From positions 1-30,264 of IMG/VR virus record IMGVR_UViG_3300028189_000043: DNA of 30,264 bases; one strand, given 5' to 3'. A program made the translations under genes and the position numbers. Source of the DNA: a virus. Below are positions 1 through 30,264 of this stretch, one piece after another. Position 1 is the stretch's first letter, and each line of letters begins with the position of its first letter. The notes below the pieces were generated by a model, which ran no database searches, was not told the DNA's origin, and worked only from the letters and a program-made list of their open reading frames with translations.

Positions 1-377
1 AGAGGGGCCTTGACTATTTTTCGTATTCGTTGGTAGTCGGGCTTATTGGGGTTATAGGTTAATGGAGATTTGTTATCGTATTGATGCGCTAGGTGCATCT
101 CTCCTTTAGGCGTTATAGTGTAGGCGTGGTTTTTACCTGGCACTCCAGGTTTAGAGGTTATTACGGCGGTGGATTTACCTAGGTCTAAAGCGTAGCCGTT
201 GTCGACTAGTTTAGCTACGCTTAAAGCGAATTCGTGGTGCTTTAAGCGGGTTTCTTGGCGGATTTCGTAGCCATGGGCTGAACTGTACCATTTTCCTTCG
301 TAGATTGTTCCTCCCTCTACGCATATGGTTTTAGCTCGGCGGCTTAGGAAATCTAATATTAGTAGTGGGTTGCTCAT
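1..377 (-). CDS. Unknown phage protein, 3' end outside window
   Basis: The frame is open from an ATG at 377 to the window edge: 125 codons with no stop, so the C-terminus is missing. The start is supported by an AGGAG box about 5 nt upstream and by an ATGA overlap with the stop of the gene before it. The protein begins MSNPLLILDFLSRRAK and is rich in Lys, Tyr and His. I see no signal peptide, membrane segment or catalytic motif and do not recognise the family. It is the last visible member of the minus-strand early block. The reading frame is certain; the function is unknown. Confidence 0.75.
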   Translation of the reverse strand, partial: MSNPLLILDFLSRRAKTICVEGGTIYEGKWYSSAHGYEIRQETRLKHHEFALSVAKLVDNGYALDLGKSTAVITSKPGVPGKNHAYTITPKGEMHLAHQYDNKSPLTYNPNKPDYQRIRKIVKAP

Positions 378-577
378 AATACTCCTGTTCTTTGTTGTTC
401 GATTTTTAGGGTTGCTAGTTCTTCGGGTGCATCATGTAGAGCCATGATGTAAAAGTTAAGTTGTTTAACTACTTCATCAGCGGCTTGTATTCGTAAGTGT
501 TTATCGGTTAGTTGAAGGCTACCGTAGAACTTCTCGTTGGCTTTACGGACTGCGTTAGCGTAGTAAGATATGATCAT
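374..577 (-). CDS. Small unknown phage protein (67 aa)
   Basis: A 67-residue, mostly helical, mildly charged protein with no recognised motif, no Cys pair and no membrane segment. Its ATG shares a base with the stop of the 55-codon gene upstream (TAATG), and its own TGA overlaps the next start (ATGA). It is therefore the middle cistron of a tightly coupled trio. The start has no clear Shine-Dalgarno box, so translation probably depends on coupling. Function unknown; the call rests on coding context. Confidence 0.65.
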   Translation of the reverse strand: MIISYYANAVRKANEKFYGSLQLTDKHLRIQAADEVVKQLNFYIMALHDAPEELATLKIEQQRTGVL

Positions 578-744
578 TATTGTAAGTTTATTGGGTTATG
601 TTCCGATATGAGTTGTACGGCTACTAATCCTTTATCGCGTTTAGATGGTTTGAATATCTTTAAGGCCGCAAGTTTAGCTTGGTAGAGATTAGGGGCTAAT
701 ATTATCTGTTGAGCGTTTTTAAAGAAAATCATGTATTCGTACAT
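577..744 (-). CDS. Small conserved-type phage protein (55 aa)
   Basis: This 55-codon gene begins MYEYMIFFKNAQQIILA and ends NPINLQ. A perfect AGGAGG lies about 5 nt before the ATG, and the TAA overlaps the next ATG. The pattern is an N-terminal strand pair, then QAKLAALKIF, then a KPSK segment, then a final strand (GLVAVQL). It resembles small alpha/beta phage proteins of unknown function found in early regions. It is the first gene after the bidirectional hairpin terminator at 782-823, so it must be reached by read-through or by a promoter I cannot identify. Confidence 0.7.
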   Translation of the reverse strand: MYEYMIFFKNAQQIILAPNLYQAKLAALKIFKPSKRDKGLVAVQLISEHNPINLQ

Positions 745-781
745 GGAGCCTCCTGGTGCCGTAGTGTGGGTAGATAAAAAC

Positions 782-823
782 CTCCCTATTAATTAGCCTA
801 AAAATAGCTTAATTAATAGGGAG
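782..823. terminator. Bidirectional intrinsic terminator
   Basis: A perfect 14-bp inverted repeat (782-795 with 810-823) encloses a 14-nt loop. It is flanked by five A on the left and six T on the right, so a U-tract follows the hairpin on both strands. The stop codon of the 67-aa gene upstream (813-815) lies inside the right arm. The distal genes 744-1 would need leakage, antitermination or a separate promoter. Confidence 0.85.
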
Positions 824-1016
824 TTTTTTGGTCGAGTGAATTGTATACACGCCTGTCTATACAGTAAGATGCGTATCCCGCTATGTAGGAATAGCGGCGG
901 GCCTTTTTTATAGCGGCGTATATGGTGGCCGCTTTAACTTTTTTGGCTTGCTTGAGTTTAGTGCCGTATTTGTCATAGAAGTGGATTCTGTAGTTGCCTG
1001 TTTTTATAGCGGCCAT
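813..1016 (-). CDS. Small basic unknown protein (67 aa)
   Basis: A 67-residue, strongly basic protein. The first half (GNYRIHFYDKYGTKL) looks like a beta hairpin and is followed by a Lys/Ala helix, KAATIYAAIKKARR, then a Tyr-rich tail. The sheet-then-helix layout resembles the AP2-like protein encoded just upstream, so it may be a second small nucleic-acid-binding protein; this is inference. AGGA lies about 11 nt before the ATG and overlaps the end of the previous gene. Its stop codon is embedded in the terminator hairpin at 782-823. Confidence 0.6.
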   Translation of the reverse strand: MAAIKTGNYRIHFYDKYGTKLKQAKKVKAATIYAAIKKARRYSYIAGYASYCIDRRVYNSLDQKTPY

Positions 1017-1017
1017 G

Positions 1018-1236
1018 TTATTTAATCCTGTTATGGAGAGAATCTAGTTGTTTGATTATGTCGGTAAGTGTGTTTGCTTGCTTAGGTGAATATCGAGCTT
1101 TATTTAGGGCAAGTAGGGCTTGCTCATATTTAGCATGGTAGCTTAAGTGTATTACCTCTCCTTTTTTATATAAGCGTACGCGATAACGTTTACGAGTTTC
1201 CTCGTACCATATTCCTCGTTCAATTGAGTTCGGCAT
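1018..1236 (-). CDS. AP2/ERF-like mini DNA-binding protein (72 aa)
   Basis: Residues ~7-50 fit the AP2 fold pattern: R-G-I-W-Y, a basic strand (KRYRVRLYKKG), a third strand ending in an HLSYHA-type turn, then a helix (YEQALLALNKAR). In phages such domains usually sit in HNH homing endonucleases or integrase N-termini. Here the domain is almost the whole protein and no nuclease motif is present. Binding to DNA is the likely role. The gene overlaps the GST-like gene upstream by 17 nt and has no strong ribosome site, so it is probably coupled. Confidence 0.6.
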   Translation of the reverse strand: MPNSIERGIWYEETRKRYRVRLYKKGEVIHLSYHAKYEQALLALNKARYSPKQANTLTDIIKQLDSLHNRIK

Positions 1237-1618
1237 TTATTACTGTGTCCATGAACTGTTTAAATTTTAGGTTATCTGTGTACGCCCATATGAGTAAATC
1301 CAATAGGGTTAACTTAGCCCCGAATACGAATGGGTTAGCAATTCTAGCTAAGGCGTTAGCTTCTTTGGGTAGATCATGTATAAAAGTAGCGGCTTGGCAT
1401 AGTTGGGCGCGTTCAAGTGGGGTACCAGATATTAGTTCGGGTATAGGGTATCTAGCGTCTAAGTATAATATTATAGTGGGAGCGTTAGTAAATAGGTTTT
1501 CTCGGGTAATAAGTCCTAGGGTAGTACTTTTAGTTTCGGTGAAAGGTATACTTTTAAGTTTTAAAATGGCTTTTATTATTTCGTATTTAGTACATCCATT
1601 GCCTTTTAATTCGTACAT
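1220..1618 (-). CDS. Small GST/SspA-like protein
   Basis: I place the start at 1618 (MYELKGNGCTKY) rather than 1636, because AAGGA precedes it at good spacing and the N-terminus then begins with the first thioredoxin-fold strand. The protein is 132 aa. Its central segment IILYLDARYPIPEL and the following TPLERAQLCQAA match the end of the N-terminal domain and the first C-terminal helix of glutathione S-transferase-fold proteins, notably stringent starvation protein A. TLLDLLIWAYTDN fits the C-terminal helix carrying the conserved Asp. At 132 aa it is much shorter than the ~200-aa family norm; the strands between beta2 and the YLD helix appear to be lost. SspA binds RNA polymerase, so a host-transcription role is conceivable but unproven. 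Confidence 0.55.
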   Translation of the reverse strand: MYELKGNGCTKYEIIKAILKLKSIPFTETKSTTLGLITRENLFTNAPTIILYLDARYPIPELISGTPLERAQLCQAATFIHDLPKEANALARIANPFVFGAKLTLLDLLIWAYTDNLKFKQFMDTVINAELN

Positions 1619-1983
1619 AGTTTTCCTTGAATCCATTTAACTAATTCTGGCCTAGATATTGAGTCTGTTTCTGCGTGTTTATAGGATGTCCAGCTTAGGT
1701 GTTCGTATATGATACAGGCGTCTGGTGATCCTACTACTACATAAACGTCGCGTCCTTCGTCGTATCGGTTATGTAACCATCGGAGTTGGAGTTTAGATAA
1801 TTTTGGTTTTGTACGGTTTGGCAGACCTTTAGGGTAGAACTTATACTCGATCCATAAGTCGCCTAGGGGAGATGAATAGTAAGCGTCTGCGACGCCGGAT
1901 GAGTACCTATCGGATATTTTCCACCGATAGATACTTTTATCCAGTTTAAGGTGTACTGATTGTATAAACCCAGATTCGTTCAT
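1606..1983 (-). CDS. VRR-NUC / PD-(D/E)XK nuclease
   Basis: A 125-residue protein with the compact VRR-NUC layout: G30-V-A-D33 at the first acidic position, W-I-E46-Y-K48 as the E-x-K pair, then L-S-K-L-Q66 in the helix where family members carry a conserved Gln, and a strand (DVYVVVGSP). These nucleases cut branched or structured DNA and resemble Holliday-junction resolvases, so a role in resolving replicating phage DNA is likely. The ATG is preceded directly by the hairpin-repeat array at 1988-2050 and has no Shine-Dalgarno box. The end overlaps the GST-like gene by 13 nt. Confidence 0.75.
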   Translation of the reverse strand: MNESGFIQSVHLKLDKSIYRWKISDRYSSGVADAYYSSPLGDLWIEYKFYPKGLPNRTKPKLSKLQLRWLHNRYDEGRDVYVVVGSPDACIIYEHLSWTSYKHAETDSISRPELVKWIQGKLCTN

Positions 1984-1987
1984 TGAG

Positions 1988-2050
1988 GCAATGCTTCATT
2001 TAGTGAAGCAATGCTTCATTTAGTGAAGCAATGCTTCATTTAGTGAAGCT
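1988..2050. repeat. Three tandem 20-bp hairpin repeats
   Basis: The unit GCAATGCTTCATTTAGTGAA occurs three times with no mismatch (1988-2007, 2008-2027, 2028-2047). Each unit forms a hairpin of GCTTCA with TGAAGC around a 5-nt loop; the first two stems extend to 7 bp. The array fills the gap between two minus-strand genes and ends a few bases before the nuclease ATG, so three stem-loops would crowd its ribosome site. No U-tract follows, which argues against a terminator. Confidence 0.9.
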
Positions 2051-2053
2051 CTA

Positions 2054-2731
2054 TTAACTACCGTTATCTAAGATAGTTTGTGCGTCAGTACGAATACGTA
2101 GTACGTCGGCTAATATTTTATGGGGTCTTATGTTTGAGTATTCTACTTTTGGGTACGTTTGTTTAGGGTCCATGGTGAGGTCTACGGATACTTGACACGG
2201 CATTAAAGTAGAGTCGTTTTGTAAGTTTGTTACGAACTCTGTGAATGCTTTAATAGATGTTGGAGGTAAGGATATGATCCAAGGTGTAGTGTCTTCAGTT
2301 GGTTGTTTATCGGCGGGGATAACCGCAAGAATTATTGTGTTTTTACAAGCTTTCGTGCGACTTTTAGGGCTATCAGGGTATCTAGAGCCCCATACGTTGG
2401 CCCAGCAAGTTGGGCAGGTTTCCGATTGTAAGTCGTCTGATGAAGGGTAAGGTATTAAGTTTGCTTCATTTTTATCTAGGGCGGAGCATACTGGGGGTTT
2501 TTTATCGTTACTGTCCCAATCATTTGGGAAATAGGCGCGGCTGTATCTCCAGTCTAGTATGATGCAATTAAGTGGGCCTTGGTCTTTACTACCGTCGGGT
2601 AGTGTGAACATTTTGTTGGATAAGTTGATTTTAGAGTTGCCATTTAGGGCGACTGAGGCTTCTAGTTGAGAACGTTGGACTTCGAGTTCTTTTTTAAGCT
2701 GTGCTTGAATGTCTAATAAGTCGGAGGTCAT
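2054..2731 (-). CDS. Conserved-type phage protein with Cys cluster
   Basis: A 225-aa protein. An N-terminal helix (residues ~1-30) precedes FTLPDG, NCIILDW and a PPVCSALDK segment, then CPTCWANVWGS, KACKN and a strand pair ending in PWIISLPPTSIKAF. Spaced Cys residues (PPVC, CPTC, KACKN) suggest metal binding. I recall this pattern from uncharacterised proteins in phage replication modules, but no activity is known to me. It starts by ATGA overlap with the coiled-coil gene upstream, and that pair follows the SNF2 helicase. A role in replication or recombination is inferred from position only. Confidence 0.7.
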   Translation of the reverse strand: MTSDLLDIQAQLKKELEVQRSQLEASVALNGNSKINLSNKMFTLPDGSKDQGPLNCIILDWRYSRAYFPNDWDSNDKKPPVCSALDKNEANLIPYPSSDDLQSETCPTCWANVWGSRYPDSPKSRTKACKNTIILAVIPADKQPTEDTTPWIISLPPTSIKAFTEFVTNLQNDSTLMPCQVSVDLTMDPKQTYPKVEYSNIRPHKILADVLRIRTDAQTILDNGS

Positions 2732-3129
2732 TTTTTAGCCTTTTTAGTTAGGGATATTTTGATTTTAGTGAAGGGGGTTACTCCAGGAATTGCGATACCT
2801 TGTGCGTTTAGTTCTCTAAATGAGCCTGAAGCGGGGCGTCGTTCTAGTAAATATAGGGCATCGTTTTTAAGTATGTAGTCCTCAAATTCGTCCCAGCTTT
2901 GCACATTAGGCACTATTGATTCTGAACGACGTACGGTTGCTAAGGAGCCAGAGCCCATTTCCATGTCTTCCAGTTCCATTCGCTGTAAAATTATCGACTG
3001 TAGTTCTTCCATTTCATTGGTGAGGTCTTTAACTTTGTTTGCATATATTATCTTTTCGTTCCTTAAATTATACATCTTGTCTATGAGTTTGCCAAGACTT
3101 GTTGGGGCTGTTTGGGGCTGTTCGGGCAT
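2728..3129 (-). CDS. Coiled-coil conserved-type phage protein
   Basis: 133 aa. Residues ~20-55 form a long charged helix with heptad-like spacing (KVKDLTNEMEELQSII). A globular part follows with TVRRSESIVP, a DEFEDYILKNDALYLLERR segment and a C-terminal GVTPFTKIKISL strand, ending in a basic tail. Similar proteins accompany SNF2 helicases in phage early regions and are uncharacterised. The TAATG overlap with the helicase gene and a GGAGG box fix the start. Two ACAGCCCCA nonamers and a near-consensus promoter lie inside the first ~25 codons. Confidence 0.75.
   Translation of the reverse strand: MPEQPQTAPTSLGKLIDKMYNLRNEKIIYANKVKDLTNEMEELQSIILQRMELEDMEMGSGSLATVRRSESIVPNVQSWDEFEDYILKNDALYLLERRPASGSFRELNAQGIAIPGVTPFTKIKISLTKKAKK
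3067..3095 (-). promoter_or_regulatory. Candidate sigma70-type promoter inside a gene
   Basis: On the minus strand TTGGCA (3095-3090) and TATAAT (3072-3067) are separated by exactly 17 bp, a near-consensus -35/-10 pair. It lies inside the 5' end of the coiled-coil gene and would drive 2054-2731 and the genes beyond. Two ACAGCCCCA nonamers (3113-3121, 3103-3111) sit just upstream. A chance match within coding sequence is possible. Confidence 0.4.
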
Positions 3130-4448
3130 TAGTCCTCCAGTAGATCTAATAAGTTAGTCATTTTTGTTACCTTACTGTTTAGTTTTGCATAGGCGCGTAT
3201 ATCTATTGTATTTCGGGCGGCTATTAATATGGTTTCAGTCTTTTTAGTTTGGCCGGCTCGGTATATACGTCTATTAAACTGTTGGTATTGTTCCGCATTG
3301 TAGGTTGGTGATGCCCATATTGTGGCTACTCCTTTAGTTAATGTTAATCCGTGGGCGGCGGATGCAGGGTGTGCGTATAGCACTTGTATTAAGCCTGATT
3401 GGAAGTCTGAGATAGCGCGGTTTCGGTTTTTGATACTTACCGATCCATCTATAACTGCGTATTTTATTTTCTGTTTTTCGGCTAGCGCTATTAGGGCGTC
3501 TCGTTGGTGGGTCCAGTTGAACGCTACGATGGATTGAGGACGTTCGGCTATTAATGAGGTTATGAGTTCGTAGCGTTCACCGGCTATTTTGAATATTTGG
3601 TCGTCCCCGTAGACTGAACCTGAGGCTACTTGCATAAGTTTAGTAGCTAATGAAGCTGCGTTTACTGCTTTGACGTCACCATTAGCGAATTCTAGAAGAC
3701 ACTGGGCTTTGAGTGTTTGGTATTCCGCCATATGGCTAGGAGTTAAATTGAATTGGATAGTTCTAACGTTATTCTCGGGGATGTCGATGCAATCTTCTAA
3801 TGTGTGTCTTATGTTGATATCATGCATGAGGCCGTAAACAGCTTCTTGTATGTTGTCTTTTTCTACCCATTCGGTAAATGGGCCTCTGGATGCAGGTTCG
3901 TGAGTGGCGGATCTAAATTTCCAGTAGCTAGTGCCTAGGCGCAGTCCGTCGTCTATGAGTTTCATTTGATGCCATAGGTCTAGTATCCCATTGGGGTTGG
4001 GTGTACCTGTCATGAGGGTGCGCTTACCAAATCGACTTATTATTCTGGCTAGGGCTTTAGATCTTTGACTGGTTGGCTTTTTAAATGCGGTTGATTCATC
4101 CACGCATATGTATTCGAACCCGTTTAATAGTTCTAAATTGTCGACTAGCCATCGGGCGGCGTCGTGATTTATTAAAACTATATCCACGGTTCGGTCTGTA
4201 AAGGCTTTACGTCTGTCTTTGGGGGTAGATATCATGTAAGTTAGTTCGGGGGTAAATTTTATGATATCTTGAGCCCAAGATGGGTAGAGTATTGATTTAG
4301 GAGCGATTACGAGGGCGCGTCCAGCTATGGTTTTTAAGTGTTCTAATATACAGCGTGTCTTTCCTGTTCCTGGGTCTGAGGTTATGAAGGTGCGGTCATT
4401 AGCCGCTAAGAAATCGATGGTTTCAATCTGATGCTTAAATAGTTTCAT
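3129..4448 (-). CDS. SNF2-family (SF2) helicase/translocase
   Basis: 439 aa with the full motor. Walker A SDPGTGKT is at 24-31, motif Ia APKS at 49-52, motif II DEST at 117-120, motif III TGTP at 147-150, the second RecA lobe runs from ~305, and motif VI QQFNRRIYRAGQ is at 389-400. The family translocates on double-stranded DNA using ATP. Compact phage versions are common next to RecB/Cas4-like nucleases, as here, and probably act in recombination or replication restart. GGAGGGAG before the ATG and an ATGA overlap with the zinc-ribbon gene fix the start. No accessory domain is fused. Confidence 0.9.
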   Translation of the reverse strand: MKLFKHQIETIDFLAANDRTFITSDPGTGKTRCILEHLKTIAGRALVIAPKSILYPSWAQDIIKFTPELTYMISTPKDRRKAFTDRTVDIVLINHDAARWLVDNLELLNGFEYICVDESTAFKKPTSQRSKALARIISRFGKRTLMTGTPNPNGILDLWHQMKLIDDGLRLGTSYWKFRSATHEPASRGPFTEWVEKDNIQEAVYGLMHDINIRHTLEDCIDIPENNVRTIQFNLTPSHMAEYQTLKAQCLLEFANGDVKAVNAASLATKLMQVASGSVYGDDQIFKIAGERYELITSLIAERPQSIVAFNWTHQRDALIALAEKQKIKYAVIDGSVSIKNRNRAISDFQSGLIQVLYAHPASAAHGLTLTKGVATIWASPTYNAEQYQQFNRRIYRAGQTKKTETILIAARNTIDIRAYAKLNSKVTKMTNLLDLLED

Positions 4449-4663
4449 TCTCCCTCCACTATTTCTTCGTCATTGAAGTCGTAACCGAGTATTCTGATTT
4501 CATTACCGCACTGCATACACGTGAAGACTTTTACGCCGTTCTCGAGTTCTTCTCGGTGATCCTGTGCCTCGTTACAGTCGAGACATTCCCTAGTTTCGTA
4601 AAGGTCATGATCTGTTAGGGTCATATAACGTGTGTTGGGTTGACCTTTGCATGCGCCACTCAT
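4445..4663 (-). CDS. Small zinc-ribbon protein
   Basis: I place the start at 4663 (MSGACKGQPNTRYMTL), not at the longer frame's 4765, because this ATG overlaps the TGA of a 37-codon membrane-peptide gene and the longer N-terminus lies out of frame across that gene. The 72-aa product has CLDC and, about 20 residues later, CMQC, a four-Cys ribbon, and then an acidic tail. Such proteins bind nucleic acid or protein partners. It lies between a Cas4-like nuclease and the SNF2 helicase and overlaps the latter by ATGA. Confidence 0.65.
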   Translation of the reverse strand: MSGACKGQPNTRYMTLTDHDLYETRECLDCNEAQDHREELENGVKVFTCMQCGNEIRILGYDFNDEEIVEGE

Positions 4664-4773
4664 GGAGGTCCCATGACTAGTACGCCTACGAGTAGGCCTA
4701 GTAAGAAGGCTCCGACCCACGTAGTGATTTCTAATTCTGAGGGCGGTTTTTTGATTTTGTTGCATCCATACAT
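4660..4773 (-). CDS. 37-aa single-span membrane peptide
   Basis: Starting at ATG 4773, the frame reads MYGCNKIKKPPSELEITT, followed by a hydrophobic span of about 17 residues (WVGAFLLGLLVGVLVMG), and ends in a TGA that overlaps the zinc-ribbon ATG. The short polar N-terminus and single helix are typical of tiny phage membrane proteins. No strong ribosome site is visible, but the upstream stop is only ~20 nt away. It competes with an N-terminal extension of the zinc-ribbon frame; I prefer this frame because of the coherent helix and the ATGA junction. Confidence 0.5.
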   Translation of the reverse strand: MYGCNKIKKPPSELEITTWVGAFLLGLLVGVLVMGPP

Positions 4774-4793
4774 GAAATCTTGTTTGTTTTTCA

Positions 4794-5465
4794 CTATTCT
4801 GTTACTCCCCATTCGCAGTTGTTTAAGTTGTAGGGCCCGTAAGGGCAGTATTTACAGTTCCATTTGTTATTGATAGGTTTGAATTTAGTGTCTTTGCGCA
4901 TAGCGTCTACGCGTCTTTTATAGTTAGCTTCGAACTTTGGTATTTGTTTAATTGTGTAGTCAGTAGTTTTTAATACTTTTTGGTCTATATATCCGAATGC
5001 TATATGGAATGATTCTAGATCGGGGTATCGTTTGCTGGCACCTATGGCGTATAGCTGACCTTGGGCTATACGTTTGATAGGGTAGTCTTTACCTGTTTTC
5101 CAGTCTATTATTTGGCAATGGAGTCCGTCTTTAACGAAGGCGTCTAGCTTCATGCGGCAACCTACGTTGTCGTTCCCCCATTCAGTAACTGACCAATCAT
5201 CGGTGTAAGCCCAGTCTTCTTCGACTAAGGGGTTAGCTATTTTTAGATTGAAGCAGTAGTCCTGTAATCCAGCGGCTTCGGGTGTTAGGATTCCATCGTG
5301 TAGTAGGTAGTTCTCGATTACATTGTGTATTCTGTTACCACGGAGCATGGGGCTGTCTGGGGCCGGTTCTGGCTCTGCTATTTTATCTATATATTTTAGT
5401 CTATACTTTCGGGGGCACCCTTCGTATAGAGTTAGGGAGCTGAAGCTCCAAGGCCGTTTGTTCAT
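4794..5465 (-). CDS. Cas4/AddB-like PD-(D/E)XK nuclease with Fe-S cysteines
   Basis: 223 aa with the RecB-family nuclease motifs: WSFSSLTLYEGCPRKY at the N-terminus, G-N-R-I-H47, K-L-D108, I-I-D121-W-K123-T-G-K and Q-G-Q137-L-Y139. One early Cys (C17) and three late ones (C204, C207, C217) match the split 4Fe-4S arrangement of Cas4 and AddB. The expected activity is ssDNA or dsDNA end-processing. It precedes the SNF2 helicase in the operon, which suggests a helicase-nuclease recombination pair. GGAG lies 8 nt before the ATG, inside the overlapping coiled-coil gene. No cas1/cas2 genes or CRISPR are present, so this is not an adaptation module. Confidence 0.85.
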   Translation of the reverse strand: MNKRPWSFSSLTLYEGCPRKYRLKYIDKIAEPEPAPDSPMLRGNRIHNVIENYLLHDGILTPEAAGLQDYCFNLKIANPLVEEDWAYTDDWSVTEWGNDNVGCRMKLDAFVKDGLHCQIIDWKTGKDYPIKRIAQGQLYAIGASKRYPDLESFHIAFGYIDQKVLKTTDYTIKQIPKFEANYKRRVDAMRKDTKFKPINNKWNCKYCPYGPYNLNNCEWGVTE

Positions 5466-5577
5466 TGCGTTTCTCCGCCTGTTTAAATAATTCAGTTAGC
5501 TGGTCTTCATGGCGTGTCAGGGTTTGACTCATATGTTCCAACTGTTCTAGGATAGAATTGATAGTATCGTTAGACAT
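5401..5577 (-). CDS. 58-aa coiled-coil peptide overlapping the nuclease gene
   Basis: The frame begins MSNDTINSILEQLEHMSQ at ATG 5577, inside the last codons of the primase-helicase gene, and ends at TAG 5401 after 58 codons. Residues ~5-45 form an amphipathic, charge-rich helix with regular Leu spacing. The last ~20 codons overlap the start of the nuclease gene in another frame. No Shine-Dalgarno box is visible, so translation would depend on coupling to the gene upstream. It fills an otherwise unexplained ~100-nt gap. Confidence 0.5.
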   Translation of the reverse strand: MSNDTINSILEQLEHMSQTLTRHEDQLTELFKQAEKRNEQTALELQLPNSIRRVPPKV

Positions 5578-7885
5578 CGTTTATTTTTATGACATTTGAG
5601 GGTGTTGTAGGGGCGGCCTCTGTGAAGCCTTCGAGTTGTCCGGTCCATTTTACTTTAGTTAACAGTACTCGTTTAATGTCGTCTGGGTGTTGTTTTAACC
5701 GAGTAAAATCTAATCCGTTGTTTGAACAAATCGAGGTGAATTTATTCATTGTCACTATTTTTTTAGACGCGCCTGTTACCCATAGGTACATGCGTAGTAG
5801 CACTTCTTTCTTTATCCGACTAGTTTCTTTATTTTTTGCTTCCTCTATCCATGTCAGTACTGTTTTTTGATACGCTATGTATTCTGGTGCTTGGAAGGGG
5901 TCAGGGGAATCGATGAATTGGTCGGTGAAAAAGTCTATGTCGCCGATTAATATGGAGTAGAAGAATTCTTCGTGTGATGATCTAGATTGCTTGATCATTG
6001 TTTCGCGGGCTGCGTTCTTTAGGCTGCTTTTTACAGCGTTTTTGTTTACTTTGTATTGCCGTAAGAAATTAGCGAATTGAGTGACTTCTTGTTTAAGGGC
6101 GTCACGGAATATCTCTGGGTCGGCTACCGGTAATGGAAGAGTTTGCCGAGGCGCGACGTTCATACGGCGATCTTCGGTTTCTAGTTTCATACAAGTGGGT
6201 CGGTTAGTAGGCATTATAAAGTTGGCATAGCTTTTCCGTTTGACTCCGTTCATCCGCATTGCTCTTATTGCTACTATAGGTTCGGTGATGTATGACCTTA
6301 GCCTTGCATACTGCTGAGAGCCTTGGACGTCGTCTTTCAGTTCGAATTCGTCGATTACGCATAATAAATTTCGCTCCATGAATAGGTTTTTATCTTCGGT
6401 TACTTGGTCTGTGGTTGCCATGAATGTGTAATCGTAACCGAATATTGGCTGTAATAGTATTTCGAATAATGTTCCTTTACCGGTTCCGGTTGTACCGTGT
6501 AATATCCATGCAGTACCGGTTTTCGTACGAGTTTGGAATACAAAAGCTAACCAGTTCATAAAGGAGTTGTAGCATTCGTCGTCTACAGTTAAATGCTTAA
6601 ATAAGATTTCGCAATGGTGGGGCATTGTAGATTGGGTATCTTTAGACGCCATGTACTCTGAGGGTTTAAAGGTGTTTATCCAGCGTCTTTCTGGGCTTAT
6701 TTGTATTAAGGAAGATGGATTAAATTCTACTTCCCAGTCAGGTATGTGTTTTAAGCGATCTTCCCCGTTAGTAACCAAGAAGTCGTTAACTCTTTCTTTG
6801 GAGGACGTAGGGTGCATGTATGTTACTTCCGATGTTTCTGGGTTATATTTTACTTGCCAGTATTGGTCGAGTACTGGGTCTCGAAAACCTATGGATGTAG
6901 ATAGTTCTATACCCCCATCGGTGTTAAGTGTGATATCACCACCGCCTGATATAGCGTGGACCTTGAATTTATCGTAAGTGGTTTGACATAAGTCTTGCAG
7001 TCGGAAATTAGGTTCGCCTTTGAAGTTATAAACGATACTCGGGTGTTCTTTACTGAAATAGTACCCCCAACTATCTCCACCGTTAAGGTTTAGGTATATG
7101 AAGTTATTTGCGCGTTCTTCTATACCTGTGATTTTTACTTCTGCGGGGTCGATTACTACGAGGTCGTTTACAGGGGCATTTCGGGTTTCAAGTCCTTCGT
7201 TATTCCGTAGTTGGTTTACGGCGTCGTAGATACTGAATTCAGTTTTTGTAGGTACGAAGGTGTGAGTGGGATGGGTTCGTTTTGTTAGAATGAAGCGGTT
7301 AGTTATAGGGTCTGTTTCTTGTACCGGTTTAGCTAGGTATATTATTTTACCGTTATCATTAACTGTGATATCTAAGGGCCACTTAAGGCTGAGTTTATTT
7401 TTACTCAATGTTATGTGGTCGTAGAGGTGCTGAAAATTTAGGGCTTTTACGTGGTGTTTAATATCAGCAGGGAGTACGGGAGTTTCGAGTAGTATGAAAT
7501 AATGGCCGCGTAAGTCATCATCGTGTTGGGAGGAGGCTGAGTGCTGAAATATGTAACTAGTGTTAGGGAACCCGAGGGTATTTATTAAGTGATTTCGGTC
7601 TTTGAATGGTAAAGTATTGTGGTCGATATCTAAGATTAATAGGTTTGTTGCCGTTTGTTTAACTAATCCGGCTCTGGATTCTTTTACTAGGGGTCTAGTT
7701 AACTCGCCCTTGATTAAGCAATTCCCTTCTTGTGCGTGGAGTTTTAAAAGTTCTAACAACGATTCTAAAGTGTTAGTTTGATGACTAAATGAGGTCACTT
7801 TAGTTACATTAGGATAGCTATCTCCGGTTATTAAATTTTTAGCTAGTGCCTGGCCGTTTGCGGCGGCGAGGAAAGAAGTTTGCAT
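5570..7885 (-). CDS. Primase-polymerase / SF3 helicase fusion
   Basis: 771 aa. The N-terminal ~190 residues carry an archaeo-eukaryotic primase (PrimPol) site: L-D86-I-D88, a Ser-rich strand then G-H128-Y-F, and P-L-D172. The C-terminal half is an SF3 helicase: Walker A G464-TTGTGKGT, Walker B LLCVIDEF (507-514), motif C ending in PTN561 and a D-R-R finger at 572-574. The order and size resemble the phage NrS-1 polymerase, which starts DNA chains without a primer. No zinc motif is visible. AGGAG precedes the ATG, and an ACAGCCCCA nonamer lies ~45 nt upstream. With a separate PolA in the genome, this protein probably primes and unwinds. Confidence 0.88.
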   Translation of the reverse strand: MQTSFLAAANGQALAKNLITGDSYPNVTKVTSFSHQTNTLESLLELLKLHAQEGNCLIKGELTRPLVKESRAGLVKQTATNLLILDIDHNTLPFKDRNHLINTLGFPNTSYIFQHSASSQHDDDLRGHYFILLETPVLPADIKHHVKALNFQHLYDHITLSKNKLSLKWPLDITVNDNGKIIYLAKPVQETDPITNRFILTKRTHPTHTFVPTKTEFSIYDAVNQLRNNEGLETRNAPVNDLVVIDPAEVKITGIEERANNFIYLNLNGGDSWGYYFSKEHPSIVYNFKGEPNFRLQDLCQTTYDKFKVHAISGGGDITLNTDGGIELSTSIGFRDPVLDQYWQVKYNPETSEVTYMHPTSSKERVNDFLVTNGEDRLKHIPDWEVEFNPSSLIQISPERRWINTFKPSEYMASKDTQSTMPHHCEILFKHLTVDDECYNSFMNWLAFVFQTRTKTGTAWILHGTTGTGKGTLFEILLQPIFGYDYTFMATTDQVTEDKNLFMERNLLCVIDEFELKDDVQGSQQYARLRSYITEPIVAIRAMRMNGVKRKSYANFIMPTNRPTCMKLETEDRRMNVAPRQTLPLPVADPEIFRDALKQEVTQFANFLRQYKVNKNAVKSSLKNAARETMIKQSRSSHEEFFYSILIGDIDFFTDQFIDSPDPFQAPEYIAYQKTVLTWIEEAKNKETSRIKKEVLLRMYLWVTGASKKIVTMNKFTSICSNNGLDFTRLKQHPDDIKRVLLTKVKWTGQLEGFTEAAPTTPSNVIKINDV

Positions 7886-7937
7886 ATAATTCTCCTGAGT
7901 AAGTATCTAAGTTTACTCCTTTTTGCTTTTGGGGCTG

Positions 7938-8987
7938 TTAAATATCGTCTCGGATAGCTATACCTACAGGGAATTGAGGCTTTCCGTAGGGCGTTAACGC
8001 GAAGTATCGAACTGTAATTTGTTTTCCTATATATTCGTTAGGGTGATCGACTTGGTGTTTTCGCTCTTCGTCTGTGCCCCTCATGCGCACGTTAAAGCCG
8101 TCGCATTTGATTACTCCGTTTCCGTCTTTGTCTTTACCAATATCGAGTATTTTATATTCGGTTTCTTTGAATTTTTTATATTTGAATAGATCAGCGCTAC
8201 GTTCTCCTTCTTTATACGGTCCGTCTAAACGGAGCATTACGCCTTCGTAGCCTTGTTCGACGAATGTGTCATGCCAGAAGTCTACTTCAGCGGAGCTGTT
8301 TATCTCAACGAATGGTACCGCTCGAATCATGTTAGATTTTAAGTATCCAGTGGTCGCGAGAACGCGGGTTTTGAATCGTTGGTTATATCCGCCGCCTGAA
8401 ACTACATCGAATACGCGGAATTCTAGTTTGGGGGTGTTGTCGTTAGGTTTTCTGCAAGCGGCTACGATTTCGTTTAATGGAGTATTGTGGATGTAGAGTT
8501 CTCCGTCTAATTTAAAAATACAGCCGGCTTCGTTTAATAGTTTTTCGAGGTGTGGCACATTGTAAAAGGTACCTTTGCGACTTTGGAATCCTTTACCAAG
8601 TATCCAGATAGCGCGTACCCCGTCTAGTTTTGGAGATGCGTAGACGCCATTACTCCATTGGACTTGGTGTCCTACTTTTGAGTAATCGCGGGCTAGCATG
8701 GGCTGAACGTGTGAGGTGTAGTCTAAACGATTTATGTCAGTGCTGTAGCCTTCTCGGGTTAGTCGGTTGGTGTGTTTAGCTTTGGCTTCAGCTGCAGCTT
8801 GTTGAGCGCCAGTAGTAGCGTTGGCACGCCCTACGTTTTTAGGTTCGCAGCGTGTAGTTTTGCTTATTTGTTTGCCTTTGTGTAGACCGTGAGAAGTAGT
8901 ATAAGTGTTGTTTTTGACGCTTATGGACCATTCTCGTACTTTACCTTTAGAGTCTTTTTTATATAGTGTGTCGTGGATGATTGTCAT
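7938..8987 (-). CDS. ATP-dependent DNA ligase with WGR-like N-terminus
   Basis: I start at ATG 8987, preceded by AAAGGA; an in-frame GTG at 9041 would add 18 residues that run through a conserved leader element. The 349-aa product has motif I K120-LDGVR (adenylated Lys), motif III DGE 161-163, IIIa FRVFD 190-194, motif IV EGVMLR 248-253, motif V LFKYKKF 267-273 and an OB-fold tail. The first ~80 residues look like a WGR-type domain (KVREWSISV). It seals nicks during phage replication. A leader similar to its own occurs upstream of the VWA gene. Confidence 0.92.
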   Translation of the reverse strand: MTIIHDTLYKKDSKGKVREWSISVKNNTYTTSHGLHKGKQISKTTRCEPKNVGRANATTGAQQAAAEAKAKHTNRLTREGYSTDINRLDYTSHVQPMLARDYSKVGHQVQWSNGVYASPKLDGVRAIWILGKGFQSRKGTFYNVPHLEKLLNEAGCIFKLDGELYIHNTPLNEIVAACRKPNDNTPKLEFRVFDVVSGGGYNQRFKTRVLATTGYLKSNMIRAVPFVEINSSAEVDFWHDTFVEQGYEGVMLRLDGPYKEGERSADLFKYKKFKETEYKILDIGKDKDGNGVIKCDGFNVRMRGTDEERKHQVDHPNEYIGKQITVRYFALTPYGKPQFPVGIAIRDDI

Positions 8988-9000
8988 TGTGGTGTCCTTT

Positions 9001-9060
9001 GGGTTAATAGTTGAGCAGTTTAACGTCGGTGTAATAGTCACAGTATTACTATGCTCAGGA
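9001..9060 (-). promoter_or_regulatory. 5' leader element, copy A (before ligase)
   Basis: Just upstream of the ligase ribosome site, TGAGCAGTTTAAC (plus 9012-9024) and TGCTCAGG (9052-9059) flank a small dyad GTAATA-N7-TATTAC (9031-9049). TGAGCA and TGCTCA are complementary and could close a long loop. The same 13-mer, the same 8-mer and a GGGTTAA block recur in the same order before the VWA gene (11661-11725). A shared operator or leader RNA is inferred. Confidence 0.55.
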
Positions 9061-9164
9061 CGATTAGATCGAAGTAGAACAAAAAAAAAGAAATAATGGG
9101 ATGTCGATGTACCAATTATTTCCCCGAAGTAGTGTTCTACCCCTCTAATTGCCGGTGTTTATCG

Positions 9165-9218
9165 AACCCTCCACCGCCGGCTGGGAGTTGGTGGAGGGTT
9201 TCTCAGGTCTCTCCACCA
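9165..9218. promoter_or_regulatory. Strong hairpin with alternative pairing
   Basis: AACCCTCCACC (9165-9175) pairs perfectly with GGTGGAGGGTT (9190-9200) over a 14-nt loop. A third block, CTCCACC (9211-9217), could pair with the same GGTGGAG, so two structures exclude each other. No U-tract follows on either strand, so a simple intrinsic terminator is not supported. It lies 3' of the pyrophosphohydrolase-like gene and ahead of the ligase leader. I see no gene in 9061-9231. Confidence 0.6.
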
Positions 9219-9231
9219 TCAACATCCGCCA

Positions 9232-9546
9232 TCAACTAGAGTCAGATCTAGTTAACGCGGATATGAATATTAAACAACATAGGGCGTGGGACAGGTGAGA
9301 TTCGCCTGTTTCGGGGTCATTCTTTTCTCCAGTTTGATAGGCCGCTAAATGTCGTAGTGTTGCGCTGAAATATCTTTGCGGTGCATTGGATACGGTTTTC
9401 CAATTGTCTCGCTCGTATTTGTTAGCGCCGAATTCTAGTACGCGAATAACCGGTTCTAGCTCTTTCAGGGGGAGTAAGCTCCAATCCGGTTTGGAGGCGT
9501 CGAATTTTAGTCCGTTCTCGGTTTCGTTCTCGGGTTTCTTTTGCAT
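9232..9546 (-). CDS. dATP/dGTP diphosphohydrolase-like protein (DUF5664/MazG-like)
   Basis: 104 aa. The pattern G-L-K-F-D-x-x-K-P-D-W at ~12-22, VLEFGANKYERDNW at ~37-50, R-Y-x-x-A-x-L-R-H-L, and GE-x-x-D-x-E-T-G-x-x-H-L-x-H-A is characteristic of phage DUF5664 (dGTP diphosphohydrolase N-terminal-type) proteins. Relatives hydrolyse purine dNTPs, and some (MazZ) serve 2-aminoadenine genomes. No purZ gene is seen in this window, so base modification is not claimed. GGAA lies ~8 nt before the ATG. The first 42 codons overlap another gene in a different frame. Confidence 0.75.
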   Translation of the reverse strand: MQKKPENETENGLKFDASKPDWSLLPLKELEPVIRVLEFGANKYERDNWKTVSNAPQRYFSATLRHLAAYQTGEKNDPETGESHLSHALCCLIFISALTRSDSS

Positions 9547-9610
9547 ATTGCAGTTCCAAGTTGTGTAGTAATCGGGTTAATTGAATTAAGTACGGGTCTA
9601 TTACGTCCAT
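9422..9610 (-). CDS. 62-aa Arg-rich protein overlapping the DUF5664 gene
   Basis: The start has an excellent GGAGG and a TAATG overlap with the gene upstream, better translation signals than the larger gene it overlaps. The first ~21 residues (MDVIDPYLIQLTRLLHNLEL) are helical. The rest is Arg-rich, partly because it reads the overlapping gene's Asn/Glu-rich start in another frame. It could be a true overprinted gene or merely a short leader whose translation delivers ribosomes to the ATG at 9546. I cannot decide between these from sequence. Confidence 0.5.
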   Translation of the reverse strand: MDVIDPYLIQLTRLLHNLELQYAKETRERNRERTKIRRLQTGLELTPPERARTGYSRTRIRR

Positions 9611-10515
9611 TATATACCTCCGAAAGAATTCATTACGTTATTACGCACTTTCGTACGTACACTTTGTATAGCGGTAGATCGTTTTGCGCATATTGATGCG
9701 TTAGTGGGTGTGTACGCTAACCACATAGCATGTATGGGGATTTCTTGGTCTTCGTCAGGTCTGTATTTACGAAATCGTAACCGGATTACTGTTTTATCCC
9801 AGGCCCATACAGGGAGTATTTTAACGTCAGCCCCATCTGTGGCCGGATCAGCTTCGGGGTATAGTTTACTAGCTATGAGCCATTGGTCTGTGGATTTTAA
9901 CTGTAGTTCATTCCAGTGTACGTGTACTTTTAATTTAGGTTTGTGCTTTCCTGCGGGCCTAGTGAAGGAGGGGAGGGTGTCACGGTTAGCTAATATGTGG
10001 ACTTTAGGTCGTATAGCGGGCACTCTAAAATGTTTGGATGCGGCGACCGAATAAACTTCGGCTCTTTGTCGTATAGATTCTCTTTTTTCAGCTAATCGGG
10101 CGGGTGGGTTGTATTTATTAGGTGAGTTTTTCCAGTTTTCTGGGATTATGTATATGTTGTTTTGTTTTACAGTTATGGAGATATTTTTGGTTAGTACACT
10201 TATGTCTTGTACGAGGGTTAGAGCATCGTGACTATTTATACGGCGTAATTTACGGTTATTAGATTTCGTTTCACGGTCTCGGGCTAGAGATTTAATGTGT
10301 GCTTCATGCCAATATTTGAGGTCTGGTAAATGGGGGAGTAGAGGTTGTAGAAGTTCTATCTGTACGTCAGTTGCAGTGGAGTATTTCATGTCTCCTTGTT
10401 GGTGACGTACCGCATTAATGAACATGGATACTTTACTGCTCATACTGAGGTCGTTAGGTCCTATGGAGGCGTCGACCCATTTTAGGGCCATAGTTATGAA
10501 TTGATGGGGGTGCAT
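9610..10515 (-). CDS. Unknown 301-aa protein next to the MoxR-VWA pair
   Basis: 301 residues, basic overall, with no recognised motif. Predicted features by eye: a helical N-terminus (~1-110), a middle basic region (KHKPKLKVHVHW around 190), and a C-terminal part with alternating hydrophobic strands (VIRLRFRKYRP). There is no signal peptide or membrane span. It begins TAATG at the stop of the VWA gene with GAGG upstream, so the two are translated together, and it may be a third component of that system. Function unknown. Confidence 0.75.
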   Translation of the reverse strand: MHPHQFITMALKWVDASIGPNDLSMSSKVSMFINAVRHQQGDMKYSTATDVQIELLQPLLPHLPDLKYWHEAHIKSLARDRETKSNNRKLRRINSHDALTLVQDISVLTKNISITVKQNNIYIIPENWKNSPNKYNPPARLAEKRESIRQRAEVYSVAASKHFRVPAIRPKVHILANRDTLPSFTRPAGKHKPKLKVHVHWNELQLKSTDQWLIASKLYPEADPATDGADVKILPVWAWDKTVIRLRFRKYRPDEDQEIPIHAMWLAYTPTNASICAKRSTAIQSVRTKVRNNVMNSFGGI

Positions 10516-11642
10516 TAAGAATCCTCATTTTGGTATAAGTCTATGTGTTGGCCGAAAGGAGCATCCATGTTCTCAGTTCGAGCCCAGAAAACTGGGTATT
10601 CAGGTTCTACAGGTGGGTAATCCCAACTGCCCATATCAGTGAAATAAATGAGGGCGTTTACTTCATCTTCTGGGTTATTAAGCCTGTCAAATACTGGCGT
10701 AAAGGCGGTGCCACCTCGCCCTACTACATCTAAGGGGATTAGGTCGTTATTTGTATACTCTTTATGGAAATGTATTTCAGTATCGCATTGTATGAGTGTT
10801 AGTTTCGTTAAGTTGACTGTTTCTAATAAGTATTTTAGTTCAGCCCAGAATTGAGTTAACTCGTGTGTTTGGACGGATGCGCTCGTGTCGATGGCAATTG
10901 CTAAGTGACCTACGTTAGGTTCGTGTAATGTGGGCACGTGTATATTTCTGGTTAAGTAAATTAAGTCGGGTGGGACCCACGAATAATCAGTTTTAGTGAT
11001 GGCGCCGAATATGTTTGCCGTTTGTGTTTTCCAGTCGATTCGGGGTTTACCTAATCCTATTTGTTCTAGCGCGCCTTCAGTACCGTCGCCGCGTTGCCTG
11101 GCGGACTGTTTAGCCTCTTCGGTTAGTACTTCCCATTGTTTTTCTTGGTCTGTGGTTGTGTGGTGGGTGGGTACGGCGTCAAAGCAGTCTCCCCAGTGTG
11201 TTTTACGCCCCTTAGCGGGTTTAGGTCTTTCGTATGTTTTTGGTAGAGCCTTATAGATTTGTTCAGCGGGCATGTTAGCGTATATAGCGCTTATTAATGC
11301 TCCTTTGGGGAGAGTAAAGCCGTAAGTGTGTACTAGTGGCCAGTTTATAGCGAAATCACAAGCTATGTTCCATCTTTCAGGTTCTCGGTTACCGCGTCTG
11401 TAGGGGTGGAGGAGACCGCAGTGCAGTATTTCATGCGCGCAAACACCTAATGTTTCTGGGGGATCGAGTTCTTCGACCCATTTGGGGTCGTAGTATAGGT
11501 GAGCCCCGTCTGTGGCCATTGTGTCAGTTATCTGATCGTTGGCTATGACTGTAAGTTTAAGTGCTAGAATCCCGAAAAATGGTGATTTTCGTAGTAGCGT
11601 AGTTCGGGCCTTGATTATTTTTTCATGTGGGAGTAAGTCCAT
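10515..11642 (-). CDS. VWA-like protein with metallopeptidase domain (DUF2201 type)
   Basis: 375 aa in two parts. The N-terminal half has C-A-H70-E71-I-L-H74, a zinc-metallopeptidase-type HExxH, followed by H79. The C-terminal half is a von Willebrand A domain with the metal-binding D252-T-S254-A-S256, a G-R-G-G-T threonine and a YFTDMG aspartate. Such proteins are partners of MoxR-type AAA+ ATPases, and one (11785-12789) lies immediately upstream, which fits a chaperone-like or remodelling pair. The ATG has no Shine-Dalgarno box, but a structured leader (11661-11725) precedes it, so translational control is plausible. Confidence 0.82.
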   Translation of the reverse strand: MDLLPHEKIIKARTTLLRKSPFFGILALKLTVIANDQITDTMATDGAHLYYDPKWVEELDPPETLGVCAHEILHCGLLHPYRRGNREPERWNIACDFAINWPLVHTYGFTLPKGALISAIYANMPAEQIYKALPKTYERPKPAKGRKTHWGDCFDAVPTHHTTTDQEKQWEVLTEEAKQSARQRGDGTEGALEQIGLGKPRIDWKTQTANIFGAITKTDYSWVPPDLIYLTRNIHVPTLHEPNVGHLAIAIDTSASVQTHELTQFWAELKYLLETVNLTKLTLIQCDTEIHFHKEYTNNDLIPLDVVGRGGTAFTPVFDRLNNPEDEVNALIYFTDMGSWDYPPVEPEYPVFWARTENMDAPFGQHIDLYQNEDS

Positions 11643-11660
11643 GGTGGTTTAGTGAGTTAA

Positions 11661-11725
11661 GGGTTAAATAGGTGAGCAGTTTAACCCTGCAATCCTAAAT
11701 CGTAAGACGTGCTCAGGTCTTACGA
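11661..11725 (-). promoter_or_regulatory. 5' leader element, copy B (before VWA gene)
   Basis: This contains GGGTTAA (11661-11667), TGAGCAGTTTAAC (11673-11685) and TGCTCAGG (11710-11717), matching copy A at 9001-9060 in order and orientation. In addition, a 9-bp hairpin (11700-11708 with 11717-11725) exposes the TGAGCA block in its 8-nt loop on the minus strand. That loop can pair with the downstream TGCTCA, a possible pseudoknot. The rest of the 142-bp gap (11643-11784) holds no gene. Confidence 0.55.
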
Positions 11726-11784
11726 CGGGTTAGTAAGAAGTAGGCCGTTTATTTAGGGTCCGGCTAAGACGTGGTACGTTCCTA

Positions 11785-12789
11785 CTAAATATCCCATGTG
11801 CTATCAGCTATAAGCTGGGCGTGTTGGGCAATCCAATCTTTAATCGATTTGTTTTTCTTCATTCCGGTCCAGTGCCGTGATGCGTAGGCTAGCATCATGA
11901 ACGCATTTTCAACGGGGATCTTACCGGCTAAGATTACGAAGTTATCCCCTGTTTTATCGTCCACTTGGTATGCTAGTGATATACATATCGCGTTCATTAC
12001 TCCAGGATCTGAGGGTGCAACGAATGAATGCGGGTGGTTTAAGGCTTGTTGAGGGTCTGGTAAGTTAGCACAAGTATCGCGGAAGGCCATGAACGTTGTA
12101 GCTACGCCTTTGCCTACTAGGCCGGCTACGCATTCTCGGATGAATCGTTCTTGTGGGTTAGTCTTTAGTACATTTGATACGTATTCCCATGAACGATAGG
12201 TTGCATAAGGGTCTTGGGATTTAGCAGGGTCGAATGTCATCAGTGCATCGGGGCTAAATTTGGTGTATGCAATGACGTGCGGATGGACCTTGTTACTGGC
12301 GGCCCAATTCCAGAAGGCGTCATGGTCTTTTTCCATCTCCATATGCATTACTCGGGATACTACGTGGGCGTTGATGTTGTGTGTAGCGGCGCGGTCTTCT
12401 TTTCGGTTACCAGTAGCGCAGACGAATGAGCCCTTAGGGAGCCTTACGTCCCCCATTATTTGCTCGATTAGCAGCTGACTAAATCCATTTTGTATGGCGG
12501 GTACGCATTGCGGGAACTCGTCTATAAGAACGAGGACTGGGTCGTCGTCTGCTTTTGGCCATATTTGTAGGGGTAGGAACTTAGCTTCGTCGTTGTATGT
12601 GGATATAACTCCTTTGATATCTAGTAGATCTACAAGGGGAGCGTGAACGTTAATGAGTCGTAACTTGGCTTTTTTGGCGTACTCACGGGCGAGCGTGGTC
12701 TTCCCCATCCCAGGCGGACCTTTCAGGAAGGCGCTCAGCCCCGCTTTGTGGGCTATTCTTAGGTATTCTGGTACATCTGCTATTCTCAT
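11785..12789 (-). CDS. MoxR-type AAA+ ATPase
   Basis: 334 aa. Walker A GPPGMGKT is at 24-31, Walker B VLVLIDEF has D90-E91, sensor 1 is C-A-T-G-N128, and the likely Arg finger is in V-S-R146-V. The length and motif spacing fit MoxR ATPases, which act as hexameric remodellers together with VWA-domain partners. The VWA gene lies downstream on the same strand after a 142-bp leader, so the pair is separately tunable. AAGGAG precedes the ATG. The target in phage infection is unknown; host remodelling or virion assembly are guesses. Confidence 0.88.
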   Translation of the reverse strand: MRIADVPEYLRIAHKAGLSAFLKGPPGMGKTTLAREYAKKAKLRLINVHAPLVDLLDIKGVISTYNDEAKFLPLQIWPKADDDPVLVLIDEFPQCVPAIQNGFSQLLIEQIMGDVRLPKGSFVCATGNRKEDRAATHNINAHVVSRVMHMEMEKDHDAFWNWAASNKVHPHVIAYTKFSPDALMTFDPAKSQDPYATYRSWEYVSNVLKTNPQERFIRECVAGLVGKGVATTFMAFRDTCANLPDPQQALNHPHSFVAPSDPGVMNAICISLAYQVDDKTGDNFVILAGKIPVENAFMMLAYASRHWTGMKKNKSIKDWIAQHAQLIADSTWDI

Positions 12790-12791
12790 TC

Positions 12792-13079
12792 TTACTCCTT
12801 ATTGGATTTTATGATTTCGGAATCTACCATTGCTAGTATTTCGGGATTGATAGGCATGAACCCGCCTTCGGGGAATTGTTTAATTATGTTTTTTATTAGT
12901 TCGTTAGCTTCGGCTCTAGTGAATTGAGTTTCGAACGTTTCTTTAGCGTACTGCATGACCATGTCAGGGCCCCAGATATCTACTATGAGGCGGTCGTTGT
13001 CCGTATAGTTTAGTTGTAGGCATTTAACTAATTGGGACATTAGTGCTAAATTAGGTGATGTTATAGTTTCGGTTTCCAT
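12792..13079 (-). CDS. Small acidic unknown protein (95 aa)
   Basis: 95 aa, acidic, helical. VKCLQLNYTDNDRLIVDIWG is followed by a helix pair (AKETFETQFTRAEANELIKN) and an Ile/Met-rich tail. No family is recognised. AGGAA precedes the ATG. It overlaps the end of the ribbon-helix-helix gene upstream by 19 nt and ends 2 nt before the MoxR gene, so it may be an adaptor or simply a co-transcribed early protein. Confidence 0.65.
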   Translation of the reverse strand: METETITSPNLALMSQLVKCLQLNYTDNDRLIVDIWGPDMVMQYAKETFETQFTRAEANELIKNIIKQFPEGGFMPINPEILAMVDSEIIKSNKE

Positions 13080-13261
13080 ATTGTTCCTGTTAGGTCGTGA
13101 ATGGCTCGGATTAAAGCGAATCTGGTTAATTCACCTACGGATATTTGCTTGTTACTAGCGGTTTGATGTATTAATTGCAGTAAAGATGGTTCGATTTGTA
13201 TTTGCATACGCTCCTTTCTTAGTTCGGTTTCTTCTCGTTTCAATTCTTTATCCTTAATCAT
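13061..13261 (-). CDS. Ribbon-helix-helix-like regulator (66 aa)
   Basis: A basic leader (residues 1-18) precedes MQIQIEPSLLQLIHQTA and SVGELTRFALIRAI, which fit the strand-helix-turn-helix of ribbon-helix-helix (CopG/Arc-like) DNA-binding proteins. An internal ATG at 13207 (residue 19) has AAGGAG only 3 nt away and could be an alternative start; the outer ATG overlaps the previous gene's end. It resembles the 89-aa protein at 14201-14470 (IEPSLLQ versus LEPTLLQ), which suggests duplication. DNA binding as a dimer is expected. Confidence 0.65.
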   Translation of the reverse strand: MIKDKELKREETELRKERMQIQIEPSLLQLIHQTASNKQISVGELTRFALIRAIHDLTGTIWKPKL

Positions 13262-13499
13262 CGATTATGACGTAGTTGCTACATTGGCAACATTTGTCTT
13301 CGTCGTCGGCTAGTACCATTTCAGTGCATACTCGGCACCATCTATTTGGGGCGTGTTTGTGTTCGTAGGGAATGAGGGATAATGTAGTTAGAAATGTTCG
13401 GAGTATTTCGCTAAGTGTAGTTTGGTGAGCCCGCGCGTGGGCATGAGCGTGTTTAATTGATTCTTCAGGAGCGTTGAAGCTGAATTGTTTTGATTTCAT
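13254..13499 (-). CDS. Ribbon-helix-helix-like plus zinc-ribbon fusion (81 aa)
   Basis: Residues ~4-45 fit a ribbon-helix-helix fold: KQFSFNAPEES strand, His/Ala helix, TTLSEILRTFLTTL second helix. They are followed by a four-Cys ribbon (WCRVC then KCCQC, residues ~54-74). Adding a metal ribbon to such a short DNA-binding module is unusual. The start is an ATGA junction with the 62-aa gene. It is one of three related small regulators between 13.0 and 14.5 kb, next to the large dyad. Confidence 0.6.
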   Translation of the reverse strand: MKSKQFSFNAPEESIKHAHAHARAHQTTLSEILRTFLTTLSLIPYEHKHAPNRWCRVCTEMVLADDEDKCCQCSNYVIIDD

Positions 13500-13684
13500 A
13501 GTTTTAATTTGTCCTTTTCTTGGTTACAACTTATTGTGAAGCACGTATTTTTGAGCTCGTCTAATGACAGCTCTACCTGCTGGAGTGCGTAACGGTAGCC
13601 TGCGCGGTATATTGGGTTACGTAGGTCGTAGTTATAACCGTCGTTAATGTATTCGGCTATAATTGTTTCGGTGGTGGTATCCAT
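13496..13684 (-). CDS. Small unknown protein (62 aa)
   Basis: 62 aa with IIAEYINDGYNYDLRNPIYR at the N-terminus, followed by an amphipathic helix and two Cys in the tail. No family is recognised. AAGG lies ~10 nt before the ATG. It overlaps the HTH-like gene upstream by 28 nt and the next gene by ATGA, so it is a genuine link in the coupled chain. Confidence 0.6.
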   Translation of the reverse strand: MDTTTETIIAEYINDGYNYDLRNPIYRAGYRYALQQVELSLDELKNTCFTISCNQEKDKLKL

Positions 13685-13863
13685 ATATTGTGCCTTTTAA
13701 TGTAATAGTGGAGTTTATCGACAGTTATACCTAAGCGTTCGGCGGCGTGTTCTAAGACCCTATCTTCGTCATACAATACTGTGTGTATTTTATTTCGGAT
13801 GGTGGCAGGGTCGTCGGAGGGGTCTATGGTCCATCTTATTGGCGGTACGTAGTGCATTATCAT
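13657..13863 (-). CDS. Small helix-turn-helix-like protein (68 aa)
   Basis: 68 aa. Residues ~20-58 read as three helices with RVLEHAAERLGITVDKLHYYIKRHNIW; the A-A-E-R-L-G-I-T-x-x-x-L-x-x-x-I spacing is that of a Fis-like helix-turn-helix. DNA binding is a reasonable inference. The ATG overlaps the TGA of a 24-codon membrane peptide gene; an in-frame ATG two codons later is an alternative start. Confidence 0.6.
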   Translation of the reverse strand: MIMHYVPPIRWTIDPSDDPATIRNKIHTVLYDEDRVLEHAAERLGITVDKLHYYIKRHNIWIPPPKQL

Positions 13864-13934
13864 GGGATGAATAGGATGTATAAGATCGCGATGAACGAAA
13901 TTATTAGTAGGGTATCTTGGGTGTCTTGAGTCAT
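13860..13934 (-). CDS. 24-aa membrane peptide
   Basis: Starting at ATG 13934, the product reads MTQDTQDTLL followed by a hydrophobic stretch of about 14 residues (IISFIAILYILFIP), then a TGA overlapping the next ATG. AAAGGA lies ~6 nt upstream at good spacing. At 24 codons the statistical case is weak. The combination of ribosome site, ATGA coupling and a clean hydrophobic helix, seen also at 4660 and 18806, supports it. Confidence 0.45.
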   Translation of the reverse strand: MTQDTQDTLLIISFIAILYILFIP

Positions 13935-14000
13935 AACATTTCCTTTGATAGTTTATTGGTGCCGTACTTCAGACTGTATAATTTGGCAGCTGAGGCAGCG

Positions 14001-14204
14001 TCATTCTTTATTTTTAGGTTGTGGGGTTAGTGTAAATCCCTCTTTGTCTACTGTGCCGTATATCCAACCTTCGTTGATGGCTTTGCTTATAGCGGCTTTG
14101 CATCCCTCTTCGAATCCCTCCTCGTAACCGACGTGTTTTGCGTACGTCCAAATTAGCACCATGGCTATGATTACTGCTATTACTGCCATCTGTTCTGTAG
14201 TCAT
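14001..14204 (-). CDS. Membrane-anchored small protein (67 aa)
   Basis: 67 aa. One N-terminal transmembrane helix (MAVIAVIIAMVLIWTYA, residues 6-22) is followed by an acidic linker (GYEEGFEEG) and a cytoplasmic or periplasmic tail with KAINEGWIYGTVDKEG. The ATG sits in an ATGA overlap with the ribbon-helix-helix gene, and AAAGGA precedes it. Membrane location is well supported; the role is unknown. A lysis-related role is possible, but the gene is far from the endolysin. Confidence 0.7.
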   Translation of the reverse strand: MTTEQMAVIAVIIAMVLIWTYAKHVGYEEGFEEGCKAAISKAINEGWIYGTVDKEGFTLTPQPKNKE

Positions 14205-14470
14205 ATTGCGTTCCTTTTAGTAGGTGCCGTGGTGGGGAGAGACACTGTGCCTGGGACTGTCCCGGGTAGGGTTTGGTCTGCCGATTCCGTATACAATTGT
14301 AAGACCGCATTTCTTATTATTGAATTTATACTGGTTTGACTGTTGAGGGCTAATGTTTTTAAGCCTTGTAGTAGTGTGGGTTCAAGTCTTAGGTTTAGTC
14401 GTTCTGAGCGGCTTTCGCTGTCTATAATGAGTAACGTTTTCTGGTGTTCTAATTGATTTCGGGCGTTCAT
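14201..14470 (-). CDS. Ribbon-helix-helix-like regulator (89 aa) beside the dyad
   Basis: Residues ~23-60 (ERLNLRLEPTLLQGLKTLAL, then SINSIIRNAVLQLY) match a ribbon-helix-helix DNA-binding domain. A polar N-terminal extension precedes it and a Pro/Thr-rich tail follows. It is the first gene transcribed out of the 646-bp gene-free region and starts 66 nt from the 427-bp dyad. That is the usual place for a protein that binds such a region and regulates it. AAAGGAG precedes the ATG, with TATACT-like sequence and an ACAGCCCCA nonamer (14516-14524) upstream. Confidence 0.7.
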   Translation of the reverse strand: MNARNQLEHQKTLLIIDSESRSERLNLRLEPTLLQGLKTLALNSQTSINSIIRNAVLQLYTESADQTLPGTVPGTVSLPTTAPTKRNAI

Positions 14471-14535
14471 CTTTGCTCCTTTGTGGTTAATTTATAGTAT
14501 AAATGATATTAGTATTGGGGCTGTAAAATAATTAA

Positions 14536-14962
14536 GGTGCCATGGCACCGCTTGGGGGGGTATCTAAATAAAAGCTTCGTTTTTGGTTAAAAAGTCCACT
14601 TTGTCCACTTTTAATTTCTAAATGTCCATCTTTTATTTGCTTGTAACTCTCTGATACATAACCTATTTTTCTTAAAAGTCCATAAAGTCCATTGTTTTTA
14701 AAGTATTCACTAAGTAAAAGGCACCATAGGCACCATGGCACCACGATAAAAGGTGCCTACGGTGCCTAGGTGCCAAGCCTACACTGGCTAATAGTCTGAA
14801 AACCGTGGACTTTATGGACTTTTGAGATTTTGTTATTTATATTCAATGAGTTAGACGTAAAAAAATGTTGGACATTTAGAAACCAAAAGTGGACAAAGTG
14901 GACAAAATGGGTAGTTTCACCTAAAAAGTGTTGTTGCCCCTATATGTCGGTGCCATGGCACC
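14536..14962. repeat. 427-bp nested dyad; candidate origin or control centre
   Basis: Four pairs of inverted arms share one centre near 14748. They are: GGTGCCATGGCACC at 14536-14549 and 14949-14962; a 35-nt arm at 14594-14628 matching the reverse complement of 14869-14903 at 33 of 35 positions; an 18-nt perfect pair at 14674-14691 and 14806-14823; and triple GGCACC at 14720-14742 facing triple GGTGCC at 14752-14774. GTCCA and GGTGCC boxes are therefore repeated as iterons. No gene fits: one 70-codon minus frame (14532-14744) merely reads the repeats. A replication origin or a binding centre for the neighbouring ribbon-helix-helix proteins is inferred. Confidence 0.9.
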
Positions 14963-15116
14963 ACAAGGTAAGTGGGGCTGTTTGGTGCCTACGTTGAAAC
15001 GCAGCTCAGATTAGCCTCTTAAGCTTCTTTTTGGCACTCCATCGTTGTGGCACCATTACTGACTGAGCGATCTGGGCTGGTTCTAGATCCTTAACCGCTC
15101 AACTCCGCTAAGGCAC
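14963..15116. other. Gene-free flank of the dyad
   Basis: This stretch continues the gene-free region between the dyad and the DNA polymerase stop. It contains an ACAGCCCCA nonamer on the minus strand (14973-14981), more GGTGCC/GGCACC boxes (14982, 15049, 15112) and a 6-bp inverted pair TGAGCG (15064-15069) with CGCTCA (15096-15101). No U-tract terminator is visible for the polymerase transcript. Confidence 0.6.
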
Positions 15117-16892
15117 CTATTTAGAGTAACAATGGTCATATCCGCCTTTAGCGTCTAATGGCAGGTCGTGCGCCCATACTGGGGACGTCCGTGTTACCTG
15201 AAGCATGACATCGAGTGTTTTTTGCGCGTCCGCTTCGGGAACTACGGCTAGTATCTCATCGTGCGTGGAAGAGACAGTACGAATACCGCGACGTTCTATT
15301 TCTAACAGCTGATCGGCGATGATTACTCTCGCCAGTCCTTGGACGATGTTCTCTTGAAGGCGCGCTCCATAAATATTGCTTTTATTGTCCGTATAACCGA
15401 AAGTCCAACCTCCACCTTCATTACTTGAGTCTAGACATGGGTACCAAATGAACATACCATTAGGTAGCATTAGGTGTTCTTTATGGAATTTAACTCCTTT
15501 ACGTGTATTGTGAGTATCTGGCATCATGAAATACATATCGCCTAGATAGTTATCCATTTCCCGCCATGTATTCTTTATATTAGGGTATAAACGACGGTAG
15601 GATGCAATGGCGGATTGAGCGTCGACGTCACTGAGGAGTAGCGGGGGTAATCCCATAGGTCCAGTGGCTACAAACGCTTGAAATTTCCTCCACCCCATAC
15701 CATAACCGCAGCCCAGAACCATTACTTTACCTAATCTACGTTCGCTTTCAGTTATATGGTCAGCACGCTTATCTAAGTGGACGGCCGCAGTGATACTGTA
15801 TAGGTCTTGGCCGGTTTTTAACATATCAAGTGCTCGATATTCGTCACTCCACCATGCATTTACGCGTAGTTCTATTTGTGCGCTATCAACTACTACGATT
15901 ACATGACCTTTTGGTGCGACAATACTTCTTCTAATTTCTGAATCACGCGGTAGGTTTTGAACATTATAACCGTCGCCACCGGACCATCTACCAGTATGGG
16001 CGCCATAATATTTTAGTGGCATTGGTAGTCTATTATCAGGGCTACATTGGGCTATACTTAGTAGCTTTTTAGGTCGAGTGATAGCGATGTTTGATTTAGC
16101 GGCGAGTCTGCCTTGAAAGATATGATTAGCCTCGGGATGTTTAGCTACGCATGCCCAAAATTGGGGGTCGAGTTTAGACAGCGCCGTTTTAGGCCATTTG
16201 TTGTCTTCTCCTGCTTTGGTAGGTACTTCTATCCCTTGCTCGATTAGGTAGCGTTCGAATTTCTGGTTACTCACTAGCGTGGCTTCATCAACCCCACTAG
16301 CTTCAATTAGTGCTTGTCGTGAGTCTATAGCAGATATAAGGCTAGCGGTTATGCGTGTTTGGTCTATTTGAAGTAGAGGTTCTACGCCCCATTTTTGGGT
16401 GATATGGATGAGATCTTTTTCATCATCTGGGAATTTGTCGATTAAGAGGTCATAAAGTTTTTTAGCTAGTACAACATCATTAATAGCATATTCTTCTAGT
16501 TCAGCAGAGACAGCGGTTGAGCCTGGCGTTAAGGCGTCCCCTTTTTCTCCGAGGTTTAGTAATTTGGCTAGTCTAGCTAAGCGGTGGTCTTTTACGGGTA
16601 TCATGGCGCGGCTTAATGCGACTGTACACGTCCATCGTTTAGCAGTTACGCCGTAGTGTTGGGTTAGTATCATACCGTCGAATAGGATGTTGTGCGCTAT
16701 AACTTCACTATTAGCCCAGTCGTAGTCGGGTAGTTGATCACCGGTTATCCAGTAGGGGTCTTCATCGTTCACTTGTATAGCTATACCTAATACTTTAAAT
16801 TGAGGGTCTCTAACGTACTCAATTGTAGTCATTTTTGTTAGAGAATAGTTACGGTCGTAGTAGGTTTCAAAATCGATGAATATTTTGTCCAT
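15117..16892 (-). CDS. Family A DNA polymerase with 3'-5' exonuclease domain
   Basis: I start at ATG 16892 (MDKIFIDFET), preceded by GGAG; an upstream in-frame ATG at 17015 only reads the repeat array. The product is 591 aa. Exonuclease motifs: D7-x-E9, N68..D72 and Y135..D139. Polymerase motifs: A at D336-SAQIELR, B from R385 to G398 with K389, and C at H544-D-E. The residue equivalent to E. coli Phe762 is Leu393. The 5'-nuclease domain is absent, as usual in phages. It probably elongates DNA primed by the PrimPol. The five-unit hairpin array lies in its leader. Confidence 0.93.
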   Translation of the reverse strand: MDKIFIDFETYYDRNYSLTKMTTIEYVRDPQFKVLGIAIQVNDEDPYWITGDQLPDYDWANSEVIAHNILFDGMILTQHYGVTAKRWTCTVALSRAMIPVKDHRLARLAKLLNLGEKGDALTPGSTAVSAELEEYAINDVVLAKKLYDLLIDKFPDDEKDLIHITQKWGVEPLLQIDQTRITASLISAIDSRQALIEASGVDEATLVSNQKFERYLIEQGIEVPTKAGEDNKWPKTALSKLDPQFWACVAKHPEANHIFQGRLAAKSNIAITRPKKLLSIAQCSPDNRLPMPLKYYGAHTGRWSGGDGYNVQNLPRDSEIRRSIVAPKGHVIVVVDSAQIELRVNAWWSDEYRALDMLKTGQDLYSITAAVHLDKRADHITESERRLGKVMVLGCGYGMGWRKFQAFVATGPMGLPPLLLSDVDAQSAIASYRRLYPNIKNTWREMDNYLGDMYFMMPDTHNTRKGVKFHKEHLMLPNGMFIWYPCLDSSNEGGGWTFGYTDNKSNIYGARLQENIVQGLARVIIADQLLEIERRGIRTVSSTHDEILAVVPEADAQKTLDVMLQVTRTSPVWAHDLPLDAKGGYDHCYSK

Positions 16893-16955
16893 GCAGGTAC
16901 TCCATAGTTGTGGGTTTACCCATTGTAATATAATTGGGGGTTGAACACGTCCTTG

Positions 16956-17055
16956 TGCACCCCAAAAGGCCGCATTGCACCCCAAAAGGCCGCATTGCAC
17001 CCCAAAAGGCCGCAATGCGTCCTAAAAAGTCGCGATGCGTCCTAAAAAGTCGCGA
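16956..17055. repeat. Five tandem 20-bp hairpin repeats
   Basis: Three units of TGCACCCCAAAAGGCCGCAT type (16956-16975, 16976-16995, 16996-17015; the last ends in A) are followed by two units of TGCGTCCTAAAAAGTCGCGA (17016-17035, 17036-17055). The two types differ at seven positions, yet on the minus strand both can fold as GCG-n-CY around a T-rich 5-nt loop with GG-n-YGC. The array lies between the 112-aa gene and the polymerase ribosome site. Confidence 0.9.
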
Positions 17056-17060
17056 TGCGA

Positions 17061-17399
17061 TTATTGCATATCTAAAGCATCACCATCTCTAGTGTAGTAA
17101 CGTAGTCCAGTCACTTCAATATACTCAGGTTCACCTTCACCTGCAGTGTTTTCAGTCTTAAACATGGCAATGGCAAACTTGGTAGTGCCAGTGCTAAAGT
17201 CTTTAACTAATGATGGGTCATCCAATGCGACAGCGCGACATTCTTTATCGAAGTCGCTTAATTTCTTAACAGCTTCTTCAGCTTGACTAAAAGGGCCAAT
17301 CCCCATTACGGGAACCAATTCCATGTTTAATCTAGATGCGGCTAAGTCTTTCATTGCTTCAGTCATAGGTGTTGTAGATATATAAGCTAGTTTTTTCAT
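17061..17399 (-). CDS. Unknown 112-aa protein upstream of PolA
   Basis: 112 aa with alternating helices and strands: KLAYISTTPMTEAMKDLAAS at the N-terminus, an acidic middle, FAIAMFKTENT and a final YIEVTGLRYYTRDGD strand pair. No motif is recognised. AAAAGGATACA precedes the ATG, nearly identical to the leader of the 227-aa gene upstream, and a hairpin sits ~22 nt before the start. It is separated from the genes upstream by a terminator, so it probably begins a transcript that continues through the repeat array into the polymerase. Confidence 0.75.
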   Translation of the reverse strand: MKKLAYISTTPMTEAMKDLAASRLNMELVPVMGIGPFSQAEEAVKKLSDFDKECRAVALDDPSLVKDFSTGTTKFAIAMFKTENTAGEGEPEYIEVTGLRYYTRDGDALDMQ

Positions 17400-17421
17400 T
17401 TGTATCCTTTAAAAGTTAGAA

Positions 17422-17449
17422 CCACCCCGTTAAGTGCGCCCCGAGGTGG
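17422..17449 (-). other. Leader hairpin before the 112-aa gene
   Basis: On the minus strand an 8-bp stem with one G-U pair (17449-17442 with 17429-17422) and a 12-nt loop stands ~22 nt before the ATG. It is GC-rich and could act on translation or mRNA stability. There is no U-tract. Confidence 0.45.
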
Positions 17450-17468
17450 ATTGGGCGGTCAATAAAAA

Positions 17469-17497
17469 ACCCTCACAGCTTATTAGGCCGTGAGGGT
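17469..17497 (-). terminator. Intrinsic terminator after the 227-aa gene
   Basis: An 8-bp perfect stem (17490-17497 with 17469-17476) and a 13-nt loop are followed on the minus strand by six U. It lies 12 nt beyond the stop of the 227-aa gene and ends the 19.08-17.5 kb operon. No comparable U-tract exists on the plus strand. Confidence 0.85.
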
Positions 17498-17508
17498 GTG
17501 TTGTAAGG

Positions 17509-18192
17509 TTATTCAGCCATGTGTTTGAACAAGGCTGCTGCTGCTATAGCGTCTTGGGCTGAACGGTTTTTGAATTCTTCTTGGTCGGACTCAGCAAATT
17601 CTATGGCCTCTTCTACGCTATGGATAGGCGTATATACTGTCTTACCAGCTGCATTTTCACCGACTGGTCGCGAACTCACTTCGAATTCTATTCGTTTTCC
17701 TTTGTTGGTTAAGTTGTTGAATAGATAGCGAGCGCTTTTCTCGTATGCCTCGATCGTTGTTATTAGCATATCGCGGTCGTTTGGGAGGGCATCTGCTTCA
17801 TATTCACCACCATCGTATTTAGTGGTTTGTTTTTCTAAGAAGTCTATGTCGTCTCTTATTAATGCGAACAACTCAGTGTCGCCATTGGCTTCAGCCTCTG
17901 CCAGGTCTTTTTTCTTCTGGATTAGTTCATATGAGGAAGACGAGCCTGTTTTACAAGCTTGAACGATTTCAAGTATCATACAGCGGAATACAAGATTTGC
18001 AGTCAGCCCTAAGATGAAGTGCGAACTTGATTTCATTCTAGCTACCGAATTGGCCTTCGTTAACCATGATTCGCCTGCTATATCGTACTGGTCTAATATC
18101 ACATTCACGGCCGCCGCGTTATTGTAAGAGACGGAAAATACTCGTGCACGTTCTACTGCTTTTCTTACTAGTAATGTTTTTAGAGTGTTCAT
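17509..18192 (-). CDS. Unknown 227-aa protein
   Basis: 227 aa, mostly helical and acidic. An N-terminal helix bundle (LVRKAVERARVFSVSYNNAA) leads to a charged coiled-coil-like segment at ~95-130 (KKDLAEAEANGDTELF), then FEVSSRPVG and an acidic C-terminus. No family is recognised, and there is no signal peptide or long membrane span. AAAAGGATATAAA precedes the ATG. It is the last and largest gene of the first early operon, directly followed by a strong terminator. Confidence 0.78.
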   Translation of the reverse strand: MNTLKTLLVRKAVERARVFSVSYNNAAAVNVILDQYDIAGESWLTKANSVARMKSSSHFILGLTANLVFRCMILEIVQACKTGSSSSYELIQKKKDLAEAEANGDTELFALIRDDIDFLEKQTTKYDGGEYEADALPNDRDMLITTIEAYEKSARYLFNNLTNKGKRIEFEVSSRPVGENAAGKTVYTPIHSVEEAIEFAESDQEEFKNRSAQDAIAAAALFKHMAE

Positions 18193-18215
18193 TTTATATC
18201 CTTTTAATACAGTTA

Positions 18216-18245
18216 GTTTTTATATGCTTCGTTTTTATATGCTTC
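18216..18245. repeat. Two tandem 15-bp repeats
   Basis: GTTTTTATATGCTTC occurs twice in tandem (18216-18230, 18231-18245). On the minus strand each copy contains TATAAA. The pair lies 24 nt upstream of the 227-aa gene and may supply a promoter element or result from slippage. Confidence 0.6.
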
Positions 18246-18254
18246 GTTTTGTAC

Positions 18255-18437
18255 CTATTTGCCCTCCTCTTTTATTAAGCGTTTGATTTTGGCTGCGCAT
18301 AACAGTATGCCCATACTTGTCCTATTTATATCCATAGGCTCTCTCTTTTTGCCCGCCTGAAGTGCGAGCATGCAATCTGTTAACTGGTATAACGCATTAG
18401 CTGCGCCATTCAGCATTACTTGTTTGTTTTTTGTCAT
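18255..18437 (-). CDS. Small unknown helical protein (60 aa)
   Basis: 60 aa with two helices (GAANALYQLTDCMLALQAG and a C-terminal SMGILLCAAKIKRLIKEE) and a basic linker. The hydrophobic face is moderate; this is probably not a membrane span. Only a weak GGGG stands before the ATG. It lies 12 nt after the gene upstream in the same operon. No family is recognised. Confidence 0.55.
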   Translation of the reverse strand: MTKNKQVMLNGAANALYQLTDCMLALQAGKKREPMDINRTSMGILLCAAKIKRLIKEEGK

Positions 18438-18449
18438 ATCAAAGCCCCG

Positions 18450-18809
18450 TTAGTGTAGTTTACGATCGTGTTTTTCTGCCTGCTCCATGTCTTTAGCAAG
18501 CTGTTTTTCAATTGTTCTTTCAGCGACGACTTCCTTGAAGAATCGGTGATGCGTAGTTGCTAGCGTGTAGAGTGTTTCTAGTTCACCTTTATCTTGGTCG
18601 ATTGCATCAGTATTGACTGCCATACAACAAACCCATAGATTTTTGTGTTGCTCGTCAAATACCCGTTGTAGTACTGTAGGTTCATCTTCTTCTCGCGCTT
18701 GTGGGAAAGCTCGTCGTAACACGCTGTAAACATGGCAGGCTATGAAACCTGCTAAGCTAAGGTCGTGTTCTTCTATGTAATTGTGTACAGTTTCGCTCGT
18801 AATCATCAT
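18450..18809 (-). CDS. Unknown 119-aa protein
   Basis: I place the start at 18809 (MMITSETVHNYIEEHD) because AGAGG stands 8 nt upstream and the ATG overlaps the TGA of a 31-codon membrane peptide gene. The longer frame to 18926 would run across that gene. The 119-aa product is helical with H/C-containing segments (ACHVYSVLRRAF, NLWVCCMAVNTDAI) and a charged C-terminal helix (KQLAKDMEQAEKHDRKLH). No family is recognised. Confidence 0.65.
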   Translation of the reverse strand: MMITSETVHNYIEEHDLSLAGFIACHVYSVLRRAFPQAREEDEPTVLQRVFDEQHKNLWVCCMAVNTDAIDQDKGELETLYTLATTHHRFFKEVVAERTIEKQLAKDMEQAEKHDRKLH

Positions 18810-18901
18810 TTTATTACCTCTATATAGTCTATGAATATAATAGTTAGTAGGCATATCGTACCGACCATCGTCTCTGCAATTATCAACCACGGTATCTTCA
18901 T
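18806..18901 (-). CDS. 31-aa membrane peptide
   Basis: Starting at ATG 18901, the product has MKIPWLIIAETM followed by a hydrophobic helix (VGTICLLTIIFI) and a short IDYIEVIK tail. AGAGG lies 8 nt upstream, and both ends are ATGA overlaps with the neighbouring genes. The same AGAGGT-A-rich leader precedes the genes at 19077 and 18809, so all three are probably expressed alike. Role unknown. Confidence 0.6.
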   Translation of the reverse strand: MKIPWLIIAETMVGTICLLTIIFIDYIEVIK

Positions 18902-19077
18902 TTTTTGACCTCTTTGTATGTGTCAAATCCCTTGATTAGTTCATCAACTAATCTGTCGAACGCATAGGTTTTTAATTCTTCTTGCGTCCATTCGTCCATA
19001 TAAATGTTTGCTAATTTTATGGCGCATACCTTGATTTCCTTATCAAGCGCATCCATCTGTTCCGTTATTTTACTCAT
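18898..19077 (-). CDS. Small charged protein (59 aa)
   Basis: The frame starts at ATG 19077 (MSKITEQMDALDKEIKVC) after AGAGG at 8-nt spacing and ends after 59 codons in a TGA overlapping the 31-aa gene. It is predicted to be two helices joined by MDEWTQEELK. No family is recognised. It is the first gene of a tightly coupled run. The leader upstream (19078-19158) carries a GGCACCT/AGGTGCC inverted pair like the boxes of the 14.5-kb dyad. Confidence 0.65.
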   Translation of the reverse strand: MSKITEQMDALDKEIKVCAIKLANIYMDEWTQEELKTYAFDRLVDELIKGFDTYKEVKK

Positions 19078-19158
19078 TTATTTACCTCTTTTTGTGGGCG
19101 AAGGCACCTCGCTTTGAATATCTGCGTATCCAGTAGCAAGGTGCCAAGATTTGTGTTG

Positions 19159-19347
19159 CTAAGTGCCTAATGCTAGTAAGGCTTTAGCTGCCGCCCAGTA
19201 ATTAGCATACATCGCCTTGACGATGAACTCAGGACCGACCCAAGCACCTAGTGCCCAGTACTTATTAATTTTTAATAAAGTCATAGCAATAACCATAGTT
19301 AAGTTAAACACAGACCATATAGCCGAGCACATCTTGGTTATATTCAT
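19159..19347 (-). CDS. Small hydrophobic membrane protein (62 aa)
   Basis: 62 aa with a hydrophobic stretch at ~7-25 (CSAIWSVFNLTMVIAMTLL) and a second, Trp/Ala-rich one at ~31-60 (WALGAWVGPEFIV, YWAAAKALLALG), consistent with two membrane helices. A holin-like role can be imagined from size, but the endolysin is on the other strand and nothing else supports it. The ribosome site is weak, and the start codon lies in the left arm of a 25-bp inverted repeat that could hide it. Confidence 0.5.
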   Translation of the reverse strand: MNITKMCSAIWSVFNLTMVIAMTLLKINKYWALGAWVGPEFIVKAMYANYWAAAKALLALGT

Positions 19348-19399
19348 CGCACAATGGCCTATTTACCATGGACAGCGATGAATATAGCCGAGATGTGCT
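19326..19399. repeat. 25-bp inverted repeat over a start codon
   Basis: 19326-19350 matches the reverse complement of 19375-19399 at 23 of 25 positions, with a 24-nt spacer. Both mismatches become G-U pairs in plus-sense RNA, giving an unbroken 25-bp stem; in minus-sense RNA they are A-C mismatches. The left arm contains the ATG at 19347, and the right arm contains a promoter-like box shared with the SSB upstream region. Confidence 0.85.
19375..19392 (-). promoter_or_regulatory. Promoter-like box, copy 2
   Basis: On the minus strand CTCGGCTATATTCATCGC lies ~28 nt upstream of the 62-aa membrane gene. It matches CTCGGCTATATTGATTGC, which lies ~30 nt upstream of SSB, at 16 of 18 positions. TATATT could serve as a -10 element. 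A near copy on the plus strand (19333-19350) faces it. Confidence 0.5.
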
Positions 19400-19530
19400 G
19401 TCGTGAGCCCTAGTCTTGAGTTAGGTAGCGTAGTATTAGGCTGGAGAGAAGAGAGAGAAGAGAAGAATGAAGTGCCTCCCGTTATGCCATTATCCCGTTA
19501 TGCATTTAGATTTGGGAGGCCATGAAAAAA
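19400..19530. other. Gene-free segment with purine tract
   Basis: No gene is seen here. It contains a GA-only tract around 19443-19470, a 10-bp direct repeat CCCGTTATGC (19479 and 19495) and a 7-bp inverted pair GCCTCCC (19475-19481) with GGGAGGC (19514-19520). The SSB terminator follows on the right. Confidence 0.55.
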
Positions 19531-19555
19531 GGCTCTGAGTGATGTTCTCAGAGCC
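19531..19555. terminator. Bidirectional terminator after SSB
   Basis: A 9-bp perfect stem (19531-19539 with 19547-19555) with a 7-nt loop, six A on the left and a T-run on the right. It lies 6 nt past the SSB stop, so SSB is probably made from a short one-gene message and in excess of its neighbours. Confidence 0.92.
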
Positions 19556-19561
19556 TCTTTT

Positions 19562-19918
19562 TTATGCCTCCTTCTTCTTCTTAGATTTAACCTTCTTCGA
19601 GTCGCAGAACTCTATTGAGGTCGCGATGACTTCGGTTATCCACCGTGTGTCTCCTTTGACCTCGTATGTTCTGGTTTCCAAGCGGCCTTGAACGCAGATC
19701 TTTGACCCTTTGCCCACGTACTTCTTGCAGGCGGTGGCCAACGGTCCCCACGCAATTACTCTGTGCCACTGCGTAGTTTCAACGAGCTTACCTTTCTTAT
19801 CGGTATACTTGCTGTTGGTTGCCAATGTGATGGTAACCTTCTTTGACCCTGACTCGAACTTCTTGACCTCAGGTTTCTTACCTGTGTGACCAAGCAATGT
19901 AACTGTATTGATGCTCAT
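19562..19918 (-). CDS. ssb: Single-stranded DNA-binding protein
   Basis: I start at ATG 19918 (MSINTVTLLGHTGKKPEVKK), preceded by AGGAG and AAGGA; an outer TTG at 19951 adds 11 residues with no support. The 118-aa product is a bacterial-type OB fold: VTITLATNSKY, TTQWHRVIAWG, CKKYVGKGSKICVQGRLETRTY. The usual acidic DDDIPF tip is missing; instead the protein ends in KKVKSKKKKEA, which is basic. It coats ssDNA for the PrimPol, PolA and recombination enzymes. It is first in the minus block, with its own promoter-like box and terminator. Confidence 0.93.
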   Translation of the reverse strand: MSINTVTLLGHTGKKPEVKKFESGSKKVTITLATNSKYTDKKGKLVETTQWHRVIAWGPLATACKKYVGKGSKICVQGRLETRTYEVKGDTRWITEVIATSIEFCDSKKVKSKKKKEA

Positions 19919-19947
19919 GTCCTTACTCCTATTTAATGTGCGTAATT

Positions 19948-19965
19948 GCAATCAATATAGCCGAG
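19948..19965 (-). promoter_or_regulatory. Promoter-like box, copy 1 (SSB)
   Basis: On the minus strand CTCGGCTATATTGATTGC stands ~30 nt upstream of the SSB ATG. The same box is found before the 62-aa membrane gene. No good -35 hexamer is visible, so a phage-specific activator or polymerase may be involved. Confidence 0.5.
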
Positions 19966-19999
19966 CTCGAGACGGCCTGGGCTTGGCCGTCATCGAGCT
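19964..19999. promoter_or_regulatory. Hairpin/operator in the divergent control region
   Basis: AGCTCGA-g-ACGGCC pairs with GGCCGT-ca-TCGAGCT around a 7-nt loop, a 13-bp interrupted stem. It abuts the SSB promoter-like box. A GC-rich CCCC/GGGG run followed by five T (20016-20033) lies just beyond and may help stop plus-sense transcription. Its role as an operator is inferred. Confidence 0.5.
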
Positions 20000-20094
20000 A
20001 GAAAACCATTTCGAAGCCCCGGGGGGCCCCTTTTTATTTCTCAAACCCGAAGGGGGACGGCAGGAACCTCGCGGTTGAGCCATTTTAAAACGTT

Positions 20095-20129
20095 ACAGCC
20101 CCAACACAGCCCCACTTAATACAGCCCCA
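20095..20129 (+). promoter_or_regulatory. Three ACAGCCCCA sites upstream of the late operon
   Basis: ACAGCCCCA occurs at 20095-20103, 20106-20114 and 20121-20129, about 50-85 nt before the endolysin ATG. Only weak -10-like sequences (TATGTT, TAGTAT around 20141-20150) follow and no -35 is visible, which fits activator-dependent late transcription. The same nonamer recurs at six places on the minus strand. Confidence 0.5.
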
Positions 20130-20179
20130 AGGCTCTAAGTATGTTAGTATCTAGGTACCAGAGTTATTAAGGAGGTAAT

Positions 20180-20536
20180 ATGAGTCGTCTTAGCCCTCAC
20201 TTCCAGAGGTCAGAGTTCGAGTGCCCTTGTGGACTGTGCAACACTGATCCTGTAGTTGACCATACTTTAATCGAAGTATTGGAGGACGTAAGAACCCATT
20301 TCGACAAGAGCATCACCGTGACTAGCGGGACTCGGTGCATATACCATAATATATCCGTAGGAGGGAGCGAGGAGTCCCAGCACCTAACCGGACGGGCGGC
20401 GGACATCATCGTACGGTCTCGGGCCCCGCATGAAATAGTCGAGTACCTAGACAATAAGTACCCAAATACCCTCGGGATCGGTTCGTACGCTACTTTCACG
20501 CATGTGGATAGTCGCACTAAACGAGCGAGGTGGTGA
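20180..20536 (+). CDS. Endolysin, M15-type L,D/D,D-peptidase
   Basis: 118 aa, a single catalytic domain of the peptidase M15 (D-Ala-D-Ala carboxypeptidase-like) family. T-S-G-T-R52 is followed by S-Q-H68-L-T-G-R-A-A-D75 and T-H108-V-D; H68, D75 and H108 are the expected zinc ligands. It cleaves peptidoglycan peptides at lysis. No signal peptide is present, so release would need a holin or another route, and no clear holin gene adjoins it. The first late gene, with a perfect AAGGAGG. Confidence 0.88.
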   Translation: MSRLSPHFQRSEFECPCGLCNTDPVVDHTLIEVLEDVRTHFDKSITVTSGTRCIYHNISVGGSEESQHLTGRAADIIVRSRAPHEIVEYLDNKYPNTLGIGSYATFTHVDSRTKRARW

Positions 20537-21177
20537 TGGACCAGTATCACGCAGGCATGAACCCTGGTGGGCTGATGAGCCAGGTAGATTCTCAACGCCA
20601 GATGAACACCAAGCGGATAAATGACTCTATACAGCGTAACAAGGCAAAATATTCCCTACTTAAGGGGGTAAATGTAGAAGGACGGTTCAACGATCCGGCG
20701 ATACAGCTGCATGGTGGGGCACTAGAGACGCAGCCGCCCGGCGCTACGGACGAAGAAGGTAAGTTGATTAACTCGACGGATCACTACATCATTAACGTAG
20801 GCGATCTAAACGACCCACGTATAGCAGGTAATTTAGACAACGCTATTTTAGGTGACTTGCTGCATACGATAAGGGGTAACCCTGAGTGGGCTAAGATGAC
20901 CAATGATGTGTACGCACTCAGGGATGAGGAACAGAAGGCCATCGATATGAATGCTTACGGGAGTATGGTCGAAGACCGTTACGGCGGGGACTTTAAGCGC
21001 TACCCCCTATCGCAGTTCGAGGATTTCCACCGGAAAGATGCTTACACACGTTCGGTAATCGCGCCGGATAATAACGCGGAGAATTGGACGAATGGCGAGC
21101 AGAAAACATACATAGAGAAACACATGATCCCTTATTTGAAGGGAGTGATGGAGGACCATGCAGGCGGAGGACGATGA
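20536..21177 (+). CDS. Unknown 213-aa protein between endolysin and terminase
   Basis: The start is taken as ATG 20536, a TGATG overlap with the endolysin stop; a GTG two codons earlier is in frame. 213 aa, acidic. Segments of note are GMNPGGLMSQVDSQRQMNT at the N-terminus, TDHYIINVGDLNDPRIAG, then a helix around GDLLHTIRGNPEWAKMT and a C-terminal KTYIEKHMIPYLKGV. No family is recognised, and there is no membrane span. Its position suggests a packaging-linked or virion-associated role, which is inference. Confidence 0.72.
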   Translation: MDQYHAGMNPGGLMSQVDSQRQMNTKRINDSIQRNKAKYSLLKGVNVEGRFNDPAIQLHGGALETQPPGATDEEGKLINSTDHYIINVGDLNDPRIAGNLDNAILGDLLHTIRGNPEWAKMTNDVYALRDEEQKAIDMNAYGSMVEDRYGGDFKRYPLSQFEDFHRKDAYTRSVIAPDNNAENWTNGEQKTYIEKHMIPYLKGVMEDHAGGGR

Positions 21178-21412
21178 AATAAGGTGGCTGGAGCGATACC
21201 CGTGGTACTTAGATTTAAGCGCTAAGCGCCGAGATTGGGTCAATAGGTTCGTAGCGGAGGTGTCTCCTGAGGTTTTTGTAGGTATGAAGGACGTGCAATT
21301 GGCCATACAGGGCAATGATTTTTCACTATTGGCGGAGCTCATAGTAGCGTATGACGAGGTAAGCCAGCATTTAATAGCGGAGTTAAGTACAGATGACGAA
21401 GCCTTTGACTAA
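21158..21412 (+). CDS. Small acidic unknown protein (84 aa)
   Basis: 84 aa, acidic and helical: IRWLERYPWYLDLSAKRRDW then a long amphipathic region, ending in EDEAFD-like acidic residues. GGAGG stands close to the ATG, and the gene overlaps its neighbours by ~20 nt at both ends. It lies directly before the putative small terminase and may be an accessory packaging protein; no family is recognised. Confidence 0.68.
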   Translation: MQAEDDEIRWLERYPWYLDLSAKRRDWVNRFVAEVSPEVFVGMKDVQLAIQGNDFSLLAELIVAYDEVSQHLIAELSTDDEAFD

Positions 21413-22058
21413 GGACGCCGAGGCTTATAGGAAGAGAAAGCAGGTAGAGGCGGCTGATAGATCACCCGAAGAGAGGGCTAAAAACGCAGGGAAACCAGGG
21501 TATACGAAGTTCGGCGTTAAGCGGAGAAGTTCAGGTAATCAGTGGGCTAAAGGTATAGATCCGGTTTTACGCGCGGAGAAGCGGACTCAGAAGCGGGTCG
21601 AAGAACAGATTACAGAAAAGAAAGAGGAGAGACGTAAACGAAACAACGCGAATAACTATAAGTACCTAGCTAGTATGACTAAGTTAGCTAAGAAGGCACG
21701 TCATGGGCTACCCAAAGGGCCCGGCAGTATCGCAAAAAGGGATATAATGGAAGCTAAAGATAAAGAACAACGCGCTAAGATCGCTACTGTAGGGGTGATG
21801 AAGTCACCGGAAGAAATACAGGCGTTATTAGTGGAGTTAGAGTGCGACCCTATAGCGCGCATGGCGGCTATCGCTCAGCGGGCAGAAAACGCGGGGGAAT
21901 TAACCGTGGCGTCAAATTTATATAAGGAATTGGCCCAGTATGCAGCCCCTAAAAGGAAAGCTGCTGAGCCAAAGGTTGTTAAGGACAAGAACCTATTATC
22001 TATGAGCGAGGAGGAACTATTAGCAGAAATAGCTCGTTTGGAGGCATCCGTTGGCTGA
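21393..22058 (+). CDS. Putative small terminase subunit
   Basis: 221 aa. A very basic first half (residues ~1-110, many KR clusters) is followed by CDPIARMAAIAQRAENAG and LYKELAQYAAPKRKAAE, a helical motif I associate with small-terminase-like phage proteins, and a C-terminal Glu/Leu helix (SEEELLAEIARLEAS). The gene lies immediately upstream of the large terminase and overlaps it by 8 nt. The basic arm would suit DNA recognition at the packaging site. Assignment rests on motif and position. Confidence 0.6.
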   Translation: MTKPLTKDAEAYRKRKQVEAADRSPEERAKNAGKPGYTKFGVKRRSSGNQWAKGIDPVLRAEKRTQKRVEEQITEKKEERRKRNNANNYKYLASMTKLAKKARHGLPKGPGSIAKRDIMEAKDKEQRAKIATVGVMKSPEEIQALLVELECDPIARMAAIAQRAENAGELTVASNLYKELAQYAAPKRKAAEPKVVKDKNLLSMSEEELLAEIARLEASVG

Positions 22059-23487
22059 ATCATTGAAGATTTTACAGGAGCGGATACGTGTACTTAAGGA
22101 ATTAGAGGCACGGAAAAAGGAAGCTCAGAACACGTACGTACCATATGAAAGACAAGCAGACTTTCATACCAGGGGCGTTGAGTTCGCAGAGCGGTGCCTA
22201 ATGGCAGGGAATCAGACAGGTAAAACATATAGCGGGGCCATGGAGTGTTACTTCCACTTGAGTGGTAATTACCCAGAGTGGTGGAGAGGGCTTAAATTCA
22301 GTAAAGCCCCGGTTATATGGGTCGGTGGCGACACCGGTGAGACGATAAGGGATACGACTCAGCGCCTGTTACTCGATAGACCAGGGAAGCTGCAAGAAGA
22401 TAGTTACGTAGGGATCCTCCCTAAACGGATTATCATCGGAGACCCTAAGCCAGCCTTAGGGACTCCGAACCTATTTGACCACGTCAAGGTTAGACATACT
22501 ACCGGTGCGATCAGTTACTGTTACTTTAAAGCTTACGCTAAAGGCAGGCCGAAGTGGCAGGGCGAAACCATCGATCTAGTCTGGTTTGACGAGGAACCAC
22601 CCGAGGAGCTGTATGCGGAGGGTCTAACGCGGACCAACCGAGGACAGATCGGGCAGCGAGCTATTCTAACGTTTACACCGCTATTAGGTATGAGTAACGT
22701 AGTAGCTAAATTTCTACAGAACCCATCTCCGGCGCAGGATGTAGTCAAGATGACTATCGATGATGTCGGGCATTATACGCAGAAAGAGCGGGAGTCCATC
22801 GTAGCGTCGTACTTAGAACACGAGCGCGAAGCACGAGCTAAAGGGATACCTATCATGGGTTCCGGGCGCGTTTTCCCGGTTACCGAGGCTAGTATAATCG
22901 AGGACCCCCTTCAGATGAAGGAGTTACCAGGGTGGTGGAAACAGATCGCGGGGATAGATTTCGGGTGGCAGCATCCGTCAGCCGCGGTGCTGATTCTCTA
23001 TGATCCGGAGAACGACGTCGTGCATGTGCACGCGTGTCATCGGGCGAAGGAAGCTACGCCCATAGTATTCGCGGGAGCTGTTAGGAGCTGGGGCGACGTA
23101 CCATTTTCCTGGCCTCATGACGGATTACAACACGATAAAGGGTCGGGTAAGACATTATCCGAGCAGTATAAGGATTGCGGACTTAATATGTTGAGGGATC
23201 GAGCCCAGAATCAGGATAAGAGTTATGGGCTGGAAGCAGGGCTTATGGACATGCTAGACAGGATGCAGACAGGGAGGTTTAAAGTTTCTAGTATGTTAGG
23301 AACTTGGTGGGAAGAATTTAGGATCTACCATCGTAAAAATGGGGTCGTAGTAAAAGAAAGAGACGACGTGATGGCGGCTACGCGATATGGCATAATGATG
23401 CTGAGGTATGCGAAGCCCCTCGTACCGCCGAATGCTAGGTACCCGATTACACCTAAAATTATTGCAGATACAACTATAGGCTACTAA
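22051..23487 (+). CDS. terL: Large terminase subunit (P22/Sf6-like)
   Basis: 478 aa. The initiation codon is TTG at 22051, with GGAGG 6 nt upstream inside the small-terminase gene. The ATPase has Walker A G53-NQTGKT59 and Walker B IDLVWFD180-E-E. The RNase H-type nuclease starts at G-I-D303-F-G-W and ends with the Asp of ERDDVMAATRYG (~446). The HLSGNYPEWWRG segment after Walker A is typical of P22-type terminases, which package by headful. The motor binds the portal encoded next. TTG initiation may keep the level low. Confidence 0.95.
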   Translation: MAESLKILQERIRVLKELEARKKEAQNTYVPYERQADFHTRGVEFAERCLMAGNQTGKTYSGAMECYFHLSGNYPEWWRGLKFSKAPVIWVGGDTGETIRDTTQRLLLDRPGKLQEDSYVGILPKRIIIGDPKPALGTPNLFDHVKVRHTTGAISYCYFKAYAKGRPKWQGETIDLVWFDEEPPEELYAEGLTRTNRGQIGQRAILTFTPLLGMSNVVAKFLQNPSPAQDVVKMTIDDVGHYTQKERESIVASYLEHEREARAKGIPIMGSGRVFPVTEASIIEDPLQMKELPGWWKQIAGIDFGWQHPSAAVLILYDPENDVVHVHACHRAKEATPIVFAGAVRSWGDVPFSWPHDGLQHDKGSGKTLSEQYKDCGLNMLRDRAQNQDKSYGLEAGLMDMLDRMQTGRFKVSSMLGTWWEEFRIYHRKNGVVVKERDDVMAATRYGIMMLRYAKPLVPPNARYPITPKIIADTTIGY

Positions 23488-25530
23488 ATGCAGGAACAAC
23501 CGGAACAAAATGAGGAGCGGATTCAGCTCCTAGGATATAGTTTAGCGAAATTAGCAGAAGAGCAGGTCGGTATACGGCGCGTGGTAGAGGACCGCTGGCT
23601 AAACGATCTCGAGCGGTTTATGGGGCAGTACGACGCCGCAACCGCTTCTAGACTATCGGCTACGGGCGGCAGTAAGGCGTTCGTTAATTTAACGAGAGCT
23701 AAAACAGCGGTGGCGGAAGCGCGGTTGTCCGACATGCTGTTCCCTAGCGACGATAAGAATTGGGGGATCCAACCTACTCCAGTGCCAGAGTTATCTAAAA
23801 TGGCGCAAGATCCAGGCCAGGCGCGTAGCTCCCAGGGCGTACTGGTCAATGACGACGAGGGTAACCCGGTTCGTAATATGGACTTAGCGAGCGAGGCTAT
23901 GGACGACGCGACGGAACGAAGTCGTGCGATGGAGAAAGAGATAAACGACCAGCTCGTAGAAGCTAGGTACCACGCTATAATGAGGGACGTCATACACGAT
24001 GGGTGTGTATTCGGCACCGGTATCGTTAAGGCACCTATTATATTAGCAAGGCAGCGTAAAAGCTGGAAGGATCAAGGCCAGGGAGTACACACCATGGATA
24101 TGGTGGATGAGTACCGGCCAGGGGTAGAGAAGATCAACATATGGGATTTCTTTCCCGACATGGCGGCTACGCACATAGATGAAGCTAACTTTATATTTGA
24201 GCGGCGCTATATTTCCAAGAAACAACTGATCGGACTAGCGCAGAACCCTGGGTATTTACCGGAGCAGATCCGGTTAGTGATCAAGAATACATCTAAAGAA
24301 GACGCGTCAGGTTCTACCCACGTCGCTAGGCTTAGGACATTATCAGGGTTAGCTACAGATCTGACTCAAGGCCGATACGAGCTGTGGGAATATCACGGCC
24401 CTCTAGATAAAGAAGATCTGGCTTGCTGCGGCTATGAGATAGACGAGGAAGAGGATGAGCTGAGTGTTAATGAGGCGGTCGTAACATTCGTCAATAATAT
24501 AGTGATTAAGGCTGATATTAATCCAATGGAGACTCAAGACAGGCCTTATTCGGTATTCAATTATGAGACTGACGATACTAGTTTGTTCGGGTTCGGGATT
24601 CCACATTTAGTTAGACATGAGCAACGTATAGCTAACGCGTCCTGGCGGATGGCGCTCGATAACGCGGCTCTGACTACTGGAGGACAGATCGTACTCAACC
24701 GAGAAGTACTGATTCCCGATGATGGGAATTGGTCTATTCGTCCGCGTAAGACTTGGCACGTAACCGACCCGACAGTTGATGTGCGAGCGGCGTTCCACAC
24801 TCACGAGACCAGTTCTCACCTGGATGAACTGCTCGCTATTTATAATATGGCCAGGAATATGGCGGACGACGTTACGACGCTGCCGATGCTCGCGCAAGGT
24901 GAGATGGGCGGGGCACCGGATACAGCGAGCGGCATGAGCATGCTGCTTAACTCTTCGAACGTAGTACTTAGACGTGTAGTGAAGAGTTTCGATGACGATG
25001 TAACCGCGCCATTGATAACACGGTTCTACGACTGGAATATGCAGTTCAACCCTAAAGAGTCCATCAAAGGAGACTTTGAGGTCGACGCGCGCGGTAGTTC
25101 AACGCTACTGGTTAAAGAAACTCAGACCCAAGCACTGATTACTATGATGCAGCTGGCTGAATCCCCGGTATTCGGGCCGTTAGTTAAGTCAGCGGAGCTG
25201 TTTAGGAAAGTGGCGCAGGCTCAACACATTACTCCGAACGACGTGATTGTCTCAGACGAGGAGATTAAAGCGATGGAGGCGCAGGCGGCCGAACAGGCTG
25301 AGGAGCCCGATCCGGAGTTATTACTTAAGGAAAAAGAGATCGAGGTTAAGTTGGAGATAGCTAGGATGAACGCGCAGGTGGAAATGGCCAAAATAGCGGC
25401 GCAGACTGACTCCAGTATGGCTCAGGTGGAGTCTAATATGGCGAAAGCACAGCTTACGGAGGACAATAAGGCCAATATACACATGTCAGAATTGGATTAC
25501 GCTAAGAAGAACGAGGGTAAAGGAATATGA
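23488..25530 (+). CDS. Portal protein
   Basis: 680 aa, directly after terL with no gap. The N-terminal LSDMLFPSDDKNWGIQPTP segment, a central NIWDFFPDM region, and MARNMADDVTTLPMLAQGEM, where portals carry their tunnel helices, fit large podovirus portals. The last ~70 residues (from ~610) form a long charged coiled coil (KEKEIEVKLEIARMNAQVEM), the usual C-terminal crown or barrel. As a dodecamer it nucleates head assembly and is the DNA channel for terminase. Size and gene order support the call. Confidence 0.9.
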   Translation: MQEQPEQNEERIQLLGYSLAKLAEEQVGIRRVVEDRWLNDLERFMGQYDAATASRLSATGGSKAFVNLTRAKTAVAEARLSDMLFPSDDKNWGIQPTPVPELSKMAQDPGQARSSQGVLVNDDEGNPVRNMDLASEAMDDATERSRAMEKEINDQLVEARYHAIMRDVIHDGCVFGTGIVKAPIILARQRKSWKDQGQGVHTMDMVDEYRPGVEKINIWDFFPDMAATHIDEANFIFERRYISKKQLIGLAQNPGYLPEQIRLVIKNTSKEDASGSTHVARLRTLSGLATDLTQGRYELWEYHGPLDKEDLACCGYEIDEEEDELSVNEAVVTFVNNIVIKADINPMETQDRPYSVFNYETDDTSLFGFGIPHLVRHEQRIANASWRMALDNAALTTGGQIVLNREVLIPDDGNWSIRPRKTWHVTDPTVDVRAAFHTHETSSHLDELLAIYNMARNMADDVTTLPMLAQGEMGGAPDTASGMSMLLNSSNVVLRRVVKSFDDDVTAPLITRFYDWNMQFNPKESIKGDFEVDARGSSTLLVKETQTQALITMMQLAESPVFGPLVKSAELFRKVAQAQHITPNDVIVSDEEIKAMEAQAAEQAEEPDPELLLKEKEIEVKLEIARMNAQVEMAKIAAQTDSSMAQVESNMAKAQLTEDNKANIHMSELDYAKKNEGKGI

Positions 25531-25733
25531 TCGACGAGAGCTCACCTACGTGGAGTGCAGTGCATACGCATGTTAATAAGGATTTGGCTAAGCTGCAGTG
25601 GGCGCTTGAAAACCCTAAAACTTCGTATGATGATACTCAATTTTACAGGGGGAAGGTACACGCTTTGAAAAGTATACTTAAGTACCCCGCATCCGAGCAG
25701 TTTACTGTCGACGATAGCGGGCAAATAAAATAA
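25527..25733 (+). CDS. Small head-region protein (68 aa)
   Basis: 68 aa; the ATG overlaps the portal TGA. The pattern W-x-x-V-x-x-x-V-x-x-x-L followed by an R-G-K-V-x-A-L-K-S-I-L-K helix is common to short helical proteins encoded between portal and scaffold in phages, whose role is not established. No Cys and no membrane span. Position suggests assembly or connector help. Confidence 0.68.
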   Translation: MIDESSPTWSAVHTHVNKDLAKLQWALENPKTSYDDTQFYRGKVHALKSILKYPASEQFTVDDSGQIK

Positions 25734-25743
25734 GGAGCATATG

Positions 25744-26505
25744 ATGGAAGAAGAATTTGAGCAGGGATTCGCAGATGCAGTTAATGGGGAACCGGAAGTA
25801 CAGACCGAAGAGCTTGTAGCCGAAGAGTCTGAAGAGCCTGTAGCCGAAGAGTCTGAAGAGCCTGTAGCCGAAGAGTCTGAAGAGCCTGTAGCCGAAGAGT
25901 ATGAGAATGTTCAGGCCCGAGTGGTGGAAGTGGAACATCAAGCGGACTCTGATAGCGGGCGTGTATCCGCGCTGTCTCGTAAGTTGTACGAAACTAGACA
26001 AGGAATGCCTACAGCGCTAACTGAGGGGAGTCCGGAACATACGTTTGATAAATGGAACACTTTAAAGGAAGAGTATCCTGATATCGCAGGGGGTACAGCC
26101 GAAAAATTAGGGGAGTTAGAGGCTCGAGTTGAGCGCATGGTGGAGGATCGGTTAGCTCCTATCCGAGAAATGGAAGAACAACGGTACATTGATAGTCAGG
26201 TAGCGCAAGTGAAAGGAGCGTACCCGGATTGGCAGGATACCGTCCATAGCGATGATTTTAGTGGTTGGTTAGGTAAACAACCGTTAAAAGTGCAGGATTT
26301 GAAGGGATCCATGGAATCAGAGGATTACATTTATCTTTTGAAGTGTTATAATGCAGATAAGTCAGAGCAAGTCGAAGAGATACGATCTTCTCGCGCGAGC
26401 ACGCTAAAGAGTAATGTAGCGGTTCCGAAGAGGGGTCCATCCAGGCCACCAGGTCCACCTGATGACTTCGAATCCGCATTCGCGTATTACGCGCAGAAGG
26501 ATTAG
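25744..26505 (+). CDS. Scaffold protein
   Basis: Of two adjacent ATGs I prefer 25744, which gives AAGGAG a better spacing. The ~253-aa product is highly acidic in its first 60 residues because of three exact copies of an 8-residue VAEESEEP unit, then helical (LGELEARVERMVEDRLAPI), and ends with basic and Pro-rich segments (VPKRGPSRPPGPPDD) that could contact the capsid protein. The location between portal and major capsid, charge and helix content fit an internal scaffold. No protease motif is seen. Confidence 0.82.
   Translation: MEEEFEQGFADAVNGEPEVQTEELVAEESEEPVAEESEEPVAEESEEPVAEEYENVQARVVEVEHQADSDSGRVSALSRKLYETRQGMPTALTEGSPEHTFDKWNTLKEEYPDIAGGTAEKLGELEARVERMVEDRLAPIREMEEQRYIDSQVAQVKGAYPDWQDTVHSDDFSGWLGKQPLKVQDLKGSMESEDYIYLLKCYNADKSEQVEEIRSSRASTLKSNVAVPKRGPSRPPGPPDDFESAFAYYAQKD
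25816..25887 (+). repeat. Three exact 24-bp in-frame repeats
   Basis: GTAGCCGAAGAGTCTGAAGA plus GCCT repeats at 25816-25839, 25840-25863 and 25864-25887 without mismatch, then a partial unit. It encodes the acidic VAEESEEP octapeptides of the scaffold. Exact identity at wobble positions implies recent expansion. Confidence 0.92.
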
Positions 26506-26655
26506 ATTTGCTAGGTACGAGTTAGGTCCCTTTATTGCGGCTTAACTCCTCTGCCACGATACTGAAGTAGTACGACGGTCTAGCAGAATGCCAGCCCCTC
26601 GTTAAGAGAGCTTCGAAGAATATATTCGTTTATCTTTTAACCAAGAGGAGCCATC
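26506..26655 (+). promoter_or_regulatory. Intergenic control region before the capsid gene
   Basis: No gene is seen in these 150 bp. It holds an 8-bp hairpin with one G-U pair (26519-26526 with 26541-26548) and a perfect 10-bp palindrome GAATATATTC (26618-26627) ~30 nt before the capsid ATG. This could supply a -10-like element or operator. AAGAGGAG then precedes the capsid start. A separate promoter for capsid production is plausible. Confidence 0.45.
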
Positions 26656-27807
26656 ATGGCTGAAAATTACCTAACATCAGGTGCGGAAAACGCACTATTT
26701 CGTAGTACAGGCGGCGCGGGCAATGAACCAACGTCTTCAACTGCGGCCGCATTAACCAATTACGGCAACATATCACAACGTACAGCGGCTTATGCTGCCA
26801 AGCAGATGCTTGAGCATGCACAACCGATCCTTGTACTATCTAAATTCGGGCAATCTAAACCGATGCCTAAAAATTCATCCGACACTATCGCATTTCGTAG
26901 ACCTAAACCACTAGGTGTACAGTATGCAGCGGACGGTATCACTCCAAAAAGTCTTGTCGAGGGTACACCTCCAACCGAGCAACAGGTCAAGTACGAAGAC
27001 GTATGGGTTAAATTAAACCAGTATGGCGGTTTAGTTAAAATCACTGACGTTGTTCAGGATCTATCTGAGGATCCAGTTTTAAGTGACGCATCAATGTTAT
27101 GTGGCGAGCAAGCCGCAGAAACCCTTGAGATGCTTACTTGGGGCGTTATCAGAGGTGGATCTAACGTATTTTGGGCGGGTAAGCTCGATTCTAACGGCAA
27201 GCCAACTAAAGCGACTAGTCGCGGCGGAGTAGCGGGCGTAGTCAATTTAGGGCAGATTCGCGCGGTTACACGACAGCTTAAATCGGCTAGAGGTAAACCG
27301 GTTACGTCTATGATGGGCAGTTCAGTTAACTTCGGTACTGAAGCGGTCGAGGGCGGTTATATTGCCTTTTGTCATACAGATTGCGAGAACGATATTCGTG
27401 AATTACCTGGTTTTATCCACCTAGCGGATTACGGATCTCGTAAACCCCTAGCCCCGGAAGAGATCGGTTCTTGCGAGAACGTACGTTTCTTGATGTCTCC
27501 TTTACTACTACCGTTCCCTGATTCAGGAGCTTTAATTTCTGGCGACGCGGCAGGCATGGTCTCTTCTGGTGAGACGACCCCGAAAGCAGATGTTTATCCG
27601 ATCGTTATTATCGCTAAGCATGCGTTTGGTTTAGTACCGTTGAAGGGCGCTAAAGCGATTACACCAACAGTACTTAATCCAGGAACTCCATCGAAATCAG
27701 ACCCTTTAGGTCAGATCGGGTTCGTAGGTTGGAAATCATGGTTCGCGGCAACTATCTTGAATGAGACGTGGATGTCTCGGTTCGAGGTAACTGTAACAGA
27801 ACTATAA
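26656..27807 (+). CDS. Major capsid protein, N4-gp56 family
   Basis: 383 aa. Diagnostic segments in order: RTAAYAAKQMLEHAQPILVL, FGQSKPMPKNSSDTIAFRRP, EGTPPTEQQVKYEDV, LNQYGGLVKITDVVQDLSEDPVLSDA, GEQAAETLEM, the RELPGFIHLADYG stretch and the closing PGTPSKSDPLGQIGFVGWKSW. This matches the N4-gp56-type HK97-fold capsid family. It is flanked by a strong AGGAG and followed by a terminator, as usual for a high-level capsid gene. Codon choice looks slightly richer in C-ending codons than in its neighbours, consistent with heavy expression. Confidence 0.95.
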   Translation: MAENYLTSGAENALFRSTGGAGNEPTSSTAAALTNYGNISQRTAAYAAKQMLEHAQPILVLSKFGQSKPMPKNSSDTIAFRRPKPLGVQYAADGITPKSLVEGTPPTEQQVKYEDVWVKLNQYGGLVKITDVVQDLSEDPVLSDASMLCGEQAAETLEMLTWGVIRGGSNVFWAGKLDSNGKPTKATSRGGVAGVVNLGQIRAVTRQLKSARGKPVTSMMGSSVNFGTEAVEGGYIAFCHTDCENDIRELPGFIHLADYGSRKPLAPEEIGSCENVRFLMSPLLLPFPDSGALISGDAAGMVSSGETTPKADVYPIVIIAKHAFGLVPLKGAKAITPTVLNPGTPSKSDPLGQIGFVGWKSWFAATILNETWMSRFEVTVTEL

Positions 27808-27813
27808 AGGTAT

Positions 27814-27837
27814 GAGGGTCCTCTAACGAGGGCCCTC
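27814..27837 (+). terminator. Intrinsic terminator after the capsid gene
   Basis: A 10-bp stem with one G-U pair (27814-27823 with 27828-27837) and a UAAC tetraloop is followed by TCTTTTAA. It lies just after the capsid stop and would cap the capsid transcript, with partial read-through to the connector genes. Confidence 0.85.
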
Positions 27838-27865
27838 TCTTTTAACTCAGGAAGAGGGAAAGATT

Positions 27866-28156
27866 ATGGCTAGTAAAGCAGTGGCTAAGAAAGATACAGA
27901 GTTCAAGGAAGTAACTAAAAAAGATACGGTAAGAGTGCTTATCCATAAAACGATGGGCGATCAAGGCCAACAGTTCGTACCCGTAGGCGTTAACGGGAAG
28001 CAGTGGCTTATTCGGCGCGGTGAAGAAGTGGACGTACCACCCAGTGTGGCGGAGGCGCTGAAATGCGCGGTTCGGTACGAAGTTGGGTACGACCAGAGGG
28101 ACCATAGCACTCCGATCAGGGAGATGCAGGCATACCCGTTTAGTATAGTCGGATGA
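27866..28156 (+). CDS. Small head-associated protein (96 aa)
   Basis: 96 aa. After a Lys-rich start it reads VRVLIHKTMGDQGQQFVPVG, NGKQWLIRRGEEVDVPPSVAEAL and a final MQAYPFSIVG. I recognise this layout from small proteins encoded right behind N4-gp56-type capsid genes; their role is not established and may be head decoration or completion. A purine-rich GGAAGAGGG precedes the ATG, and the TGA overlaps the next ATG. Confidence 0.72.
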   Translation: MASKAVAKKDTEFKEVTKKDTVRVLIHKTMGDQGQQFVPVGVNGKQWLIRRGEEVDVPPSVAEALKCAVRYEVGYDQRDHSTPIREMQAYPFSIVG

Positions 28157-28791
28157 AACTAGATTCGTTTCATCGGTTTATAGCTCCCGAAGTACGGGGT
28201 TGTCCTACTATCACGATTGACGTAGCAGTAGTAGACGCGATTCGTGATTTCTGCCAGCGGACGGATGCGTGGCGGACTACAGCTGTATTACCTTTGATTG
28301 CGGGGATGTCTAATTACGAGGTCGATATACCTTCGAAGACGGATGTAGTACGCGTGTTAAGCGTAGCGGCAGCGGGGGAATCACTTCAAAATTTAGGTTC
28401 TCATTTACATCATAACCCGTTTAGCCCAGGGTGGGTACATACCCACAGGACATATACATTTAGTAACACCACTGATGACCCTAATACGGTTTATCTTACG
28501 GCGGCACCTGCCGAGCGGGTTACTAATGGCCTGGTAATCGATGTGTCGCTCAAACCACAGTACAACAATTCCAATGTAGACGACGCGTTGTTTGACAGGT
28601 GGTACGAACCCATAGTAATGAAGGCTAAAAATCTATTATTTTTACAACCGGGGACGGCGTGGAGTAACCCAGAGTTAGCAGCGTACTACTTCCAGTTATA
28701 CAATAGATCTACCGCACAAGCACAAACAGAGGCTCGTAAAGAGTACGCATTTAAAGATCCGGCAAACCCGGAGATATCCCCAATATGGTGA
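28153..28791 (+). CDS. Putative head-tail adaptor
   Basis: 212 aa. ATGA overlap with the previous gene. The sequence PTITIDVAVVDAIRDFCQRTDAWR, followed by an L-I-A-G-x-x-x-Y-E-V-D-I-P strand and a repeated beta-rich middle, is typical of phage adaptor proteins that bind under the portal. The C-terminal helix (YYFQLYNRSTAQAQTEARKEY) also fits. Its position after the capsid gene supports a connector role, but the exact family was not confirmed. Confidence 0.7.
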   Translation: MKLDSFHRFIAPEVRGCPTITIDVAVVDAIRDFCQRTDAWRTTAVLPLIAGMSNYEVDIPSKTDVVRVLSVAAAGESLQNLGSHLHHNPFSPGWVHTHRTYTFSNTTDDPNTVYLTAAPAERVTNGLVIDVSLKPQYNNSNVDDALFDRWYEPIVMKAKNLLFLQPGTAWSNPELAAYYFQLYNRSTAQAQTEARKEYAFKDPANPEISPIW

Positions 28792-28795
28792 AAAT

Positions 28796-29497
28796 ATGGC
28801 ATTATCAGTTCAGAATTTAATAGACCGTGCGGGGATCATACTCCACGATACGACTAAAGTACGCTGGCAGGAGACCGAGTTATTAGACTGGTTAAACGAC
28901 GCGCAAAGGGAGATCGTCTTAATTAGGCCAGACTCTAGTGTAACCAGTGAGGCGCTAGACTTAGATCCGGGTACTAAACAGACGCTACCACCCCTAGGCA
29001 TTAGGATATTAGACGTTATACGTAATACGGGCGCCGGGGCAGTACGCGTGATTGATAGGAATGTATTAGACGCGCAACAACCGGATTGGCACGTAACACC
29101 TGTGAGTGAGGTAGTCGAGCACTTCATGTTTGATTTAAGGGACCCGAAACGGTTTTACGTTTACCCCGCGCAACCGGCAACTGGGATGGGGTCTGTAGAG
29201 CTCGTATATTCCTCTTCACCGACAGACGCTACATTAGCGGTAGCAGCCGATTCAGCCGCTATTCCACCTATAGTAGCCGCCGCCGACTCTGGATTAACAC
29301 TCGATGACGTGTACGCGAACGCTATATTAGATTACATTCTGTATAGAGCGTATAGCAAAGATGCGGATTTCGCAGGTAACGCTCAACGCGCGTTGAAGCA
29401 CCACGAGGCTTTCGTAACTTCGTTAGGCCTTAAATTTCAAGTAGACCAGTTAATAGATCCAAACACGCAGGACAATCCAGTTCCCGCACAACAATGA
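28796..29497 (+). CDS. Putative connector/virion protein (DUF6682-like)
   Basis: 233 aa. LIDRAGIILHDTTKVRWQET followed by ELLDWLNDAQREIVLIRPD, then RILDVIRN, a FYVYPAQP strand and a C-terminal helical part (YANAILDYILYRAYSKDADF) match an adaptor-like phage family that follows the capsid gene. The start is weakly marked (GGTG before ATG), and the previous stop is 4 nt away, so coupling is likely. A structural connector role is inferred. Confidence 0.7.
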   Translation: MALSVQNLIDRAGIILHDTTKVRWQETELLDWLNDAQREIVLIRPDSSVTSEALDLDPGTKQTLPPLGIRILDVIRNTGAGAVRVIDRNVLDAQQPDWHVTPVSEVVEHFMFDLRDPKRFYVYPAQPATGMGSVELVYSSSPTDATLAVAADSAAIPPIVAAADSGLTLDDVYANAILDYILYRAYSKDADFAGNAQRALKHHEAFVTSLGLKFQVDQLIDPNTQDNPVPAQQ

Positions 29498-29545
29498 TAA
29501 ATTACTGCATGCCAATGCTGAGAATAACCTCCGGAGGAGTAAAAT

Positions 29546-29929
29546 ATGGCGTATTACGAGACCATCAAGGTGGTCGCAGGGGATACCAAACCTGATTTAG
29601 AGTTTACATTACGCGACGCGCATACGGCCGCGTACGGGAAAACTTTAGACGAGGATGAACCCTCTACCTGGGCCCCGCTGGACTTAACTACTAGTACGGT
29701 CGAGGTAAAATTCCGCGCACTCGGCGGTACATCCATATTAGACACTATGACCTGCGGGTTACTAGACCAGACTAGTAAACCTGGGCAGTGCTTTATGCAG
29801 TGGAACACCGACCCTAAAACGTTGGACGTCGAGGCGGGCACGTACGAGGCAGAGATAACCGTTACCGATTCCAACGGTAGCCAGACGGCAGTAGATAGGT
29901 TCAAGATTAAGGTTAGGTCGTCCTTCTAG
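29546..29929 (+). CDS. Beta-rich virion protein (BppU N-terminal-like)
   Basis: 127 aa. V-A-G-D-T-K-P-D-L-E-F-T-L, then PLDLTTSTVEVKFRA, a GQCFMQWNT segment, AGTYEAEITVTDSNG and a final FKIKVRS resemble the Ig-like N-terminal module of baseplate upper proteins and related virion proteins. All-beta, no Cys pair. The ribosome site GGAGGAG is half of a CCTCCGGAGG palindrome (29528-29537). It ends in TAG, directly abutting the next ATG. Confidence 0.65.
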   Translation: MAYYETIKVVAGDTKPDLEFTLRDAHTAAYGKTLDEDEPSTWAPLDLTTSTVEVKFRALGGTSILDTMTCGLLDQTSKPGQCFMQWNTDPKTLDVEAGTYEAEITVTDSNGSQTAVDRFKIKVRSSF

Positions 29930-30264
29930 ATGTTAATTCGCGCGACAGTAGCGTACACCCCTTTAGAGATAGAGTCAGGGGAATATACTAAGCTAGAAGC
30001 TCAGTTAGGGACGTATACGGTCCTGGAAGCAGAGGCTACGTATCGTAGGCTAGAAGTAGCTGGGTTATTCGCGAATTGGAACTCCCTAAACCAGCGCCCT
30101 CACATCGACATAGCTCTTGGGGACTTAGTAGGAGTACATACCCGTAAATCGGTATTCGATGTACTGAATGTGGTAGACCAACCCATTGGCTTTTATAGGA
30201 CGTGGGGGCAGGACAGCGGATCTAATTTACCATTTACAGATGTAACGTGGTTCGCGCTAGCTTC
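29930..30264 (+). CDS. Virion protein, 3' end outside window
   Basis: The frame opens at ATG 29930, immediately after the TAG of the gene before it, and stays open to the window end (111 codons). It begins MLIRATVAYTPLEIESGEYT with a repeated Y-T-x-L-E-A pattern, then HIDIALGDLVGVHTRKSVFD and VVDQPIGFYRTWGQDSG. It is likely a structural protein by position; the family is not recognised because the C-terminus is missing. No strong ribosome box, so probably coupled. Confidence 0.65.
   Translation, partial: MLIRATVAYTPLEIESGEYTKLEAQLGTYTVLEAEATYRRLEVAGLFANWNSLNQRPHIDIALGDLVGVHTRKSVFDVLNVVDQPIGFYRTWGQDSGSNLPFTDVTWFALA

Follow-up and report, generated by a model that had tools for sequence, protein, structure and literature searches.

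The DNA analysed here, referred to as the window, is the whole of the 30,264-bp viral record IMGVR_UViG_3300028189_000043, for which no nucleotide relatives were found among annotated phages. Its genes are directed leftward between 19951 and the left end, and rightward, as structural genes, from 20180. The genes relevant to the locus are as follows.

3129-4448, leftward block: helicase-like protein, function name read from the sequence
5570-7885, minus strand: PrimPol with an SF3-type helicase (DUF5906 and VapE-like domain), candidate initiator
7938-9041, leftward block: ligase-like protein, function name likewise read from the sequence
14201-14470, minus strand: 89-aa Arc-like protein (PHROG Arc-like repressor, E 7e-4), candidate ligand of the GGTGCC palindromes
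15117-16895, minus strand: family A DNA polymerase (PolA; PF00476, E 1.7e-25), adjoining the dyad
19562-19951, leftward block: SSB gene

A 646-bp gap separates PolA on one side from the 89-aa Arc-like gene on the other. It holds a dyad (14536-14962) stronger than any other in the 30 kb record, at a distance of 6.6 kb from the PrimPol gene (7885-5570, minus strand). The first-pass annotation had placed three ribbon-helix-helix (RHH)-like genes beside it. The Arc-like match of the 89-aa protein agrees with this; the 81-aa neighbour gave a sub-threshold match to DUF6364, and a family search returned no match for the 66-aa neighbour. The parts of the dyad are listed below.

14536-14962: whole dyad, centre 14748.5, putative replication origin (mirror scan, self-inverse alignment, fold)
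14536-14549: outer palindrome GGTGCCATGGCACC, left copy (GGTGCC-NN-GGCACC)
14592-14608, plus strand: box pair GTCCACTTTGTCCAC, 9-bp spacing, directed at the centre
14594-14628 with 14869-14903: 35-nt arm, 33/35 matches
14608-14675: AT-rich interval of the left arm, 75% A+T, candidate opening site
14624-14628, plus strand: single box GTCCA, mirror partner at 14869-14873
14644-14656, minus strand: IHF-like site TATCAGAGAGTTA, fitting WATCARNNNNTTR and aligned with the site AATCAAAGACTTA of the relative L003
14674-14691 with 14806-14823: 18-nt perfect pair
14676-14692, plus strand: box pair GTCCATAAAGTCCAT, 9-bp spacing, within the 18-nt perfect pair
14720-14742: three GGCACC boxes left of the centre (mirror scan)
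14752-14774: three GGTGCC boxes right of the centre (mirror scan)
14805-14821, minus strand: inverted box pair GTGGACTTTATGGAC
14824-14888: AT-rich interval of the right arm, 75% A+T, candidate opening site
14841-14853, plus strand: mirror copy of the IHF-like site, ATTCAATGAGTTA, exact mirror about 14748.5 with one mismatch to the consensus
14869-14873, minus strand: single box TGGAC
14889-14905, minus strand: inverted box pair GTGGACAAAGTGGACAA
14949-14962: outer palindrome GGTGCCATGGCACC, right copy (GGTGCC-NN-GGCACC)

In an ungapped mirror scan (half-width 215), 113 of 215 pairs matched at the peak of 14748.5, against a window mean of 52.7 (sd 6.45) and 83 at the best unrelated place. Gapped alignment of 14536-14962 with its own reverse complement gave a z of 34 against shuffles. 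The fold suggested by the first-pass annotation yields a single giant hairpin of -108 kcal/mol as DNA, compared with -44.5 in shuffles (z -13.15). Each of the five GTCCA boxes in the left arm (14594, 14603, 14624, 14678, 14687) is exactly mirrored about 14748.5 by a TGGAC partner in the right arm (14899, 14890, 14869, 14815, 14806). The resulting box order is >> > >> core << < <<, with tandem pairs facing the centre from either side. The only pairs of GTCC spaced by 9 bp in the whole record are those at 14594 and 14678 and their inverted counterparts at 14807 and 14891. GGTGCC-NN-GGCACC is likewise limited to two places, 14536 and 14949, and four of the five AAAGTGG words in 30 kb are within the dyad. 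AAGTG is present in the outer box pairs and GTGG in the GTCCAC-type boxes. The exact centre is GGTGCC-rich with 43% A+T, the AT-rich stretches sitting inside the arms. The IHF consensus WATCARNNNNTTR is perfect at 14644-14656, although its frequency in the whole record is near chance (3 found, 2.7 expected). An Rfam search gave no match for the dyad, and a tRNA search found none.

Four independent inverted pairs with arms of different sequence, all centred near 14748, had been described at this place. The named elements (the 35-nt arm with 33/35 matches, the 18-nt perfect pair, the outer and inner GGTGCC boxes) are all present, and the mirror peak bears out the centre, except that the GGTGCC pairs are 1-3 bases off it (the three nested GGCACC/GGTGCC pairs across 14720-14774 have centres from 14747 to 14747.5). 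The difference in arm sequence was not borne out. The long arms are copies of one another, non-box sequence such as TTTCTAAATG included, and the layers are therefore not four unrelated sequences.

The only close relative covering the dyad region is L003 (G001; IMGVR_UViG_3300013111_000348, 37,933 bp). Its proteins are 70% (PolA), 68% (PrimPol), 87% (MoxR ATPase) and 90% (terminase) identical to those of the window. A dyad lies in the same gap of L003, with arms of 52 nt (83%), 23 nt (100%), 28 nt (100%) and 15 nt (100%) and a fold z of -13.8, and is the strongest of that contig. In syntenic orientation it aligns with window 14472-14846. The GTCCAC/GTCCAT boxes of the window correspond to GTCCC/GTCCAC boxes in L003 with the 9-bp spacing kept, the IHF-like boxes correspond (TAACTCTCTGATA against TAAGTCTTTGATT), and the GGTGCC core is found in both. 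The IHF consensus is perfect at L003 8170, and ATCAAnnACTTA occurs once in the L003 dyad. Judged by this alignment, the L003 dyad is orthologous to that of the window, with its box letters changed from GTCCA to GTCCC. Symmetry, the absence of which in relatives was to count against the locus, is thus kept at the same place. The arms within one genome are 84-100% alike, more than the boxes are between genomes, as expected if both arms change together. From these two genomes we infer that they may do so.

A third contig, L005 (PolA 60%), breaks off within an array of GTCCCACTTGCCCACTT-type boxes. Queries with the MoxR ATPase and the RHH proteins matched only on the L003 contig, and the terminase relatives, one of them 98% identical, stop short of the dyad. 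Of the other PolA-relative loci (35-39% identity), most showed no such dyad above noise in an ungapped scan.

The candidate initiator is the PrimPol. Its structural model (pLDDT 88.9) matches best the C-terminal region of the NrS-1 polymerase, followed by SaPI PriRep1 bound to dsDNA and the SaPI5 primase-helicase. NrS-1 is the closest solved structure for the helicase part (TM 0.78 on the target), and sequence similarity between the two proteins is confined to the helicase region. The AEP assignment was made by eye from the invariant D86-x-D88 and H128. In the model, the C-terminus shows the order H-E-H-H-E-E, which is the winged-helix order. A structure search with this part returned weak matches, the NrS-1 CTR first and then several winged-helix proteins, with non-significant E values. 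The secondary-structure order together with these weak matches suggests a C-terminal domain that is winged-helix-like. This part of the protein diverges faster than the remainder. For phage pairs with a common box word, the C/N identity ratio is 0.76 against 0.60, which is only suggestive of the box word tracking C-terminal similarity, relatedness being uncontrolled.

Distant relatives of the PrimPol comprise KPP25-like Pseudomonas phages and 80 retained viral loci. In several of them, the stretch directly upstream of the PrimPol gene contains arrays of 7-9-bp boxes in tandem pairs, set in opposite orientations on the two sides of an AT- or CT-rich core. The box words differ: TTCCAAT (L108, L122, L133, L152, L163), GGTTCC (L128, L144), CTAGCA (L134, L145, L150), AATGAGA (L129, L131) and GATTACAC (L096). 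Such arrays are shown by a minority of the PrimPol relatives. The repeat content upstream of PrimPol is in the top 10% of the locus in 24 of 73 cases and in the top 5% in 15 of 73. Self-inverse alignment gave a dyad z above 4 in 14 of 72 PrimPol-upstream regions and in 2 of 121 control stretches, a comparison biased towards the gap because the controls, placed at fixed offsets, consist mostly of coding DNA. The IHF-consensus subset ATCAAnnACTTA was found 12 times in PrimPol-upstream regions and never in 40 shuffles, and is 66 times denser there than elsewhere, these loci not being phylogenetically independent. In L096, ATCAAnnACTTA is itself mirrored. Two repeat-rich candidates upstream of or near PrimPol (L097, L143) were rejected as coding repeats. 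On another PrimPol phage contig, about a dozen tandem TTTTGTGGAATTTTTGTAGGGG-like units were seen at L144:2140-2400.

The cultured Pseudomonas phage KPP25 has a PrimPol 32% identical to that of the window. Its noncoding region 26,219-26,895 contains a 300-bp inverted iteron dyad with an AT-rich core, the strongest of the complete genome (128 against 82). It resembles the window dyad in having inverted iterons around an AT-rich core and the top rank in its genome, but its boxes are GTTACGA/GTCACGA, it is devoid of GGTGCC palindromes, and it lies 12 kb upstream of the KPP25 PrimPol gene. No description of this intergenic dyad as an origin was found in the literature searched, and the cumulative skew of the complete genome was not decisive. 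In the gaps of Aeromonas phage phiA008 that were scanned, no box array and no more than a single 23-nt inverted pair were seen. Only short hairpins were detected when the noncoding gap preceding the NrS-1 primase gene was scanned for repeats.

Viral contigs were also searched for exact GTCCACTTTGTCCAC. GTGGACA arrays were found beside primase-helicases of the AEP-AAA_25 (L188), DUF927 (L207/L240, L252) and DUF5906 (L193) types, L188 also carrying AAATCAATGAGTTA. Since the search was made with the box word itself, the recurrence of GTGGACA arises by selection. The informative point is the position of the multi-box GTCCACTTTGTCCAC matches, which sit in noncoding arrays, some of them beside replication genes. 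Arrays of GTGGACA flanking AT-rich stretches were observed in L188, L193, L207/L240, L252, L184, L204 and L251. At L288:4844-4994, CGTTACAA iterons in both orientations lie shortly after the end of a 692-aa gene, whose sequence resembles that of a zinc-finger/Toprim primase joined to a RepA-like ATPase. Across four dyads, 37 of 47 GTG trinucleotides face the centre, in agreement with the GTGG/GTGA start sites of the NrS-1 polymerase (PMC8718748). Inward priming at GTG is nevertheless not general, because the TTCCAAT, CTAGCA and AATGAGA box families lack GTG.

Several described replication systems are comparable to this arrangement. Every PICI/SaPI origin has two sets of iterons, one on each side of an AT-rich region (PMC6092414). 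The window shares with them a primase/SF3-helicase initiator, whose model matches the two SaPI proteins named above, as well as opposed box pairs with 75% A+T intervals (14608-14675, 14824-14888), although its AT-rich sequence lies within the arms. Unlike the PICI/SaPI iterons, those of the window are nested and exactly mirrored, in a dyad that also has a GGTGCC core and an IHF-like box; the dyad is not immediately 3' of the initiator gene and belongs to a tailed phage rather than a satellite. The pRN1-family plasmids encode an AEP-SF3 protein and carry a large stem-loop conserved in shape and not in sequence, and a stem-loop origin of the pRN1 type has been predicted for phage BIP-1 (PMC4234260). 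A putative AEP-SF3 replication protein and a large inverted repeat that keeps its shape well and its sequence only poorly are likewise found here, with fold z values of -13.2 in the window and -13.8 in L003 despite the changed boxes. The pRN1 stem-loop is about 100 nt long and has no iterons, whereas the window dyad is about 430 nt long with iterons and lies 6.6 kb from the replication gene instead of just 3' of it.

The phage NrS-1 polymerase and its start sites have been described (PMC8718748, PMC7102993), GTGG/GTGA being a shorter and more efficient start site (PMC8718748). Besides the likeness in helicase structure, GTGG, which the NrS-1 polymerase recognises, is contained in the GTCCAC-type boxes of the window. 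Unlike what would follow from NrS-1, its start site TTTGGTTA is not enriched in the window. An occurrence of TTTGGTTA inside the dyad had been offered as an argument for a start site, and it is indeed there, but the record contains it about as often as chance predicts (2 found, 1.79 expected). The SCCmec helicase Cch2 requires AAGTG iterons, and its C-terminal domain is the part that binds the origin; that origin has three direct iterons only, and deleting the inverted repeats left Cch2 binding unaffected (PMC7581432). AAGTG is shared by the outer box pairs of the window. The helicase family is different, and the boxes of the window are mirrored, while the Cch2 iterons are direct only.

The best reading of the conserved layout with changing box letters, the opposed pairs, the AT-rich stretches and the IHF-like box is that the dyad is a phage replication origin of the iteron type, opened by the phage PrimPol-SF3 helicase. 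We assign this a probability of about 0.7. The reading is a natural one since the PICI/SaPI, pRN1 and Cch2 systems are known, and on it the dyad is an unusually symmetric form of the known iteron type of origin, testable in the cultured relative KPP25. The PrimPol would bind the boxes via its C-terminal winged-helix-like domain, and an SF3 helicase ring would be assembled on each arm, aided by IHF bending and possibly by hairpin extrusion. These rings would open the AT-rich arms, the primase domain would start DNA strands on the exposed template, and PolA and SSB would take over the started strands. The GGTGCC palindromes would be a second site class, most likely for the adjacent Arc-like protein, and this layer would control the neighbouring promoter and/or the firing of the origin.

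The locus had been proposed as a bidirectional origin. The origin part of this claim stands as the best-supported reading; the word bidirectional does not. The third-position GC skew of the plus strand is about +0.49 to the left of the dyad and +0.2 to the right, a step in size with no change of sign. With a positive skew to the left and to the right, a steady bidirectional fork pair is not supported; an early origin that later gives way to a different mode of replication would be compatible with it. The plus-strand GC skew is mostly positive across the window (1-30264) despite the flip in gene direction at 20 kb, and this hints at a replication mode with constant strand roles.

The element could instead be a regulatory hub only, with RHH operators (GGTGCC for the Arc-like protein, the 9-bp tandem GTCCA boxes for another) switching the early operon from 14470 and no replication start. 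Short tandem or palindromic boxes are common targets of RHH proteins. The Arc-like gene stands beside the dyad in the window and in L003 with an identical DNA-contact strand, SERLNLRLEPTLL, in a protein otherwise 43% identical. The GGTGCC-NN-GGCACC palindromes are confined to the dyad in both genomes, as an extra layer in these close relatives. Yet such a hub would leave unpredicted the box arrays upstream of PrimPol in phages with other box words, the IHF-like box conserved upstream of PrimPol, and the AT-rich arms between opposed boxes; promoter-like matches are at chance. As a sole explanation it is therefore improbable. As a second box class beside the Arc-like gene, the palindromes may form a hub in addition to the origin. 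They are probably a second, regulatory layer, and binding by the Arc-like protein is our guess.

Very unlikely is a structural or transcription element, in which the hairpin would act as an RNA, or would terminate transcription between polA and the operon downstream of it. T-rich tails do follow the minus-strand GGTGCC stems 14742-14720 and 14549-14536. Terminator-like matches are near chance (3 against 1.4), there is no Rfam match, and a terminator has no need for mirrored boxes spaced by 9 bp, a mirrored IHF-like box and a length of 427 bp. Telomere-resolution sites typically contain large nested palindromes, and arms that are copies of one another would suit a palindromic mobile-element remnant, but a packaging or end-processing site (pac/cos, telomere resolution) or such a remnant is scarcely credible here given that the terminase gene (22051) is more than 6 kb away, the centre is an imperfect palindrome, the part of the window ORFs searched yielded no product recognisable as protelomerase- or transposase-like, and the dyad is orthologous and in place in L003.

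Beyond the origin at this locus, a wider and rather doubtful proposal is that PrimPol-helicase phages share an origin class defined by symmetry and not by sequence. Its members would have opposed iteron pairs, with letters changing between phages in step with the PrimPol C-terminal DNA-binding domain, arms kept mirror-identical by concerted change, and a conserved IHF-like box. In the extreme form, the whole 430 bp would extrude as one hairpin recognised by the initiator. If symmetry is the conserved feature, these phages would provide a system for the study of initiator-site co-change and hairpin recognition.

Origin sites are unestablished for most phages with self-priming polymerases, and the dyad offers a concrete candidate in an uncultured phage. 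KPP25 is the more useful case, being cultured and having a testable candidate origin at 26,387-26,686. The architecture of opposed iteron pairs, AT-rich stretches and an IHF-like box can be searched for despite the differences in letters between phages.

Some further features of the window were observed. In the replication gene block (10515-12789), a MoxR-like AAA ATPase adjoins a VWA/DUF2201 metallopeptidase-like protein; the ATPase ranks among the most conserved early proteins, being 87% identical in L003. A tandem acidic repeat (SEEPVAEE) is present in the protein at 25741-26505 of the early structural gene block. A second inverted repeat lies near the SSB gene at 19326-19399, with 25-nt arms (92%). 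In its L003 counterpart (3698-3799) the arms are 24 nt long and perfect, and the core of their sequence is the same; the repeat is the second-strongest dyad in both genomes. It was also met near L270 826 and L271 226.
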